Below, one piece after another: positions 1 through 64,000 of a stretch of 64,000 nt of DNA. The stretch comes from Hydrogenimonas urashimensis (lineage in GTDB: Bacteria > Campylobacterota > Campylobacteria > Campylobacterales > Hydrogenimonadaceae). The stretch spans positions 1,768,501-1,832,500 of the forward strand of contig NZ_AP023212.1 in the NCBI RefSeq assembly GCF_016593255.1. The letters run 5' to 3'. The notes under the pieces are model-generated. The model did not search any database. It was not told the origin of the DNA and saw only the letters and a program-made list of their open reading frames with translations. Position 1 is the stretch's first letter. Every line of letters begins with the position of its first letter. The position numbers and the translations under genes were made by a program.

Positions 1-1035
1 ATCGTTCACAACGGCAATCTGACCAATGCCCAGGAGGTCCGTGACCAGCTCATCAAACGCGGCGCCATCTTCCAGACCTTCATGGATACGGAAAACATGA
101 TCCACCTGGTCGCCAAAAGCGAGAAAGATCGGTTGATAGACCGCATCATCGACGCCCTGCACAAAATCGAAGGAGCCTACAGTTTCGTGATCCAGAGCCG
201 AAGCAAAATGTACGCCATCCGCGATCGTTTCGGTTTCCGACCTCTCTCCATCGCAAGGCTCGGTGACGGGTACATGATCGCCAGCGAAACCTGTGCCTTC
301 GACCTGGTCGGCGCGGAGTTCATCCGCGATGTGAAGCCTGGCGAGATGATCATTTTCGAAAAAGGGAAACCTCCGAAATCGATTCAGGTGTTCGAACCCA
401 ATCCGCACAAATGTGTTTTCGAATATATCTATTTCGCGCGGCCTGACAGCATCGTTTTTGGCAAAAATGTCTATTCGCTTCGAAAAAGGATGGGCAACGA
501 ACTGGCAAAGGAGCTTCCCGTCGAGGCCGACATGGTGGTACCGGTCCCCGACAGCGGCGTAGCGGCGGCACTGGGTTACTCCCAGCAAAGCGGTATCCCT
601 TTCGAGCTCGGGATTATGAGAAATCACTATGTGGGCCGCACCTTCATCGAACCGACCCAGGAACTTCGCAACCTGAAAGTCAAGATGAAACTCAGCCCGA
701 TTCGGGAGGTGATCGAGGGCAAGCGCCTTATCGTGATCGATGACTCCATCGTTCGGGGAACCACCAGCAAGCAGATCGTCTCGATGCTCAAGGAGGCGGG
801 AGCCAAAGAGGTGCACATGCGCATCTCTTCTCCTCCGACGACGGGACCCTGCTATTACGGAGTCGATACCCCGGACAAAGACAAATTGATCAGTGCCCAG
901 ATGAGTACCGAAGAGGTATGCGACTATATCGGCGCCGACTCCCTGGCATTCATCTCCATCAACGGCATGATGCGGGCGGTGGGTGATGATCAGAACTACT
1001 GCAAAGCCTGCTTCGACGGAAATTATATCGTCTAA
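1..1035 (+). CDS. purF: Amidophosphoribosyltransferase PurF, 5' end cut by window edge
   Basis: This is the C-terminal three quarters of PurF, which moves the amide nitrogen of glutamine onto PRPP in the first committed step of purine synthesis. The frame is open from base 1, so the start and the catalytic N-terminal cysteine lie to the left; 344 codons are visible. The segment opens inside the glutaminase domain (HNGNLTNA, normally near residue 100) and runs into the phosphoribosyltransferase domain with the PRPP loop VIDDSIVRGTT around base 735. The tail reads YCKACFDGNY, with cysteines placed as in the Fe-S (Bacillus-type) PurF class; the cofactor itself is an inference. A separate promoter follows on the same strand. 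Confidence 0.97.
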   Translation: MVHNGNLTNAQEVRDQLIKRGAIFQTFMDTENMIHLVAKSEKDRLIDRIIDALHKIEGAYSFVIQSRSKMYAIRDRFGFRPLSIARLGDGYMIASETCAFDLVGAEFIRDVKPGEMIIFEKGKPPKSIQVFEPNPHKCVFEYIYFARPDSIVFGKNVYSLRKRMGNELAKELPVEADMVVPVPDSGVAAALGYSQQSGIPFELGIMRNHYVGRTFIEPTQELRNLKVKMKLSPIREVIEGKRLIVIDDSIVRGTTSKQIVSMLKEAGAKEVHMRISSPPTTGPCYYGVDTPDKDKLISAQMSTEEVCDYIGADSLAFISINGMMRAVGDDQNYCKACFDGNYIV

Positions 1036-1074
1036 ATAGATGTCCGATATCAACCTGTTGAAAAAACGTCTGGA

Positions 1075-1080
1075 TATAAT
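1075..1080 (+). promoter_or_regulatory. -10 box TATAAT for the radical SAM gene
   Basis: A perfect TATAAT sits 29 bases before the GTG at 1109, predicting transcription from about 1087 and a leader of roughly 20 bases. No -35 box is evident, as is usual for sigma70 promoters in this phylum. Its position argues against the upstream ATG at 1040 as the start, because that ATG would lie outside the transcript. Confidence 0.6.
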
Positions 1081-1108
1081 CCGATCGACACAGCAACAAA
1101 GGGAGAGT

Positions 1109-2062
1109 GTGAAAAAAGTATTCACGATCGGACGCTATTTTCGCAGGAAATTCGGCGAAGATGTCTACAAAGTTCCCCTCAGCATCCAGGGATTTACCTG
1201 CCCCAATATCGACGGAACCGTCGCCAAAGGGGGATGCACATTCTGCCTGAACGAATCGTTCAGTCCCAATCTCGCCAAAGCCTCCCGAAAATTCTATCTG
1301 CACCCCGACTCCAAAGAAAACCCTTTGCTGGAAAAACAGCTCGAGCAGGTGCGCATTCAGTACCGTGCGACCAGTCAGAGATTGGCCGGCAAGTACGGTG
1401 TACGGAAATTTCTCGCCTATTTCCAGTCGTTCACCAACACATACGCCCCGATCGAAACGCTCAAAGCGCTCTATGAAGAGGCTCTACGCCAGCCCGGTTG
1501 CATCGGCCTTTCCATCGGCACCCGAAGCGACAGCGTGACGGAGGAGATTCTCGACTATCTCGCCGAACTCTCCCGCGATCACGAAATCTGGATCGAATAC
1601 GGCATCCAGTCGATCTACGACGAAACGCTCGAAGCGATCAACCGGGGACACGACAGCGCCAATGTCAGGGAGTGGATTAAAAAGAGCAAGGCACGGGGAC
1701 TGCGGGTATGCGGCCATGTCATTTTCGGTCTGCCGAACGAAACGGATGAGATGATGCTCGATACCGTCCGGGAATCGATCGCATGGGGCATCGACTCCAT
1801 CAAAATCCATCCCCTCTACGTCGTGAAAAATACCGCCCTGGCCATCGACTTTCTCAAAGAGCGCTTCACTCCCATCGACGAGGAGAGATACATCAGACTC
1901 CTGGTCGAATCGATCAAAATGCTGCCACCTCACATTTCCATCCAGCGCGTTACCGCCGGCATCGACGACGACACCCTCCTGGCTCCCGAATGGTGCCGCA
2001 ACAAACATCGGCAGATGAAGCGTATCCGCCGAGCCCTCAAAGAGGCGGGGTATATCTACTGA
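1109..2062 (+). CDS. TIGR01212/YhcC-family radical SAM protein
   Basis: A radical SAM enzyme of the YhcC family, about 317 residues, whose substrate I cannot name from sequence. The cluster-binding cysteines are in GFTCPN followed by GGCTFC (C-x11-C-x2-C), the spacing typical of this family rather than the classical C-x3-C-x2-C. I prefer the GTG at 1109 over the in-frame ATG at 1040: AAAGG lies six bases before the GTG, a TATAAT lies at 1075-1080, and homologs as I remember them begin close to the TIGRYFRRKFG segment. The ATG start would add 23 residues and has no ribosome-binding site. It follows purF and is convergent with the DUF2393 genes. Confidence 0.85.
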   Translation: MKKVFTIGRYFRRKFGEDVYKVPLSIQGFTCPNIDGTVAKGGCTFCLNESFSPNLAKASRKFYLHPDSKENPLLEKQLEQVRIQYRATSQRLAGKYGVRKFLAYFQSFTNTYAPIETLKALYEEALRQPGCIGLSIGTRSDSVTEEILDYLAELSRDHEIWIEYGIQSIYDETLEAINRGHDSANVREWIKKSKARGLRVCGHVIFGLPNETDEMMLDTVRESIAWGIDSIKIHPLYVVKNTALAIDFLKERFTPIDEERYIRLLVESIKMLPPHISIQRVTAGIDDDTLLAPEWCRNKHRQMKRIRRALKEAGYIY

Positions 2063-2159
2063 GACCGGATTGTCTCCCGCACTCCTGCAACGCGCGTTGA
2101 AAACCAAAACATTGCAAAAGATTGCAAAACGGCCTTCTGTCTGCCATGAGGGCAGGCTT

Positions 2160-2705
2160 TCAATGGCAGTGCAGCTTGTAGATCAGGCGTGTTTTGGAGA
2201 AGTAGGGCGGATAGTGCATCCGTACCGTAAAGGGCCGCACCTCGTTGGGTTCGAGGTATTTGGCGACGATAAACTCTCTTTTGACTGTATTGGGACGTGA
2301 TTTGTTCTCTTTTCGTGATTTGAAGAAATCACCGAAGCCGGAGGGCTGATAGATCTGGCTTCCGCTCAGTTTGCCCGATTCGACCGGATTGTTGATCATC
2401 TTGATCGTCAGCCGGCACTCTCCGATCTCGAATTTTCCGACATTCTGGACGCGCCCTTTGAAAACGATCTCTTCCGATCTAAGAATCCTGTGGTTTTCGA
2501 TCGCAAGAAGCTTCCCTTTTTTCGTATATTTGTCGAGAACGAACATACTGAAGACGGCCGCCGTCGTCGTGACGAGAAAGGAGGCGAAAACCATGGACCA
2601 GAAGACGTTGCGGCGCGTCTCCTTTTTCGAGATGACCACAAGGAGAATAAAAAGGGCCAGGAAGAAGATCAATACCAGCCAATGGACAATGGTCAAATGG
2701 ATCAT
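2160..2705 (-). CDS. DUF2393-like membrane protein (second of a tandem pair)
   Basis: A protein of about 181 residues that resembles DUF2393, a family largely confined to Campylobacterota. It has two predicted N-terminal membrane helices (roughly residues 5-25 and 35-60, including VHWLVLIFFLALFILLVV), then a soluble beta-rich region containing VFKGRVQNVGKFEIGECRL. Its ATG at 2705 overlaps the TGA of the upstream gene as ATGA, with GAGG eight bases ahead, so translation is probably coupled; a GTG nine bases further upstream is less likely. The conserved part looks like an FxxL-type extracytoplasmic domain. No biochemical function is known to me. Confidence 0.75.
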   Translation of the reverse strand: MIHLTIVHWLVLIFFLALFILLVVISKKETRRNVFWSMVFASFLVTTTAAVFSMFVLDKYTKKGKLLAIENHRILRSEEIVFKGRVQNVGKFEIGECRLTIKMINNPVESGKLSGSQIYQPSGFGDFFKSRKENKSRPNTVKREFIVAKYLEPNEVRPFTVRMHYPPYFSKTRLIYKLHCH

Positions 2706-3226
2706 GGATAGCACCTCGCCTGTACGGTCACGTTGAAATCATCACTCTTCCTGAAATGATCGACGATTATCCTGAAGGGTTTAGAAGCGCCCCTTTCCAA
2801 AAAGGTGCCGAAGTGCTCCGCATGAACTTTCAGGGGTTTGAGGTAGGCGGCCCAGCGGCCCAGCGGTTTTGTCGGACGATAGACCAAAACAAGCAGGTCG
2901 CAGGAGCTGAAGTCGATTTTGCCACTGTTTTTTACGGTGCCCTCCACGACAAGCGAATGGCTGTAGTTGAGGGTTTTGATCCGCTCAATCGTCACATCCG
3001 CGGCGCGCATGTAGCCATCCATGGCAAATTTGATCGCGGGAGGACCAATGAAAAGAAGCAGAAGCCCCAGAAAAAGTAGAAAATAGGAAAAACTTCTCTT
3101 TTTGGTGAATATGGCGAGAATCACAAGCAATAGCGCGAGAAAAAGTATCCACCCGATGGCCATGACATCAAATTTGGTCATCGAGTGAAAAGTGTAAAAA
3201 AGGTAGTGTTTAAGAAGCTCAGTCAT
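2702..3226 (-). CDS. DUF2393-like membrane protein (first of a tandem pair)
   Basis: A 174-residue relative of its downstream neighbour with the same layout: two hydrophobic segments (about residues 20-40 and 48-68) and a soluble domain with [19 protein letters not shown], matching the GRVQNVGKFEIGEC stretch of the other copy. The two genes therefore look like an old tandem duplication. The ATG at 3226 lies inside the last codons of hisIE (8-base overlap), placing it in the same transcript as histidine and band-7 genes. A link to histidine synthesis is not implied. The product is probably anchored in the inner membrane with a periplasmic domain. Confidence 0.75.
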
Positions 3227-3902
3227 CTGCCCGGCTGTTTTTCTCTTCGATGCCGCTCATGCCGAAACGCCGCGCGAGCTCCTGTCTGATGCGATCAGGC
3301 GAGATCTCCTTCTTGCCCAGTGCCACGAGAACATGGTAGACAAGGTCGGCACACTCGTAGATGATCTCTTTTTCGTCGTCGTCTTTGACCGCGAAACAGA
3401 ACTCACCGGCCTCTTCGACGATCTTTTTGAGCATCGAATTCTCTTTTCCCTGAAGCAGTTTGGCGGTGTAGGAAGCATCGGGGTCGGCACCTTTTCGCTC
3501 GAGGATCGTATGATAGAGGGTATCGATGACGCCGTAGGCTGCGGCAGTGTCCACCTCGGGTTCGGTGAGGGTGGCGTTTTTTTCGATGTCGGTGAAGAAG
3601 CAGCTTTTTCGCCCCGTATGGCACGCGACCCCTTTTTGGTGCACCCGCAGCAAAAGGGTGTCGGCGTCGCAGTCCAGCAGCATCTGGACAATCTCTTGGG
3701 TATGCCCGCTGCTCTCTCCTTTTTTCCAGAGCCGTTTGCGGCTTCTGGAGTAGTAGTGGGCATAGCCGGTATCGCGGCTCAGGTTGAAGGCCTCCTCGTT
3801 CATGTAGGCCAGCATCAGAACATCTTTGCTCTCAGCATCCTGCACGATGACCGGGATTAAAGGGGTTTTCTCCCAGTCGATCTTCAATGCCGTCTCACCC
3901 AT
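3219..3902 (-). CDS. hisIE: Bifunctional phosphoribosyl-AMP cyclohydrolase / phosphoribosyl-ATP diphosphatase
   Basis: HisIE, 227 residues, carries out the second and third steps of histidine synthesis in the cytoplasm. The N-terminal HisI domain (about residues 1-115) shows the zinc/active-site cysteines and the signature [11 protein letters not shown]. The C-terminal HisE domain (about 125-220) has the EEAGEF and [10 protein letters not shown] helices of the MazG-like diphosphatase fold. The length is normal for the fused enzyme. The ATG at 3902 follows AAGAGAG at suitable spacing. It lies 9 bases after the band-7 gene and overlaps the DUF2393 gene, so the block 2160-4970 reads as one operon. 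Confidence 0.96.
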
Positions 3903-3911
3903 GTCGCTCTC

Positions 3912-4970
3912 TTATTCCGAAACAGCGGAGCTTCGCCGCTTATCTTTGGTATCGATCCATATGTTGGGCACGGCACCGCCGGGTGTCAGGAATATCTTGG
4001 CGTCCCTGTTGGTTTTGAGCGCTTCGTTGAATTGGCCCTGCACTTCGATCTGGCGCAGTTGAAGCAGTTCGGGTGTCAGCGAGTCGCTGATCAGTTTGTT
4101 GGCTTTGGCCTGGGCCTGGGCTTCGATGCGGATGCGATCGGCCTCGCCCTGTGCCTGGATCTTTTTCGCTTCCGCTGTACCTTTGGCCAGTGCCGCTTTT
4201 TTCTCCGCTTCCTGCTTGGCCCGGAGTACTTCGTACTTGACCCGTTCCGCTTCCTGCTTGGCTATCTGCACCCGCTCGATCTGCTCTTTGATCTTTTTGG
4301 GCAGAATGATGGCCCGAAGCTGCACCGCCACCAGTTCCACCGGCTTGTGTTCGAGTTTGTCGATCTCCTTGGCGATGTCGTTTTGTATCTTGATCGCGAT
4401 TTCGTTCCGCTTGACCGGCAACTCCTCGGCTTTGTACTGGCCGATGACGTTGCGTACCACATCGCGTACGACCGGGTTGATGATCTTCTCCTCCCAATTA
4501 AGTCCCCACTCGGCGATGGTCTGGGGAGCCCTCATCGGGTTGAGGCGGTACTGCACCGTCAGTTCGATGTTGACCGGAAGGCCCCGGGCGTCGAGCACCT
4601 CGATGGCCGGTTTGATCAACACCCCGCCCCGGCGGTCAAAATCGCCTTCGCTCGCGGTGGTTTTGTAGTTGACGATTCGCACCCGGGTATCGACGACGAT
4701 GACATCCTGAATGGCCGGGATGAAGAAATGCAGTCCCGGCTGCAGTGGCTCGGGGTCGAATTTGCCGGCCGTTTTCAAAATGCCCACTTCACCGGAGTTG
4801 ATAACAACGAAGGGTTTGAAAAAGACGAGCAGCGCCGCGACGATGACGAGCACGTAGAGCACCGTCGCCTTCTTGCTGAAATCCTGGATGAACTGCGGCG
4901 GCTTGGGGGGCTTGTTTCCGCCCCCTTCACCCCGCTGTTTGTTGAAATAGTCGTTCATGTCTGCTGGCAT
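3912..4970 (-). CDS. SPFH/band-7 (prohibitin-like) membrane protein
   Basis: A 352-residue SPFH protein, resembling prohibitin and HflC/HflK. A Gly/Pro-rich cytoplasmic leader (residues 1-35) precedes one membrane helix (about 36-56, VLYVLVIVAALLVFF), the band-7 domain (about 57-220), and a long Ala/Glu/Lys/Gln coiled coil (about 225-300) that normally drives ring or cage assembly. Such proteins scaffold membrane microdomains and often regulate FtsH proteolysis; that role is from the family, not from this sequence. AAGGA lies seven bases before the chosen ATG. It heads the minus-strand operon with hisIE and the DUF2393 pair. Confidence 0.92.
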   Translation of the reverse strand: MPADMNDYFNKQRGEGGGNKPPKPPQFIQDFSKKATVLYVLVIVAALLVFFKPFVVINSGEVGILKTAGKFDPEPLQPGLHFFIPAIQDVIVVDTRVRIVNYKTTASEGDFDRRGGVLIKPAIEVLDARGLPVNIELTVQYRLNPMRAPQTIAEWGLNWEEKIINPVVRDVVRNVIGQYKAEELPVKRNEIAIKIQNDIAKEIDKLEHKPVELVAVQLRAIILPKKIKEQIERVQIAKQEAERVKYEVLRAKQEAEKKAALAKGTAEAKKIQAQGEADRIRIEAQAQAKANKLISDSLTPELLQLRQIEVQGQFNEALKTNRDAKIFLTPGGAVPNIWIDTKDKRRSSAVSE

Positions 4971-4986
4971 ATTTGATTCCTTAAAT

Positions 4987-5007
4987 CTAAAAGATAAAAA
5001 CTAAAAA
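4987..5007. repeat. Three degenerate A-rich heptamers between ilvE and the band-7 gene
   Basis: CTAAAAG, ATAAAAA and CTAAAAA follow each other in 7-base register. They belong to the same family as the units at 21263, 21721 and 24773. They sit in the short gap after ilvE and before the next minus-strand gene. No function is evident. Confidence 0.6.
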
Positions 5008-5023
5008 ATTTCTGTTCACGGGT

Positions 5024-5941
5024 TTATGAAACATAGGTCAGGTAGTGTTCGAAATCTTTGTCGCGTCCGTAGACCACGTCGAAATAGGCCTTCTGGAGCG
5101 CTTCGGTGATGGGGCCGCGGTGCCCTTCGCCAATGATGCGGGCATCCACTTCACGGACCGGTGTCACTTCGGCGGCCGTGCCGGTGAAAAAGGCTTCGTC
5201 GGCGATGTAAACTTCGTCACGGGTGATGCGGCGATGTTCTACGGTGTATCCCAGTTTTTCCGCCAGTTCGATGACGGTGGCCTGGGTGATACTCTCGAGA
5301 CTGTTGTCGTTGGGGGGCGTGATGATCTTTCCGTCGCGGACGATGAAGAAACATTCGCCGCTTCCTTCGGCGATGAACCCCTCGTCATCCAGCAGCAGCG
5401 CCTCTTCGTAACCCGCTTCGAGGGCTTCGAATTTGGCCATCTGGCTGTTGAGGTAGTTGGCGACCGCTTTGGCTTTGCCCATCGTGGATTTGACCGAGTT
5501 GCGTGCGAAAGAGGCGATCTTGACGCGGATTCCCTTTTCGAGACCCTCTTCACCGAGATAGCTGCCCCACTCCCAGGCGGCGATGGCCACCTCGACCGGA
5601 GCGTTGACATGATAGAGGCCCATAACGCCGTATCCAAGGTAGATGAGCGGACGGATGTAGACATTGCCACCGAAATGGTTCTCCCGCAGCAGTTCCAGCT
5701 GGGCGGCTTCGAGCTCTTCGAGAGTGTAGGGGCTTTTGATCATCGTGATTTTCGCCGAGTCGAGAAGACGTTTCGTGTGGTCGCGCAGACGGAAAATCGC
5801 CAGTCCTTTGTCGGTTTTGTAGGCGCGGGTGCCTTCGAAGACCCCGTTGCCGTAATGCAGTGTATGGGTCAAAACATGCACCTTCGCCTCGTTCCATGGG
5901 ATCAGTTTGCCGTTCATCCAGATGGTATCAGCCTGTTTCAT
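5024..5941 (-). CDS. ilvE: Branched-chain-amino-acid aminotransferase
   Basis: IlvE, 305 residues, a class IV PLP aminotransferase performing the last step of leucine, isoleucine and valine synthesis. The N-terminus (MNGKLIPWNEAKVHVLTH) and the YGNGVFEGTRAY stretch are typical. The PLP-binding lysine is in GKAKAVANY around residue 160, followed by EALLLDDEGFIAEGSGE, and FFTGTAAEVTPV near residue 255 forms the cofactor-phosphate pocket. The length is standard. It is divergent from the aldehyde dehydrogenase gene, with a -10 box in the 90-base gap serving the plus strand. Confidence 0.95.
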   Translation of the reverse strand: MKQADTIWMNGKLIPWNEAKVHVLTHTLHYGNGVFEGTRAYKTDKGLAIFRLRDHTKRLLDSAKITMIKSPYTLEELEAAQLELLRENHFGGNVYIRPLIYLGYGVMGLYHVNAPVEVAIAAWEWGSYLGEEGLEKGIRVKIASFARNSVKSTMGKAKAVANYLNSQMAKFEALEAGYEEALLLDDEGFIAEGSGECFFIVRDGKIITPPNDNSLESITQATVIELAEKLGYTVEHRRITRDEVYIADEAFFTGTAAEVTPVREVDARIIGEGHRGPITEALQKAYFDVVYGRDKDFEHYLTYVS

Positions 5942-5990
5942 TCACTACTCCAAATATGTCGATTCATAGAAAAATTGGTTGATTTTATCT

Positions 5991-5996
5991 TATAAT
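5991..5996 (+). promoter_or_regulatory. -10 box TATAAT for the aldehyde dehydrogenase operon
   Basis: A perfect TATAAT preceded by a T-rich stretch (TTGATTTTATCT) lies 41 bases before the start at 6037. No -35 match at 17-base spacing is visible. Confidence 0.6.
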
Positions 5997-6036
5997 AGAT
6001 TAAAACCAGTTTTTGAAAAAGTGATAGGAGATGCAG

Positions 6037-7455
6037 ATGGTTGAAGCGAAAGTATTGATGGGCTCCAAGATGGTGGAAGAGAAGAGGATATCGGAGCGTC
6101 GTTCGCCCTATAACGGGGAGGTGGTCTCGACCGCCCCGGTATGCGATGCCGACGATGCCAGGGCCGCTTTGAAAATCGCCAAGCAGGCTTTCGAGAGAAA
6201 CAGGCAGATTCCGCTTTCGCGCAGGATTGCCTGGCTCAGGGATGTGGCGAAGCGGATACGGGATGAGCGGGAACTTTTCGCGAAAACGATCACGGACGAG
6301 ATCGGAAAACCGATCATGTTCAGCCGCATCGAGGTGGACCGCTGCATCGAGACGGTCGAGCTCACCGCCGATGCCCTGACCCATGTGCGGGGAGAGACGA
6401 TTCCCGTGGACGCGACGCCGAGCGGCAGAAAAGCGACCGCATTCTGGCGGCGGGTTCCTGCCGGTGTGGTCGTGGCGATCACCCCCTTCAACTTCCCTCT
6501 GAATCTCGCGGCCCACAAACTGGCGCCGGCGCTGGGGGCCGGATGCAGCGTTGTGCTCAAACCGACACCGGAGGCGCCCGGCACCGCCTATCTTTTCGCC
6601 CGCGCTTTTATCGAAAGCGAGTATGCGGTGGAGGATATGCTCAGCCTCGTCTATGGCGATGCGGAAGTGGGAAGTGCGCTGGTTGGCAGCGACATCCCGC
6701 GGGTTATCAGTTTCACGGGCAGCGTGCCGGTAGGCCACATCATCACCAAAACGGCCGGAATCAAGAAAATAAGTCTCGAGCTTGGAGGCAACGCCGCCAC
6801 GTTCGTCGAAAGGAGCGCCGATATCGCCCATGCCGCCGCCCGGTGCGCCTTTGGCGCCTTCGTCAACAGCGGGCAGGTCTGTATCTCTTTGCAGCGCATC
6901 TACGTCGATGCCGCCATCTACGACCGCTTCGCCGAAGCGATCGCCCAAGAGACGAAAAAGCTCAAGGTCGGAAGCCCCTACGACGACGATACCTTCATGG
7001 GGCCGCTCATCAACGAGGAGGCGAAAAAGCGGGCGATGAAATGGGTCGAAAGCGCCAAAAAAGAGGGCGCACGAGTCATCGCCGGCGGCGAACTGGTCGA
7101 GGGCATCTTCGCCCCTACGGTCATGGCCGACGTCACCGAGGAGATGGCCATCGTCTGCGAAGAGGTTTTCGCCCCGATCGTCAGCCTCGTCAAAGTCGAA
7201 AGTTTCGATGAAGCGGTGCAAAAGATGAACGACTCCCCCTACGGCCTGCAGTTTTCGATCTTCACCAACGACCTGCAGATGACGCAAAGGGCGTTGGATC
7301 GTTTCGAGTGCGGCGGCATCGTCGTCAACGATGTCCCCACCGTGCGCTTCGACATCCAGCCCTACGGGGGCATGAAACTCTCCGGTGTCGGCCGTGAAGG
7401 CCCGCAGTTTGCCCTGGAAGAGTTTACGGAGATCCAGTCGGTGGTGATTTTCTGA
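6037..7455 (+). CDS. NAD(P)-dependent aldehyde dehydrogenase (lactaldehyde / non-phosphorylating GAPDH-like)
   Basis: An aldehyde dehydrogenase of about 472 residues that oxidises an aldehyde to the acid. It shows the Rossmann FTGSVPVGHII segment, the ELGGN box with the general-base glutamate, and the catalytic cysteine in NSGQVCISLQRI. Overall it resembles the GapN/lactaldehyde branch (VAITPFNFPLNLAAHK), but the substrate cannot be read from sequence. I prefer the ATG at 6037 to the one at 6031, because AGGAG at 6026-6030 abuts 6031 directly yet lies six bases before 6037. It is followed by a DUF523 gene sharing one base (TGATG), so the two are probably translated together. Confidence 0.9.
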   Translation: MVEAKVLMGSKMVEEKRISERRSPYNGEVVSTAPVCDADDARAALKIAKQAFERNRQIPLSRRIAWLRDVAKRIRDERELFAKTITDEIGKPIMFSRIEVDRCIETVELTADALTHVRGETIPVDATPSGRKATAFWRRVPAGVVVAITPFNFPLNLAAHKLAPALGAGCSVVLKPTPEAPGTAYLFARAFIESEYAVEDMLSLVYGDAEVGSALVGSDIPRVISFTGSVPVGHIITKTAGIKKISLELGGNAATFVERSADIAHAAARCAFGAFVNSGQVCISLQRIYVDAAIYDRFAEAIAQETKKLKVGSPYDDDTFMGPLINEEAKKRAMKWVESAKKEGARVIAGGELVEGIFAPTVMADVTEEMAIVCEEVFAPIVSLVKVESFDEAVQKMNDSPYGLQFSIFTNDLQMTQRALDRFECGGIVVNDVPTVRFDIQPYGGMKLSGVGREGPQFALEEFTEIQSVVIF

Positions 7456-7922
7456 TGGCGAAAAAAGTGGCCGTCAGCGCCTGTCTTGCCGGGAAGAACT
7501 GCCGCTACAACGGGGAGCCCAAAGGCAACCCGGCGCTGATCGAAAAACTTGAAAAGCAAGGGTGCGAGATCGTCTATTTCTGTCCCGAAGACACCTGCTT
7601 CGGCACACCCAGGGAGGCGATGGACCTCACCGTCACCGACGAAGGCGTCAAAGTCCTGACCAAGTTCACCAAAATCGACCGCACCGGCCCCATCGCCGAC
7701 TACGCCCAAAAATTTTTCGACGAACACGAAGATTTCGACCTTTTCATCGGCAAGGCCCGAAGCCCCAGCTGCGGCGTGGCCACCGGCAAGCTCTATGACG
7801 AAGAGGGAAATCTCATCAGCGAAAAAGAGTCGGGCATCATGGCCGCCGAAGCCAAAGCCCGCGGGATCAAGGCGGTGGATGACGAAAGTTTGATTGAGAA
7901 AAAATCTGATGACAAGATGTGA
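7455..7922 (+). CDS. DUF523 family protein
   Basis: A 155-residue DUF523 protein. Three conserved cysteine/glycine motifs are present in order: SACLAGKNCRYNG (residues 8-20), the CPEDTCFGTPR stretch (about 42-52), and KARSPSCGVATGKLYD (about 100-115). The cysteine pattern suggests a redox or metal-linked role, but I know of no demonstrated function for this stand-alone form. Its ATG overlaps the TGA of the aldehyde dehydrogenase by one base, which ties the two proteins to the same expression unit. No membrane segment or signal peptide is visible. Confidence 0.85.
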   Translation: MAKKVAVSACLAGKNCRYNGEPKGNPALIEKLEKQGCEIVYFCPEDTCFGTPREAMDLTVTDEGVKVLTKFTKIDRTGPIADYAQKFFDEHEDFDLFIGKARSPSCGVATGKLYDEEGNLISEKESGIMAAEAKARGIKAVDDESLIEKKSDDKM

Positions 7923-8095
7923 TGGCTGAATCAACGATTGTTCGAATGTATAAAACAGTTTCGAAGAGAGTAAAGAAAATTCAAAAAAACGACATCAGGA
8001 TGTTTTGTCATCTCAAACTCTTTGATTTTGAAGTTTTGGTCAGAATGCAGAGGAATTTTGTATCCATAAATTATGGCCTCTCATCTATTGCGTAA
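7922..8095 (+). CDS. Possible 57-residue protein, doubtful
   Basis: An ATG overlapping the DUF523 stop (TGATGG) opens a 57-codon frame rich in Lys, Arg and Phe that ends at TAA 8093-8095. The overlap geometry is that of a coupled gene, but the stretch is clearly more AT-rich than its neighbours. It has no recognisable domain and could equally be degenerate intergenic DNA. Confidence 0.2.
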   Translation: MAESTIVRMYKTVSKRVKKIQKNDIRMFCHLKLFDFEVLVRMQRNFVSINYGLSSIA

Positions 8096-8218
8096 CAAAA
8101 GAGGGTTTTGATTGCATAGAATATATGTACAAGTTAATAAACGAGATACTCAATCTTCTATTCATTTCAGCGTATCGGAAGCTGTTGCCCGAATCGGGTC
8201 GTTTTGAAGAGAAAGTTT
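8096..8218. other. AT-rich gap after the DUF523 gene
   Basis: Together with 7923-8095 this makes a nearly 300-base stretch of conspicuously lower GC content. I see no RNA gene, strong hairpin or recognisable protein in it. Confidence 0.4.
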
Positions 8219-8422
8219 TTATCTCTTTTTGAACTGCTGCATCCACTCCAGGTTCTCTTCGACCATGTTGTCATATTTTCGTTCGAGCTCTTTTTTGATG
8301 GAGGCGAGCTCTTCGCGGGTGAAGTAAGCGAGGTAGTCGGGGTTGATCGTCGTGTCGTTGCCGTCGAAGCTGAGCAGTTTTTCGATCTCTTTTAAAAGAT
8401 CTTCTTTTTCCGTGTTTTGCAT
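8219..8422 (-). CDS. Small acidic/basic helical protein of unknown function
   Basis: A 67-residue protein that I do not recognise. It is predicted almost wholly helical: an N-terminal helix EKEDLLKEIEKLLSF, a short linker with NPDYLAYFT, and a long charged helix ending in MQQFKKR. The middle segment TREELASIKKELERKY is coiled-coil-like. I chose the ATG at 8422 because translation from the earlier in-frame start at 8488 adds residues that overlap the bcp promoter and start region. It is divergent from bcp, and its start codon lies only seven bases from the bcp -10 box. Confidence 0.6.
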   Translation of the reverse strand: MQNTEKEDLLKEIEKLLSFDGNDTTINPDYLAYFTREELASIKKELERKYDNMVEENLEWMQQFKKR

Positions 8423-8428
8423 AAATGC

Positions 8429-8434
8429 TATACT
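8429..8434 (+). promoter_or_regulatory. -10 box TATACT for bcp
   Basis: TATACT lies 30 bases before the bcp ATG, with GGGAGGA between. It sits immediately beside the divergent small gene's start codon, so the two transcription units have very compact control regions. Confidence 0.5.
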
Positions 8435-8463
8435 ACCAAAAATTTTACATTGGGAGGAAAGCG

Positions 8464-8940
8464 ATGGTTGAAGTGGGTCAGAAAGCACCGGAATTTTGCC
8501 TGCTAAATCAGGATAACGTCGAAATCTGTCTGCGCGATCTGAAAGGCAAATGGGTCGTGCTCTATTTCTATCCGAAAGATCTTACGCCCGGATGCACGAC
8601 CGAGGCGTGTGAATTTACCGAGGCGATGCCCGATTTCGAGGCGCTCGATGCGGTGATTTTGGGCGTGAGCCCCGACTCGCCCGAAAAGCATCAAAAATTC
8701 ATCGAGAAGAAGGGGCTTAAGATCACGCTGCTCAGCGAAGAGAGCAAAGATGTGCTCAAGGCCTATGGCGCGTGGGGCCTCAAGAAGCTCTACGGCAAGG
8801 AGTACGAAGGGGTGATCCGCTCCACATTTCTCATCGACCCCGAAGGGAGGATAGCGGCGGTCTGGCCGAAGGTGCGGGTGAAAGGGCACGTGGAAGCGGT
8901 GAAGGCGAAGCTTGAAGAGCTTGAAAATGGTGAAAAGTAA
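8464..8940 (+). CDS. bcp: Thioredoxin-dependent thiol peroxidase (Bcp/PrxQ)
   Basis: A 158-residue atypical 2-Cys peroxiredoxin that reduces hydrogen peroxide and organic peroxides in the cytoplasm using thioredoxin. The active site reads FYPKDLTPGCTTEACEF: the peroxidatic cysteine is followed five residues later by the resolving cysteine, which is the PrxQ arrangement. The ATG at 8464 is fixed by GGAGG seven to ten bases ahead; the in-frame ATG at 8425 lies before the -10 box. The last codons (ENGEK) are formed by an A-rich heptamer repeat. Confidence 0.94.
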   Translation: MVEVGQKAPEFCLLNQDNVEICLRDLKGKWVVLYFYPKDLTPGCTTEACEFTEAMPDFEALDAVILGVSPDSPEKHQKFIEKKGLKITLLSEESKDVLKAYGAWGLKKLYGKEYEGVIRSTFLIDPEGRIAAVWPKVRVKGHVEAVKAKLEELENGEK

Positions 8941-8946
8941 AAAGTG
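8930..8946. repeat. A-rich heptamer repeat at the bcp stop codon
   Basis: GTGAAAA, GTAAAAA and a partial third unit GTG follow in 7-base register and span the bcp stop codon. The reverse complement matches the TTTTCAC units at 24773-24797. Confidence 0.55.
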
Positions 8947-9046
8947 TCGGCATGGCCGCTTTGCGGCCCTCCATGTAAAGATAGCGTTGCTTTGAGCGGC
9001 GTTCGTCTATACACTTTTGAAAAGCTTAATTTCAGGTCTGTTTTAG

Positions 9047-9329
9047 TAAAATTGCACTCCATTTTCTTGTGTACCCGACGATAACACGATTTTTAACGCT
9101 GTGTCGTCCCGTCTTGAAAACGCCAATGTTTTCGAAGCTTCGGAAGGGTACAGGGAGCGATGAGTCCCTGCCAAAAAGGCAAGCTTTTTTGGTACGGAAA
9201 AATGGAAACCTCACATGTGTCAATCCTTGACAGGTTGCGCATTTTTCGCGTTGATGGGCACAGAGGAACGTCTTTTGACGTAAAAACCTGGCCATATGGC
9301 ACAGTACAAATTTATCTCAAGGAGAACCC
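9047..9329 (+). promoter_or_regulatory. rpsB promoter and long structured leader
   Basis: TAAAAT at 9047-9052 is a good -10 box, giving a leader of about 270 bases before rpsB. It holds several helices: GACG-ata-ACAC (9077-9087) with GTGTCGTC (9101-9108); CAGGGA (9151-9156) with TCCCTG (9165-9170); CCAAAAAG (9171-9178) with CTTTTTTGG (9184-9192); and TGTCAA (9218-9223) with TTGACA (9227-9232), flanked by AACC/GGTT. Complementary GTAC boxes flank the second and third helices and could close a junction. Ribosomal-protein operons are often feedback-controlled through such leaders; here that is an inference. Nothing in the 390-base gap looks protein-coding. Confidence 0.5.
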
Positions 9330-10130
9330 ATGGTCACCATGAAGGACCTGCTCGAGTGCGGTATGCACTTTGGACACCAGACACGTCGTTGGAATCCGAA
9401 AATGAAGAAATTCATCTTCGGCGTACGAAAAAACATCCACATTATCGACCTGCAGAAGACGCTTCGCTACTTCCGTTACACCTACAACGTCGTTCGCGAC
9501 GCGGCGGCGGAAGGCAAGACCGTCATGTTCGTAGGCACCAAAAAACAGGCGCGCAACGCGATCGTCGAGCATGCGCAGCGCTGCGGCATGCCTTACGTTC
9601 AGACCCGCTGGCTCGGCGGTATGCTCACCAACTACCAGACCATCCGCAAATCGATCCGCAAACTCGAAGTAATCGAAGAGATGCAAGAGAGCGGAAAGAT
9701 GGACCTTCTGACCAAAAAAGAGGCCCTGATGCTCCAGCGCAAAAAAGAGAAACTCGAAAATTATCTCGGCGGTATCCGCAACATGAAAAAACTTCCCGAC
9801 TACCTCTTTGTGATCGACGCGGTCAAAGAGCGCATCGCGATCAAAGAGGCGCGCCGTCTCGGTATCCCGGTCATCGCGCCGCTGGATACCAACTGCGATC
9901 CCGATGTCATCGACTACCCGATTCCGGGCAACGACGACGCGATCCGCTCTATCCAGCTTTTTTGCCGTGAAATGGCGGACGCAATCATCGAAGGACGCGA
10001 GCTTGCGGCTCAGGAAGCCGAAGAGGAGGAAGCCGTCACGGAAGAGGAGATGGCGGCCGTGACAGAAGAAGCGGTGGCGGAAGGCGAAGCGGAAGCTGCC
10101 GAAGCGACCGAAGAAACCGAAGGAGAGTAA
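9330..10130 (+). CDS. rpsB: 30S ribosomal protein S2
   Basis: S2, 266 residues, binds the 30S subunit late in assembly near the anti-Shine-Dalgarno region. The signature blocks [32 protein letters not shown] and [10 protein letters not shown] are intact, and the C-terminal half has [12 protein letters not shown]. The last 35 or so residues form a Glu/Ala-rich acidic tail (from about residue 228), longer than in E. coli S2. AAGGAG lies six bases before the ATG. It heads the operon rpsB-tsf-ABC-fliR, in the same order I recall from C. jejuni. Confidence 0.98.
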
Positions 10131-10133
10131 CCG

Positions 10134-11057
10134 ATGGCAGCAGTAACAGCAGCAATGGTCAAAGAACTCCGCCAGATGACCAACGCGGGGATGATGGACT
10201 GTAAAAAAGCGCTCACCGAAACAAACGGTGACATGGAGGCCGCCGTTGAGTGGCTTCGCAAAAAAGGGCTCAGCAACGCCGCGAAAAAGGCGGGGCGCGT
10301 GGCCAGCGAGGGTGCGATCAGCATCGAAATCAGCGACGATCACCGCAAGGGAACGATCGCCGAGATCAACTCCGAAACCGATTTTGTGGCCCAGAACGAC
10401 AACTTCAAATCGCTCGTGAAAAAAGCGACACGCCACGTTCACTGCTCGACGGCGACGACGGTTGAAGACCTGCTGCAGACAGAGATTGACGGCACCACCT
10501 TCGAAGAGTATCTCAAAGGCGAGATCGCCAAAATCGGCGAAAACATCGTCATGCGCCGATTCGTTACCGTAGATGCGGGCGAAAACGGAACCGTCGAAGG
10601 CTACATCCACGGCAACGGAAAAGTGGGGGTCCTCGTCGCCGCCAAGTGCGACAGCGACAAAACCTGCGAAGCGATCCGCCCCACACTCAAAAACATCGCT
10701 ATGCACATCGCCGCGATGAATCCTGCCTACCTCGACGAAGAGGCCGTGCCCGCCGAAGTGATCGAGAAGGAGAAGGAGATCGCGGTCGAACAGCTTAAAA
10801 AAGAGGGCAAACCCGAAAAGATCTGGGACAAAATCATCCCAGGCAAAATCAAGCGGTTCCTCAAAGACAACACGCTCGTCAACCAACCTTTCGTCATGGA
10901 TGACAAGAAAACGGTCGGCCAGGTGCTCGACGAAGCGGCCAAAGAGGCGGGCGGAACGGCGAAAATCGTCGAATTCATCCGTTTCGAACTTGGCGAAGGC
11001 ATCGAAAAGAAAGAGGAAGATTTCGCAGCGGAAGTTGCGGCGCAAATGGGCAAATAA
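10134..11057 (+). CDS. tsf: Translation elongation factor Ts
   Basis: EF-Ts, 307 residues, is the nucleotide-exchange factor for EF-Tu. The N-terminal UBA-like domain carries MVKELRQMTNAGMMDCKKAL, and the core has the conserved TDFVAQNDNF that contacts EF-Tu. The C-terminal domain ends in RFELGEGIEKKEEDFAAEV. I keep the ATG at 10134, served by GGAGAG; an internal ATG eight codons later begins directly at the conserved block and is a possible alternative. It lies four bases after rpsB, so the two are cotranscribed. Confidence 0.97.
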   Translation: MAAVTAAMVKELRQMTNAGMMDCKKALTETNGDMEAAVEWLRKKGLSNAAKKAGRVASEGAISIEISDDHRKGTIAEINSETDFVAQNDNFKSLVKKATRHVHCSTATTVEDLLQTEIDGTTFEEYLKGEIAKIGENIVMRRFVTVDAGENGTVEGYIHGNGKVGVLVAAKCDSDKTCEAIRPTLKNIAMHIAAMNPAYLDEEAVPAEVIEKEKEIAVEQLKKEGKPEKIWDKIIPGKIKRFLKDNTLVNQPFVMDDKKTVGQVLDEAAKEAGGTAKIVEFIRFELGEGIEKKEEDFAAEVAAQMGK

Positions 11058-11063
11058 CATCCC

Positions 11064-11744
11064 ATGCCTCTTTCTGACCCTGCCGGGGCGTCCGACGCTC
11101 CGGTGCTCCTCGAAGCCCACGGGCTTACCCATGCATTCGACTATACCCTTTTTGAAAACATCGATCTGACCATTCGTGAGAATGAGAGAGTCGCGGTTGT
11201 CGGTGTCAGCGGCAGCGGCAAATCGACGCTGCTGCACATTCTTGCGACACTGTTGAAACCGCAGCGCGGCGATGTTCGCCTGCTGGGGTCGGACATCTAC
11301 TCCCTCACTGCCCGCGAGCAGCTTGCGATACGGCGGTACGAGATAGGTATCATCTTTCAGTTCCACTACCTTTTCAAGGGGATGAGTGCCGCCGAAAATA
11401 TCGAAATCGCCACATTACTTGGCGGAACGGAGCCGGACGGGGAACTGCTTGAACGACTCGGCATCGAGAAAGTTATCGAGCAGAGGGTGACGGAACTTTC
11501 GGGAGGGCAGCAGCAGCGTGTTTCCATCGCGAGGGTCCTGGCCAAAAATCCGCGCCTCATTTTCGCCGACGAGCCCACCGGCAACCTGGATGACGAGACG
11601 GCCCATATCGTCATGGATGCGATCTTCGACCATGTGGAGAGAGTCAAGGGCATGCTTTTTCTGGTCACGCACGACAGACGCATCGCAGAAAGCTGTGACC
11701 GGATCTATCGGCTTGAACATACGAGACTGGAGCCGATTCGGTGA
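11064..11744 (+). CDS. LolD-like ABC transporter ATP-binding protein
   Basis: A 226-residue ATPase subunit of the MacB/LolD/FtsE class. Walker A is GVSGSGKST (about residue 46), the Q-loop is IIFQFHYLFKG, the signature is LSGGQQQRV (about 143), Walker B is LIFADEPTGN and the switch histidine is in VTHDRR. No permease lies next to it, so its membrane partner is elsewhere; lipoprotein release is the likeliest role by resemblance. It begins seven bases after tsf and overlaps fliR by four bases. The same gene sits at this position in C. jejuni as I recall. Confidence 0.9.
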   Translation: MPLSDPAGASDAPVLLEAHGLTHAFDYTLFENIDLTIRENERVAVVGVSGSGKSTLLHILATLLKPQRGDVRLLGSDIYSLTAREQLAIRRYEIGIIFQFHYLFKGMSAAENIEIATLLGGTEPDGELLERLGIEKVIEQRVTELSGGQQQRVSIARVLAKNPRLIFADEPTGNLDDETAHIVMDAIFDHVERVKGMLFLVTHDRRIAESCDRIYRLEHTRLEPIR

Positions 11745-12511
11745 GCTGGTACAGCCTGCTCCAGCCCGATCACATCTACACCTTTTTGCTCCTCTTCGTC
11801 CGGCTTTCGACACTCTTTGTCTTTCTTCCCTTCTTCAGTCACATGTCGGTCTCCCCTTCGATCAAAGCGGCATTCGCCTTCTATCTTACCCTCGTGCTCT
11901 ACCCCATCGTTCAGACAACGCCGGAACCCGCAAGCGTCGGGCTCTTTTTCGCCGCCCTCTTTTCGGAAATCGTCATGGGGCTGATTGCCGGTGTGGTCTT
12001 GAATATCGTTTTCGGGATTTTCGCCTATGCCGGCGAACAGATCGCTTTTGTCATGGGGTTTTCGCTGGCGAGCGTCATCGATCCGCAAAGCCAGATACAG
12101 TCCCCGCTCGTCAGCCAGTTTCTCACGATGATGGCCCTGCTGATTCTGCTGGCATTCGACGGGCACCACATGATGCTGATCTGGATGGTGAAGGCTCTGA
12201 AAGGGGCGCCTTTGGGGGGACTGGTGCTCGATCCGAAGATGTTCGACTATGTCATGGGCGCGATGGGCAATCTTTTTATGCTCGGATTCTCCGTCGCCTT
12301 TCCGATCGTGGCGCTCTCGCTGCTTTCTGATATCATTTTCGGAATGCTGATGAAGACGATGCCCCAGTTCAACCTGCTCGTTGTCGGTTTCCCCATCAAA
12401 ATCGCCCTTTCGCTTATGGTCTGGATGGCCGTACTGGGTTCGATGATGCTTCTTTTCAAGAGGGAGTTCGTAGATGCGGTCGGTGTTTTGATGAAGTGGA
12501 TAGGAGGATGA
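11741..12511 (+). CDS. fliR: Flagellar export apparatus protein FliR
   Basis: FliR, 256 residues, is an integral membrane component of the flagellar type III export gate with FliP and FliQ. The sequence has about six hydrophobic segments, an FFSHMSVSPSIKAAFAFYL stretch near residue 28 and the conserved FAYAGEQIAFVMGFSLA near residue 90, ending with VVGFPIKIALSLMV. The start is GTG at 11741, overlapping the ABC gene (GTGA), so translation is coupled. It is the only flagellar structural gene in the window and implies a motile organism. Confidence 0.95.
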   Translation: MSWYSLLQPDHIYTFLLLFVRLSTLFVFLPFFSHMSVSPSIKAAFAFYLTLVLYPIVQTTPEPASVGLFFAALFSEIVMGLIAGVVLNIVFGIFAYAGEQIAFVMGFSLASVIDPQSQIQSPLVSQFLTMMALLILLAFDGHHMMLIWMVKALKGAPLGGLVLDPKMFDYVMGAMGNLFMLGFSVAFPIVALSLLSDIIFGMLMKTMPQFNLLVVGFPIKIALSLMVWMAVLGSMMLLFKREFVDAVGVLMKWIGG

Positions 12512-12544
12512 CGCCCGAAGGGGGAATGGAAACCGCCAAGGGCG

Positions 12545-13087
12545 TCAGTAGGGTGTTGCCGAGCGCATCATTCTTTCGAAGGAGCGCTCCAGGCGTTTTG
12601 CCGCAGCGTAATCGTCGATGAAAAGGATGACTTCGTAATTCTTCCCAAAAGCGGAATAGGTCCAATTGGCCGATCCAAGGACGACATGGCGACTGTCGAC
12701 CACCATCATTTTCATGTGCATCAGCGCCCGGTCGCCGTCGGGATCGCGGTAGGGCTTGCCCGCCAGAAGCATTGTTTCGATGTTTCTGTATTTCGCGAGG
12801 TAGCCGAGCTGGCTTTTGCGGTTGCGCAGGTTGGCCGACCTGTCGAAAATAATGCGTATCTTTACTCCCCTGCGGGCCGCATTTTTCAGATGTTTCGCAA
12901 TGGTTTTGTGGGTGAAGCTGTAGATGGCGGCGTCGATACGGTCGTGAGCGTTGTCGATCGTTTTGGTGAGTGTTCTCAGGGCGTCGCGCGCTTCGTAGGG
13001 AAGAGTGAAAAGACGGCTTTTGGCAGGCTGGGCCGAAGCGGCGGCCAGGAGTGCCAGGAGTATGATGAGCGGCCGGAAGATACGCAT
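12545..13087 (-). CDS. NucT-like secreted phospholipase D-family nuclease
   Basis: A 180-residue single-HKD protein. A signal peptide or anchor (PLIILLALLAAASA) leads into a phospholipase D fold with DAAIYSFTHKTIAKHL and one catalytic HKD motif, HMKMMVVDSRHVVLGSANWT (about residues 126-145). One motif per chain means it should work as a dimer. In Helicobacter pylori the similar NucT is a surface-associated nuclease supporting DNA uptake and purine scavenging. AGGA lies six bases before the ATG. It sits on the opposite strand between fliR and the acidic gene. Confidence 0.82.
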   Translation of the reverse strand: MRIFRPLIILLALLAAASAQPAKSRLFTLPYEARDALRTLTKTIDNAHDRIDAAIYSFTHKTIAKHLKNAARRGVKIRIIFDRSANLRNRKSQLGYLAKYRNIETMLLAGKPYRDPDGDRALMHMKMMVVDSRHVVLGSANWTYSAFGKNYEVILFIDDYAAAKRLERSFERMMRSATPY

Positions 13088-13121
13088 GTATGATCCTAAA
13101 GGAAAAATAAATGATGTTGAT

Positions 13122-13129
13122 TATACAAT
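13122..13129 (+). promoter_or_regulatory. Possible -10 region TATACAAT for the acidic-protein operon
   Basis: TATACAAT lies 43 bases before the start at 13172 in an AT-rich gap shared with the divergent nuclease gene. Because nucT interrupts the plus-strand run, genes from here to argS probably need their own promoter. Confidence 0.45.
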
Positions 13130-13171
13130 AAAACCAGTGTCTGAAACTATCCATATACAAAGGCTTCGAGA

Positions 13172-14638
13172 ATGCGTATACTGTTAATCAATCAGAATCC
13201 GATCGTCTCCAAACTGGCAGGACTCAGCGCCCAGAAGTCGGGTTACGAGATCGTGGAAGAGTTTTCTCTCGATGAGATGGAAAGAGGAGACTACGATGTT
13301 CTTTTCATCGACAGTGCGAAACTTGACGCAGAGACCCCCGAGACGCTAAAAAGGCGCACGGGTGTCAAACGGACCTGCCTGATCTATGCGGAAGACGAGG
13401 AGAAGATACCGGGTTTTGACTACTACATCAAAAAACCCTTCCTGCCGACGGAGATGGTGGATTTGATGGGTGAAATCAACGACGACCTGCTGTTCCCGGA
13501 GATGGAAGCGCAGGAGGAAAAGAGCATGGAAGAGACAGCGCCCTCGGAACCGTCGGTGGAGGCGGGGTCGGAACCGGTGGGCGAAGAGCTCGAAAAGGAA
13601 GCGGCGTCGGAGGAGGAGAAGATCGTCGGGGCCGAAGATTTCGATATGCTGCTAGAAGAGCTCGAAGCGGAAACGCACGAAGCAGAGAAAGAGGAGGAAG
13701 CAGAAGCGGCCGAAGAGGATTTCGAGGCCTTGATGGCTTCACTCGAAGCACAAGAGGGAGCACAAGAGGCCACTCCGGCACCTTCCGCCGCCGAAGAGGA
13801 GCCCATTTTCGAAGCGGAGGAAGAGACGAAAGAAGAGGCGGAGGCTATGCCCGAAAAAGCGGAGGCGACCGAAGAGGCCGGTGAAGCGTTTGATTTCGAC
13901 AAACTGCTCGAGGAGGTCGAGGTTACGGAGGAGACGGAAACGGCAGAGGGTGCCGAAGAGGATTTCGAGGCGCTTTTGGAGGGCTTGGACCTTGAGATAG
14001 CGGAAAAAGAGACGGTCGAGGAGGAGCGTGCCGAAACACCGCAGGAGGAGATCGGCGAGGAGGAAGAACCCATCAGTCTGCCCGAGCCGGAAGAGCCGGC
14101 GGGCGGTGTGCTTGATGAAGAACTCGTCACCGAAGTGAAAGAGCTTCTCGGAGAAGAGCCCCAAAGCGGCACCGAAGAGGAAGAGGAGCTCACAGAACCC
14201 GAATGGCTCGAAGCGGCTCTTTCGGAAGAGAGGGAAGGCGAACCCGAAGAGGCACAGGAGACAGTCGGCGAAAAGGCGGCGGAAGAGGAGATGCCAGAAG
14301 AGATATCGCTGGAGGAGATCGAGGGCCTGGAGATGTTGGAGGATGAGACGCCGCAGCTTCCGCAAAGCGATGAGTTCGCCCAGATTTCAGAAGAAGAGCT
14401 CGGTGCCGTTCTTGGTGAGGAGATTGCCGAAGAAAGCGGTGTTCTGAGCGAGCCCGCGGCAGAGAAGCAGATCGAAAAAGAGGAGCTTCAGGCGGCAGAG
14501 AAAGAGGAGAGGCCGGCCGCGACGGGAGCGGAGGGTGTACTCATATCCCGACTGCTCGGCACCGATCCCGAAGCGCTGCGCAAACTCCTCGCCGGTGCAG
14601 AGATCACTATCAACATCAGCTTTCCGAAGGATGTGTGA
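13172..14638 (+). CDS. Highly acidic protein with a degenerate receiver-like head and repeated hydrophobic motifs
   Basis: A 488-residue protein equivalent in position to the 'highly acidic protein' between fliR and gmk in C. jejuni. Residues 1-105 look like a response-regulator receiver: a beta-strand ILLIN, then VLFIDS with an aspartate at 47, and the KKPF loop at 87-90; the usual N-terminal acidic pair is missing (N7, N9). Residues 110-450 are Glu-rich and probably disordered, but carry spaced hydrophobic motifs of similar form: EDFDMLLEELE, EDFEALMASLE, FDFDKLLEEVE and EDFEALLEGLD. A folded tail, GVLISRLLGTDPEALRKLL, closes it. The gene neighbourhood suggests a flagellar or polar role; no function is established to my knowledge. 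Confidence 0.75.
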   Translation: MRILLINQNPIVSKLAGLSAQKSGYEIVEEFSLDEMERGDYDVLFIDSAKLDAETPETLKRRTGVKRTCLIYAEDEEKIPGFDYYIKKPFLPTEMVDLMGEINDDLLFPEMEAQEEKSMEETAPSEPSVEAGSEPVGEELEKEAASEEEKIVGAEDFDMLLEELEAETHEAEKEEEAEAAEEDFEALMASLEAQEGAQEATPAPSAAEEEPIFEAEEETKEEAEAMPEKAEATEEAGEAFDFDKLLEEVEVTEETETAEGAEEDFEALLEGLDLEIAEKETVEEERAETPQEEIGEEEEPISLPEPEEPAGGVLDEELVTEVKELLGEEPQSGTEEEEELTEPEWLEAALSEEREGEPEEAQETVGEKAAEEEMPEEISLEEIEGLEMLEDETPQLPQSDEFAQISEEELGAVLGEEIAEESGVLSEPAAEKQIEKEELQAAEKEERPAATGAEGVLISRLLGTDPEALRKLLAGAEITINISFPKDV

Positions 14639-14641
14639 TAG

Positions 14642-15259
14642 ATGAGTAACTTTGGATCGATTCTGATCATATCGGGCCCCAGCGGTGCGGGAAAGAGTTC
14701 GCTGATCAAGGCGGCCGGCGACAAAATAGGCGACTACTACTTCTCCATCTCCACCACCACCCGTGCGCCCCGCGAGGGAGAGCGTGACGGCATCGACTAT
14801 TTTTTCGTCGACAAGGAGACTTTCGAAGCCGACATCAGGGCCGGAGAATTTCTGGAGTATGCGCAGGTGCATGGCAACTACTACGGAACCTCTCTCAAAC
14901 CGGTCCGCGAAGCACTGGAAGCGGGGAAGCTGGTCATCTTCGATATCGATGTGCAAGGACACGCCATCGCCCGGGAGCGGATGGGAGACCTGATCACCTC
15001 TGTTTTCGTGACGACGCCGACACTCGAAGAGCTAAAACGGCGGTTGAAACACCGCGGGACGGATAATGAGACGATCATACAAAACCGTATCGAAAACGCC
15101 CTGATAGAGATCGAGTACATCACCGCCTACGATTTCCTGATCGTCAACGACGATTTCGAAAAGGCTCTCGACTCCTTCATCGCCGTCGCCAAGGCCGCCC
15201 GCCTCAAAAAAGGCCGCAAACAGGCCCTGCAGTTCATCAACAAATGGCGGGGCCAATGA
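14642..15259 (+). CDS. gmk: Guanylate kinase
   Basis: Gmk, 205 residues, phosphorylates GMP to GDP with ATP. The P-loop GPSGAGKSS is near residue 12, the GMP-binding stretch STTTRAPREGERDG follows at about 35-48, and the lid has the usual RRLKHRGTDN. Length and domain order are standard for the bacterial enzyme. It starts three bases after the stop of the acidic-protein gene, so the two are probably translated from one mRNA. Confidence 0.97.
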   Translation: MSNFGSILIISGPSGAGKSSLIKAAGDKIGDYYFSISTTTRAPREGERDGIDYFFVDKETFEADIRAGEFLEYAQVHGNYYGTSLKPVREALEAGKLVIFDIDVQGHAIARERMGDLITSVFVTTPTLEELKRRLKHRGTDNETIIQNRIENALIEIEYITAYDFLIVNDDFEKALDSFIAVAKAARLKKGRKQALQFINKWRGQ

Positions 15260-15339
15260 AAGAGACGACATAAGGCCTGCAACAGGCAACGATCGATATA
15301 ATAAATCGAAATTTTTCAATAACGAAAGAGGAGAAAAAT

Positions 15340-15579
15340 ATGGGTATGCCATCAATGCCGGAACTGCTAGTCATTCTTGCGATCGTCGTATTGCTTTTCG
15401 GAGCCAAAAAGATCCCGGAACTCGCCAAGGGAATGGGCAGCGGCATCCGAAACTTCAAAAAAGCGATGAAAGAGGATGAAGAGGAGGAGCTTGCAGCTTC
15501 CGCAAAGGCCGAAAAGCAGGTTGAACAGAAGGCCGAAACGGCTGAAACCTCCAAAGCAGAAGAGAAGAAAGAGGCCTGA
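15340..15579 (+). CDS. tatA: Sec-independent translocase protein TatA
   Basis: TatA, 79 residues, polymerises to form the pathway for folded proteins across the inner membrane. It has the expected short N-terminal membrane helix ([14 protein letters not shown]), the hinge [13 protein letters not shown], an amphipathic helix [13 protein letters not shown], and a charged Glu/Ala/Lys tail. AGGAG precedes the ATG at seven bases. The gap of 80 bases from gmk contains no evident gene. The partner tatC is not in this window. Confidence 0.96.
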
Positions 15580-15585
15580 TTCGCT

Positions 15586-17172
15586 TTGAAAAAACGCGTC
15601 TACGAAGTTCTTCGAAAACATATCGACCATCCGGTTGTCCTGGAAAAACCGAAAGACAAAAAGTTTGGCCATTACGCCACGCCAATCGCTTTCTCTCTCG
15701 CGAAAACCCTTCGCAGAAACCCGATGCAGATCGCCGAAGAGCTGGCGGAAAAGCTTCGGGAAGAGGAGATGTTCGAAAAGGTCGATGCACTCAAAGGCTA
15801 CGTCAATATCAAACTCAGCCACGCCTTTTTGAACGAGTATGCTGTCTGGGCGCTTGAGCATGAAGAGGATTTCGGAAAGGGCGAAAACGGCCATTCCATC
15901 CTTCTGGAATTCGTGAGCGCCAATCCGACGGGTCCCCTGCATATCGGGCACGCCCGCGGGGCGGTATGGGGCGATGTTCTGGCGCGCATCGGAACGCATG
16001 TGGGGCATCGCATCGAGCGTGAGTACTATGTCAACGATGCGGGCAACCAGATCTATCTTCTGGGGCTTTCGGTCTATCTGGCAGGACGCGAGGCGGTTCT
16101 CGGCCTGGATGTGACATGGCCGCAAGAGTATTACCGCGGAGAGTATATCGTTGATCTTGCCCAAAAAGCCGTCGATGCGCTCGGCGAAGAGAAGTTCATG
16201 GACGAAAGTTACATTCCCGAGATTTCCGAGTGGGCGAAAGAGAGGATGCTCGAACTGATCAACAGCAATCTCGCGGAGGTGGGCATCTTTTTCGACCATT
16301 ATGTGAGCGAAAAGTCGCTTTACGAAAGATGGGACGAGATTTTGACGAAACTGGCCGACGCGGGGGCCGTGTACGAAAAAGACGGAAAATGGTGGCTCAA
16401 ATCGACCGAACACGGGGACGAAAAAGACCGTGTCGTGGTCCGTGAAGACGGGCGGCCCACCTACTTGGCCGGTGACATCATCTACCATTATCTCAAATTC
16501 GAGCGCGGGTACGACCACTACATCAATATCTGGGGTGCCGACCATCACGGCTACATCGCCCGCGTCAAAGCGGCCATCGCCTTTTTCGGGTACGACCCCC
16601 AGCGACTTGAAATCATTCTTTCACAGATGGTTTCGCTGCTCAAAGGGGGCGAACCCTACAAGATGTCCAAACGAGCCGGCAACTTCATTCTGATGCAGGA
16701 TATCGTCAGGGAGATCGGTCCCGATGCCCTGCGTTTCATCTTTCTGACCAAAAAGAGCGATACCCATCTGGAATTCGATGTGGAGGATCTCAAGAAAAAG
16801 GACAATTCCAATCCCATCTACTACATCAACTACGCCCATGCACGGGTCTTCTCTCTTTTCGAGAAGGCGGGCAGAAGCCAGGAAGAGGTTTTTAATGCGC
16901 CGCTTGAAGGTCTGAACGAGGATGCGTACGATCTGCTCTTTACGGCGCTCATCCTGCCGGAGGTGCTGGAAGACGCTTTCGAAAGCCGCCAGCTTCAGAA
17001 AGTGACCGATTATCTGAAGTATCTCGCCGGCAAATACCACAAATTCTACTATGACAACAAAGTCCTCGGTACGCCGAACGAAGACAAACTGCTCAAGCTG
17101 TCGGCAATGGTCGCACTCTCTTTGCGTGTCGGTCTTAGAATGCTGGGCATCACCGCGATGAAGAGGATGTGA
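15586..17172 (+). CDS. argS: Arginyl-tRNA synthetase
   Basis: ArgS, 528 residues, charges tRNA-Arg. It has the N-terminal tRNA-D-loop-recognition domain (residues 1-90), the HIGH signature in PTGPLHIGHARGAVWGD (about 120), the KMSKR loop in YKMSKRAGNF (about 355), and the helical anticodon-binding domain ending LGITAMKRM. The start is a TTG at 15586, seven bases after the tatA stop, chosen because KKRVYEVLRKHI aligns with the beginning of related enzymes. It ends the operon and is followed by a long inverted repeat. Confidence 0.96.
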   Translation: MKKRVYEVLRKHIDHPVVLEKPKDKKFGHYATPIAFSLAKTLRRNPMQIAEELAEKLREEEMFEKVDALKGYVNIKLSHAFLNEYAVWALEHEEDFGKGENGHSILLEFVSANPTGPLHIGHARGAVWGDVLARIGTHVGHRIEREYYVNDAGNQIYLLGLSVYLAGREAVLGLDVTWPQEYYRGEYIVDLAQKAVDALGEEKFMDESYIPEISEWAKERMLELINSNLAEVGIFFDHYVSEKSLYERWDEILTKLADAGAVYEKDGKWWLKSTEHGDEKDRVVVREDGRPTYLAGDIIYHYLKFERGYDHYINIWGADHHGYIARVKAAIAFFGYDPQRLEIILSQMVSLLKGGEPYKMSKRAGNFILMQDIVREIGPDALRFIFLTKKSDTHLEFDVEDLKKKDNSNPIYYINYAHARVFSLFEKAGRSQEEVFNAPLEGLNEDAYDLLFTALILPEVLEDAFESRQLQKVTDYLKYLAGKYHKFYYDNKVLGTPNEDKLLKLSAMVALSLRVGLRMLGITAMKRM

Positions 17173-17233
17173 CAAGCCTTTTTACGGGGTGTTTGAGTAA
17201 ATCTGGAACACTCTTTGCTTCAAAAGTGTTCCA

Positions 17234-17282
17234 AGAGCCCCGACGAGTTAGCTTGCAACTGTTCCGGTCCAGTCGGGGCTCT
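17234..17282. terminator. Inverted repeat between convergent argS and rsfS
   Basis: AGAGCCCCGAC (17234-17244) and GTCGGGGCTCT (17272-17282) form a perfect 11-base-pair stem around a 27-base interior that itself contains AGTT/AACT. There is no long T-tract on either side. Its position between convergent genes favours a bidirectional terminator, though the long loop is unusual. Confidence 0.5.
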
Positions 17283-17287
17283 GTCGA

Positions 17288-17632
17288 TCAATCGTTCGAC
17301 TCCTTTTTCCCCAGCGAATCGAGAAACTCTTCCAGGTTGTATTTGGCACGGTATTCGGGAACCATAAGGTGGATCATGATGTCCCCCAGGTCGACGACGG
17401 TCCACTGCTCGCCCTCTTCGGTGGCGACGAAGGTTTCCCCCGCCGGCTTGAGCTCCTCCTTGAGGTAATCGAGCAGCGCCAGGGTGTGCTTGTCTCCCAG
17501 TGTCGTGGCGATAATGACGGCCTGGGTCAGGTACTCTTTGTCATGCAGATCGAAAACCTGGATATCTTCCGCTTTTTTCCGGTCAAGAAGATCGACGATT
17601 CTGTCGATACGCTCCTGCATCTGTTTATTCAA
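17288..17632 (-). CDS. rsfS: Ribosomal silencing factor RsfS
   Basis: RsfS (formerly YbeB/Iojap), 114 residues, binds ribosomal protein L14 and blocks subunit joining when nutrients are scarce. The family core is intact: DIQVFDLHDKEYLTQAVIIAT near residue 22, then EGEQWTVVDLGDIMIHLM and the closing YNLEEFLDSL. The length is normal. It follows nadD by 15 bases on the same strand, the usual pairing of these two genes in bacteria. Confidence 0.95.
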   Translation of the reverse strand: MNKQMQERIDRIVDLLDRKKAEDIQVFDLHDKEYLTQAVIIATTLGDKHTLALLDYLKEELKPAGETFVATEEGEQWTVVDLGDIMIHLMVPEYRAKYNLEEFLDSLGKKESND

Positions 17633-17647
17633 ATAGACTCCCTTTGT

Positions 17648-18205
17648 TCAGTTTTTGACTTTCTGTTTATAAAATTCCGTGACTTCCTCCCGGATCGCTT
17701 CGGGAATCCATGCCGGATCGATCTTTTCCCGCAGTGCTGTCGAACTGATCGGCATATCGATGTCGAGCCGGATGAAGCCTTCGGGTATCGGTTCGTCGTT
17801 TCGTGTCGCCACCACCCATCTCACTTTTTCGTTCAATTCGTCGAAACGGTGCCATTTGTGGAGATCTTTCAGGTTGTCGGCTCCGATAATGAAATAGATT
17901 GTATCAAAAAAGCGGGCAAAATGGTTGACCGTGTCGATCGAGTAGGAGGGTCCCTCTTTTTTTATTTCGAAGTCGCTTATCTCGATACGCGGATCGAAAG
18001 CCGCGATCTTTCCAAGCCATTTGAGACGAAGCTTCGGCGGCGCCCTGTGCCCTTTTTTAAAAGGACTGATGAAAGCCGGTACGACGATGAGCTTGTCGAT
18101 ATCCAGCTTTTCCAGCGCTTTTTTCATGATTTCGAGGTGCCCAAGATGCGGGGGATCGAAACTGCCTCCAAAGATCGCGACGCTCTTTTTTTTCTCTCTT
18201 TTCAC
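17648..18205 (-). CDS. nadD: Nicotinate-nucleotide adenylyltransferase
   Basis: NadD, 185 residues, adenylates nicotinate mononucleotide on the way to NAD. It carries the nucleotidyltransferase motif FGGSFDPPHLGHL near residue 12, the DTVNHF helix and the second signature ISSTALREKI near residue 153. Divergent from gap across about 90 bases, it thus shares a control region with a major NAD-consuming enzyme; functional coupling would be inference. The rsfS gene follows at once. Confidence 0.95.
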   Translation of the reverse strand: MKREKKKSVAIFGGSFDPPHLGHLEIMKKALEKLDIDKLIVVPAFISPFKKGHRAPPKLRLKWLGKIAAFDPRIEISDFEIKKEGPSYSIDTVNHFARFFDTIYFIIGADNLKDLHKWHRFDELNEKVRWVVATRNDEPIPEGFIRLDIDMPISSTALREKIDPAWIPEAIREEVTEFYKQKVKN

Positions 18206-18255
18206 TTCCGCTGCCCGATATCCCTGTTTTAATGATGATTATACACTTCATTTGA

Positions 18256-18261
18256 TAAAAT
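18256..18261 (+). promoter_or_regulatory. -10 box TAAAAT for gap
   Basis: TAAAAT within TTTGATAAAATCG lies 32 bases before the TTG start at 18293. It should drive gap and possibly pgk-tpiA; a second AT-rich region precedes pgk. Confidence 0.45.
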
Positions 18262-18292
18262 CGTCGTAATTTTCTTGACAAAGGATGCGGCA

Positions 18293-19288
18293 TTGGCTTT
18301 GAGAATCGCGATCAACGGATACGGACGCATCGGGCGGAGTGTCGCACGCATCATCTCCAAGCGTGACGATGTGGAGCTGGTTGCGATCAACGACCTCGCC
18401 GATCCGAAGACGCTGACATATCTGACGAATTTCGACAGTGTCCACGGTCCGCTCGACGAAGAGGCGGTACTGGAGGGTGATCGGCTCATAATCGGCGGAC
18501 AGAGCGTGCGGGTCTTCAGGCATCCCGATCCTGCCGATCTGCGCTTCGCCGAAGCGGGGGCGGAAGTGGTGCTCGAGTGCAGCGGACGTTTTCTCAGAAG
18601 CGATATCGTGCAGACACATATCCGCCACGGGGCCAGGCGGGTCATCATCTCCGCGCCCGCCGAGGATGATACACCCACCTATGTCTTCGGCGTCAATGCG
18701 GATGCCTACAAAGGGGAACCGGTCGTCTCCAATGCCAGCTGCACCACCAACTGCCTGGGGCCCATCGCCAAAACGATCGATGAAATCTACGGCATCCGGA
18801 CCGGTCTGATGACGACGATTCATGCCTACACCGGCGGACAGAACCTGATGGATGCACCGACCTCCCGGGATTTGCGCCGCTGCCGCGCCGCCGCCGTGAA
18901 TCTCGTTCCCACGACGACGCATGCGGCCGAGGCGATCTACAAAGTGCTTCCGAATCTCAAAGGCAAACTCCACGGTCAGAGTGTCCGGGTCCCGACACCG
19001 GATGTCTCTTTGATGGATCTTGATCTGGTTTTGGAAAAAGAGACGAGCGCGGAAGAGGTCAATCTTCTGTTTCTGGAAAAATCAAAAGGGGAGTTGCGGG
19101 GAATTCTGGGTGTGGACGAGAAATACGGTGTCAGCCAGGATTTCTGCGGCGATACCCGAAGCGCCATCGTCTCGGCCGACCTGACACAGGTGATCGGAGG
19201 GAATATGCTCAAAATCATGGCATGGTACGACAACGAATGGGGGTATGCTAACCGACTGGTCGATATGGCACTGCACATTACCCAGTAG
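18293..19288 (+). CDS. gap: Glyceraldehyde-3-phosphate dehydrogenase, phosphorylating
   Basis: Gap, 331 residues, interconverts glyceraldehyde-3-phosphate and 1,3-bisphosphoglycerate. The Rossmann start IAINGYGRIGR, the catalytic cysteine in NASCTTNCLGP (about residue 150) and WYDNEWGYANR near the end are all present. I place the start at the TTG at 18293, with AAGGA about eight bases ahead, giving the normal N-terminus; a TTG six codons earlier is possible but has no ribosome-binding site. It is followed by pgk and tpiA, so it most likely serves both glycolysis and the gluconeogenic direction. Confidence 0.95.
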   Translation: MALRIAINGYGRIGRSVARIISKRDDVELVAINDLADPKTLTYLTNFDSVHGPLDEEAVLEGDRLIIGGQSVRVFRHPDPADLRFAEAGAEVVLECSGRFLRSDIVQTHIRHGARRVIISAPAEDDTPTYVFGVNADAYKGEPVVSNASCTTNCLGPIAKTIDEIYGIRTGLMTTIHAYTGGQNLMDAPTSRDLRRCRAAAVNLVPTTTHAAEAIYKVLPNLKGKLHGQSVRVPTPDVSLMDLDLVLEKETSAEEVNLLFLEKSKGELRGILGVDEKYGVSQDFCGDTRSAIVSADLTQVIGGNMLKIMAWYDNEWGYANRLVDMALHITQ

Positions 19289-19355
19289 GTGGGCCTTTTT
19301 TCAACCAAAATATGGCACAATTGATATATAAAACAATTCAAAACAAAGGACAACG

Positions 19356-20564
19356 ATGAAGCTTCTTACGATAAAAGATCTTGAACTCGCCGGAAAAAAA
19401 GTCTTTATACGATGCGACTTCAACGTGCCGCTGGATGAGTATGGCAACATCACGGACGATCGCCGCATCCGCGCGGCGCTTCAGACGATCCGTTACTGCC
19501 TCGACCATGAATGCGCCATCATTCTCGCCAGCCACATGGGGCGGCCGAAGGGAGAATTCAACGAGAAATACTCACTCAAACCTGTGGCGAAACGTCTGCA
19601 GGCGCTGCTGCATCATGACGTTGTCCTCGCAAAAGACGTGGTAGGCCCCGATGCCACGGCCAAAGCCAGAGATCTCAAAGAGGGGGAGATACTGCTTCTT
19701 GAGAATGTCCGTTTCGAACCGGGCGAGACGAAAAACGACATGGAACTGGCGAAGAGATTCGCTTCGATGGCGGAGTATTACGTCAACGACGCCTTCGGTG
19801 TCAGCCACCGGGCCCACGCTTCCGTGGAGGCGATCACCCACTTTTTCGACAGCCGGCACAAAGGGGCCGGATTCCTCCTGCAAAAGGAGATCAAATATTT
19901 CCACAAACTCCTGAAGAAACCGACACGGCCCTTCATGGCGATCGTCGGCGGTTCGAAAGTTTCCGGCAAGCTCGAGGCGCTCGTCAATCTGCTGCCCAAA
20001 GTCGACAAGATGGTGATCGGCGGGGCGATGGCCTTTACGTTCTGGAAAGCCCGCGGCTACGAGGTGGGCAAATCGCTTGTCGAGGATGACCTGCTCGAGG
20101 ATGCGCGCCACATCATGGACGAAGCGAAGCGGCTGGGGGTCAAATTCTACCTGCCGGTCGATTTTGTCGTCGCCCCGGAGTTCAAGGAGGATGCGCCGGT
20201 CAAGTACGTCACCTTTCAGGAGATTCCCGAAGAGTGGATAGGGCTCGATATCGGTCTTTCATCCACACGCCTTTTCCGAGAGGCGCTCGGAGACTGCCAG
20301 ACGATTCTGTGGAACGGCCCGATGGGAGTCTACGAGATGGACAAATTCGCGCGCGGCAGCTTCAAACTGGCCAACTACGTGGCGGAGTCCTACGCCACCA
20401 AGATTATCGGCGGCGGTGACACGGCCGACCTGATCCAGCGGGTGGGCGTCGATGACGAAATGACCTTCATCTCCACCGGTGGCGGCGCAAGCCTCGAACT
20501 GATGGAAGGCAAAAATCTGCCGGGTATCGCGGCACTGCAGGTGGAAGGGTCCGAGGATGAGTAG
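19356..20564 (+). CDS. pgk: Phosphoglycerate kinase
   Basis: Pgk, 402 residues, transfers phosphate between 1,3-bisphosphoglycerate and ADP. The substrate-side signature [11 protein letters not shown] is near residue 18, the hinge segment has [13 protein letters not shown] near 197, and the nucleotide site has GGGDTADL near 352. Length is standard. AAAGGA precedes the ATG. Its last eight bases overlap tpiA, so both enzymes are translated from the same mRNA. Confidence 0.97.
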
Positions 20565-21285
20565 AAAGATACTCGCCGCCAACTTCAAGACCAACCATAC
20601 CCGCGCTTCGACACGGGAGTATGTCGCGGCGCTCGATGCCGCGATGGAAAAGATGGGTTACGGGGGTGAAACCTACATCTTCCCGCCGGCCACCGCACTC
20701 GATCGTTTCGAAACGAAAAACGACATTCGCGTCGGCGCTCAGAATGCGTACCCGACGGTCAAAGGCTCCTTCACAGGGGAGATTGGTCTTGAACAGCTGG
20801 GTGAATTCGGTATCGAAACGGTGCTGGTGGGCCACAGCGAACGGCGCCATATTCTTGGCGAATCCCAGGCTTTCATCGCGCAGAAATACGCCTGGTTCAA
20901 GGAGCAGGGCTTCACCATCTTCTACTGTATTGGCGAGCCGCTGGAAGTGAGAGAAGCGGGTGACGAAGCGGTCCGCCGCTATCTGGTGGAGCAGTTGGAA
21001 GGCATCGATACCGCCTACAGCAAACTGATTCTCGCCTACGAACCGGTCTGGGCCATCGGAACAGGAAAAACCGCCACCCCCGACCTGATCGAAACGACCC
21101 ACGCGATGATCAAACGGTTCAGCGACCGCCCGCTTCTGTACGGAGGCAGCGTCAAACCGGCCAACATCGAAGAAATTTTGAGTGTGGAGGGCTGCGACGG
21201 CGCACTGATCGGCACGGCGAGCTGGGAAATCTCCAGCATGGTCTCCATGTTGGAAATCAGTGAAAAACTAAAAACTAAAAACTAA
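20557..21285 (+). CDS. tpiA: Triosephosphate isomerase
   Basis: TpiA, 242 residues, interconverts dihydroxyacetone phosphate and glyceraldehyde-3-phosphate. The electrophile region VGHSERRHI (about residue 88), the catalytic glutamate in [12 protein letters not shown] (about 156) and the phosphate loop GGSVKP are present. The last residues, KLKTKN, and the stop codon are encoded by the A-rich heptamer repeat at 21263-21283, so the end of the protein seems to have been reshaped by that repeat. Confidence 0.96.
21263..21283. repeat. Three perfect AAAAACT heptamers (left flank of four-helix gene)
   Basis: Three identical AAAAACT units run from 21263 to 21283 and are the exact inverted counterpart of 21721-21741. 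They overlap the end of tpiA. A small hairpin, CCGC-ttc-GCGG, lies at 21299-21309 just inside the repeat. Confidence 0.75.
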
Positions 21286-21319
21286 AAGTTGGGGTGAACC
21301 GCTTCGCGGACGATTTTCG

Positions 21320-21679
21320 ATGAGAGAGAACGAAAGTCTGGTCAGGGGCAAAAGTTACAAATTTGCATTACGAATCATCAAGCTTTGCCGCTGGCTTCAG
21401 GCCGAGCGAAGTGAATATATCTTAACCAAGCAACTTATGCGAAGCGGCACGGCGATAGGTGCTTTGATCTATGAAGCGGAGTTCGCCCAATCGAAAGCCG
21501 ATTTCGTCAACAAACTCAACATAGCACTCAAAGAGGCCAATGAAACGAACTACTGGTTGATGCTTTTACATGATGCTGAATACATTAATGATAAAATGTT
21601 TCAAAGCATCGAACCGGACAACAAAGAACTGATAAAACTTCTGGTCTCGAGCATTAAAACGTTGAAGACATCAGGTTGA
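21320..21679 (+). CDS. Four-helix-bundle protein (S23/IVS-encoded family)
   Basis: A 119-residue protein of the four-helix-bundle family first seen encoded in rRNA intervening sequences. The core motifs are there: SYKFALRIIKL, LTKQLMRSGTAIGALIYEA (about residues 37-55) and ALKEANETNYWLMLL (about 73-87). No rRNA gene is nearby, so this is the free-standing form; its function is unknown to me. No strong ribosome-binding site precedes the ATG. It is enclosed by inverted heptamer repeats and small hairpins, which breaks an otherwise conserved tpiA-fabI neighbourhood and suggests insertion. Confidence 0.82.
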   Translation: MRENESLVRGKSYKFALRIIKLCRWLQAERSEYILTKQLMRSGTAIGALIYEAEFAQSKADFVNKLNIALKEANETNYWLMLLHDAEYINDKMFQSIEPDNKELIKLLVSSIKTLKTSG

Positions 21680-21720
21680 AAACCAAAGATTAAAAATAGA
21701 AGCGGCAAAGCCGCATCCTG

Positions 21721-21741
21721 AGTTTTTAGTTTTTAGTTTTT
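21721..21741. repeat. Three perfect AGTTTTT heptamers (right flank of four-helix gene)
   Basis: Three AGTTTTT units, the exact reverse complement of 21263-21283, lie between the four-helix gene and fabI, followed by a degenerate unit. The hairpin GCGGC-aaa-GCCGC (21702-21714) lies just inside, mirroring the hairpin on the left side. Confidence 0.75.
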
Positions 21742-21750
21742 AACTTTTAG

Positions 21751-22594
<844 letters not shown>

Positions 22595-22596
<2 letters not shown>

Positions 22597-22628
22597 CCCA
22601 GTACCCCTCGGGTATGGGCTCTCGGGTT
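22595..22628 (+). terminator. Terminator after fabI
   Basis: AGCCCA-g-TACCC (22595-22606) pairs with GGGTA-TGGGCT (22610-22620) around a three-base loop with one bulged G. The sequence continues CTCGGGTTTT. It begins within the fabI stop codon and separates fabI from the porin gene. Confidence 0.65.
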
Positions 22629-22725
22629 TTGAAAGAGACATCGATAACGATTTTCAACCAAACGGAAAATTGGAAAAATGGGCCCATTTACTTGACACAT
22701 GCCCGCTACCCAATGCCATAGGTAA

Positions 22726-22802
22726 ACAATTCTTACAAAAAGTTAACAAAAAGTAAACAAATAAGAAATTCTAACAGTCTCTTAAGCGTTCACTGTTATA
22801 AT
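22726..22802 (+). promoter_or_regulatory. Porin promoter with phased A-tracts
   Basis: TATAAT at 22797-22802 is a perfect -10 box 43 bases before the porin ATG. Upstream, ACAAAAAGT at 22735, ACAAAAAGT at 22746 and ACAAATAAG at 22757 recur at an exact 11-base period, so the A-tracts fall on one face of the helix and should bend the DNA. A TTGACA at 22692-22697 is too far from this -10 box. The 249-base gap holds no gene. Strong expression of a major porin would fit. Confidence 0.6.
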
Positions 22803-22844
22803 GCCGCCTGCAAGCTAACAAACTCAAAATCCTAAGGAGTAGGA

Positions 22845-24110
22845 ATGAAATTTGCAAAACTGAGCCTCGCGGCTATCATGGCAATGGGCATCAGCGCGTT
22901 CGCGACTGATATCAAAGTGGACGGCGACGTCAAAGTGTTCTACGGTACTAACGATGCCGATGAGTGGGCTGGTGCACTGGCCGGTCACGCACCTGAAGAT
23001 TCAGGTCTTTTCAAGCAGGATAACTCGTATGCCAACGCCGCTTTCCGAATCGGTATGACGGCAAACGACATGCCGGCCGGTTTGACAGGACGCATCAGCC
23101 TGACACTGCTGGAAACGTTGGGTCTTGAAAGCAGCATCGTTTCCGATGTTTGGGCCGGCAATCATGTTGGCAGCCAAATCTGGTTTGACGAAGCGAACAT
23201 CAAAGGTACGGTTTTCGACAAAACGACTGTTATCGCAGGTCGCCAATACCTCGATACCCCGATGGTTTTCTCCGAAAAATGGAACATCGCAAGCAACAGC
23301 TACGATGCGGCGGTCGTTGTTGACCAGCACATCGAGAAGACCGCTTTGGTCGCTGCATGGGTTATGCGAAGCAACGTCAACGGTATCAATACCGTATCGA
23401 CTGAAGAGCGATTCGGTGGTCAGACTTTCGATACTTTCCCCGGCGCTTTCGGTAGTGATGCCAACGGAGCGTATGCATTTGGTGCCGTCACAAGCCTGAT
23501 TCCCTACACAACCGCACAAGCCTGGTACTACAGTGTCGATTCCATCGCCGATGCCTATTGGCTGCAGGCAGATGTCAAACCGGCTATCGGCGAAGACATG
23601 AATCTTGAAATCGGTGGTCAGTTCGCCGGTACTATGCTCGGTGACGGCATGGCGAAAAAACTGGGTCTGAATGACACTGATGATGCGACCGTCTGGGCTG
23701 TAAAAGTCGGTCTTGACATTGCCGGAGCACGAATTTCCGGAGCTTACTCTTCTGTTGACAAAGGTGATGTCGGATTTGCCAACGTCGGTGGTGCGCAGTC
23801 CAAGCTCTATACCGAAGCATGGTGGAACTACGGCTATGTATCTGCGACAGATACAGATGCTTACAACATCACTGCTGAATACAGCTGGGCGGACGTTGCC
23901 GATTTCGGTGCTTATTACACTTACAGCGAGCAGGATAAAAAGACTGCCGGTACTGCAGATGACAAAGAAATGACCGAGTTCGCATTGACTGCAAGCAAAT
24001 CTTTCGGTGCATTTGATACATCACTGGCTTATATCTATACAGATGCCGATGATCAAAATGACGGTGACAGCTACAACACGCTGCAAGTCTACCTGACTTA
24101 CAACTTCTAA
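22845..24110 (+). CDS. Major outer-membrane porin (Campylobacterota MOMP-like)
   Basis: A 421-residue beta-barrel porin. A signal peptide (KLSLAAIMAMGISAFA, cleavage expected near residue 21) is followed by alternating polar/apolar strands and a C-terminal aromatic strand, LQVYLTYNF, which is the outer-membrane insertion signal. The opening KVDGDVKVFYG and repeated GAYYTYSE-like strands suit the MOMP group of this phylum. AAGGAG precedes the ATG. It stands alone between two terminators behind a strong promoter, so it is probably the main general porin. Specificity cannot be read from the sequence. Confidence 0.85.
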   Translation: MKFAKLSLAAIMAMGISAFATDIKVDGDVKVFYGTNDADEWAGALAGHAPEDSGLFKQDNSYANAAFRIGMTANDMPAGLTGRISLTLLETLGLESSIVSDVWAGNHVGSQIWFDEANIKGTVFDKTTVIAGRQYLDTPMVFSEKWNIASNSYDAAVVVDQHIEKTALVAAWVMRSNVNGINTVSTEERFGGQTFDTFPGAFGSDANGAYAFGAVTSLIPYTTAQAWYYSVDSIADAYWLQADVKPAIGEDMNLEIGGQFAGTMLGDGMAKKLGLNDTDDATVWAVKVGLDIAGARISGAYSSVDKGDVGFANVGGAQSKLYTEAWWNYGYVSATDTDAYNITAEYSWADVADFGAYYTYSEQDKKTAGTADDKEMTEFALTASKSFGAFDTSLAYIYTDADDQNDGDSYNTLQVYLTYNF

Positions 24111-24134
24111 TTCAGGCGTTACCGCATTTTTTCA

Positions 24135-24161
24135 GGCCGCTCTTCGGAGCGGCCTTTTTTT
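24135..24161 (+). terminator. Strong rho-independent terminator after the porin gene
   Basis: GGCCGCTC (24135-24142) pairs perfectly with GAGCGGCC (24147-24154) around a TTCG tetraloop, followed by seven T residues. This is a textbook intrinsic terminator. Confidence 0.95.
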
Positions 24162-24186
24162 ATGCCCTGTTTTTACCTCTTTTGGT

Positions 24187-24192
24187 TATAAT
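24187..24192 (+). promoter_or_regulatory. -10 box TATAAT for the gene at 24220
   Basis: A perfect TATAAT preceded by T-rich sequence (CTCTTTTGGT) lies 28 bases before the ATG, with GAGG in the intervening leader. Confidence 0.55.
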
Positions 24193-24219
24193 GCATCCAA
24201 AAAGATCGAGGTACAAACC

Positions 24220-24762
24220 ATGAAAAAGACTCTTCTGCTCTCTCTGCTTGTCATCGCGCTTTCTGCCGGCCAATACGCCAGACTCAAGGATGGTACTGTT
24301 ATCATTCTCAAAGACGACGGCACATGGGAAAAGGTCGAAACAAGACTGCCGAACGAAAAAGCCGAACCGCTCCCAGCTTCTGCGGCTACACCTGCAACTG
24401 CGGGCCACACTCCCGAAACCACCGCAACCCCAATCTCTTCTCGACAAAATCAAAATCCACTGGTTCTCGATTATATGAACAAACTTGAAGGTGTATGGGA
24501 AAGTGCCGACGGTAAACTGAAATATATCATCGAAAAAGATAAGGCAACATTCGTTGATGGCCGGAAAAAACGTTCGGGCAGCTATAAGATACAGAATATC
24601 AAACCAAATGAAAGGGAATTTGTTTTGAATATTGCGGAATTTGGTTCAGCAGGCTACTTTTCTTTCGGAGGCATTTTGCGGAAACTCGCCTTTTCACCCG
24701 ATTTCAGCTCGTTGACGGACTATTCGGCCACCATCCCGACCGAATTGAAAAAGGTCAGATAA
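24220..24762 (+). CDS. Secreted protein of unknown function
   Basis: A 180-residue protein that I do not recognise as a whole. A signal peptide (LLLSLLVIALSAG) comes first, then a short module ARLKDGTVIILKDDGTWEKV (about residues 20-40) typical of small periplasmic proteins with a 'DDGTWE' motif. A Pro/Ala/Thr-rich linker spans about 45-75, and the C-terminal part has LEGVWESADGKLKYIIEKDKA and may form a small beta-barrel of lipocalin-like type. No lipobox cysteine is visible. It follows the porin terminator and precedes an ABC permease, with which it may share a transcript. Confidence 0.6.
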   Translation: MKKTLLLSLLVIALSAGQYARLKDGTVIILKDDGTWEKVETRLPNEKAEPLPASAATPATAGHTPETTATPISSRQNQNPLVLDYMNKLEGVWESADGKLKYIIEKDKATFVDGRKKRSGSYKIQNIKPNEREFVLNIAEFGSAGYFSFGGILRKLAFSPDFSSLTDYSATIPTELKKVR

Positions 24763-24772
24763 GTTGAAAAAT

Positions 24773-24797
24773 TTTTCACTTTTCACTTTTCGCTTTT
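24773..24797. repeat. TTTTCAC heptamer repeat
   Basis: TTTTCAC, TTTTCAC, TTTTCGC and a partial TTTT follow in strict 7-base register just before the ABC permease start. It is the reverse-complement relative of the GTGAAAA units at 8930-8946. Confidence 0.65.
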
Positions 24798-24808
24798 CCC
24801 TCTGAAAG

Positions 24809-25768
24809 ATGCCTCTTTTTTTGCGAAAACTGCTCTACATTGGCGGGATGCTGCTGCTCATCTCGCTCATCTCCTTTCTTGTGATTCACGCCGCACCCAA
24901 CAGTTTTTTTGCGGCGGGCGAACTCAACCCCAACATCACGAAAGAGTCCATCGAGCATCTCAAGGCGGTTTACGGGCTGGACAAATCGCTGTGGGAGCAG
25001 TACCTTCGCTGGATTTGGGCGATGTTGCATCTTGATTTCGGCCTCTCCTTCGCCAGCGGCAAGGGGGTGACGGAGGAGATCGCTTCGCGCCTTCCCATCA
25101 CGCTGACGATGAACCTGCTTTCGATGGTTTTTGTCTTTTTCATCTCCCTGCGTCTGGGCATCAAAGCGGCATTGAAACAGCAGTCACCGACTGACCGGAG
25201 CATCAAGCAGCTTTCGCTGGTCAGTTTTGCGATGCCGTCGTTCTACCTGGCTCTTATTCTTATTCTCGTCTTCGGTTTGCACCTGGGGTGGTTTCCCATC
25301 AGCGGACTACAGAGCATCGAACCCAAAACGGGGATGATGAAATGGGTCGACTACGCCTGGCATCTGGCCATCCCCGTTTTTGTCATGGTATTCGGCGGTA
25401 TCGGAGGGTTGACGATGTATGTTCGCTCGCTGACGCTCGAAATTCTCAAAAGCGATTACATCTTTTTCGCCAAAGCACGGGGCATCGACGAGCAGACGAT
25501 TCGCAAACGTTTCATCATGCCAAATCTGATGCCTTCCATCATCACGATTCTTGGCCTCTCGTTGCCCGGCCTCATCGGCGGCAGCGTCATCATCGAGTCG
25601 ATCTTCTCCATCAACGGCATGGGGCTGCTTTTTTACCAGTCGGCACTCAGCCGTGACTATCCGGTTATCATGGGCATTCTGATCATTACGGCCTTTTTGA
25701 CGTTGCTTGGGAACGTTTTGGCAGATCTGACTCTTTTGAAATTGAATCCTTATGCGGCAAGAGAGTGA
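24809..25768 (+). CDS. DppB/OppB-type ABC transporter permease
   Basis: A 319-residue inner-membrane permease of the peptide/nickel (binding-protein-dependent) class. An N-terminal helix leads to the conserved periplasmic HLKAVYGLDKSLWEQYLRW stretch, then about five more membrane segments. The ATPase-contact loop reads FFAKARGIDEQTIRKRFIMP (about residues 222-241). In most bacteria a DppC partner, two ATPases and a binding protein follow; none lies here, so partners must be elsewhere or the gene is a remnant. No strong ribosome-binding site is visible beyond GAAAG. Confidence 0.88.
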   Translation: MPLFLRKLLYIGGMLLLISLISFLVIHAAPNSFFAAGELNPNITKESIEHLKAVYGLDKSLWEQYLRWIWAMLHLDFGLSFASGKGVTEEIASRLPITLTMNLLSMVFVFFISLRLGIKAALKQQSPTDRSIKQLSLVSFAMPSFYLALILILVFGLHLGWFPISGLQSIEPKTGMMKWVDYAWHLAIPVFVMVFGGIGGLTMYVRSLTLEILKSDYIFFAKARGIDEQTIRKRFIMPNLMPSIITILGLSLPGLIGGSVIIESIFSINGMGLLFYQSALSRDYPVIMGILIITAFLTLLGNVLADLTLLKLNPYAARE

Positions 25769-25911
25769 ATACTCGGCTGCTCGCTATTTCTTCTCACCCG
25801 GTTTTGCATTGATTTCGATTCTTTTTGGATAGGCATTGGGTGTGCGGTATTGGAAGGAGTGGATGCAGATAATATACAAATCAAAAAGGAAGTGAAAAAT
25901 ATGGGGGGTAA

Positions 25912-25929
25912 GCCCGCTTGGAAGCGGGC
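25912..25929 (-). terminator. Hairpin downstream of nusA
   Basis: GCCCGCTT (25912-25919) pairs with AAGCGGGC (25922-25929). It lies just after the nusA stop on the minus strand. The run that follows in that direction is TTACCCCCCATATTTTT, a weak T-tract, so it is a plausible but not ideal terminator. Confidence 0.45.
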
Positions 25930-25935
25930 GTAAGA

Positions 25936-27063
25936 TCACTCTCCAAAAAGCGCTTTGAGGGCGTCGGGGTTGAGAGGTTTTTCCTCTTCGATGCCCCCTT
26001 CGGTCGTGGTGCAGGTGGCGGTCGATGCGATCTCGGCGAGTTCGATCTGGTAGCCTGTGAGCATGGAGGCAAGACGAATGTTGATGCCGCTTCGTCCGAT
26101 CGCTTTGCTCTTCTGGTCGCTCGGGAGGGTGACAACCGCTTTCTCCCCTTCTATTTTCACACTGCTGATGATGGCGGGGCTGAGGGCGCGTGCCACGAAG
26201 ATCTCCGGGATCGGGGAGTATTCGATGCAGTCGATGTTTTCCCCGTGAAGCTCCTGGCTGACGGCATTGATGCGTACGCCGCGCACCCCGACCGTGGCGC
26301 CGACCGGATCGACGCTGGGGCTTGTGGCGGTCAGTGCCACTTTGGCCCGCTCACCGGGAATCCGCGCCGATTTTTCGATGATGACGAGCCCGTCCGCGAT
26401 TTCGGGCACCTCCTGACGCAGAAGCTCTTCGAGGAATTTCGGCATGGTTCGCGAAATCTCCAGGTGGATGCCGAACTTCTTGTCGATGCCGACGTAGCGC
26501 AATATCCCCTTGATCGTCTCACCCACCCTGAAGGATTCTCCTTTGATGCGATTGCGTTTGGGCAGGACGGCCCTGACTTCGTCGATTTCGATGTAGGTAT
26601 TCTCTTCGCTGTCGACGCGGGTGACCGGTCCGCTGACGATCGTGCCGATCATCGCTTTGTATTTGTTGAACATCTGCTCTTCGACGAAGCGCTGGATATG
26701 GTATTCGATTTCGTGGTAGAGCGCCGCCGCCGCGCTGCGCCCGTACTTTTCGAGGTTGATGGGTTCGCCCGTAAGTTCGTCGTCGATTTCGGCATCGGGA
26801 TCGATCTCGCGGGCCTCTTCGAGCGCGATATACTTTTCCGGTTCGTCCACGAGCCGCGGATCGTCCGCCTCGACGACGGTGATCTTCTGGCGGAGGATAT
26901 AGGTTTTGTTCACCTCGTCGATTTCGGCATCGTAGTCGCATGTTTCGCAGATGACCCGTTTGGCTGTCTGGACGAGCGCTGTTTTGAAAGCCTCTTTCGC
27001 GGATTCGGGCGGCAGCCCTTTTTCGTGGGCAATAGAGTCGATAATATCTATGATTTTTTCCAT
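25936..27063 (-). CDS. nusA: Transcription termination/antitermination factor NusA
   Basis: NusA, 375 residues, binds RNA polymerase and modulates pausing, termination and antitermination. It has the N-terminal polymerase-binding domain (about residues 1-130), an S1 domain (GTIVSGPVTRVDSEENTYIE, about 140-205), and KH domains with DPVGATVGVRGVRI and SKAIGRSGINIRLAS. The acidic repeats of E. coli NusA are absent, as in most non-gammaproteobacteria. It is divergent from the HP0268 family gene, an arrangement I recall from C. jejuni. Confidence 0.96.
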   Translation of the reverse strand: MEKIIDIIDSIAHEKGLPPESAKEAFKTALVQTAKRVICETCDYDAEIDEVNKTYILRQKITVVEADDPRLVDEPEKYIALEEAREIDPDAEIDDELTGEPINLEKYGRSAAAALYHEIEYHIQRFVEEQMFNKYKAMIGTIVSGPVTRVDSEENTYIEIDEVRAVLPKRNRIKGESFRVGETIKGILRYVGIDKKFGIHLEISRTMPKFLEELLRQEVPEIADGLVIIEKSARIPGERAKVALTATSPSVDPVGATVGVRGVRINAVSQELHGENIDCIEYSPIPEIFVARALSPAIISSVKIEGEKAVVTLPSDQKSKAIGRSGINIRLASMLTGYQIELAEIASTATCTTTEGGIEEEKPLNPDALKALFGE

Positions 27064-27192
27064 CCCTTTGACATTTCCTTTTTCTTTTTTTGATTGATTG
27101 TTTCTTCTTGCAGCGGTCTATGCAGTCTGTTGAGACGCCAATTATACTGAAAGCAATCTTTAACATTTATAAAAAGTTTACCTTCATTTCGA

Positions 27193-27198
27193 TATAAT
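27193..27198 (+). promoter_or_regulatory. -10 box TATAAT for the HP0268-miaB operon
   Basis: A perfect TATAAT in TTCGATATAATCG lies 38 bases before the ATG at 27236. The transcript could run on through miaB, the acyltransferase, the TPR-like protein and the pilus-like trio, whose spacings are all small. Confidence 0.6.
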
Positions 27199-27235
27199 CG
27201 GGCAGTTATTATGCAAAATTTGTGAGGAAACGCGA

Positions 27236-27481
27236 ATGGAACTTAAAGCAGCCAGAACGGAACTGAATGCGAAACCCAAGTCAATCAGTGTCGAGAAGAT
27301 CGAAAAAGAGCTTGAAAAAGAGGGGCAGAAGATTTTCTATTTCGACAGGGAGAACTCCCACAAGGATTTGATGGAAATGGTCGAGCATTTCGAGCAGAAA
27401 GGTTACAGCGTCTATTTTCGGGAGATCCGTTTCGGTCTTGACGAAAACGACTATCTTTACGAGGTGCATATCCTAATCTGA
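27236..27481 (+). CDS. HP0268 family nuclease
   Basis: An 81-residue protein of the HP0268 family, known only from Campylobacterota. It aligns from memory with H. pylori HP0268 through [38 protein letters not shown] and the terminal LYEVHILI. The H. pylori protein has been described as a small Smr-like nuclease with nicking and ribonuclease activity; activity here is inferred. GAGGA precedes the ATG. It overlaps miaB by one base, the same linkage as HP0268/HP0269. Confidence 0.88.
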
Positions 27482-28788
27482 TGGCGATGCGTAAAAAATT
27501 CTATATCGAGACGCTCGGCTGCGCGATGAACGTCCGCGACAGCGAGCATATCGTGGCGGAGCTGACCCAGAAAGAGGGGTACGAGCCCACCGAGACCCTG
27601 GAAGAGGCGGACTTGATTCTCATCAATACCTGCAGCGTGCGGGAGAAGCCCGTCAACAAACTCTTCAGTGAAATCGGCGTCTTCAACAAGCGCAAGAAGG
27701 AGGGGGCCAAAATCGGCGTGTGCGGGTGCACCGCCAGTCATCTGGGTGAGGAGATCATCAAACGCGCCCCTTTCGTCGACTTTGTGCTGGGGGCTCGGAA
27801 CGTCAGCAAGATCACGAAAGTGCTCCATACGCCCAAGGCGGTGGAAGTGGATATCGACTACGACGAGAGCCAGTACGCGTTCGCCGATTTCAGGAGCTCC
27901 CCCTACAAAGCCTACGTGAACATCTCGATAGGGTGCGACAAGCAGTGCACCTTCTGCATCGTGCCCCATACCCGGGGCGAAGAGGTGTCGATTCCCGCGG
28001 AGCTGATCGTCTCCGAAGCGCGCAGGGCGGCGCGAAGGGGCGCGAAAGAGATCTTTCTGCTTGGCCAGAACGTCAACAACTACGGCCGGCGTTTCAGCGG
28101 GGAGCATCCTAGAATGAACTTTACCGATCTTCTCAAAGCGGTGAGCGAGATCGAAGAGGTGGAGCGCATCCGGTTTACCTCTCCCCATCCGCTCCATATG
28201 GACGATGCATTCTTGCAGGAGTTCGCCACCAACCCGAAAATCTGCAAATCGATGCATATGCCGCTGCAGAGCGGTTCCACCCGCATTTTGAAGGCGATGA
28301 AACGGGGCTACACGAAAGAGTGGTTCCTGGACCGTGCCGCCAAATTGCGGGAGATGGTGCCCGATGTGAGCATCAGTACCGACATCATCGTCGCCTTTCC
28401 GGGAGAGACGGATGAAGATTTCGAAGATACGATGGACGTGCTGGAGAGAGTCCGTTTCGAGCAGGTTTTCAGTTTCAAATACTCGCCCCGCCCTCTGACG
28501 CCGGCGCAAAATTACGCCGACCAGATTCCCGACGAGATCGGTTCCGAACGGTTGAGTCGTCTTCAGGCGCGGCACGGGGAGATTCTGGACGAGATGAAGG
28601 CCGATCGGATCGGGCAGGTGCACGAGGTCTACTTCGAAGAGCTTCGCCCAGGCGGTATGGTGGCCGGACGCTCCGACAACAATATGCTGATCCAGGTGGA
28701 AGGGAGCGAAGAGCTGCTCGGAAAAACCGTGCCGGTGAAAATTACGGAAGCGGGGAGGACGAGCCACAGGGGAGCCGTGGTTGCGTAA
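27481..28788 (+). CDS. miaB: tRNA-2-methylthio-N6-isopentenyladenosine synthase MiaB
   Basis: MiaB, 435 residues, adds a methylthio group to isopentenyladenosine-37 of tRNAs using two Fe-S clusters. The N-terminal UPF0004 domain supplies three cysteines ([15 protein letters not shown] and VCGCTA), and the radical SAM cluster is [16 protein letters not shown] (about residues 153-168). A TRAM domain closes the protein ([19 protein letters not shown]). Its start is in a TGATG overlap with the HP0268 gene, and its stop overlaps the next gene, so all are coupled. Confidence 0.96.
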
Positions 28789-29407
28789 AAAGTGGCTGCG
28801 CCGTCTTGCCGTATGGCTCGTTCCTCCCATCGTCGTGGCGGTGATGTGGCTGCTTTTTTTCACCAACAGAAAACGATGGCATTTCGGTGGGAAGATACCC
28901 GAAACGCCTTTTGTCGTCCTTTTTTGGCACGGCGAACTGCTGATGGCTCCCTTCATCTTTCGCAAAGCCGCCCCCAAAAGCCGTGTCAATGTCATGATCA
29001 GCGAACATTTCGATGGAGAGATCATCGCCAAAACCATCGGCGCGTTCGGTCTGGCGACGATACGGGGGTCCAGCCGCAAAGGGGCGGCCCGGGTCCTGAT
29101 GGCGGCACTCAGGAAGATCAAAGAGGGCGAGAGCATAGGGATTACGCCGGACGGGCCGAAAGGGCCCAGGCACACGGTATCCGACGGGGCTATCGTCATC
29201 GCGCAGAAAGCGCATGTGCCGATCGTCATACTCAACTGCCTTCCTTCCCGTTACTGGCAGGCGGGAAGCTGGGACCGCTTTGTCATTCCAAAACCCTTCG
29301 GTACAATAGAGTATTACGTTTCCGAACCGATCGATATCGCAGGAATGGAGAAAGAGGCGGCGCGGGAACTCATTCGCAAAAGGATGCTGGAACATGCAGT
29401 CGAGTAG
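28781..29407 (+). CDS. DUF374 lysophospholipid-acyltransferase-like protein
   Basis: A 208-residue DUF374 protein with one N-terminal membrane anchor (about residues 10-28). The acyltransferase-like box is [11 protein letters not shown], where HGE replaces the H-x4-D of PlsC enzymes, followed by [12 protein letters not shown] and [11 protein letters not shown] (about 125-135). The family is thought to acylate lipids or lipid A-like molecules, but evidence is thin. The TTG start at 28781 overlaps the end of miaB by eight bases. The same gene follows miaB in H. pylori (HP0270) as I recall. Confidence 0.85.
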
Positions 29408-29858
29408 AATAGTCTACGCTTTGCTGGCTTTGCTGCTGTTGGCGTCGATGGCGGTTTTTGCGTGGATCAATCCCTCCTACCAGAAAGCGTTCGAAGCGAA
29501 ATGGTACTACTTCATGGGCGATTACGACGAAGCCTACGCGCTGGCGAAAGAGGCCTACGCCCTGGACCCGTACAATCGTATGGCGCTGACGGTGATGACC
29601 CAGACGGAAGTGGCGGAGCGCTATCTCGGCTATATCCGGGAGGGTGCCGCGTTTTTGAGGCAGATCGAGGAGATCGCAAACCGGCAGCCCATCAGCAATG
29701 CGGACAGAATACGGGTCAAGATGATGTGCGAAGTGATGATCGAACGGTACGAAAAACTGATCGCGACACCCCTGACGGACGAAGAACTCATCGAACGGGC
29801 GCGCAATATCTACGAAAAATTCAAAAATCTCTATACGTCGTTGTTTAAGCAAAAATAG
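29394..29858 (+). CDS. Membrane-anchored TPR-like small protein
   Basis: A 154-residue protein with one N-terminal membrane helix (IVYALLALLLLASMAVFAW, about residues 6-24) and a helical periplasmic or cytoplasmic domain. Residues 36-66 (AKWYYFMGDYDEAYALAKEA and what follows) have the shape of a single TPR unit; the rest is helical without a clear domain. It overlaps the DUF374 gene by 14 bases and stands just before the PilM-like gene, so it may act as an accessory of that trio. I cannot give a function. Confidence 0.6.
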   Translation: MQSSRIVYALLALLLLASMAVFAWINPSYQKAFEAKWYYFMGDYDEAYALAKEAYALDPYNRMALTVMTQTEVAERYLGYIREGAAFLRQIEEIANRQPISNADRIRVKMMCEVMIERYEKLIATPLTDEELIERARNIYEKFKNLYTSLFKQK

Positions 29859-29896
29859 TTTAAGATATTGAGATTCAGATCTTAAAAAGGCTTGAT

Positions 29897-30865
29897 GTGG
29901 GGAAACTGCAGCGCTATTTCTGGCCGAAAACGGCCTTTCTTTTCTATTTGAACGAAGAGAAGATAGAAGCTGCATTCGGATATATCGAAAAAGACGAGAT
30001 CGATCTGCAGGAGCGGCGCACCATTCCTTTTGAAAAGAGGTCGGAACTGATCGCCTGGTACGAGGAGATCCGCCGCACCTATCCGAAGACCTACGTCGCC
30101 GCGATGCTCGATACGGTCAACCAGGGCGCCCTGCCGCAGTGCAACAAATCGGCCTACGAGCGTTTCGGCGTGGATGCGGCGCTGGTCCATTCGCTCTGTG
30201 TCGACGACAAGTGGCTCGCCTATACTTCGCTGGTCGAGATGAAGTGGTTCGAGCAGAAATTCAAAGAGATCGAATTCGACTTTCTCTATTCTCCTTTTGT
30301 GCTTCTCTACCGACGGAGCCAGTCGCTCTTCGAAAACGAACCGGCCCTTTATATGCTTCACCAAAAAGGGGTTGTTTTCATGGCGGTCTTTTCGAAAGAG
30401 CGCATGTGGTACGCCAACGTGCTGATCGTTTCGGAGACCAGAGCGGAGAGCGAGAGCCTGGGCACGGAAACGGAAGCGGAGGAAGAGGGGTTGGCATTCA
30501 ATCTCGACATGCTTGGCGAAGAGGATGAGGAGGGAATCGAACCGATCAGCGACATCGATATCCTGGGGGAGTTCAAGGAAGATGTCGGCGAGAATGGGAC
30601 CGAAATCGGGGATGAGTCGGCCCTCGAGCTTCTCGAGTACAATCTCAATCTCTTCGAGGAGATGAAGGATGCCATCGCGAAGTTCTATCATGACGACCGC
30701 TATCCCCACGCTTTTGTGGAGAAGGTCACGATATTCGACATGGATGACCTGGGGAGCGATTTCGTCCGGTATATCGAGGATGAGCTCTTTATGCAGGCGA
30801 GTCTCCTTCGTTTCGATCCGATCGATGTGATGACGCTGCTTGTACCCGAAGAGGTAGGAAAATAG
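29897..30865 (+). CDS. PilM/GspL-like cytoplasmic protein (tentative)
   Basis: A 322-residue soluble protein I identify only by context and shape: it heads a trio with two short single-helix membrane proteins that look like PilN and PilO. An actin-like fold of the PilM/GspL kind is plausible (FLYLNEEKIEAAFGYIEK at the start, ALYMLHQKGVVFMAVFSKE near residue 150), but motifs are weak. Residues 190-255 form a strongly acidic insertion (ETEAEEEGLAFNLDMLGEED and more), probably disordered. The start is GTG at 29897 with AAAGG six bases ahead. It is separated from the next gene by one base. Confidence 0.5.
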   Translation: MGKLQRYFWPKTAFLFYLNEEKIEAAFGYIEKDEIDLQERRTIPFEKRSELIAWYEEIRRTYPKTYVAAMLDTVNQGALPQCNKSAYERFGVDAALVHSLCVDDKWLAYTSLVEMKWFEQKFKEIEFDFLYSPFVLLYRRSQSLFENEPALYMLHQKGVVFMAVFSKERMWYANVLIVSETRAESESLGTETEAEEEGLAFNLDMLGEEDEEGIEPISDIDILGEFKEDVGENGTEIGDESALELLEYNLNLFEEMKDAIAKFYHDDRYPHAFVEKVTIFDMDDLGSDFVRYIEDELFMQASLLRFDPIDVMTLLVPEEVGK

Positions 30866-30866
30866 G

Positions 30867-31394
30867 ATGCGCTACAGCTTTATACACCCCAAACCGAAAA
30901 AACGGCTTGACCAGGAGAGCAGGATTCTTGCGATATTCCTGCTGATCACCCTTCTTCTCGTTCTCGGATTTTCGGCTTTTGTCTATCTGAAGAAGCGTTC
31001 GATGGCCGAGGAGATCGTTTCGATGAAGGAGCAGACCCGAATGCTCAAAAAGAAGAGCGAACGCTTCAAAAACGAGATCGCCCGAATCGAACGTATCGCA
31101 CAGAAGTACGAGATGATCAACACCAACAACACCCTTTTGAAAGAGAGCATCCAGAATCTTTTCGATCTCGTGCCCGACCAGATCACCTTGACCAAAGCAA
31201 TTCTCGACAGGGAGGGGTTGGTGCTTTATGGTGTGACTCCCTCCAAGGACGTCTACAACTATCTGCTTCTCGCGCCGCTGAAGTCGGTTTTCCAGCGCAA
31301 TGTCACCACCTTCTATCCTCTTGAAAACGGATGGTGGAGATTCGTGTCGGTCAACGAGGGAAGCATCGAAGCGGGCAGCGAGGTGGAGGAATGA
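30867..31394 (+). CDS. PilN-like single-pass membrane protein (tentative)
   Basis: A 175-residue protein with a basic cytoplasmic N-terminus (HPKPKKRLDQ), one membrane helix (about residues 22-42, ILAIFLLITLLLVLGFSAF), a coiled coil (about 45-80) and a small alpha/beta domain beginning LVPDQITLTKAILDREGLVL. 'P-ITLTKA-LDREGLVLYG' is typical of PilN/GspL C-terminal ferredoxin-like domains. In type IV pili and type II secretion such proteins link the cytoplasmic PilM to the periplasmic PilO. It overlaps the next gene by four bases (ATGA). Confidence 0.6.
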   Translation: MRYSFIHPKPKKRLDQESRILAIFLLITLLLVLGFSAFVYLKKRSMAEEIVSMKEQTRMLKKKSERFKNEIARIERIAQKYEMINTNNTLLKESIQNLFDLVPDQITLTKAILDREGLVLYGVTPSKDVYNYLLLAPLKSVFQRNVTTFYPLENGWWRFVSVNEGSIEAGSEVEE

Positions 31395-31957
31395 GTCTCA
31401 AAGAGATCCGGCTCATACGCCTTCTTGGGTGGGTGCTTTTCTATCTGCTGGTCCTTTTCCTGCTTATTTTCGTTCTCGTGATTCCGGTGGTGAAATCCTA
31501 CAAAAGTGTCAATAAGGAGTATGCCGAGCAGAAGGCGTACTATCTGGCCGCAAAAGACGAGCACGATACGATTTTCGACCGCCTCAAAAGCCTTCAGGCG
31601 AAAAACCGCAAGATCATCGAGGCGTTCGAAAACCGCTGGGACGAAAAGAAATTCATCGCCCAGGCGAGACGCTACTTCCTGAAAGTCGATGTCAAGCCCA
31701 TCGACGTCAATACCAGCGAAAAGTATTTCAAAATCTACGAGATCAATGCGATGACAAAGATGAAGTCTCCCCAGAACTTCTATAAATTTCTCGATGCGCT
31801 TCCATCGCTTCCATTCGTGATCCAGGCCGATTTTCCCATCGCTTTCAGAGCGCACGGCGGGGATGAGATCGAGGGCATTTTCCGCATCCGGGTCTACGAA
31901 GAGAGGGTGGGCATTTCGGACAACAATCTCTCCAGGCCGCTTGTCATAAAAAGGTAG
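31391..31957 (+). CDS. PilO-like single-pass membrane protein (tentative)
   Basis: A 188-residue protein with one N-terminal membrane helix (about residues 13-35), a coiled coil (about 38-75) and a C-terminal domain with SPQNFYKFLDALPSLPFVI, which recalls the PilO/GspM ferredoxin-like fold. The ATG at 31391 is fixed by the ATGA overlap with the PilN-like gene. The last 64 bases overlap the 3' end of tilS on the opposite strand. No secretin, ATPase or prepilin peptidase adjoins this trio. Confidence 0.6.
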   Translation: MSLKEIRLIRLLGWVLFYLLVLFLLIFVLVIPVVKSYKSVNKEYAEQKAYYLAAKDEHDTIFDRLKSLQAKNRKIIEAFENRWDEKKFIAQARRYFLKVDVKPIDVNTSEKYFKIYEINAMTKMKSPQNFYKFLDALPSLPFVIQADFPIAFRAHGGDEIEGIFRIRVYEERVGISDNNLSRPLVIKR

Positions 31958-32901
31958 GGACGGATCTTTTCCGGGATTTCCGCCCGCCTGCAGCGTTCCC
32001 TGAAAATTTTCGGCATCGCTGCCTTAACGTAGGGTGCGATCCATATCGTGCGCTCTGCGATCCAAACGACCCATTTGCCTCCGACGACCACATAACGGTG
32101 TTTTAAAATCTCTTCTTTCTGGGCTTTTGAAAGAAGATAGCCGTGCTCTTTCAGCACCCTGTCGATTTGGCGAATCGCGATATCGTCGATCGCCGGCCTT
32201 TCGATGATGGTCAGCTCTTTGTGACGAAAGAGGACCACGGGTCTAGGCTGCAGAAGCTTTTTGTCCGCGAGCATGTATCGGAAACTGCGGGCGATCCCTT
32301 CGCTGCACTCTCGCATCAAAAATGCGGCGGCCTGATGTCTGAAACGGTTGCGGGTATATCGTTCCTCGAGATTCGACCGATCCACGAAATAGGGGATTTT
32401 TCTGCTTTCAAGATATGCCCTGAGGGCCTTTTTGGGCGTAAACAGGAGCGGCCGCACAAGAGTATAGCTCTCCCGCCGCTCTACGGGCTGCATGCCCACG
32501 AATTCGGCGCTGCCGCACCCTTTGCACAACTGCATGAGACTCCATTCGAGCATATCGTCGAGCTGATGGGCCGTGATGAGGTTCTCATACCCCTCCGCGG
32601 CGACGAGCGATTCGAAAAAATCGTAACGGATCTGCCGCGCCTTTTTTTCGAAACCCCTGCTTTCGGGATCGAGAGGAGCTTCACGGACAAATGCCCTTTT
32701 GCCGTCTTTTTCGGCCAGCTTTGTGGCGAAATGGGCCTCTTCGTCGCTTTGTGGACGGGTTTTGTAGTTGAGAAGCGCGATATCGAAAGGGATGTTTCTG
32801 TCTTTGAGCAGATGGTAGAGTGCCGTGGAGTCTATGCCGGCCGAAAAGGCCAGAAGATTCTTTCCGGTTTGAAGCTGGCGAAGGGCTTCGGGATCAAGCA
32901 T
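31894..32901 (-). CDS. tilS: tRNA(Ile)-lysidine synthetase
   Basis: TilS, 335 residues, converts C34 of the CAU-anticodon isoleucine tRNA to lysidine so that it reads AUA. The PP-loop SAGIDSTALYHLL (about residues 19-31) and the ITAHQLDDMLEWSLM stretch define the N-type ATP pyrophosphatase domain. The protein lacks the long C-terminal domains of E. coli TilS, as is common in this phylum. It overlaps rimO by eight bases upstream and runs into the convergent PilO-like gene at its 3' end. Confidence 0.93.
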   Translation of the reverse strand: MLDPEALRQLQTGKNLLAFSAGIDSTALYHLLKDRNIPFDIALLNYKTRPQSDEEAHFATKLAEKDGKRAFVREAPLDPESRGFEKKARQIRYDFFESLVAAEGYENLITAHQLDDMLEWSLMQLCKGCGSAEFVGMQPVERRESYTLVRPLLFTPKKALRAYLESRKIPYFVDRSNLEERYTRNRFRHQAAAFLMRECSEGIARSFRYMLADKKLLQPRPVVLFRHKELTIIERPAIDDIAIRQIDRVLKEHGYLLSKAQKEEILKHRYVVVGGKWVVWIAERTIWIAPYVKAAMPKIFRERCRRAEIPEKIRPYLFMTSGLERLLSEMPTLSS

Positions 32902-34210
32902 CGCTTCGAATGCGCCCCAGAAGCTGTAGGCCGACCCGCTCAGTCACTTCGACCCGGTAGGTTTTTCCATAGAGGATGTTTTCGATGTCGCTGTCGTTGA
33001 CAAGCACCTCTCCGTCGATTTCTGGTGCCCACAGAAGGGGGCGGGCCGAGAGGAGGAATTCGTGCTCTTCGCTGGGACCTTCGACAATCATGTCGCAGGT
33101 GTGGCCCACCATCTTCTCAAGCGAGGCGACGGTGGTGCGCTCCACAATCTCGCCCAGCCGTTCGGCCCGTGCACGGATCGTTTCGGGGTCGATCTTCGGC
33201 GAAAGGTTGTAGGCGCTTGTTCCCTCCTCGTCAGAGTATTCGAAAATGTTGACCCTGTCGAAACCGAACGTTTCAACGAAGCCGCAGAGCTCTTCGAACT
33301 CCTCGTCGGTTTCGGTGGGAAAACCGACGATGACGCTGGTTCGTACGAAACTGCCGGGAATTTCGCGCATATGCTCCAGCAGCGATTTGATCGTATCGGC
33401 ACCGATGCCCCGTTTCATCGTTTTGAGAATCCGGGGATTGATGTGCTGGATCGGCATGTCGAAGTAGTTTTCGAAGATGGACGACGACGCGATGCGCTCG
33501 ACGAGGCGCGGCGACGTGGTACTGGGGTAGAGATAGAGAATGCGCGCGCTTTTGACCCCTTCGATCGTTTCGACCACCCGGATCAGTTCGATGAGACCAT
33601 CTTCTATGCCCTGGTCACGCAGATAGCTGCTCGAATCCTGGGAGATGAAACTGAAATCGTAAAATCCCCGATCCACCAGCCGTCTCACCTCCTTGACGAC
33701 GCTTTCGAGCGTTCTGGAATGGAGTTTGCCCTTGAATCCCGGAATGGCGCAGAAACTGCAGGTCTGGTTGCACCCTTCGGCGAGCTTCACGTAGGCATGG
33801 GAGCCCGATCCGGTGACGATTCGCTCATGCTCTTCGCTGACCAGGAATACATGGGGCGTAAAACGGCTCTCTTTTTTGGCGATCAGCTCGTCGATCCTGT
33901 CGTAGTCTCCGACACCGGTAAAGATGTCGACCTCCGGCATCTCCTTTTTGAGTTCCGCTTTGTACCGTTCGCTCAGACACCCTGCCATGACAAGAAGAGA
34001 GTCCTTTCTTCTTGTTTCGTGCAGGTTCAAAACGGTCTGGACGCTCTCCTCCTTGGCTGCGTCGATGAAGCCGCAAGTGTTGACAATGATGACGTCGGCC
34101 TTTTCCGGTTCGTCCGTGAGCGTGAAGTTTTTCAGCCGGCCCAGCATGACTTCGGTATCGACCAGGTTTTTTGTGCAGCCGAGAGATACGATATGGAGTT
34201 TTTTCTTCAT
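32894..34210 (-). CDS. rimO: Ribosomal protein S12 methylthiotransferase RimO
   Basis: RimO, 438 residues, adds a methylthio group to an aspartate of ribosomal protein S12. It shares the MiaB architecture: UPF0004 cysteines (VSLGCTKN, NTCGFI, MAGCLS), the radical SAM cluster CNQTCSFCAIPGFKGK (about residue 145) and a C-terminal TRAM domain. The CAIPGFKG variant separates RimO from MiaB. It is the first gene of a rimO-tilS unit. Together with miaB the window thus holds both methylthiotransferases of this type. Confidence 0.95.
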   Translation of the reverse strand: MKKKLHIVSLGCTKNLVDTEVMLGRLKNFTLTDEPEKADVIIVNTCGFIDAAKEESVQTVLNLHETRRKDSLLVMAGCLSERYKAELKKEMPEVDIFTGVGDYDRIDELIAKKESRFTPHVFLVSEEHERIVTGSGSHAYVKLAEGCNQTCSFCAIPGFKGKLHSRTLESVVKEVRRLVDRGFYDFSFISQDSSSYLRDQGIEDGLIELIRVVETIEGVKSARILYLYPSTTSPRLVERIASSSIFENYFDMPIQHINPRILKTMKRGIGADTIKSLLEHMREIPGSFVRTSVIVGFPTETDEEFEELCGFVETFGFDRVNIFEYSDEEGTSAYNLSPKIDPETIRARAERLGEIVERTTVASLEKMVGHTCDMIVEGPSEEHEFLLSARPLLWAPEIDGEVLVNDSDIENILYGKTYRVEVTERVGLQLLGRIRSDA

Positions 34211-34290
34211 AATCCGCCTAAGATTGAAATGATAATTTTTCCGAATTTTACCATAATGGTCTATTCACAATTGATTCATGTTTAATATGT

Positions 34291-34296
34291 TAGAAT
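34291..34296 (+). promoter_or_regulatory. -10 box TAGAAT for the DUF481-mscS operon
   Basis: TAGAAT preceded by AT-rich sequence lies 30 bases before the ATG at 34326. It is in the divergent gap to rimO. The leader contains GAAGGAG at an appropriate distance. Confidence 0.5.
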
Positions 34297-34325
34297 CGGC
34301 TATTTTTTATGAAGGAGATGTGCCG

Positions 34326-35054
34326 ATGAGAAAAGTTGCAACGATGCTTCTTTGCGGTGCGGCCCTGTTCGCCGCGGATATAAAAGTGGGAGAGCTCAAA
34401 CAGCATATCGAGCTGGGTTATCTGGGCTCCTCGGGTAACTCCGACAGTCAGACGCTCAGCGCGGTCTACAGCAACGACTACCAATGGAGTGAGATGACCG
34501 ATATGCACTTCAAAGCCGATGCCTACTACGGCGAAAAAGAGGGAGACAAGACCGACGAACGCTACCGGGCATACGGCATCGTCAACCACCACTATTCGCC
34601 CAAATGGTACTCCTACGTGGAAGCCGGCTTTCTGAGAAATCCTTTTGAAGGGTACGAACAGCAGTACAACGGAGGCCTGGGTATGGGTTATCTCTTCATC
34701 GACGACAAGACCCAACTTTTCAAGGTCCGCGGCGGTTACCAGTACCGGTGGGCCAATTTCACCGACGGGAGTGACGACGATTTCCACTATCTGAAACTGG
34801 GTGCGAACTACAATTACTATTTCAGCGAAACCAGCACGCTCGAATCGGAACTCAATTTCCTTGAAGATCTGGAGAGTGCCGATGACTTCGAGACGGTATT
34901 CAGAATCGGTGTGAAGGTGCTGATGGTCGAAAATCTTTCGTTGAGAGTGGGCTTTGAAGTGAAATATGACAACACGCCGGCACTCAACGATGACGGCAGT
35001 GAAAAAGATACGACCGACACCACGACAACTGTCGGCATCGTTTACGATTTCTAG
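34326..35054 (+). CDS. DUF481 (YdiY-like) outer-membrane protein
   Basis: A 242-residue beta-barrel protein of the DUF481 family. A signal peptide (VATMLLCGAALFA) precedes the opening strand ELKQHIELGYLGSSGNSDSQ, whose GNSDSQTLS pattern is characteristic; the protein ends with TTVGIVYDF, a terminal aromatic strand. The ATG at 34326 is chosen because GAAGGAG lies about eight bases before it; the in-frame ATG at 34278 lies upstream of the -10 box. The function of the family is unclear, perhaps salt- or stress-linked. It is followed after ten bases by mscS, which would fit an osmotic theme. Confidence 0.85.
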   Translation: MRKVATMLLCGAALFAADIKVGELKQHIELGYLGSSGNSDSQTLSAVYSNDYQWSEMTDMHFKADAYYGEKEGDKTDERYRAYGIVNHHYSPKWYSYVEAGFLRNPFEGYEQQYNGGLGMGYLFIDDKTQLFKVRGGYQYRWANFTDGSDDDFHYLKLGANYNYYFSETSTLESELNFLEDLESADDFETVFRIGVKVLMVENLSLRVGFEVKYDNTPALNDDGSEKDTTDTTTTVGIVYDF

Positions 35055-35064
35055 GAGATAGAAG

Positions 35065-35901
35065 ATGAATTTTGAATTTTTACAGCATATCGAGTGGAGC
35101 AAACTCGTCGATCTGGGCATCGTCTATGGATTGAAAGTGATCGGCGCGCTGGCGATCTTCGTTTTCGGAAAGTGGATTGCCAAGGCGCTGACACGTGTCA
35201 CCAAAAAGGCGATGGAGCATGCCAAGGTGGAGGCGACGCTAGTTTCGTTCGTGGGGAGCATGGTCTATATCCTGTTGATGGTGGTCGTCATCCTGGCGGC
35301 ACTCAACAATCTCGGCGTCAACACGACCTCTTTCGTGGCAATCCTCGGTGCCGCGGGTCTGGCTGTCGGCCTGGCCCTGCAGGGAACGCTCTCAAACGTG
35401 GGCGCGGCCGTGCTGCTTATCATGTTTCGTCCCTTCAAGGTGGGCGATTTTGTCGAAGCGGGTGGCACGGCCGGTGTGGTGGAAGAGATCAATATGTTCT
35501 CCACCATTTTCAAAACGGGTGACAACAAAGTGGTAATCGTCCCCAACAGTTCGGTCATAGGCGGCAATATCGTCAACTACTCGGCCAAAGAGACCCGCCG
35601 TGTCGACTGGACCTTCGGCATCGGATACGACGACGACCTGAAACTGGCCAAAAAGACGCTCGAAGAGATTCTGAAGGCCGATGAACGCATCCACGCCGAC
35701 CCCGCCCCCTTCGTGGCGGTCTCCGAATTGGCCGACAGCAGTGTCAATTTTGTTTGCCGCGCCTGGGTCGACACGCCCGCGTACTGGGCGGTCTATTTCG
35801 ATACGGTCGAAAAGGTCAAGCTGGTCTTCGATGAAAAAGGGATATCCATTCCCTATCCCCGGATGGATGTGCATCTGGACAAAGAAGAGCACCCGGCATG
35901 A
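35065..35901 (+). CDS. mscS: Small-conductance mechanosensitive channel MscS
   Basis: An MscS channel, 278 residues, that releases solutes on hypo-osmotic shock. It has three membrane helices; the pore helix reads GAAGLAVGLALQGTLSNVGA (about residues 93-112) with the alternating Ala/Gly pattern. The beta domain (FRPFKVGDFVEAGG and VVIVPNSSVIGGNIVNYS) and the alpha/beta cytoplasmic cage follow. Size and order match E. coli MscS. GGAG precedes the ATG, and it is cotranscribed with the DUF481 gene. Confidence 0.95.
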   Translation: MNFEFLQHIEWSKLVDLGIVYGLKVIGALAIFVFGKWIAKALTRVTKKAMEHAKVEATLVSFVGSMVYILLMVVVILAALNNLGVNTTSFVAILGAAGLAVGLALQGTLSNVGAAVLLIMFRPFKVGDFVEAGGTAGVVEEINMFSTIFKTGDNKVVIVPNSSVIGGNIVNYSAKETRRVDWTFGIGYDDDLKLAKKTLEEILKADERIHADPAPFVAVSELADSSVNFVCRAWVDTPAYWAVYFDTVEKVKLVFDEKGISIPYPRMDVHLDKEEHPA

Positions 35902-35912
35902 TTTTTTGTCAT

Positions 35913-35936
35913 CCGGAGAAAACTCCTGTTTTCCGG
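35913..35936. terminator. Hairpin after mscS
   Basis: CCGG-ag-AAAAC (35913-35923) pairs with GTTTT-CCGG (35928-35936) around TCCT with a two-base bulge. ACCCGG nearby (35891 on) could alternatively pair with CCGGGT. It probably ends the mscS transcript before the minus-strand tRNA gene. Confidence 0.45.
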
Positions 35937-36026
35937 GTGGCATCCATCCCGCTGTTTCAATATGCCAAGGCGGTCGGAACCGAATGAGTTTTCAAAAAGG
36001 ATTGGATTGCAGATTATGAAAAAGAG

Positions 36027-36102
36027 TGGTGGCCAGAGGCAGAATCGAACTGCCGACACGCAGATTTTCAGTCTGCTGCTCTACCGACTGAGCTATCTGG
36101 CC
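36027..36102 (-). tRNA. tRNA-Phe (GAA)
   Basis: The minus strand folds into a complete cloverleaf of 76 bases. The acceptor stem is GGCCAGA/TCTGGCC, the D arm has GCTCAGTCGGTAGAGC, the anticodon loop is CTGAAAA (anticodon GAA) on stem CAGA/TCTG, and the T arm has GGCAGTTCGATTCTGCC. The discriminator is A and the CCA end is encoded. It is the only tRNA gene I find in the window. Confidence 0.97.
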
Positions 36103-36135
36103 GGTTGGTAGGTCGGAATTATAGAGCTTTTCATC

Positions 36136-37383
36136 TTAAAAACTGCTGACAATTTTTTTGAAAAGTTCGCCCCGTTGTGCATAGGAGGCAAACTGGTCGA
36201 GGCTTGCGGCCGCAGGCGAAAGAATGGCCACGCTTTTTTGCGTATGCCGTTTGTCGATGGCTTCGACGGCGCGTTCCAATGTTTCGTCGACTTCACAGCC
36301 AATGCGGTAGCGTTGTGCCAGTTTTGCGATCTTTTCTCGGTTGCTTCCGATGGCATAGATAAAAAGATCGTACTCCTTGAGCTTCTCAAACAGCGGTGAG
36401 AGATCAACGCCCTTGTCGTCTCCGCCCAGAATGAGATGAACGGTACGCTCTTTCCACGGCACGAGTGCCTGCGCCGTCGCATCGATATTGGTTGCTTTGG
36501 TATCGTTGATCCACAGACGCCCCCGACTGTCGATTATCTTCTCCTGCCGATGCGGCTCAAGTTTGAATTTGTTGATTTTTTCGTAGTCGATCTCGTCGAA
36601 AAGAATCTTCGCCACTCCCAGCGCCAGGACCGCATCGAGCGCAAAAGCCCCTTCGAATTCCACCTTTTTGGGATCGATACCGAAATAGGCACAGATGTCG
36701 TCGGTTCCCTCGTAGGGTATGAGGAAACCGTCGGTGGCACACCTTTCAAAAAGGTGGGGAAGCAGGACGGCTTCGCCTTCTTGCATGAAACCCAGAGGCT
36801 TGAGTTTGTCGGCAGTGTACGCCTCTTCTCCCCCGTGCCAGCTGAGGTGATCGGGTGTTACGGGAAGAAGCAGATAGAGATCGGGTTTGGCAAAACGGGT
36901 GTAATGGAGGGTAAACGAACTGGTCTCAAGGACCCAGATGGGCGCTTTGGCATCCATCCTGGCCAGTGGCGTGCCGATGTTGCCGCCGCTGACAGCCCCG
37001 CGATCTTCAAGCAGATGGGTGAGCATCTGGGTCGTCGTCGTTTTGCCGTTGGTCCCGGAAATCCAGATCGTAAAGGGGCGAGGGGAGAAAGAAGATATTC
37101 CGATGCGAGATTCCCGGATTTGCCGGCCGTAGTCGGAGAGGAAAAGGTCGTATTCGCTGATGAGGTTTTTGGCCTCTCGGATCAGCGGATGTGTCGGCGG
37201 AAATCCGGGACTGGGAATCTCCACATCGCTTTTTTCGGGGTCAAAGAGCGAGGGGGGAAGCAGCCGATTGCCTTTGTCGTCTTTGTGCGGGACCGTAACA
37301 TGATCGTCGTAGAAATCGCATGGCCCCAGTTTTTCGGCGATGGCCCGTGTCGTTTTACCGTAACCAAAAAGCGAGACGATCAT
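36136..37383 (-). CDS. murD: UDP-N-acetylmuramoylalanine--D-glutamate ligase
   Basis: MurD, about 415 residues, adds D-glutamate to the muramyl-alanine precursor of peptidoglycan. The ATP-binding loop is ISGTNGKTTTTQML (about residues 108-121), and the later DSRGRLWINDTKATNIDA segment is the Mur ligase DSKATN-type motif. I place the start at 37383, because GGGGGAG lies about six bases ahead of it; the ATG six codons upstream has no ribosome-binding site. The enzyme is shorter than E. coli MurD, as usual in this phylum. It follows mraY. Confidence 0.94.
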   Translation of the reverse strand: MIVSLFGYGKTTRAIAEKLGPCDFYDDHVTVPHKDDKGNRLLPPSLFDPEKSDVEIPSPGFPPTHPLIREAKNLISEYDLFLSDYGRQIRESRIGISSFSPRPFTIWISGTNGKTTTTQMLTHLLEDRGAVSGGNIGTPLARMDAKAPIWVLETSSFTLHYTRFAKPDLYLLLPVTPDHLSWHGGEEAYTADKLKPLGFMQEGEAVLLPHLFERCATDGFLIPYEGTDDICAYFGIDPKKVEFEGAFALDAVLALGVAKILFDEIDYEKINKFKLEPHRQEKIIDSRGRLWINDTKATNIDATAQALVPWKERTVHLILGGDDKGVDLSPLFEKLKEYDLFIYAIGSNREKIAKLAQRYRIGCEVDETLERAVEAIDKRHTQKSVAILSPAAASLDQFASYAQRGELFKKIVSSF

Positions 37384-37474
37384 AACGCTCCCCCGGTACA
37401 AAGCGAAGAGCCGGAAGTGGGACGCGGGTGCCGGAAGCTCATGTCTGCCCTCAGTGACCTGTGATTTGCGAGCA

Positions 37475-38539
37475 TCATCGTATCTTCAGTGTGATGAGGG
37501 CCAGGAGGTTGGCAATGAAGGCGATGATCCAGAATCGCACGATGATCTTGTTCTCGGCCCACTGTTTCATTTCGAAATGGTGGTGGATGGGAGCCATCAG
37601 GAAGATGCGCTTGCCCCTCAGTTTGTAGCTGCCCACCTGGGCGATGACAGAGACGGTTTCGATGACGAAGATGGCGCCGATGAGAATCAGCAGAATCTCA
37701 CTTTTGCCAAGAATCGCCATGTATCCCAGGAAAGCGCCCACCGCCAGACTTCCGCTGTCTCCCATGAAGACCTCGGCCGGGTTGCAGTTGTACCAGAGAA
37801 AACCGATGAGGGCGCCTATGAGTGCCGATGCGACGACAGTCACCTCTCCAACACCGATGACTTTGGGCCAGAGGAGATAGTTGCTCAAAATGGCGTTGCC
37901 GGTAATGTAGACGATGACGCCCAGTGAGAAGAGGCCGAAAATGGAAGGGACCGTCGCCAGACCGTCCAGACCGTCCGTGAGGTTGACCGCGTTGCTCGCC
38001 GCGACGATGACCAGCGGCCAGAAAAGGAGAGAACCCCACATCATGTCAAAGAGTGGGAATTTGACAAACGGAATATAAAACTGCGTGTCGAATCCGGCAT
38101 AGTAGACGAGAAAGGCGCTGATACAAAAAGCGATGAGAATCTGAAGCCCGAGTTTCGCACGGGCGCTCAATCCGTGGAGATTGTTGCCGGAAACCACTTT
38201 CCCGAGGTCGTCGGTATAGCCGATGGTGCAGAATCCTATCAGCGTGATGAGGGCGCCCATGACATAGGGATTGTTGAGTTTGGCACTGAGCAGGCTTGCT
38301 ACGAGGGTGGAGAAAATGAAAACCACACCGCCCATGGTCGGAGTGTCCCGTTTTTTCAGGTGTGCCTTGGGGGCGAACTTGTTGATGGGCTGGCTCGCTT
38401 TTTTCGCTTTCGCCCAACGGATGAAGAGGGGCATGAGCCAGATGGTCAGGATAAAGGCGAGAAAAAAAGCGAATCCGGAACGGACGGTGATGTACTGGAA
38501 AAGGTTGATGTCGAGATGGCGGTAGAACCAATAGAGCAT
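37475..38539 (-). CDS. mraY: Phospho-N-acetylmuramoyl-pentapeptide transferase MraY
   Basis: MraY, 354 residues with ten membrane helices, links the muramyl pentapeptide to undecaprenyl phosphate to make lipid I. The family signatures are intact: [10 protein letters not shown] (about residue 63), the catalytic aspartates in GYTDDLGK and [13 protein letters not shown], and the C-terminal [12 protein letters not shown]. It is divergent from gpmI. It precedes murD with a gap of about 90 bases in which nothing else is apparent. Confidence 0.97.
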
Positions 38540-38615
38540 ATGTCAAATACCTGTCGTAAAAAATGTTTTTTAGGAGGTTAAAAGCGGTATTTTAATATAG
38601 TTGGGCATAAAACAG

Positions 38616-38621
38616 TATAAA
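38616..38621 (+). promoter_or_regulatory. -10 box TATAAA for gpmI
   Basis: TATAAA in AACAGTATAAATTC lies 27 bases before the gpmI ATG, in the divergent gap with mraY. No -35 box is apparent. Confidence 0.4.
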
Positions 38622-38647
38622 TTCTCTGTAGTTTGAAGTGAAGGAAT

Positions 38648-40129
38648 ATGAACGTGGCGAAAAAGACCATTCTCATCATCACGGACGGTATCGGTTACAA
38701 GCCCCATTCCAGGGCCAATGCGTTCGAAGCGGCGAAAAAACCTACCTACGACAGGCTTTTCAAAGAGGTTCCCTATTCGCTCATCCATACCTATGGACTC
38801 CATGTGGGTCTGCCCGAAGGGCAGATGGGCAACTCGGAGGTGGGGCATATGACGATAGGAAGCGGGCGTGTGCTCTATCAGGACCTGGTCAAAATCTCCC
38901 TGGCGCTCAAAGACGGTTCTCTCAAAACCAACAAAGTGTTTCGTGAACTTCTTGACAAAAGCGATCGGCTTCATCTGATCGGCTTGATGAGCGACGGTGG
39001 GGTGCATTCGCATATCGAACACACGATAGGACTGGCGAAAATGGCGGCGGAAGCCGGGAAAAAGGTCTTTTTGCACCTGATTACGGACGGACGCGACGTC
39101 TCGCCCACGTCGGCCCCCCTCTATCTCAAACAGATCGAAGAGATAGTGAGTGAAAACATTCTCATCGCGACGCTCGGCGGACGTTTTTACACGATGGACC
39201 GTGATCAGCGCTGGGAACGTGTGGAAAAGGGGTACCGTGCCATTGTCGAAGCGTCACCGAAAACCGACCTTTCGCCCATCGACTATGTCCAAAAGTGCTA
39301 TGCCGAAGATATGACGGACGAGTTCATCCTGCCGACGGCGTTTGCGGGGCATGAGGGCATGGAGGAAGGAGACGGTGTGCTTTTCATCAATTTCCGAAGC
39401 GACCGGATGCGGGAGATCGTCACGGCGATCGGGGACCCGAAGTTCGACAAATTCGAGCGCAAGCCGATCCATGTCCATATCGCGACGATGACCGAGTACG
39501 ACAAGTCGTTTCCCTACCCGGTGCTTTTCAGAAAAGAGGTGCCGAAAAACACACTGGCGGAAGTGATCGCCGATGCGGGCCTGACGCAGCTGCATACGGC
39601 GGAAACGGAAAAGTATGCCCATGTCACCTTCTTCTTCAACGGGGGGGTCGAAGAGCCGGTGCTCAACGAGTCGCGCGTGCTGATTCCGAGTCCGAAGGTG
39701 AAAACCTACGACATGAAGCCGCAGATGAGCGCGCCGGAGGTGGGCGATGCGGTGCTGACCGCGATGGAGGAGGCATACGACTTCATCGTCGTCAACTTCG
39801 CCAACGGCGACATGGTGGGCCATACGGGCAATTTTGAAGCGGCTGTCAAGGCGGTCGAGGCGGTCGATGCGCAGCTTGGGCGCATTTTCGACAAAGCGGA
39901 AGAGAAGGATTACAGGGTCGTGCTCACCTCCGACCACGGCAACTGCGAAGAGATGATGGACGAAGAGGGGCACATTCTGACCAACCACACTGTCGGCGAT
40001 GTATGGTGTTTTATCAAGGCGCCGGGCGTCAAAGAGGTCAAACCGGGTGCGCTCAACAACATCGCTCCGACGGTGTTGAAGCTGATGGAGCTTCCGATAC
40101 CCAAAGAGATGGATGAACCTTTGATTTGA
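38648..40129 (+). CDS. gpmI: 2,3-bisphosphoglycerate-independent phosphoglycerate mutase
   Basis: GpmI, 493 residues, interconverts 2- and 3-phosphoglycerate using two manganese ions and a phosphoserine. The catalytic serine lies in [11 protein letters not shown] (about residue 63), and metal-binding residues appear in [10 protein letters not shown] and [13 protein letters not shown] (about 430). Length is standard. With gap, pgk and tpiA elsewhere in the window it completes much of lower glycolysis. GAAGGA precedes the start. It is followed by degenerate A-rich heptamers and fabG. Confidence 0.96.
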
Positions 40130-40156
40130 AAGGAGAAACGGCCTTTCAAATCAAAG

Positions 40157-40172
40157 CTAAAAACCAAAAAAC
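40157..40172. repeat. Degenerate A-rich heptamers between gpmI and fabG
   Basis: CTAAAAA and CCAAAAA follow in 7-base register after gpmI. The copy is weaker than those at 21263 and 24773 and is listed because of its similar placement at a gene end. Confidence 0.4.
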
Positions 40173-40223
40173 GTGGATTGATATTTTTGATTTTTCATTG
40201 ATCACAAGTAGAGGAGAAAAAGG

Positions 40224-40970
40224 ATGAGATTTTCGGGTAAAAACGTTTTAGTGACAGGGGCTAGCCGCGGTATCGGGGCGGAAATCGCCAAGACACTGGC
40301 GGGGTACGGCCTGAAAGTGTGGATCAACTACCGAAGCGGCGCCGAGGCGGCGGATGCGGTGAAAGCCCAGATCGAAACGGACGGCGGCGAAGCGGCGGTG
40401 ATCGGATTTGATGTCAGTGACGAAGCGGCCTATGTGGATGCGGTCAAAACCATCGTGGATGCCGACGGGGAACTCAGCTACATCGTCAACAACGCCGGTA
40501 TCACAAAAGACAAGCTGGCGATGCGGATGAAGGTGGAGGAGTTCGAAGCGGTGCTCAAAGCCAACCTCACCTCTGCCTTCGTCGGCTGCCGCGAGGCGAT
40601 CAAGGTGATGGGAAAAAAACGATTCGGAGCCGTCGTCAATGTCGCCTCCATCGTCGGGGAGACAGGCAATGCGGGCCAGACCAACTACAGCGCTTCCAAA
40701 GGTGGTCTCATCGCCATGACGAAGAGCTTCGCATTGGAGGGTGCGCCCCGAAACATCCGTTTCAACAGCGTCACTCCCGGTTTCATCAAAACCGACATGA
40801 CCGACGAACTGAAAGAGGAGATCCGGCAGAGTTTCATCGACCGTATACCCCTCTCCCGTTTCGGAGACCCCAGGGAAGTTGCCGAAGCGATCGCTTTTTT
40901 GCTCAGTGACCACGCCTCCTACATCACAGGAGAAACCCTCAAAGTCAACGGCGGCATGAATATGGCTTGA
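40224..40970 (+). CDS. fabG: 3-oxoacyl-[acyl-carrier-protein] reductase FabG
   Basis: FabG, 248 residues, reduces beta-ketoacyl-ACP with NADPH in fatty-acid elongation. It has the SDR cofactor motif TGASRGIGAEIA (about residue 12), the NNAG motif and the active site with Tyr-x3-Lys in YSASKGG (about 151-155). AGGAG precedes the ATG. It heads the run fabG-acpP-fabF-accA, but a 352-base gap containing hairpins and a 69-base direct repeat separates it from acpP. Confidence 0.96.
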   Translation: MRFSGKNVLVTGASRGIGAEIAKTLAGYGLKVWINYRSGAEAADAVKAQIETDGGEAAVIGFDVSDEAAYVDAVKTIVDADGELSYIVNNAGITKDKLAMRMKVEEFEAVLKANLTSAFVGCREAIKVMGKKRFGAVVNVASIVGETGNAGQTNYSASKGGLIAMTKSFALEGAPRNIRFNSVTPGFIKTDMTDELKEEIRQSFIDRIPLSRFGDPREVAEAIAFLLSDHASYITGETLKVNGGMNMA

Positions 40971-41039
40971 GCCGTGTAGAAAACGACACCTGCGTGTCGT
41001 TTTCAGGCTCAAGCGGGTTTTGGCATCTGCGCCTGCGCA
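40971..41039. repeat. 69-bp direct repeat, copy 1
   Basis: Identical over 69 bases to 41128-41196. It contains the hairpin at 40980-41003 and, at its right end, GGGTTTTGGC, which can pair with GCCCAAAACCC just downstream (about 41040-41051), forming a second hairpin that only this copy has. It begins one base after the fabG stop. Confidence 0.9.
40980..41003. terminator. Hairpin in repeat copy 1, probable fabG terminator
   Basis: AAAACGACAC (40980-40989) and GTGTCGTTTT (40994-41003) form a perfect ten-base-pair stem with a CTGC loop, with A-runs on one side and T-runs on the other. That is the form of a bidirectional intrinsic terminator. Confidence 0.65.
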
Positions 41040-41127
41040 GCCCAAAACCCCGGACGGCATGAGCCGGGCAGGAAGCACCAAGTAAGCAGGAATTGACTCG
41101 GCAAGGCAACCCTGTTTTGTAACATTG

Positions 41128-41196
41128 GCCGTGTAGAAAACGACACCTGCGTGTCGTTTTCAGGCTCAAGCGGGTTTTGGCATCTGCGCCTGCGCA
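41128..41196. repeat. 69-bp direct repeat, copy 2
   Basis: An exact copy of 40971-41039, 88 bases further on. It lacks the downstream complement GCCCAAAACCC, so the second hairpin cannot form. Its right boundary is marked by a change to CCGCCGGAGAAGG. Confidence 0.9.
41137..41160. terminator. Hairpin in repeat copy 2
   Basis: The same perfect ten-base-pair stem as at 40980-41003, including T-run. With two tandem copies, read-through from fabG into acpP should be low, so acpP probably has its own promoter in 41200-41310; I see AT-rich sequence but no convincing -10 box. Confidence 0.55.
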
Positions 41197-41321
41197 CCGC
41201 CGGAGAAGGGAGACCTCATGAGCCGATGCTCGACACCCGGTACTCAATTCTCGACAGTGCAAGAGTTATTTTAAACTTTTTTTTGCTACCATTATGCAAT
41301 TCATTAAAAAAGGAGATTGGT

Positions 41322-41552
41322 ATGGCAATTTTTGACGACGTAAAAGAGGTAGTTGTAGAGCAGCTCAACGTCAATCCGGACGAAGTGAAGTTGGAGTCCA
41401 AATTTGTTGAGGATCTCGGTGCGGACAGCCTCGATGTTGTTGAACTCGTCATGGCGCTTGAAGAGAAGTTCGGGATCGAAATTCCGGACGATCAGGCTGA
41501 AAAGATCCAGACTGTCGGCGATGCGGTCAAGTATATCGAAGAGAACAAGTAA
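41322..41552 (+). CDS. acpP: Acyl carrier protein
   Basis: AcpP, 76 residues, carries growing acyl chains on a phosphopantetheine attached to the serine of [10 protein letters not shown] (about residue 37). It is highly acidic and four-helical with the usual closing [17 protein letters not shown] lies eight bases before the ATG. It is followed by fabF and accA as is common in bacteria. Confidence 0.98.
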
Positions 41553-41671
41553 CGTTTTTCCTGTTGTGGCGGAGGAGATGTTTTTTCCTTCGCCGGTCTT
41601 CATAAGGAAAGAGATTTTTTCACGAAAAAGTTGTGAAAACAGGATATTGCAGGTGAATTAAAGGAGATTGT

Positions 41672-42889
41672 GTGAGGCGAGTGGTAGTCACCGGGCTTGG
41701 GATGATAAACGCAGTAGGTCATGATAAAGAGAGTTCTTTTAAAGCCATACTTGAGGGACAATGTGGCATTGAAAGAATTACTTTGTTCGATGCGAGCAGC
41801 TTCAGTGTGCAGATTGCCGCGGAGGTAAAGAATTTCGACCCGAAAACCGTGATGGATCCCAAAGAGGTGAAAAAAGCCGACCGGTTCATACAACTGGGTC
41901 TCAAAGCGGCGGCCGAAGCGATCGAAGATGCAGGCATCGACGAATCGGTGGAGCGGGAAAGCTTCGGCGTGAGCTGCGCTTCGGGAATCGGCGGACTGCC
42001 GACCATCGAAAAAAACTCCATCGTTCTTCATGAAAGAGGCCCCCGGCGCATCTCTCCCTTTTTCATTCCTTCGGCGCTCGCCAACATGCTGGGGGGATTC
42101 GTTTCGATCGCCCATACACTCAAAGGGCCGAATCTCGGGTCTGTCACGGCTTGCGCCGCCGGCACCCATGCCATCAGCGAGGCAGCAAAGACGATACTTC
42201 TCGGCGGTGCCGACAGAATGCTCGTCGTTGGCGGAGAAGCCGCCATTACAGGTATCGGAGTCGGCGGATTTGCCGCCATGAAAGCGCTCAGTACGAGAAA
42301 CGACGATCCCAAGCACGCTTCGCGGCCGTTCGACAAGGAGCGCGACGGTTTCATTATGGGCGAAGGGGCCGGAGCTTTGGTGCTCGAAGAGTACGAAGCG
42401 GCCAAAGCGCGCGGCGCGAACATCTATGCCGAACTGATCGGTTTCGGTGAGAGCGGAGATGCGAACCATATTACGACGCCGACGATGGACGGACCGCTGC
42501 GTGCCATGAAAGCGGCCATGAAAATGGCAGGCAATCCCCGTGTCGACTACGTCAATGCCCACGGCACCTCTACGCCCATCAACGACAGGAACGAAACAGC
42601 CGCACTGAAAGAGCTTTTCGGAGGCAAGGAGAAGTGTCCTGCGGTGAGTTCGACCAAAGGGCAGATCGGCCACTGTCTGGGCGCCGCCGGCGCGATCGAA
42701 GCGGTGATTACGCTGATGGCGATACGTGAGGGGACCATTCCTCCGACGATCAACTACGAAAACCCGGATCCGGACTGCGATCTCGACTATGTCCCCAACG
42801 AAGCGAGAAAAGCGGATATCGAAGTGGCCATGAGCAACTCCTTTGGATTCGGCGGCACCAACGGCGTCGTCATCTTCAAAAAGGTCTGA
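41672..42889 (+). CDS. fabF: Beta-ketoacyl-ACP synthase II
   Basis: FabF, 405 residues, condenses malonyl-ACP with acyl-ACP. The catalytic triad is visible: cysteine in [11 protein letters not shown] (about residue 161), histidine in [11 protein letters not shown] (about 297) and histidine in [11 protein letters not shown] (about 334). The start is GTG at 41672 with AAAGGAG before it, giving the usual [11 protein letters not shown]-terminus. The 120-base gap from acpP has no evident gene. It ends one base before the accA start. Confidence 0.96.
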
Positions 42890-42890
42890 T

Positions 42891-43841
42891 GTGGCAACCT
42901 ATCTTCCGTTTGAGGAGAAACTCAAGGAGATTGAGGATGAAATCGCCGCGGCGAAGGTACGAGGCGATACGGAAGCGGTTGTTATACTGGAAAAAGATCT
43001 CGAAAAAGAGCTGACGAAAGTCTACAAAAACCTCTCGGATTATCAAAAACTTCAGCTCGCACGGCATCCCGACCGCCCCTACGCGCTCGACTATGTCCGC
43101 ACTTTGATGCATGACGCCATCGAAATCCATGGCGACAGGACGTACCGCGACGATCCGGCCATTATCTGCTACCTGGGATATATCGGCGAAGAGAAGTGTC
43201 TTGTCATCGGCGAACAGAAGGGCCGGGGAACGAAAAACAAGCTCAAACGCAATTTCGGCATGCCCCATCCGGAGGGATACCGCAAGGCGCTGAGGGCTGC
43301 AAAACTCGCCGAAAAATTCGACATCCCGATTCTGATGCTGATCGATACGCCGGGGGCCTATCCCGGCCTCGGCGCGGAAGAGCGCGGGCAGAGCGAAGCG
43401 ATCGCCCGCAATCTACTGGAACTGAGCCGACTTGATACGATTACCGTATCGGTGGTCATCGGCGAAGGGGGCAGCGGAGGAGCGCTGGCCATCGGCGTCG
43501 CCGACAGATTGGCGATGATGCGCTACTCCATCTTCAGTGTCATATCGCCGGAGGGGTGTGCCGCGATTCTCTGGAACGACCCGGCGAAAGTGGAGCAGGC
43601 GACCAAGGCGTTGAAGATCACCCCCGACGAACTTCTGAAAATGGATCTGATCGACCAGATAATCGACGAGCCGCTGATCGGTGCCCATCGGGACAAAGAG
43701 GGCGCCGCCAAAGCGGTGGGGGACTATTTCCTCGCACAGCTTGCGGAGCTCAAAGGTCTCGACCGCGACGAGCGTCTGAAAAAAAGGTACGAGAAGATGA
43801 TGGGGTATGGCGCTTTTGCCGAACCCCAGAAAAAGGAGTAG
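42891..43841 (+). CDS. accA: Acetyl-CoA carboxylase carboxyltransferase subunit alpha
   Basis: AccA, 316 residues, forms with AccD the carboxyltransferase that makes malonyl-CoA. The opening [14 protein letters not shown] helix, RPYALDYVR, the glycine-rich [13 protein letters not shown] (about residue 190) and the terminal RYEKMMGYG are characteristic. The start is GTG at 42891, one base past the fabF stop, with AAAGG about eight bases ahead. The partner accD is not in this window. Confidence 0.96.
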
Positions 43842-43856
43842 GAGAAAAGGGCATAA

Positions 43857-43893
43857 AAAAAGCCGGCCCCGACATTTCGCCGGGACCGGCCTT
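43857..43893. terminator. Hairpin between convergent accA and the DUF465 gene
   Basis: AAAGCCGGCCCCG and CGGGACCGGCCTT form a long GC-rich stem with two mismatches. A-rich sequence flanks it on the left. The position between convergent genes suggests a shared terminator. Confidence 0.6.
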
Positions 43894-43910
43894 CTGGTTG
43901 AAAAGCTCTT

Positions 43911-44138
43911 TTAGAGTCCGTGCTCTTTTTTGTATTCGAGAATCATGCGATAGGCTTCGTCTTTGAGTCGGAGTTTCTCTTTTTTCAGTTTTTCGAGCTC
44001 AAGGTCGTCCATGTGCTGGCGTCCCTCTTCCACTTCCGTAACTGTATCGTCGAGCTCGTTGTGGCGCTCGAAAATTTTGGCGAAATGTGCGTTTTCGACT
44101 TTCAGCTTGCTGATGATATCGCGATATTCATGAAGCAT
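43911..44138 (-). CDS. DUF465 (YdcH family) small protein
   Basis: A 75-residue helical-hairpin protein of the DUF465/YdcH family. The typical elements are an N-terminal helix with LHEYRDIISKL, the turn FERHNELDDTV, and a C-terminal helix with EKLKKEKLRLKDEAYRMI. Such proteins are short coiled-coil factors without a firmly assigned function. Ribosome-binding sequence AGGAG precedes the start on the minus strand. It stands downstream of argJ on the same strand only by a short gap, but on a separate transcript pattern. Confidence 0.88.
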   Translation of the reverse strand: MLHEYRDIISKLKVENAHFAKIFERHNELDDTVTEVEEGRQHMDDLELEKLKKEKLRLKDEAYRMILEYKKEHGL

Positions 44139-44185
44139 TTTTGTCTCCTGTGGAAATTTTTCTGATTATATTCAATTCTTACTTA

Positions 44186-45373
44186 TTATGTCCTGTAATC
44201 CGCATTGATTTTGACATATTCATGTCCGAGGTCGCATCCGTAGGCAGTGAAAGCGCCCGGTCCCATACCGAGGTCGCAATGGATGGCAAAGGCCTTTTTT
44301 CGCATGATGCGGGCCGCTTTTTCTTCTGTTTCGCTGTCGAAAAGAATCGCCCCCCTCTCGTAGACCGTGACGTTTCCGAACGTTATGGTCAGTTTCTCGG
44401 GGGCGCATTTTACGCCGCTCGCTCCGATGGTGGACGCGATACGTCCCCAATTGGGGTCTTCGCCGAAGAGTGCTGTTTTGACCAGGAGGGAATTGGTCAG
44501 GGCCTTCGCCGCCACAGCCGCCTCTTCGCGGTTGGCGGCACCGGTAATTTTGAATGCGACGCACTTGGTGGCGCCTTCCCCGTCGGAAACGATTTTCAAA
44601 GCGAGTTCGTGCATCGCTTTTTCAAGAGCGAACAGGAAAGCTTCCCGATCGTAGACACCGGATTTCCCGTTGGAAAGAAGCATGACGGTGTCGTTGGTGG
44701 ATGTGTCGCCGTCGACGCTGATGGCATTGAAGGTCGTGGCGACCGACGCTCTTAGCAGGGCGGGCATTTCGTCTGCAGGAAGAGCGGCATCGGTGGTGAT
44801 GAAACAGAGCATCGTCGCCATGGCGGGATTGATCATCCCCGCGCCTTTGGCCATGGCTCCGATACGGAAAGAATCGCCGTTTTCCAGTCGCACTTCGAAT
44901 GCCACACTCTTTTCATAGCTGTCGGTCGTCATGATGGCCCGGGCCGCAGCCATCGGGTCTTTGCGGGAGAGATCGAACCTTTCGAGCCCCCGCATGATCT
45001 TCTCTTTCGGGAGAGGGACGCCGATGACACCCGTGGAACTCATGACGGGATGGATCGGTTTCTTTAGGAGGGCTTTGGCATGTTCGAGTACGAGTTCGAC
45101 ATCTTCGACGCCGGCGGAGCCTGTCATGGCATTGGCGTTTTTGGCATTGATCAGAACGAAGTTTGTCTGCTCGATCCCCTCTTTTTTGAAATGGAGGATG
45201 GGGGCCGCCTGAAAACGGTTCGTGGTGAAAACGGCCCGTATATCGCACAGGGTATCCGAATAGATAAAAGCGAGATCTTTCTGGTCGTCGGGTTTGAGAC
45301 CGCAGGCGATGCCGTCTGCGAAAAAACCATCCGGGGCGCAGACGCCGCCTTCAACGGAAATGACTGTATACAT
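44186..45373 (-). CDS. argJ: Bifunctional glutamate N-acetyltransferase / ornithine acetyltransferase
   Basis: ArgJ, 395 residues, recycles the acetyl group from acetylornithine to glutamate in arginine synthesis and is made as a precursor that cleaves itself. The self-cleavage site is the Ala-Thr bond in PAMATMLCFI (about residues 185-194), the threonine becoming the new N-terminal nucleophile. KGAGMI just upstream and the terminal region with GCDLGHEYVKINADYRT complete the family pattern. AGGAG precedes the ATG. It ends 48 bases before the DUF465 gene start. Confidence 0.95.
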   Translation of the reverse strand: MYTVISVEGGVCAPDGFFADGIACGLKPDDQKDLAFIYSDTLCDIRAVFTTNRFQAAPILHFKKEGIEQTNFVLINAKNANAMTGSAGVEDVELVLEHAKALLKKPIHPVMSSTGVIGVPLPKEKIMRGLERFDLSRKDPMAAARAIMTTDSYEKSVAFEVRLENGDSFRIGAMAKGAGMINPAMATMLCFITTDAALPADEMPALLRASVATTFNAISVDGDTSTNDTVMLLSNGKSGVYDREAFLFALEKAMHELALKIVSDGEGATKCVAFKITGAANREEAAVAAKALTNSLLVKTALFGEDPNWGRIASTIGASGVKCAPEKLTITFGNVTVYERGAILFDSETEEKAARIMRKKAFAIHCDLGMGPGAFTAYGCDLGHEYVKINADYRT

Positions 45374-45464
45374 GGCTTTCTCCTGGAAGAGATCGAAGTG
45401 TTAGGGGATGGAGGAAAAAAGTGTGGGTGCAAGGGGCCAAAGGAATACCTTTGGCAAGGGGGGC

Positions 45465-45656
45465 TCAGGCGCCCCGTTTTTTCATGGTGCGTAGCGTCGA
45501 AGCCGCAACACGGATTTTTTTACGGGTGCCGTCTTCGAGCGTGATGCGGACCGTACGGAGGTTGGGAAGAAAACGCCGTTTCGTCTTGTTGTGGGCGTGA
45601 CTGACGTTGTTGCCGGTCATTGGACCTTTTCCTGTGATTGCGCATTTTCGTGCCAT
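45465..45656 (-). CDS. rpmB: 50S ribosomal protein L28
   Basis: L28, 63 residues, of the small large-subunit proteins. The signature [20 protein letters not shown] opens it and [12 protein letters not shown] follows. I use the ATG at 45656, which gives the conserved N-terminus; a longer in-frame version would add 20 AT-rich residues with no family support. It is transcribed toward argJ and is divergent from the HDOD gene. Confidence 0.97.
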
Positions 45657-45798
45657 AATTTCTACCTTTGAAAATTTAGGAATAAAAAGTTGGCTAATTC
45701 TATTGAAACAAACCAAAGATTTTGCTTAAATTAAGAAACAATTCAGAATCTCAAGGCGCTTTTCCCCAAACGTGCGGGAAGTTTCAAAACTTTTACGA

Positions 45799-45804
45799 TA
45801 AAAT
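45799..45804 (+). promoter_or_regulatory. -10 box TAAAAT for the HDOD-STAS operon
   Basis: TAAAAT in TTTTACGATAAAATTG lies 31 bases before the start at 45835, in the divergent gap with rpmB. Confidence 0.45.
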
Positions 45805-45834
45805 TGTACCAAAAACCGAAGGTCTATCCGTACG

Positions 45835-46632
45835 ATGGTGACACCCAAGCAAATCGCAGAGTATATTCGACAAATTCCGCCCCTTCCCGAATCGCTCAAA
45901 AAGACGATCGACGCCCTGGAAGAGGGTGAACTCGCGAAAGCGGCGAAAGCGGCAGAAGCCGATCCCGCATTGATTCAGTATCTCAAACAGGTGGTCAACA
46001 GTGCCGCCTACGGATTCCGCAACGAGCTGAAGGATGCTTCGCAGATCTTCTCGGCTTTGGGTGTCGAACGTGCCAAACAGCTTCTGTATGCCTATATGGT
46101 TACACTGATCGCACCGAAAGAGTGGGCCTTCTTCACGATCGACAACCAAGGGTTCAGACAGTTTCAGACGGACTTGATGCGCCAATGGGAGCGGATTGTC
46201 AGGCACGAGGGAGCCAAGGAGAAGTACCTGAGTGCCGCGGCCATTATGAGTGCGGGACTCGTTGTCGCCGATGCGATATTCGCGGACCACGCCTCCGACG
46301 TAGCGCTTCTGAGGGAATCGGGAGACTACGATCTCGATACGATTCTGGAGCGGGTAAGCCGGCTTACGTTCGACCGCCTCGTGGCGACCATCGCCAAGAA
46401 GTGGGAGGTGGACAAAGATGTGACGGAATTGGTCGCTCTGGCTTTCGGAAGAGAGGAGTGTGCACCTCAAATTCGGTTTTGCAAGCTGGCACGTATGCTT
46501 CATCTGCTTCTCTTCTTTGAGTTGAGTCGGCCTGCGATGATGGATGCCGGAGCCAATGCGTTCATCAGTTTCAATCCCGAATTTTCTGAACCGGTGCTCG
46601 AAGAGTTCCAGGAGATTGCGGGGATCGAATGA
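45835..46632 (+). CDS. HDOD domain protein
   Basis: A 265-residue HDOD protein, a degenerate HD-hydrolase fold used in signalling. The characteristic IPPLPESLKKTID opens it (about residues 14-26), followed by DPALIQYLKQVVNSAAYGF and the ALGVERAKQLL helix. HDOD proteins lack the metal site and are thought to act as scaffolds or regulators in chemotaxis, biofilm or stress signalling. Its stop overlaps the start of the STAS/CheX gene (ATGA), which strongly suggests the two proteins work together. In Campylobacterota such pairs are little studied. Confidence 0.88.
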   Translation: MVTPKQIAEYIRQIPPLPESLKKTIDALEEGELAKAAKAAEADPALIQYLKQVVNSAAYGFRNELKDASQIFSALGVERAKQLLYAYMVTLIAPKEWAFFTIDNQGFRQFQTDLMRQWERIVRHEGAKEKYLSAAAIMSAGLVVADAIFADHASDVALLRESGDYDLDTILERVSRLTFDRLVATIAKKWEVDKDVTELVALAFGREECAPQIRFCKLARMLHLLLFFELSRPAMMDAGANAFISFNPEFSEPVLEEFQEIAGIE

Positions 46633-48026
46633 GACCGACCATCAAAAAACAGAAGATCGCCTATTTTTCGCCCCAGGGATTTCTCGATGGCAACAATGCG
46701 TCGCAGTTGATAACGATGCAGGATATGCAGGCGGTCAGGGTATCCAATGTTTCGATGGTGCTTGTTTCGCTGAAAAAGGTGGTCTTTTTCAACAAAAACG
46801 GCATCTCCATCGTACTCGATGCTCTTGAGAAGATACAAAAAGAGCTGAAAGTCACGATCGGTTTTTGCGACTACACGAGAAAACAGTACGAGGCATTCTT
46901 CAAATTTTTCGAGGGCGATATCGGTTTTTCCCTTTTCAAAACCCTCGATGTCGCCATGCTTTTTGCCGGAGTAAACGAGGCACAGGAGGGAGACGAGAGT
47001 GTTTTGATTTACAACGAGGATCCCACCCAGCGAAGCATGCAGGCGATCGAAGTTTTCGACAAGGGGTACAATCCGGTCGTGGTCCAGACACTCGACGATT
47101 TCACGGTGCGGGCCGAAGACAAAGAGAAGTTTGTGGCAATCGTGGAGCGGACCTACCTGGGACTGATGTCCAACCGCATCGCCGCAAAAACCCGGGGCAA
47201 CTGCGTCATCTACTATCTAAAAGGTTTTCTGGACGGCTCGGTGACGGAGCAGTTCGATGTGATCTACCATCAAAACTGCCTGAAAGTCGGTTTCCAACTC
47301 TTCATGTTCGATGCCACCCGAGTCAGTTCTCTCAACATCCATGCCGCCAACTTCTTCTCCCGGCTTTCGACGGCGGGTGCGGAGTACGGGGCGCTGATCG
47401 CCATCGTCGGCCTCGATATGGAAAAGACGCCCAAGAGATTCGTGGAGGAACTCGAAGATGCCGGTATCATGTTTTTCGAGAACGAGACCGACTTCTTTAC
47501 CGACGAGGTGGTGCAGTCGATGAGCGGCGGCGGGGCAGCGGTCAAAAAGGAGAGGCACAAACTCACCAAGCCCATGGTCGCACGCCTGCCGGTGCTGGTC
47601 TCCGCGACGATGGACACTCTGCAGATGATGACCGGCATGATGGCTTTGAAGGAGGATATGAACATTCAGCCGTTCAAGCACAAAGGAAAGGAGCTGATGG
47701 CCAGCTCCATCGCCTTTTTCGGAGACATCGAGGGTATGATAACGCTTGTGATGCCCCGCGAACTGGTCCGGAAATCGTGCGCCCTGCTGGTTGGGGAGGA
47801 GAGTGACGACACCGTCGTGCTGGCGGATGCTTTAAGCGAACTGGTGAATATCGTGGCGGGGAAATCGAAGACGCAGCTGCAGGAGCAGGGTGTCAATATC
47901 GATATCACCCTGCCCCGCAGCTACACTTCCATCGACGATCTGGAAAGGACCCTCGAAGGGGTACAGGGCGTACAGGTAAATTTCAGTTTTGAAGAGTACC
48001 CTTTCACTTTCTATTTGAGCCCGTAG
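46629..48026 (+). CDS. STAS-STAS-CheX-like multidomain protein
   Basis: A 465-residue protein with what look like three modules. Residues 1-120 and about 180-290 both resemble STAS domains and each starts with a GFLDG turn (SPQGFLDGNN and YYLKGFLDGS). Residues 320-465 resemble a CheX-type phosphatase: LADALSELVNIVAGKSKTQL carries the E-x2-N pattern used by CheC/CheX/FliY to remove phosphate from CheY. I infer a role in chemotaxis output or another receiver pathway. It overlaps the HDOD gene by four bases. I do not know a characterised protein with this exact layout. Confidence 0.65.
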   Translation: MRPTIKKQKIAYFSPQGFLDGNNASQLITMQDMQAVRVSNVSMVLVSLKKVVFFNKNGISIVLDALEKIQKELKVTIGFCDYTRKQYEAFFKFFEGDIGFSLFKTLDVAMLFAGVNEAQEGDESVLIYNEDPTQRSMQAIEVFDKGYNPVVVQTLDDFTVRAEDKEKFVAIVERTYLGLMSNRIAAKTRGNCVIYYLKGFLDGSVTEQFDVIYHQNCLKVGFQLFMFDATRVSSLNIHAANFFSRLSTAGAEYGALIAIVGLDMEKTPKRFVEELEDAGIMFFENETDFFTDEVVQSMSGGGAAVKKERHKLTKPMVARLPVLVSATMDTLQMMTGMMALKEDMNIQPFKHKGKELMASSIAFFGDIEGMITLVMPRELVRKSCALLVGEESDDTVVLADALSELVNIVAGKSKTQLQEQGVNIDITLPRSYTSIDDLERTLEGVQGVQVNFSFEEYPFTFYLSP

Positions 48027-48071
48027 CGGTTTGGCAAATAAGAAAGAGTGAACGCAAAGGAGAATGAAGGG

Positions 48072-48719
48072 ATGAGTATGTTGGTGGCGCCGAGTATCCT
48101 TTCGGCCGATTTCGGCCATCTGGCGAGAGATGTGAAAGCAATTTGCGACGGCGGATGCGATTTCGTCCATGTCGACGTGATGGACGGCCATTTCGTCCCC
48201 AATCTCACCATCGGGCCCGTGGTGGTTGAGGCGGTGGCCGAAGCGGCAACGAAGCCGCTGGATGTGCACTTGATGGTGGAGAACAACACTTTCTTCGTCG
48301 ATCTTTTCGCGCCGCAGATGCCCGAGTTCATTTCGTTCCATATCGAAGAGGAGAAGCATCCCCATCGACTGATTCAGAAGATCCGCGGTCTGGGCATCCG
48401 TCCCGCGATCGTACTCAATCCCCATTCGCGTCCCGAAAGCGTGGAGTATCTGCTCGAAGATCTCGATATGGTGCTTTTGATGAGTGTCAATCCCGGTTTC
48501 GGCGGGCAGAAGTTCATTCCGAATGTTCTGCAGAAGGCACAACGGATGAAAGAGCTGATCGAAAGACGCAATCCCAAATGCCTGATTGAAGTCGACGGCG
48601 GTGTCAATGACAGAAACGTTCACGACCTCAAGGCAGCAGGTGTGGACGTGGTCGTAGCGGGCAGCTATGTCTTCAAGCACGAAAATATCCGTCGTGCCAT
48701 CGAGAGTCTGAAGGTATGA
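48072..48719 (+). CDS. rpe: Ribulose-phosphate 3-epimerase
   Basis: Rpe, about 215 residues, interconverts ribulose-5-phosphate and xylulose-5-phosphate. The (beta/alpha)8 signatures are present: VAPSILSADFGHL, HVDVMDGHFVPN with metal-binding residues, MSVNPGFGGQKF and VDGGVN near the end. AAGGAG at 48057-48062 serves the ATG at 48072; an ATG two codons later is equally close to the family start, whereas the GTG at 48048 lies before the ribosome-binding site. Confidence 0.95.
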   Translation: MSMLVAPSILSADFGHLARDVKAICDGGCDFVHVDVMDGHFVPNLTIGPVVVEAVAEAATKPLDVHLMVENNTFFVDLFAPQMPEFISFHIEEEKHPHRLIQKIRGLGIRPAIVLNPHSRPESVEYLLEDLDMVLLMSVNPGFGGQKFIPNVLQKAQRMKELIERRNPKCLIEVDGGVNDRNVHDLKAAGVDVVVAGSYVFKHENIRRAIESLKV

Positions 48720-48766
48720 ATTTGGTCGTGGGCCGTGGGGCGCCGGTCGTCGGAGGAGAGTCATAG

Positions 48767-49390
48767 ATGGCCGATTCCCGTCCTATCCCCCGTGTCAAGA
48801 TTTGCGGCATCACTTCGTTGGAGGATGCGATGGTCGCCATCGGAGCCGGAGCGGATGCCCTGGGTTTCGTCTTTTACGAAAAATCTCCCCGTTATGTGAG
48901 CGTTGAGGAGGCGAAGGCCATCGTGGCTCAGCTTCCCCCCTTTGTGGAAAGGGTGGGGCTTTTTGTCGACAAAACCCCGATGGAGGTGGACCTTGCCTGT
49001 GCCGAGAGCGGCATGAGCCTGGCGCAGATCCATTTCGAGGTGGACGAGAGCTACCTGCACGCCCTGCATACCAAAGCGTTGCCGGTGGTGCGGGCCAAAG
49101 CACCGGAAGATGTGATGAATTTCGCAGGACGTTACCGTCTGGTGGATGCCTATTGCGAAAGCTACGGCGGTGCGGGCAAGCGGCTCAACCTGGAGTGGTT
49201 CAAGGGTGTCGACTGCTCGAAAATTATTCTCGCCGGCGGCTTGACGCCCGAAAACGTAACAGAAACACTCTCGTACGGATTTTACGGTGTGGATGTCAGC
49301 AGCGGTGTGGAGTTTGCCAAGGGGAAAAAAGACCGTACGAAAGTCGAGACCTTTATCCGCCGGGCGAAAGGCGATGCGTGCGCCCACTGA
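48767..49390 (+). CDS. trpF: Phosphoribosylanthranilate isomerase
   Basis: TrpF, 207 residues, catalyses the third step of tryptophan synthesis after anthranilate. The catalytic cysteine is in VKICGITSLEDA (about residue 13), the general-acid aspartate in GLFVDKTP context, and the phosphate site in LAGGLTPENV and GVDVSSGVE. It is not beside other trp genes here, unlike in C. jejuni. GGAGGAG lies upstream of the ATG, and its 3' end overlaps the exonuclease gene. Confidence 0.95.
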   Translation: MADSRPIPRVKICGITSLEDAMVAIGAGADALGFVFYEKSPRYVSVEEAKAIVAQLPPFVERVGLFVDKTPMEVDLACAESGMSLAQIHFEVDESYLHALHTKALPVVRAKAPEDVMNFAGRYRLVDAYCESYGGAGKRLNLEWFKGVDCSKIILAGGLTPENVTETLSYGFYGVDVSSGVEFAKGKKDRTKVETFIRRAKGDACAH

Positions 49391-50169
49391 TCGACAATAT
49401 CGTCTCCGTCATCAAAAAACGGGGCGGAAAGATGGAGCTCGAAGAGTTCCGAAAACTCATTCTCAAGACCCGGGATTCGCTCTTTGAGAGTGTCGATACA
49501 TTGATGGAACTGGTCATCGCTTCGGGGCTTCCCATCGATATCGAAGGGGAGGAGGTTATACTCAAAACCTGTTTCTGCCCCTGGCGGGAAGAGACGTTTT
49601 GTGTGGTGGATATCGAAACCAACGGAAGTGTCCCCAACCGTTCCCAGATCATCGAAATCGGGGCGATCAAATGGCGAAACGGCGAGATCATCGACCGGTT
49701 CGAATCTTTCGCCGCATGCAGTTATCTTCCTTACCAGATCAGCGAAATCACCGGTATCAACCCCGAAGACCTCGAAGGGGCGCCGCCCCTGGAAAAGATG
49801 CTCCCGCGTTTCAAAACCTTCCTCGGCGACGCCCTTTTCGTTGCCCATAACGTCTCTTTCGATTACAACTTCATCTCCCATTCGTTCGAACGCTTCGGGC
49901 TCGGTGTGCTGGGCAACCGAAGGCTCTGCACCATCGAACTGGCCCGGCGCACCATCGAAGCGGAGCGTTACGGCCTGGGGCATTTGAATATCGCTCTGGA
50001 CATCAATACCCTCGTTCACCACCGCGCCTTCGCCGACGCGATTACGGCGACGAAAGTCCTTGAAATCGGTCTGAAAAACGTGCCGGAAACGATCGTGACG
50101 ACCGAAGAGCTGATCGACTTTACGAAGATGCCGGTCAAAAAAGCGAAACTTTTGGCACGCAGCGGTTAG
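49378..50169 (+). CDS. DEDDh 3'-5' exonuclease (DNA polymerase III epsilon-like)
   Basis: A 263-residue exonuclease of the DnaQ superfamily. ExoI is VVDIETNGSVP (about residue 78), ExoII is AHNVSFDYNF (about 157) and ExoIII is HHRAFADA (about 220), so all acidic residues and the histidine are present. The first 70 or so residues form a helical extension with no known domain. I use the GTG at 49378, preceded by AAAGG six bases before and overlapping trpF; the ATG at 49432 is a possible shorter start. It may be the proofreading subunit or a repair exonuclease. Confidence 0.85.
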   Translation: MRPLIDNIVSVIKKRGGKMELEEFRKLILKTRDSLFESVDTLMELVIASGLPIDIEGEEVILKTCFCPWREETFCVVDIETNGSVPNRSQIIEIGAIKWRNGEIIDRFESFAACSYLPYQISEITGINPEDLEGAPPLEKMLPRFKTFLGDALFVAHNVSFDYNFISHSFERFGLGVLGNRRLCTIELARRTIEAERYGLGHLNIALDINTLVHHRAFADAITATKVLEIGLKNVPETIVTTEELIDFTKMPVKKAKLLARSG

Positions 50170-50235
50170 CAAGCGGCTCGCCGCACGCGTGCAGCCGGCA
50201 CAGACGTTTCCAGCCAAACCCCTCTGTGATTGCGT

Positions 50236-51420
50236 TTAAACGAAGCGGTTGAGAATTTTCGCCGCCAACAGATCCCCCCAGACATTGATCGAGGTGCGGA
50301 ACATATCAAGAATCCTGTCGACGGCGGCGATGAGGCCGATGGCCTCCAGCGGCAGGCCGACGGTCGAGAGGATCATCGTCATCATGACCAGGCCCGCACC
50401 GGGGATGCCGGCGGCTCCGACCGACGCGAAGGTGGCGGTGAGGAATATGACGATCTGCTGTGAAAAGCCCAGGTCGACACCGTAGCTGTTGGCGATGAAC
50501 ATGACGGCGATCGCTTCGTAGAGGGCGGTGCCGTCCATATTGACCGTGGCGCCCAGCGGCAGGATGAAACCGGCGCTCTCCCGCCGCACTCCTCCCTTTT
50601 CGCCCGCCACTTCGATCGAAACAGGGAGCGTGGCGGAACTCGATGCCGTCGAAAACGCGATCAGCACCGCTTCCCGCACTTTCGTGAAGTACTCAAGCGG
50701 ATTGAACCGCCCGATCCATGCGGCGAGGAGGGGAAGAATGAAAACGGCATGGATGGCAAGCGCGAGCGTGACGGCCAGAACGTAATCTTTCAGATCCCAA
50801 AGGGTCTGCAGCCCCTCTTTCGCGACGACGTAGCCGATGAGCGAGAAAACCCCCAGCGGCGTCAGCTTGATGATCCAGGCTGCGATCGTGCCCATCGCGT
50901 CGTTGACCGCTTCGAAAAAAAGCTGCAGCGTTTCGCGTTTCGTGGGTTCGATATGGAGCACCGCCACGGCGAAAAAGATGACGAAAACGAGTATCTGGAC
51001 GATCTTCCCCTGGCTCAGCGATGTGAAGATGTTGCTTGGAACGAAAGAGAGCAGCAGTGACGCGAAGGTATGCTCTTTTGGCGGTGTGATGGCGGCGGAC
51101 CCCGCCAGATGATGCGCGGTTCCCGGTTCGATCAGGTTGACGATGACAAGTCCCGTCGTCACTGCGAGGGCCGTGGTCAGAAAGTAGTAGCCGAAGGCCT
51201 TGAGACCAAGGTTTTTCAGGGCTTCGCCACTGCCAAGAGAGACGATGGCGACGAAAACCGAAGCGAAGACGAGCGGGATGATCAGCATCTTAAGAAGCAT
51301 CAGGAAAAGATCGCCGATCCATTTGACTCCCAGCATGAAGTCGGGAAAAACGGTCCCCGCGAGAATGCCCAGGAGGATGGCGAGTATCGTGAGTGTTTCC
51401 GTGGAAAGGAGTCTTTTCAT
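50236..51420 (-). CDS. Dicarboxylate/amino acid:cation symporter (DAACS family)
   Basis: A 394-residue transporter of the glutamate/aspartate/C4-dicarboxylate family. The hairpin signature SSSATLPVSIE (about residue 265) and the substrate-binding helix NMDGTALYEAIAVMFIA (about 305) are intact, followed by the second hairpin with AAGIPGAG. Eight membrane helices are expected. The exact substrate is not readable. The ATG at 51420 has GGAG eight bases ahead and overlaps the stop of the upstream TRIC gene (ATGA). Confidence 0.93.
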   Translation of the reverse strand: MKRLLSTETLTILAILLGILAGTVFPDFMLGVKWIGDLFLMLLKMLIIPLVFASVFVAIVSLGSGEALKNLGLKAFGYYFLTTALAVTTGLVIVNLIEPGTAHHLAGSAAITPPKEHTFASLLLSFVPSNIFTSLSQGKIVQILVFVIFFAVAVLHIEPTKRETLQLFFEAVNDAMGTIAAWIIKLTPLGVFSLIGYVVAKEGLQTLWDLKDYVLAVTLALAIHAVFILPLLAAWIGRFNPLEYFTKVREAVLIAFSTASSSATLPVSIEVAGEKGGVRRESAGFILPLGATVNMDGTALYEAIAVMFIANSYGVDLGFSQQIVIFLTATFASVGAAGIPGAGLVMMTMILSTVGLPLEAIGLIAAVDRILDMFRTSINVWGDLLAAKILNRFV

Positions 51421-52034
51421 GGTTTTTCTCCAAGTTTGGGCAAATGCCAGTTTCGTCGGTAGGCGACCAGGCGAAGAATCAGCGCCGAGACGCCCACGAG
51501 GAAAAGTGTCCAGCTGCCAAGACACCCCATGCGTTCGCACAGGTATATCAAAAATGCGACGAGCAGGGCGATCGTGCCGTAGAAATCGCTTGTCAGCACA
51601 ATGGGAATGTCACCGAGCATCATATCGCGAAGCATGCCTCCGCCGACGGCCGTGACGAAGGAGAGGAGCATGACGCCAAACAGATTGAAGCCCGACTCAA
51701 TGCCGACCAACGCACCCGTCAGCGCGAAAGCGACGAGGCCGATGCTGTCCATGAGGATGAAAATGGCGTATCTTTCCGGCCTCTCTTTTGCGTGCAGTCT
51801 GAGCAGCAGTGCGAGGAGTATACCCGCGATCACGTAAAGGAGGGTGGCGCTCTGTTCGAAGACCAGCGGCGTGCGTCCGACTATGACGTCGCGTATGACA
51901 CCACCGCCCAGAGCCGTCAGAAAGGCGGTGATGAGAATACCGAGCAGGTCAAGCCCCTTGCGCATCCCCATCAGCAGACCGCTGATCGAGAAGGTTGCCA
52001 GTCCAATGGCGTCGGCTGCGGCGAAGAGCGTCAT
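51417..52034 (-). CDS. TRIC-type channel / UPF0126 membrane protein
   Basis: A 205-residue membrane protein with seven hydrophobic segments in two related halves. Each half has the UPF0126 motif: LTALGGGVIRDVIVGRTP near residue 41 and VTAVGGGMLRDMMLGDIP near residue 127. Bacterial members of this family have been shown to be related to TRIC cation channels; some are linked to amino-acid transport. The start at 52034 overlaps the upstream gamma carbonic anhydrase gene by ATGA, and its stop overlaps the symporter start, so the three are coupled. Confidence 0.9.
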   Translation of the reverse strand: MTLFAAADAIGLATFSISGLLMGMRKGLDLLGILITAFLTALGGGVIRDVIVGRTPLVFEQSATLLYVIAGILLALLLRLHAKERPERYAIFILMDSIGLVAFALTGALVGIESGFNLFGVMLLSFVTAVGGGMLRDMMLGDIPIVLTSDFYGTIALLVAFLIYLCERMGCLGSWTLFLVGVSALILRLVAYRRNWHLPKLGEKP

Positions 52035-52567
52035 GCCAGATGGTGGATATAGTCGTTTTTGAATGCGACGTAACGGCGGGCCGAAGCGTAGAGTTCCTCG
52101 ACCTCCTTGTCCGTCAATTCCCTCACCGCTTTGGCCGGAGAGCCGATGATGAGGCTGCGCGGTGGAAAAGTTTTGCCGCCCGTCACCAGCGCTCCCGCAC
52201 CGACGATCGACTCTTTTGCGATGACGGCGCCGTCGAGAATCGTGCTGTTCATGCCGATGAGGCAGCCATCTTCGATCGTGCATCCGTGCAGCATGACCCG
52301 GTGCCCCACCGTGACGTCGTTGCCGATGATTGTGGGATGGCCGTCGCTCATGTCGGGTTTTTTGTAGTGGGTGACATGGATCATCGTCAGATCCTGGATA
52401 TTGGTACGCTCGCCGATACGGATTTTGTGCACGTCGCCGCGTATGACGCACCCGAACCAGACGGAGCACTCCTCGCCCATTTCCACATTGCCGATAACAG
52501 TGCTGTCAGGAGCGATCCAGGTGTTGTTGCCCAATTTCGGAAACCACTCTTTGTAACGAAGCAGCAT
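52031..52567 (-). CDS. Gamma-class carbonic anhydrase-like protein
   Basis: A 178-residue left-handed beta-helix protein of the gamma carbonic anhydrase/YrdA group. Hexapeptide repeats run from NTWIAPDSTVIGNVEMGEEC onward, and the metal-binding histidines are visible in MIHVTHY (about residue 65) and VGHRVMLHG (about 88-96). Activity as a carbonic anhydrase cannot be assumed, since many members are inactive. It is the first gene of a coupled trio with the TRIC-like channel and the symporter, and is divergent from a tiny membrane-protein gene. Confidence 0.93.
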   Translation of the reverse strand: MLLRYKEWFPKLGNNTWIAPDSTVIGNVEMGEECSVWFGCVIRGDVHKIRIGERTNIQDLTMIHVTHYKKPDMSDGHPTIIGNDVTVGHRVMLHGCTIEDGCLIGMNSTILDGAVIAKESIVGAGALVTGGKTFPPRSLIIGSPAKAVRELTDKEVEELYASARRYVAFKNDYIHHLA

Positions 52568-52596
52568 GGCGATTCTCTCCTCTTTTTTGCCAAGAT

Positions 52597-52602
52597 TATA
52601 CT
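52597..52602 (+). promoter_or_regulatory. -10 box TATACT just before the 39-residue protein
   Basis: TATACT ends 11 bases before the ATG at 52613, so the transcript would start a few bases before, or at, the start codon. No Shine-Dalgarno sequence can fit between. Confidence 0.5.
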
Positions 52603-52612
52603 ACAATGGCGT

Positions 52613-52732
52613 ATGGATATGTTCAAGTTTGTCGCCCGGTCGGACTGGAGTGACCCCGTCAACTGGATTCCGGTCATCATTGTGGTTTATATCGCCATCT
52701 ATATGATAGGGATCTTTTTCGGGGAAGAATAA
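52613..52732 (+). CDS. Small single-pass membrane protein, 39 residues
   Basis: A 39-codon gene between the gamma carbonic anhydrase and uvrB. The peptide has a short N-terminal part with FVARSDWSDPVNW, one membrane helix (about residues 18-35, IPVIIVVYIAIYMIGIFF) and ends in GEE. The composition is that of a real membrane peptide and the frame uses only common codons. No ribosome-binding site precedes the ATG, and a -10 box ends 11 bases before it, so a leaderless mRNA is likely. I do not recognise a family. Confidence 0.5.
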   Translation: MDMFKFVARSDWSDPVNWIPVIIVVYIAIYMIGIFFGEE

Positions 52733-52739
52733 AAAGGTG

Positions 52740-54710
52740 TCAGAGCTTTTTGATCTTCTCGATCTCGTCCCGCAGCCTCGCCGCTTCTTCGAACTCCAGC
52801 TTTTTGGCCGCTTCATGCATCTTTTTGGTCAGTTCCTTGACGATTTTCTGCCGCTCTTTGGCCGGCATTCTCTCTATTTTGCCCCTTTTTTCGTACAAAA
52901 TACCGTGCTCTTCGAGTTTCAGGTTTTCATCGAGCCGCCGTCCGACCGACTTGGGGGTGATGCCGTGCTCTTCGTTCCACTTTTTCTGCCGTTCACGGCG
53001 ATGAAGGGTGATGTCGATGGCTTTTTTCATCGAATCGGTCATGGTTTTGGCGTACATCAAAACCCGGCCGTTTAGGTTCCGTGCGGCGCGTCCCATCGTC
53101 TGAATCAGTGCCGTTTCGCTCCGCAGGAACCCTTCCTTGTCGGCATCGAGAATGGCCACAAGGCTCACTTCGGGAAGGTCGAGGCCCTCCCTGAGCAGGT
53201 TGATGCCCACCAGCACGTCGAATTCTCCCATCCGCAGGCTTCGGATGATCTGGTTGCGTTCGATGGCGTCGATATCAGAATGCATGTACTTGACTCTCAA
53301 CCCCAGGTCGTTGTAGTAGGTGGTCAACTCTTCGGCCATTTTCTTTGTCAGAACCGTCACCAGCACCCGCTCGCCCCGTTGGACCACCTTTTTGATTTCA
53401 TCGAAGAGGTGCTCGACCTGGTACTCACTGTCGATTACCTCCACCTCAGGATCCAGCAGCCCCGTGGGACGGATGATCTGTTCGGCGACAACGGCGGAAA
53501 GCTCGATCTCCAGATCGGCCGGCGTGGCGGAGACGAAGAGGTAGTGGGGCGCTTTGTCGATGAACTCCTCGAAACGAAGGGGCCGGTTGTCCAGAGCGCT
53601 GGGAAGCCGAAAGCCGTACTCCACCAGCACCTCCTTGCGGCTCCGATCCCCTGCGTACATGCCTCGAAACTGCGGCAGACTCACATGGGATTCGTCGACG
53701 ATGATGAGGTAGGGCCTGCCCTTCATCTCGAAATAGTCAAGAAGGGAATAGGGGGTTTCGCCGGGTTTTTTGCCCGTCAGGTGCCGGGCGTAGTTTTCGA
53801 TCCCCTTGCACATGCCTGTGGTCTCCAGCATCTCCAGGTCGAATTCGGTGCGCTGTTTGAGGCGCTGGTATTCGAGCAGTTTGCCCTCTTTTTTGAACCA
53901 GGCCAGTCTCTCGGCCAGCTCTTCTTCGATGCTCTTGATCGCCTCCTGGAGCTTGGTGCCCCCGACGATGAAGTTGCTCGCGGCGTAGACCGTGGTGGTC
54001 GTAAGATCGGTGATCTTGCGGTTGGTGAGCGGATCGAAGGTATAGAGCGCCTCGATCTCATCGCCGAAAAACTCCACCCGCAGGGCCTCCTCCTCCGCGT
54101 AGGCAGGGTAGATGTCGACCACGTCGCCGCTTAGGCGGAAATCGCCCCGGTCGAAGAAGTTGTCGTTGCGCTTGTAGCCCATCTCCACCAGCTTCAAAAG
54201 CAGCGACCGCTGGTCTATTTCGTCGCCCACTTCCAGTTTCTGCACCATTTTTTTATATTCGATCGGGTTGCCCAGGCCGTAGTTGGCGGAAACGGAAGCG
54301 ACGACGATGACGTCGTCGTAGGTCAGCAGGCTCGCGGTGGCGCTCAGGCGCAGGCGTTCAAGTTCCTCGTTGATGGCGCTGTCCTTTTCGATGAAAAGGT
54401 CCTGCCGTGGAATGTAGGCTTCGGGCTGGTAGTAGTCGTAGTAGCTGATGAAGTATTCGACATGGTTGTTTGGGAAAAACCCCTTGAATTCGCTGTAAAG
54501 CTGCGCGGCCAGCGTCTTGTTGTGGGTCATGATGAGTGTTGGCATCTGCAACTTCTGGATGATCTGCGCCATCGTGAAGGTTTTGCCGCTGCCCGTGACG
54601 CCCAGCAGTGTCTGATAGCGGTGGCCCGCTTCGATGGAGTTTGTCAACAGTCTGATCGCTTCCGGCTGATCGCCGGAGGGTTGAAAATCGCTTTTGAGTT
54701 CAAAAAGCAC
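52740..54710 (-). CDS. uvrB: Excinuclease ABC subunit B
   Basis: UvrB, 656 residues, the damage-verifying helicase of nucleotide excision repair. Walker A is [10 protein letters not shown] (about residue 38), the beta-hairpin that probes DNA is around [12 protein letters not shown] (about 92), helicase motifs such as [17 protein letters not shown] follow, and the C-terminal UVR motif ([15 protein letters not shown]) contacts UvrC. The start is GTG at 54710 with AAGG six bases ahead. It faces away from the coiled-coil genes, as I recall from C. jejuni. Confidence 0.97.
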
Positions 54711-54742
54711 GCATTGCCTTCTAATCTTTAAATTTATTAGTC

Positions 54743-54748
54743 TATAAT
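54743..54748 (+). promoter_or_regulatory. -10 box TATAAT for the coiled-coil gene pair
   Basis: A perfect TATAAT preceded by AT-rich sequence (AAATTTATTAGTC) lies 34 bases before the ATG at 54782, in the gap divergent to uvrB. Confidence 0.55.
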
Positions 54749-54781
54749 TATATCAGCAAACATTACCATGAAGGATTTCGG

Positions 54782-55012
54782 ATGGAAAACGTCCCGGTCA
54801 TCGAACAGCTCGCCAAAAAGATCGACGAAGTTCTGGCCCGACTCAAAACGCTGGAAGAGGAAAACGGCAGGCTTCGAAACGAACTGGTCTCCGTCAAAGC
54901 GCAGAACGAGGCGAAAGATGTACAGATCAACAAACTCAATGAAGAGTTGACGATGAAAGATCTCGAAATCGAAGAGGTGATTGGAAAAATCGAGGCGATT
55001 CTCGGCGAATAG
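54782..55012 (+). CDS. Small coiled-coil protein (ZapB-like, tentative)
   Basis: A 76-residue protein that is one continuous coiled coil: heptads run from IEQLAKKIDEVLARLKTLEE to the C-terminus without a break. In size and form it recalls the cell-division factor ZapB, but coiled coils are poor evidence of homology. It is followed eight bases later by a second small gene, and both sit between uvrB and pilin genes in the order I recall from C. jejuni, which hints at a conserved pair. Confidence 0.6.
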   Translation: MENVPVIEQLAKKIDEVLARLKTLEEENGRLRNELVSVKAQNEAKDVQINKLNEELTMKDLEIEEVIGKIEAILGE

Positions 55013-55020
55013 CGGTCGTT

Positions 55021-55236
55021 ATGAAAAAAATCTCTCTTGTCATCGGTGGAAAACGGTATACGATCACATTGGAAGAACCTTTCGCCGATGCTGTGGAAAA
55101 AGAGCTGCTCGAGCTCTTTGACCCGGGCAGGGACAACGAGATGAAAATTCTTCTGCAGGCATTCCTCTCCAAACAGATCGAGTACCTCGAACTCGAGCAG
55201 AAATTGAAAGAACTTCTGAAAAAATTTCCAGGTTAA
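55021..55236 (+). CDS. Small protein with a ZapA-like N-terminus (tentative)
   Basis: A 71-residue protein starting with a beta-hairpin-like segment ISLVIGGKRYTITLEEPFAD and continuing as a long helix (MKILLQAFLSKQIEYLELEQ). The layout, a short beta unit then a coiled coil, is that of ZapA, which bundles FtsZ filaments, although ZapA proteins are usually somewhat longer. Paired with the preceding coiled-coil gene, a ZapA/ZapB-like division module is an attractive but untested reading. Confidence 0.5.
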   Translation: MKKISLVIGGKRYTITLEEPFADAVEKELLELFDPGRDNEMKILLQAFLSKQIEYLELEQKLKELLKKFPG

Positions 55237-55259
55237 GTAAACTTTTACTCCGGTTGGTC

Positions 55260-55315
55260 GATAATAGTCCTGAGCCTTTGTAGCGACAAAGGACAATTAC
55301 TACTTTATAAAGGAG
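55260..55315 (+). promoter_or_regulatory. Promoter and leader hairpin before pilin gene 1
   Basis: GATAAT at 55260-55265 is a likely -10 box. The leader then has a perfect seven-base-pair hairpin, CCTTTGT (55275-55281), loop AGCG, ACAAAGG (55286-55292). The ribosome-binding site AAAGGAG follows at 55310-55316 in front of the ATG. CCTTT could instead pair with that AAAGG, so the leader may switch between two forms; this is speculative. Confidence 0.45.
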
Positions 55316-55320
55316 TAACC

Positions 55321-55776
55321 ATGCGACGTGGTTTTACAATGATTGAGTTGATCTTCGTGATCGTGATTCTGGGTATTCTGGCAGCAGTCGCCATTCCGAA
55401 GCTCGCAGCAACGCGTGATGATGCGAAAATTTCGAAAATGGCAAGCAATATTCAGACCGCGAAAAACGAAATCGCTTCCTACGTGGTATCCCAGGGCGGG
55501 ACCGATACGAACTGGACGCTCGCGACTTACAAGAAGGCTTCCAACGTCATCAGTGAAATGGCCGCTACCGGTGAAATCAATACGACATCCAACAACGGAC
55601 ATGATGTCATCCAGTTTGTCGACACAGACAACGGCGCGGTATGTATTACACTCGAATACAACGGAACCGATATTCTTATTGCCCAAAAAGATGAAGACAG
55701 CCGAATTTGTGACGGTGTCAAAAGTATGGTCAAAGAGGTCAACGTAACTGTCGCAGGACAGGGTGTCAAGTACTAA
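55321..55776 (+). CDS. Type IV pilin-like protein 1 (prepilin)
   Basis: A 151-residue prepilin-like protein. The leader MRRG is cleaved before FTMIELIFVIVILG, the classical prepilin peptidase site with phenylalanine at +1 and glutamate at +5, followed by the hydrophobic assembly helix. The rest is a small globular domain with two cysteines (AVCITLEYNG and SRICDGVKS), probably a disulfide loop. AAAGGAG precedes the ATG. It is the first of three related pilin-type genes leading into priA. Pilin-like genes are known here in C. jejuni. Confidence 0.88.
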   Translation: MRRGFTMIELIFVIVILGILAAVAIPKLAATRDDAKISKMASNIQTAKNEIASYVVSQGGTDTNWTLATYKKASNVISEMAATGEINTTSNNGHDVIQFVDTDNGAVCITLEYNGTDILIAQKDEDSRICDGVKSMVKEVNVTVAGQGVKY

Positions 55777-55784
55777 TCGACGTT

Positions 55785-55832
55785 ATAATTTTTCCATCAT
55801 ATTAAAAGGGGAGGAGTGGAATACTCCTCTCC
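55785..55832 (+). promoter_or_regulatory. Promoter-like box and hairpin before pilin gene 2
   Basis: TATAAT at 55785-55790 follows the stop of pilin gene 1. The hairpin GGGGAGGAGT (55808-55817), loop GGAAT, ACTCCTCTCC (55823-55832), with one mismatch, then lies near the expected 5' end of the transcript. It could instead end the first pilin transcript. Confidence 0.45.
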
Positions 55833-55841
55833 GTTGACAGA

Positions 55842-56336
55842 ATGAGATTTGATAAAATGAAATTGAAGAAAAAATCGATGTCCCGCGCTTTTACAATGAT
55901 TGAATTGATTTTTGTTATAGTGATTCTCGGCATTCTTGCCAGTGTCGCTGTAATGAAACTCAATGCCACGAGAGAGGATGCGCAGATCTCTTCCATCAGC
56001 GGAAGGGTATCGGCCATTTTGGGTGAAATCTCCTCGCATGCCGTTGCCAGTGCCACCTTGGACGGCAACGTGACACACTATTCCAACATCGCCCAGGAGA
56101 TGGTGGCCAATGGTGAGGCCACCGTCGAAAATACAGCGGATACGACTCGTCTGAAGATCAGGGCAGGGGAGGTTCCCGAATGTCTCGTTCTGAAGATCAT
56201 TCACAGCGTGACGGAGGAGAACCTCTCACTCGAAATGAATTCGGATGAGAACGATTATGTATGCCGTGGTGTGCAGCGGCAGCTGGCCGACAGGAATGTT
56301 ACGTTGCGTATAAGGGGAAGAATTGCAAAATACTAA
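55842..56336 (+). CDS. Type IV pilin-like protein 2 (prepilin)
   Basis: A 164-residue prepilin-like protein if read from 55842. The peptidase site is MSRA before FTMIELIFVIVILG, with alanine at -1 instead of glycine. The ATG at 55878 would give the short leader MSRA, like its neighbours; neither start has a good ribosome-binding site, so the exact start is uncertain. The globular part has two cysteines (PECLVLKI and NDYVCRGVQ). Its last 14 bases overlap pilin gene 3. Confidence 0.82.
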   Translation: MRFDKMKLKKKSMSRAFTMIELIFVIVILGILASVAVMKLNATREDAQISSISGRVSAILGEISSHAVASATLDGNVTHYSNIAQEMVANGEATVENTADTTRLKIRAGEVPECLVLKIIHSVTEENLSLEMNSDENDYVCRGVQRQLADRNVTLRIRGRIAKY

Positions 56337-56736
56337 ACGTGCCTTTACCATGATCGAACTGATTTTCGTCATCGTGGTTATCGGTATACTCGCTTCCATC
56401 GCCATGCCGAAACTCTGGGTAACGCGGACCGATGCGATCATTTCGAAGGGGCGTGCGGAAGTTTCGACCATACGAAGCGCCATTGCGACGGCCCATCAAA
56501 AAAATATGATGGAAGGAAACAACAGTTACCTTTCAACGCTCGACGACGGCACGACACTTTTTGGAAAAATACTGGATTACGGCATGCCTTCCGATACATC
56601 GCCGGGACATTGGAGCAAAAGCGGAAGCCACTATGTCTATCATATTGACTACGATACCAATGCCACTTTCGAATACAACGCCACGACAGGACGTTTTGAC
56701 TGTATCAGCGGAAGCTGCACGACTCTGACGCATTAG
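56323..56736 (+). CDS. Type IV pilin-like protein 3 (prepilin)
   Basis: A 137-residue prepilin-like protein with leader MQNTKRA before FTMIELIFVIVVIG. The start is a TTG at 56323 within the end of pilin gene 2, with GGGGAAG just upstream, so it is translated by coupling. The C-terminal half is a short beta-rich domain with one cysteine pair (FDCISGSCTTL) near the end, as in many minor pilins. The three genes together look like major and minor (pseudo)pilins of a type II secretion or DNA-uptake pseudopilus. Confidence 0.85.
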   Translation: MQNTKRAFTMIELIFVIVVIGILASIAMPKLWVTRTDAIISKGRAEVSTIRSAIATAHQKNMMEGNNSYLSTLDDGTTLFGKILDYGMPSDTSPGHWSKSGSHYVYHIDYDTNATFEYNATTGRFDCISGSCTTLTH

Positions 56737-56756
56737 AGCCTGTCATAAAAAAGGCG

Positions 56757-58592
56757 ATGTTTTATTACGAAGTTTGCCTGGTGGGCAGACGGACACCTGT
56801 CCTGACATTCCATTCGTCCGAACGACTGCCGGTGCACACCCTTGTGGAAGTGGAAGTGCGCGGCAAAAAATACACCGCTCTGGTTCAAAAAAGTGTCGCA
56901 AAACCCGAATTCGATACCAAACCAATTTTGCGGAAACTTCCCTTTTTGTATCGGGATTACCAGATAGAGACAGCTCGCTTCATAGCCTCCTACTATACCT
57001 CGCATTTTGCGGAAGCGATCGGCCTTTTCAGCCCTTTTTTGAATAGACAGGCCAATCTGCCTCCTTGCGGCTGCGTTTGCGATGTCGCTCTCTCCAAAGC
57101 GCAGCAGGAGGCTTACGAGGCATTGAAAAGAAACGAGACGGCCCTTCTTTTCGCTCCCACCGGAAGCGGCAAAACGGAAATTTACATCAAGCTTTTCGCA
57201 CAGATGCTGAGCGAAGGCAAAAGCGCCATATTCCTGATGCCGGAAATCAGCCTGACGCCGCAGATGGAAAAACGGCTGAAAATACACTTCGCGGATACCG
57301 TGGCGATCTGGCACTCGAGACTGACGAAAAAACGCCGAAGCGAAACACTCGAAGCGATTCGCGAGGGAAAAGTACGCATCGTCGCGGGTCCGCGCTCGGC
57401 CCTCTTTCTACCGCTTCACGATATCGGCCTGATCGTCGTGGACGAGGAGCATGATGACAGTTACAAAGCACACAACAGACCGCGGTACCATGCCAGGGAC
57501 CTGGCGCTTTTTATGGGGAAAAAGCTGGGGGCCAAGGTGGTGCTCGGCAGCGCGACGCCGAGCGTGGCGACCTACGCCAGACAGCCTGTTGTCAAGATCG
57601 AAAAACCTTTCATCGAAACGAAGAAGCGGTTCGTTTTCGAAAAGGGGGGCTGCCGCCTGACGCCGACGATGATCGAAGCGGTGGCGCGCCATACGAAAGA
57701 GGGCGGCCAGGTACTGGTGTTCCTTCCCACCCGCGCCAATTTCAAATATCTCTACTGCGAAAACTGCGGCTATACGGTGGAGTGTCCGTTCTGTTCGGTG
57801 GGCATGAGCCTTCACCGGCACCGCAAAGTGGTTCAGTGCCACTATTGCGGCTACGCCGAAAGAATCCCCTCCGCGTGTCCTACGTGCGGGTCGGTTATCC
57901 GTTCGGACCGCATCGGAACGGCGGAGGTGGTGGAGCAGCTGAGAGAGCGTTTCTCTGACCTTGTCATACAGCAGTTCGACAAAGACACGATCACCACGGC
58001 GAACAAACTGCAAAAAGCCCTTGATAGATTCGAAAAAAAAGAGACCGATGTGCTGGTAGGGACCCAGATGCTGGCCAAAGGGCACGACTATGCCGATATC
58101 ACTCTGGCGATCATACTGGGGCTCGACTACATTCTGGCGCTGCCGGACTACCGGGCCAGGGAGAGGGCGCAGGCGCTTTTCGTGCAGATATCCGGCCGTG
58201 CGGGGCGCGCTCGGGAGGCGGAGGTGATCGTCCAGACGAACCAGCCGGAATTTTTCATGGAATATCTGGGAGATTACGAGAAATTTCTCAAAGAGGAATC
58301 GCAGATGCGCGAAGGGCTCTACCCGCCCACAATGCATCTGTGCCGGCTTCTTTTTTCGGACAAAGAGGAAGCCAGAGGCGCCGCCAACGTGGAGCGGATC
58401 AAGGAGGCGATCGAGCGTTTCGGCAAAGTCGAAGTGGTCGGGGCCGGCAAAGCGCCCATCGAAAAGATTGCCGGCAAATTCCGATTCAATATCCTTCTGC
58501 GAAGCGCGAGCCGGCGGGATATGATGCGGGTCGTCAAGGCGGTCGAGGACGGCAGCTTCGAAGTGGATATGGATCCGGTCGATTTCGCATAG
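56757..58592 (+). CDS. priA: Primosomal replication restart helicase PriA
   Basis: PriA, 611 residues, reloads the replisome at collapsed forks. The N-terminal DNA-binding domain (residues 1-95) is short; Walker A is [11 protein letters not shown] (about 130), Walker B is DEEHDDSYK, and two zinc-binding groups follow, in [13 protein letters not shown] and [19 protein letters not shown] (about 335-380). The C-terminal helicase lobe has SGRAGRA. It follows the pilin genes by 20 bases, probably within one transcript. Confidence 0.96.
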
Positions 58593-58599
58593 ATTTCGA

Positions 58600-58605
58600 T
58601 ATAAT
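58600..58605 (+). promoter_or_regulatory. -10 box TATAAT at the ispG start
   Basis: A perfect TATAAT ends eight bases before the ATG at 58613. Transcription would start at or within two bases of the start codon, making the mRNA leaderless. No Shine-Dalgarno sequence lies before the ATG. Confidence 0.5.
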
Positions 58606-58612
58606 CCTTTTT

Positions 58613-59680
58613 ATGATTCAACGCTATCCTACCAGACAGATTTATGTCGGCAATGTACCGGTGGGCGGTGGGGCACCGATATCGGTCCAATCGATGACCT
58701 ATTCGCGCACCGCTGACGTGGAAGCGACGGTGGAGCAGATCAACCGTCTCCATTTCGCCGGGGCGGACATCGTCCGTGTCGCGGTACCCGACTACGAAGA
58801 TGCCGAAGCGCTCAGGCAGATACGGGCGAAAACCTCTCTGCCTCTGGTGGCCGACATCCATTTCAATTACCGTCTTGCATTGATTGCCGCGGAATATGTG
58901 GATTGCATCCGCATCAATCCGGGCAATATCGGTGAGAAATCGCGGGTCAAAGAGGTGGTCAGGGCGTGCACGGAACGCAACATTCCCATTCGCATCGGTG
59001 TCAACTGCGGAAGTCTCGAAAAAGAGTTCGAAGAGCGGTACGGTCAGACGGCCAAAGGGATGGTCGAATCGGCCCTCTACAATATCAAATTCCTTGAAGA
59101 CCTGGGATTTACCGATATCAAAGTTTCCCTCAAGGCCAGTGATGTGGAACGCACGGTGGAAGCCTACCGGACGCTGCGTCCTCTGGTCGACTATCCGTTT
59201 CATCTGGGTGTGACCGAAGCGGGCACCGTCTTTCATGCGACGATCAAAAGCGCCATAGGACTGGGAACGCTGCTGCTGGAAGGGATCGGCGATACGCTGC
59301 GTGTCTCCATCACCGGCGAGTTGGAAAAAGAGATCGAAGTGGGACGGGCGATCCTAAAAGACAGCGGTGCGGCCAAAGAGGGGCTCAACATCATCTCCTG
59401 CCCCACATGCGGGCGTATCGAGGCCGACCTTGTCAAAGCGGTGGCCGAAGTGGAAGAGAGGACCAAACACATCAAGACACCTCTCAATGTCTCGGTGATG
59501 GGATGTGTCGTCAATGCCATCGGAGAAGCCAAAAGCGCCGACGTGGCGATCGCCTACGGCAAAGGGAGCGGGCTCGTGATGGTCAAGGGAGAGGTGGTGG
59601 CCAAACTGCCCGAAGAAAAGCTTGTGGATCGCTTTTTGGAAGAGGTGGAGAAAGTTGCCCATGAAATTGGGAATGGATAA
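58613..59680 (+). CDS. ispG: (E)-4-hydroxy-3-methylbut-2-enyl-diphosphate synthase IspG
   Basis: IspG (GcpE), 355 residues, a [4Fe-4S] enzyme of the MEP isoprenoid pathway. The TIM-barrel part has [31 protein letters not shown] and RINPGNIG; the cluster ligands are in SCPTCGRIE (about residue 265) and [10 protein letters not shown] (about 300). The length is normal. An ATG with a TATAAT ending eight bases before it implies a leaderless message. In C. jejuni gcpE also lies close to priA as I recall. Confidence 0.96.
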
Positions 59681-59708
59681 TGCAAACTGAGAAGAATGAA
59701 GCGGGACA

Positions 59709-62168
59709 ATGGAAGAACATCTTTATAATCTGAATATCGAACGGGCGGTGCTAAGCACGATCGTTTTCGACCCGGTGCAGTATGAAGAGATCGCGGCGCA
59801 GCTCAAACCGGAAGATTTCTACCACCCTTTCCATCAACATCTTTTCGCGGCGATGGAGGAACTTTTTAGGGCCGACCAGCCGATCGACGAGGAGTTTTTG
59901 AAGGAGAGGCTGCTGCACAAAAACCAGTTCGACGAAGTGGCGTTTCTCGATATTCTCAGCGCCAACCCCCTCTCCAACACCCATGCCTACATCAAAGAGA
60001 TCAAAGCCAAAGCGCAGAAACGCGCGCTGGTGACGCTGGCGACGGAGATCAAAAAGCTCACCATCGAAGACGACCTGCCGGCCGATGACGTGATGGATGC
60101 GGTGGAGGCGAAACTTTATGCCATCACATCCGAAGCGTCCACCCAGGATTTTCGCGAAAGCCAGGAGATGGCGCTCAGTACGCTGGAACATATCAAAAAG
60201 ATGAAAGAGCGGGGCAACTCCATGCTCATCGGTGTCGATACCGGCTTCAAGGAGCTCAACCGCATGACATCGGGATTCGGGGAAGGAGACCTGGTGATCG
60301 TCGCGGCGCGGCCGGCGATGGGAAAATGCCTGGGGAAGGGAACGCGCGTCCTGATGTACGACGGAAGCCTCAAGAGGGTCGAAGATGTGAAGGTGGGTGA
60401 CCTGTTGATGGGTGACGACTCGACCCCCAGGCGGGTTTTGTCCCTGGCGCGGGGACGGGAGATGATGTATTGGGTGCGTCAGAACAGGGGTATCGATTAC
60501 CGGGTCAACGAAAGTCACATTCTCTCACTCAAACGCAGCCGAAACGAGGGTGGCCACAAGCATGGCGAAATATTGAACATATCCGTCAGGGAGTACCTGC
60601 AAAAGAGCGACAAGTTCAAAAGCAATTACAAAGGCTACAAAGTCGCGGTGGAATTTCCTGCAAAAGAGGTTCCGGTAGATCCCTATTTTCTGGGAATCTG
60701 GCTGGGAGACGGACGTTGTGATGACGTCCGGATCGCTACGGAAGACCCCGAAATCGTCGAATACCTGAAAGCCTATGCGGTGAAACTCGGATTGTCGCTA
60801 CAGCTCTATACGGCAAAAGGCAAATGCCCCATGTATGCCATCACAAACGGCCGGCATGTAGACCCTCACGGCTCTTTTCCCATTCAGAAAGAGCTTCGGC
60901 TCCTGGGTCTCTTGGAGCGGAAACATATTCCACAGGCGTATCTGGCCAATGCGGAGAAGATCCGGCTGCAACTGCTGGCGGGATTGATCGATAGTGACGG
61001 TTATTATGATGACCACTATCATGTGATGGAGATTACCCAGAAAAACCGGCGGTTGGCCGAAGAGATCAAACTTCTGGCCGATACGTTGGGATTCCAAACC
61101 TCTCTGGTCGCCAAAAAGGCATCGATTCGGGAGCGGGGTTTTGAGAGTGAAGTGTATCGGGTGCGTATCGTCGGGGATCTGGACCGTATTCCGACAAAAG
61201 TGCCGCGCAAGCGGGCGCGGCCGAGAAAGGCGATAAGAGATGTGCGGCATACGGGCATTCGCATCGAACCCGACAGGGTCGATGACTACTACGGATTCGT
61301 GCTGGACGGAAACCATCTCTTTCTGCTGGAAGATATGACGGTGACACACAATACGGCACTGACGCTCAACATGGCGCTCAAAGCCCTCGAAAACGGGGAC
61401 GGGGTCGCCTTTTTCTCCCTGGAGATGCCGGCGGAGCAGCTGGTGCTGCGGATGCTGAGCGCCAAAACATCCATCGCCCTGCAGGATCTTCGGGTGGGAA
61501 ATCTGACCGACGACGAATGGTCGAGGCTCTCCGAAGCGGTGGATTGGCTGGGGAACCAGAAACTTTTCGTCGACGACGAAGGGTCGCTCAACATTCATCA
61601 GGTGCGCGCCAAACTGCGCAAACTCAAATCGCACCATTCCGAAATCAAGATCGCCTTCATCGACTACCTGCAGTTGATGACGGGTGCCTCCAACAAAGAC
61701 CGCCACCAGGAGGTCAGCGACATCTCCCGGGGGCTGAAGATGCTGGCCAGGGAGCTCAACATGCCCATCGTCGCCCTTTCGCAGCTCAACCGCTCTCTGG
61801 AGTCGAGGGCCGACAAGCGGCCGATGCTCTCGGACCTTCGCGAATCGGGGGCGATCGAGCAGGATGCCGACATCATCCTCTTCGTCTACCGCGACGATGT
61901 CTACCGAATCCGGGAAGAGAAGGAAAAAGAGATGAAGGCCCGGGCGGAAGGGAAAGAGTATAAATCCACTTTCCATGAAAAAGAGGAGGAGGATGCCGAA
62001 ATCATCATCGGCAAACAGCGAAACGGCCCGACCGGTATCGTCGAACTGAAGTTCCAGAAGCGGTTTACCCGGTTCGTCGATGCGGGATATGTCCCGGTCG
62101 AAGTCGTCTACGAGCAGAGCAACATCGATACGGGCGCCGAAACGAAAATTGAGCTTCCGCCTATCTAA
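59709..62168 (+). CDS. dnaB: Replicative DNA helicase DnaB, interrupted in-frame by an intein
   Basis: An 819-residue precursor of the replicative helicase. Residues 1-206 are the DnaB N-terminal collar and linker ending at ARPAMGK; residues 207-548 are an intein; residues 549-819 resume at TALTLNMALK. Splicing would restore the Walker A motif GARPAMGK-T and give a helicase of 477 residues, the normal size. Downstream are FFSLEMPAEQL, the Walker B IDYLQLM, and SDLRESGAIEQDADIILF. Unspliced protein should be unable to bind ATP, so helicase activity depends on splicing. It overlaps comEC by about 20 bases. Confidence 0.97.
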   Translation: MEEHLYNLNIERAVLSTIVFDPVQYEEIAAQLKPEDFYHPFHQHLFAAMEELFRADQPIDEEFLKERLLHKNQFDEVAFLDILSANPLSNTHAYIKEIKAKAQKRALVTLATEIKKLTIEDDLPADDVMDAVEAKLYAITSEASTQDFRESQEMALSTLEHIKKMKERGNSMLIGVDTGFKELNRMTSGFGEGDLVIVAARPAMGKCLGKGTRVLMYDGSLKRVEDVKVGDLLMGDDSTPRRVLSLARGREMMYWVRQNRGIDYRVNESHILSLKRSRNEGGHKHGEILNISVREYLQKSDKFKSNYKGYKVAVEFPAKEVPVDPYFLGIWLGDGRCDDVRIATEDPEIVEYLKAYAVKLGLSLQLYTAKGKCPMYAITNGRHVDPHGSFPIQKELRLLGLLERKHIPQAYLANAEKIRLQLLAGLIDSDGYYDDHYHVMEITQKNRRLAEEIKLLADTLGFQTSLVAKKASIRERGFESEVYRVRIVGDLDRIPTKVPRKRARPRKAIRDVRHTGIRIEPDRVDDYYGFVLDGNHLFLLEDMTVTHNTALTLNMALKALENGDGVAFFSLEMPAEQLVLRMLSAKTSIALQDLRVGNLTDDEWSRLSEAVDWLGNQKLFVDDEGSLNIHQVRAKLRKLKSHHSEIKIAFIDYLQLMTGASNKDRHQEVSDISRGLKMLARELNMPIVALSQLNRSLESRADKRPMLSDLRESGAIEQDADIILFVYRDDVYRIREEKEKEMKARAEGKEYKSTFHEKEEEDAEIIIGKQRNGPTGIVELKFQKRFTRFVDAGYVPVEVVYEQSNIDTGAETKIELPPI
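60327..61352 (+). mobile_element. DnaB intein with a LAGLIDADG (DOD) homing endonuclease
   Basis: A 342-residue intein at the P-loop of DnaB. It begins with Cys (CLGKGTRVLMYDGS, block A), and ends in LFLLEDMTVTHN, with the penultimate His, terminal Asn and Thr as the +1 extein residue. A block-B-like VNESHILSL is near residue 60 of the element. Two LAGLIDADG helices of a DOD endonuclease are visible: FLGIWLGDGR (aspartate at precursor residue 334) and LLAGLIDSDGYYD (aspartates at 428 and 430). Both splicing and endonuclease domains look intact, so it may still be mobile. Confidence 0.97.
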
Positions 62169-63426
62169 ACCGACCCTCCTTGAGGGGCGCCGTGAATGGC
62201 ATGCCTTTTTCGGGCTCGCACTGGCGCTTCTGCTCCTCTCCACAGGGTGGCACTTTCATCGCTACACGCAGTTTGTTTCCCAAAAGAAGATGTGGACAGA
62301 GGCCGATGTGCTGGTGCAGTACACCAAAAGAGCGAAAGGGCGAAGCTATGAAGTTTTAAAACTTGAGACGAAAGAGGGCCTGCGGCTCTATACCACTTCG
62401 AGAGAAGATCTTAAAAACCTGCAGGGGCGCAGCGTCTCTGTTCTTCTTTTTCCCGCAAAAGTGACTTTTTTCGACTATCTTTCGATTCCTTACATCCCCT
62501 CCGTCATCGTTCGCGTCAACGCCGGGAAGTCTGCTCGTATGAAACTCTACGAGCGCATCGGGAGCCAGCATGAATCGAAATGGATGAAAGAGCTCTACGG
62601 GGCGCTTTTTCTGGCCGTTCCCATCTCCAAAACGCTTCGTGAAAGAGTGACGATGCTGGGGGTCAACCATCTTCTGGCCCTCAGCGGTTTTCATATGGGA
62701 CTTTTGTGGTTCATTCTCTACGGGCTGCTTTCGGCACTTTACAGGCCGCTGCAGCAACGTCTCTTCCCGTGGCGCCACAGACTGCTCGATGTCGGCGCCG
62801 TGACGGTCATACTGTTGGGATGCTATCTGCTTCTGACCGATATGCCGCCCTCTCTTCTACGCGCCTATGCCATGGTGGTGGTGGGGTGGCTGGCGCTGCT
62901 TTTTGGTATCGAACTTCTCTCTTTCACCTTTCTGGCAGTCTGTGTTGTGATGCTTGCCGCGCTTTTTCCGTCACTTCTTCTCTCGGTCGGATTCTGGCTC
63001 TCCGTTTTTGGTGTTTTTTTCATCTACCTTTTTCTGAAATGGACGGAGGAGTGGCCGAAATGGCTCGTTTTTTCGGTTTTGAATATCTGGGTCTATCTGG
63101 CGATGCTTCCGATTGTCCATCTCTTTTTCGGCACTTTTGCGCTCTCCCAGCTTTTGTCGCCTCTTTGGACGATACTCTTTACACTCTTCTATCCTCTCGC
63201 GATGGGACTTCATCTGCTGGGCCTGGGCGGCATGGCGGATGGAATGCTTCTTTCGCTTCTGCACTGGGCGCAGGGGGCATCCGCGGTGTCGGTGCAGACC
63301 CCTCTGTGGTTCGCACTTCTTTTCGTTCTACTCTCTTTCGCCGCCCTTCGGTGGCGGTTCGCACTCTATCTTCAGATGGGTTCCGCGGGGCTCTTTTTTG
63401 TATATCTCGTTGAGCAGGTAGCATAG
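62149..63426 (+). CDS. ComEC/Rec2 competence-related DNA channel
   Basis: ComEC, about 425 residues, forms the inner-membrane channel for single-stranded DNA during transformation. After one N-terminal helix comes a periplasmic OB-like part, then the ComEC core with VNHLLALSGFHMGLLWFIL (about residue 180) and a run of hydrophobic helices including RAYAMVVVGWLALLF. The C-terminal metallo-lactamase domain of longer ComEC proteins is absent. I start it at the TTG at 62149, overlapping dnaB by 20 bases; there is no good ribosome-binding site, so the start is uncertain. Its 3' end overlaps the minus-strand YihY gene by 99 bases. Confidence 0.85.
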   Translation: MSFRLSKPTLLEGRREWHAFFGLALALLLLSTGWHFHRYTQFVSQKKMWTEADVLVQYTKRAKGRSYEVLKLETKEGLRLYTTSREDLKNLQGRSVSVLLFPAKVTFFDYLSIPYIPSVIVRVNAGKSARMKLYERIGSQHESKWMKELYGALFLAVPISKTLRERVTMLGVNHLLALSGFHMGLLWFILYGLLSALYRPLQQRLFPWRHRLLDVGAVTVILLGCYLLLTDMPPSLLRAYAMVVVGWLALLFGIELLSFTFLAVCVVMLAALFPSLLLSVGFWLSVFGVFFIYLFLKWTEEWPKWLVFSVLNIWVYLAMLPIVHLFFGTFALSQLLSPLWTILFTLFYPLAMGLHLLGLGGMADGMLLSLLHWAQGASAVSVQTPLWFALLFVLLSFAALRWRFALYLQMGSAGLFFVYLVEQVA

Positions 63427-64000
63427 CTTCTGACCATAGAGGAAGATGATCCATGAGACATAGATCCAGAGCATGAAAAAAAGAAGGACGCTGAACGAAC
63501 CGTAGACGGTCGTATAGGTCTTGGTGTGAAGTGTGTAGTAGATGAAGATGTTTTTGCCGACATACCAGATAAGGGAGGCGAAAAAAGAGGAGACAAGGGC
63601 CGCTTTGAACCGGATGTTGACCGTCGTCGAGATTTTGTAGGTGACAAAAAAGAGCATCCAGATGATAAGGAAAGGAAAAAGCGCCAGAAAATCGATGCCG
63701 CTGGTATATTGGGAACTGTTGAGCAGGTTCTGGACCTTGACCGAAAGGTAGATCGACGCGGCCAGCGCCATGGGGCCCAGTGTGATGAGTGTCCAGTAGG
63801 TGGTCAGAGCGCTCCAGAAGCTTTTTTGCTTCGAATGGAAAATTTTTCCGACGATATATTCATAGTTCTGAAAGAACATGATCGATGCGAAAAGGATGAA
63901 GATAAAACCGATCGTGCCCAGTTTCGATGTATTGGCCAAAAAGGTATCGATGTACTGGGAGACCGTCTCCTGGGAGGCGGGCATGATGTTGGAGAAGATG
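63328..64000 (-). CDS. YihY/BrkB family membrane protein, 5' end cut by window edge
   Basis: The C-terminal part of a YihY (formerly 'ribonuclease BN') inner-membrane protein, open to the right edge of the window. Several membrane helices are visible, including TIGFIFILFASIMFF, ALFPFLIIWMLFFVTY and VLLFFMLWIYVSWIIFLYG, together with the family segments NYEYIVGKIF and SYGSFSVLL-like YGSFSVLLF. Its function is unknown; it is not a ribonuclease. About 224 residues are seen. Its last 99 bases overlap comEC on the other strand. Confidence 0.88.
   Translation of the reverse strand, partial: IFSNIMPASQETVSQYIDTFLANTSKLGTIGFIFILFASIMFFQNYEYIVGKIFHSKQKSFWSALTTYWTLITLGPMALAASIYLSVKVQNLLNSSQYTSGIDFLALFPFLIIWMLFFVTYKISTTVNIRFKAALVSSFFASLIWYVGKNIFIYYTLHTKTYTTVYGSFSVLLFFMLWIYVSWIIFLYGQKLCYLLNEIYKKEPRGTHLKIECEPPPKGGERE

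Follow-up and report, generated by a model that had tools for sequence, protein, structure and literature searches.

ChePep of Hydrogenimonas: a pseudo-receiver core retained in genomes without flagella, and an acidic chain with putative chemotaxis docking peptides

What is the function of a receiver-like domain followed by a Glu-rich chain of several hundred residues? This question is raised by an open reading frame in the stretch of Hydrogenimonas urashimensis DNA analysed here (64,000 nucleotides, hereafter the window). The frame codes for 488 residues, and no whole-protein family was found for it in Pfam or NCBIfam. The first-pass annotation of the window gave its coordinates exactly, placed it in a conserved slot beside fliR, and proposed a scaffold for polar or flagellar assembly. 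The placement needs correction: a PLD-family gene on the opposite strand intervenes, and the neighbour that stays constant is gmk, which follows chePep after a gap of 3 bases. The genes at the locus are as follows.

13172-14638, plus strand: chePep, 488 amino acids, ATG at 13172, stop codon ending at 14638; orthologs adjoin gmk across the phylum
14642-15259, plus strand: gmk (guanylate kinase), constant neighbour of chePep
11741-12511, plus strand: fliR (PF01311), gone from the site in aflagellate relatives, which keep chePep
12545-13087, minus strand: PLD-domain nuclease-like gene, between fliR and chePep

The small PLD-domain gene also adjoins chePep in locus L134, which is of the H. pylori type, and in loci L096 and L097 of family f9. 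Elsewhere in the window (55321-56736) three type IV pilin-like genes stand in a row, and their N-termini (FTMIELIFVIV) are nearly identical.

By the match of its head profile and its synteny with gmk, the frame is the Hydrogenimonas ortholog of ChePep, a known Campylobacterota regulator of swimming direction. A head profile from which H. pylori-type and C. jejuni-type (g11) proteins had been left out recognised both types of ChePep at E 1e-16 to 1e-19, and in each type the gene lies directly upstream of gmk; HP0322 of H. pylori and Cj1178c of C. jejuni adjoin gmk as well. The H. pylori-type genome encodes a FliM that matches PDB 4gc8, which we take to be an H. pylori entry, with full identity over about 208 residues, and the C. 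jejuni-type label of the g11 genome rests on the ENIEEN repeats in its ChePep. With gmk as an anchor, the ChePep head was found generally across the phylum in the frame directly upstream; the head is present in 16 of 18 Hydrogenimonas genomes. The Hydrogenimonas protein has the features by which ChePep is recognised, namely a receiver-like head, a Glu-rich and poorly conserved middle, and a position directly upstream of gmk.

ChePep is described in PMC11237671 as a chemotaxis protein found only in Campylobacterota. In H. pylori it is polar, and CheZ needs it for polar localisation (PMC11237671 and PMC7750401), the localisation of the two proteins being mutually dependent according to PMC5447363. 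Mutants in chePep hyper-reverse in both H. pylori and C. jejuni (PMC9665402), and in H. pylori the excess of reversals is described as resembling that caused by loss of CheZ. The forms from H. pylori (HP0322), C. jejuni (CJJ81176_1193, Cj1178c) and Hydrogenimonas have in common a degenerate receiver head with D47 and KPFLP, a variable Glu-rich middle, a 14-residue segment that we call the LGE box, and the site upstream of gmk. The Hydrogenimonas form differs in having DFxxLLxxLE motifs and a mid motif, VLDEELVxEVKELL, not found in the other two, and its tail, of the INISFPK type, matches theirs weakly. Its main parts can be listed thus.

13172-13486, plus strand: head, residues 1-105, a degenerate receiver (pseudo-receiver) that keeps D47 and K88-P-F-L-P, has N7/Q8, and lacks alpha-4
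13487-14527, plus strand: Glu-rich, low-confidence and probably disordered middle, residues 106-452, from composition and the full-length model
14102-14155, plus strand: mid motif GGVLDEELVTEVKELLGE, residues 311-328, occurring with and without flagella
14537-14635, plus strand: conserved C-terminal tail VLISRLLGTDPEALRKLLAGAEITINISFPKDV, residues 456-488

The AlphaFold2 model of the head alone (pLDDT 89, pTM 0.83) has five strands in receiver order; of the (beta-alpha)5 flavodoxin-like fold of receivers, alpha-4 is missing and alpha-2 is weak. The earlier reading of this domain as a degenerate receiver, against which a non-receiver fold would count, is broadly consistent with the model: the best 50 PDB fold matches listed are all receivers or response regulators (TM 0.61-0.76, E 1e-5 to 1e-4). 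A profile of 14 diverse heads, run against PDB sequences, found receivers in at least 44 of 48 matches, each of them weak (E 1e-3 to 1). The acidic pair of active receivers (D12/D13 in CheY numbering) is replaced by N7 and Q8, position 7 being mostly N across the phylum, and the phospho-acceptor Asp (D57) and the Lys (K109) have counterparts in D47 and in K88, which is followed by P89-F90; D47 is present in 47/47 flagellate heads. FrzS of Myxococcus xanthus carries a coiled coil. Like ChePep, FrzS is a polar motility protein in which a long chain bears an atypical receiver domain (PMC1974792); it lacks the phospho-Asp that ChePep keeps as D47, and our comparison of the two covered the receiver domain.

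The acidic chain after the head is likewise as first described: residues 106-452 are 36% Glu, with a net charge of -118. Other genera have unrelated acidic repeats in ChePep, such as ENIEEN or LDLDDLDLGEE. The longest ChePep frame observed by far, 1312 residues in locus L086 (G307), retains the head, the LGE box and the tail. In the ChePep of a MAG that is labelled Helicobacter cetorum (L059:2135-4063) there is a tandem array of units of about 17 residues (DDSLSLDDDLNLDEEPKE) with a masked stretch inside. We rejected the mid motif as a chemotaxis feature, since its frequency is independent of FliM (36/64 genomes with FliM, 27/48 without). Most named records with this tail are Hydrogenimonas MAGs. 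Our first tail profile, A2, missed the tails of the H. pylori and Campylobacter types, and these ChePeps were recovered by gmk synteny and the head profile. The full-length AlphaFold model (pTM 0.22) is too poor for placing the tail on the head.

How closely is this protein bound to flagella and chemotaxis? FliM is absent from 53 of 397 genomes of the phylum, and all of the 53 except G402, a fragmented MAG, are also devoid of any CheW-domain protein, and therefore of CheA, CheW and CheV. CheZ was matched in 0 of 32 tested FliM-less genomes, compared with 15 of 18 flagellate controls. A ChePep homologue stands beside gmk in 44 clearly aflagellate genomes and 4 uncertain ones (G316, G327, G379, G402) of 51 that could be judged, two FliM-less genomes without a gmk hit having been left out; it is absent from G102, G231 and G394 only. 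Some loci in the comparison gave partial ChePep. Several aflagellate Campylobacter-type loci have the order tsf, ABC ATPase, chePep, gmk. In these fliR is gone and chePep still sits with the ABC gene on its upstream side and gmk on the other, so the slot is not tied to fliR. Flagella and chemosensory genes have been lost in Sulfurovum/Nitratifractor and in a subclade of Campylobacter, and the native F3 class has been lost in Arcobacter and replaced in Nitratiruptor (PMC9321776, which merely cites ChePep). Families f4 (Sulfurovum-like), f7 (Arcobacter-like) and f9 (Nitratiruptor-like) and genus g17 (non-motile Campylobacter) were assigned by gene content and this published pattern. Our literature search, which covered sources other than the two primary ChePep papers, returned no report of ChePep in aflagellate lineages.

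Aflagellate heads keep K88-P-F in 41/41 cases, L91-P92 in at least 40/41 and D47 in 37/41, and pairs of aflagellate sequences give dN/dS of 0.1-0.35 for the head and 0-0.19 for the tail. By these ratios, head and tail are under purifying selection in genomes without flagella, and the core function of ChePep is therefore probably not chemotaxis.

Which part, then, may connect ChePep to chemotaxis? The best candidate lies near the C-terminus.

14381-14422, plus strand: LGE box QISEEELGAVLGEE, 14 residues (404-417), candidate dock for the native chemotaxis system

The box has the form xLSExELxxALGEE. It was called by a leave-one-genus-out PSSM, at p<=0.01 relative to shuffled versions of each sequence; it had been noticed in the same data before testing, a circularity which such scoring reduces and does not remove. 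The box was found in 38/57 genomes with native FliM, compared with 3/44 aflagellate and 0/7 divergent-FliM genomes, or, by genus, in 22/27 genera with native FliM and 1/10 aflagellate genera (Fisher p=3e-10 by genome, an optimistic value, as the genomes are related, and about 1e-4 by genus). The contrast holds within families: 7/8 flagellate against 0/11 aflagellate genomes in f3, the latter all of genus g17, and 4/4 against 0/5 in f8, so that neither length nor composition by itself accounts for it. In f4 the box is in the single flagellate genome and in 0/26 others. There are exceptions on both sides, as all 3 genomes of genus g54, without FliM or CheW, keep an LGE-like box, and 19/57 flagellate genomes fall below the threshold. 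When 46 proteins of the window and the FliM and CheZ of the same genome were scanned with the LGE-box PSSM, the box scored 23.7 and the next best segment 9.0. The terminal peptides of FliM (N-terminal) and CheZ were not among the high scorers, so the LGE box may be a motif distinct from the CheY-binding peptides. The simplest reading of these patterns is that the LGE box is the best candidate for a chemotaxis dock, to CheZ or to CheY. In family f8, locus L111 (G265) combines a divergent FliM (E 4e-58, compared with about 1e-77 in its genus) with a shortened ChePep without the box, which suggests flagellar replacement with trimming of ChePep.

In Hydrogenimonas, the acidic chain has in addition an array of short motifs.

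13625-13672, plus strand: DF motif 1, VGAEDFDMLLEELEAE, residues 152-167, from motif counts and PSSM scan, nearly invariant in the genus alignment
13706-13753, plus strand: DF motif 2, AAEEDFEALMASLEAQ, residues 179-194, from motif counts and PSSM scan
13880-13927, plus strand: DF motif 3, GEAFDFDKLLEEVEVT, residues 237-252, from motif counts
13949-13996, plus strand: DF motif 4, GAEEDFEALLEGLDLE, residues 260-275, from motif counts and PSSM scan

The annotation had reported at least four spaced DFxxLLxxLE motifs, and we count four copies of DF[DE]xL[LM], at residues 156, 183, 241 and 264; shuffling of the same residues gives a mean of 0.02 copies and never more than 2 in 20,000 shuffles. Among 13 complete Hydrogenimonas homologs the number of motifs varies from 1 to 5 and head and tail are conserved, the pattern for which the first-pass annotation had asked that homologs be checked; within the genus, motif 1 has a nearly invariant core between changing flanks. 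Outside Hydrogenimonas the motif is mostly absent (it is present in a few others), and neither H. pylori nor C. jejuni ChePep has it. The motifs resemble the CheY-binding peptides at the N-terminus of FliM and the C-terminus of CheZ, which are short acidic amphipathic helices of the SxEE[IL]xALL kind. In this genome FliM starts with MADILSQEEIDALLEAV, and CheZ starts with MTQEELDAIMAG and ends with SNEEIEALIAQFGGGEKNG. Unlike these, the DF motifs come in several copies, internal to a long chain, and have F at the first hydrophobic position in place of I/L.

The likeness also appears in rank order. A PSSM trained on FliM-N, CheZ-N and CheZ-C peptides, with ChePep left out, put the LGE box and three of the DF motifs immediately behind the training peptides, in ranks 4-7 among 14,652 sequence windows, in a scan of the 46 window proteins with the N-terminal region of the genome's own FliM and its CheZ. 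With the same PSSM, 9/13 ChePeps of the genus score above shuffles of their own composition (p<=0.05), the acidic composition of ChePep being one that favours loose matches. Outside Hydrogenimonas the signal is not significant and fails to tell flagellate genomes from aflagellate ones; we rejected there the idea of FliM-like CheY-binding motifs common to all ChePeps, and CheY-binding mimicry is therefore proposed for Hydrogenimonas only, where three DF motifs and the LGE box follow the S-x-E-E-[IL]-[DE]-A-L-[LIM] type of CheY-binding peptide. We propose, from sequence likeness, that they are putative mimics of the FliM/CheZ peptides. CheZ of Campylobacterota (L159:2015-2710, minus strand; L147, L149 and other loci) has two FliM-like peptides, an N-terminal MTQEELDAxMxG and a C-terminal S/N-DDIEALIxxxG.

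Taken jointly, these results lead us to regard it as probable that ChePep is a polar pseudo-receiver scaffold with putative CheZ/CheY docking peptides, composed of an ancient core and an acidic chain. The pseudo-receiver head and the C-terminal tail would form an ancient, signal-independent core at the pole, with a job unrelated to chemotaxis. In lineages with a native flagellum, the core would carry a long acidic chain whose LGE box docks CheZ (or CheY), and in Hydrogenimonas this chain would add several DFxxLLxxLE helices as mimics of the peptides by which FliM and CheZ bind CheY. Such a polar patch would concentrate CheZ and, near the motor, would capture and dephosphorylate CheY-P again and again, which would keep the reversal rate low. 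We are evenly divided on a broader proposition, that ChePep is not primarily a chemotaxis protein and that its core of head and tail (perhaps a pole marker) bears a swappable acidic module. The module, with its LGE box and, in Hydrogenimonas, its CheY-binding mimics, would plug the core into the native F3 chemotaxis system and would be trimmed when that system is lost or replaced.

Were ChePep solely chemotactic, its aflagellate copies would have to be passive leftovers, kept by the operon structure of gmk, for instance as a translational leader. The gene is indeed nearly fused to gmk here and always directly upstream of it; however, the selection on head and tail and the retained head residues described above speak against this account, independent aflagellate lineages all keep ChePep, and the three genomes without chePep have an intact gmk, so that chePep is not required for gmk. 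We consider such passive retention improbable. The suggestion that ChePep is a scaffold for flagellar assembly or placement draws on its reported polar position and the nearby fliR, but chePep mutants of H. pylori assemble motile flagella and the C. jejuni mutant swims and over-reverses (both from published accounts), and the gene persists in genomes without a flagellum. The polar tether role in the original proposal is supported by the known polar position of ChePep and its recruitment of CheZ, and the role in flagellar assembly is not supported; we give the latter very little credence.

Another doubt concerns the DF motifs, which might be low-complexity expansions without a specific partner, head, LGE box and tail alone being of importance. 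Their confinement to Hydrogenimonas and a few others, their varying number and place, and the unrelated acidic repeats of other genera would fit this, yet the core of motif 1 is held constant while its flanks change, the copy number far exceeds expectation, and the motifs specifically resemble the CheY-binding peptides of the same genome. We judge such expansion unlikely, though less so than passive retention. The four motifs in the Glu-rich middle, along with the recruitment of CheZ by ChePep, are consistent with the multivalent tether that the first-pass annotation had suggested.

In H. pylori, ChePep governs chemotaxis and the colonisation of gastric glands, and the comparison yields a 14-residue candidate docking site that is directly mutable. 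The same protein is retained in lineages without any chemotaxis. A multivalent CheY trap, if true, would localise a phosphatase reaction beside the motor in a new manner.
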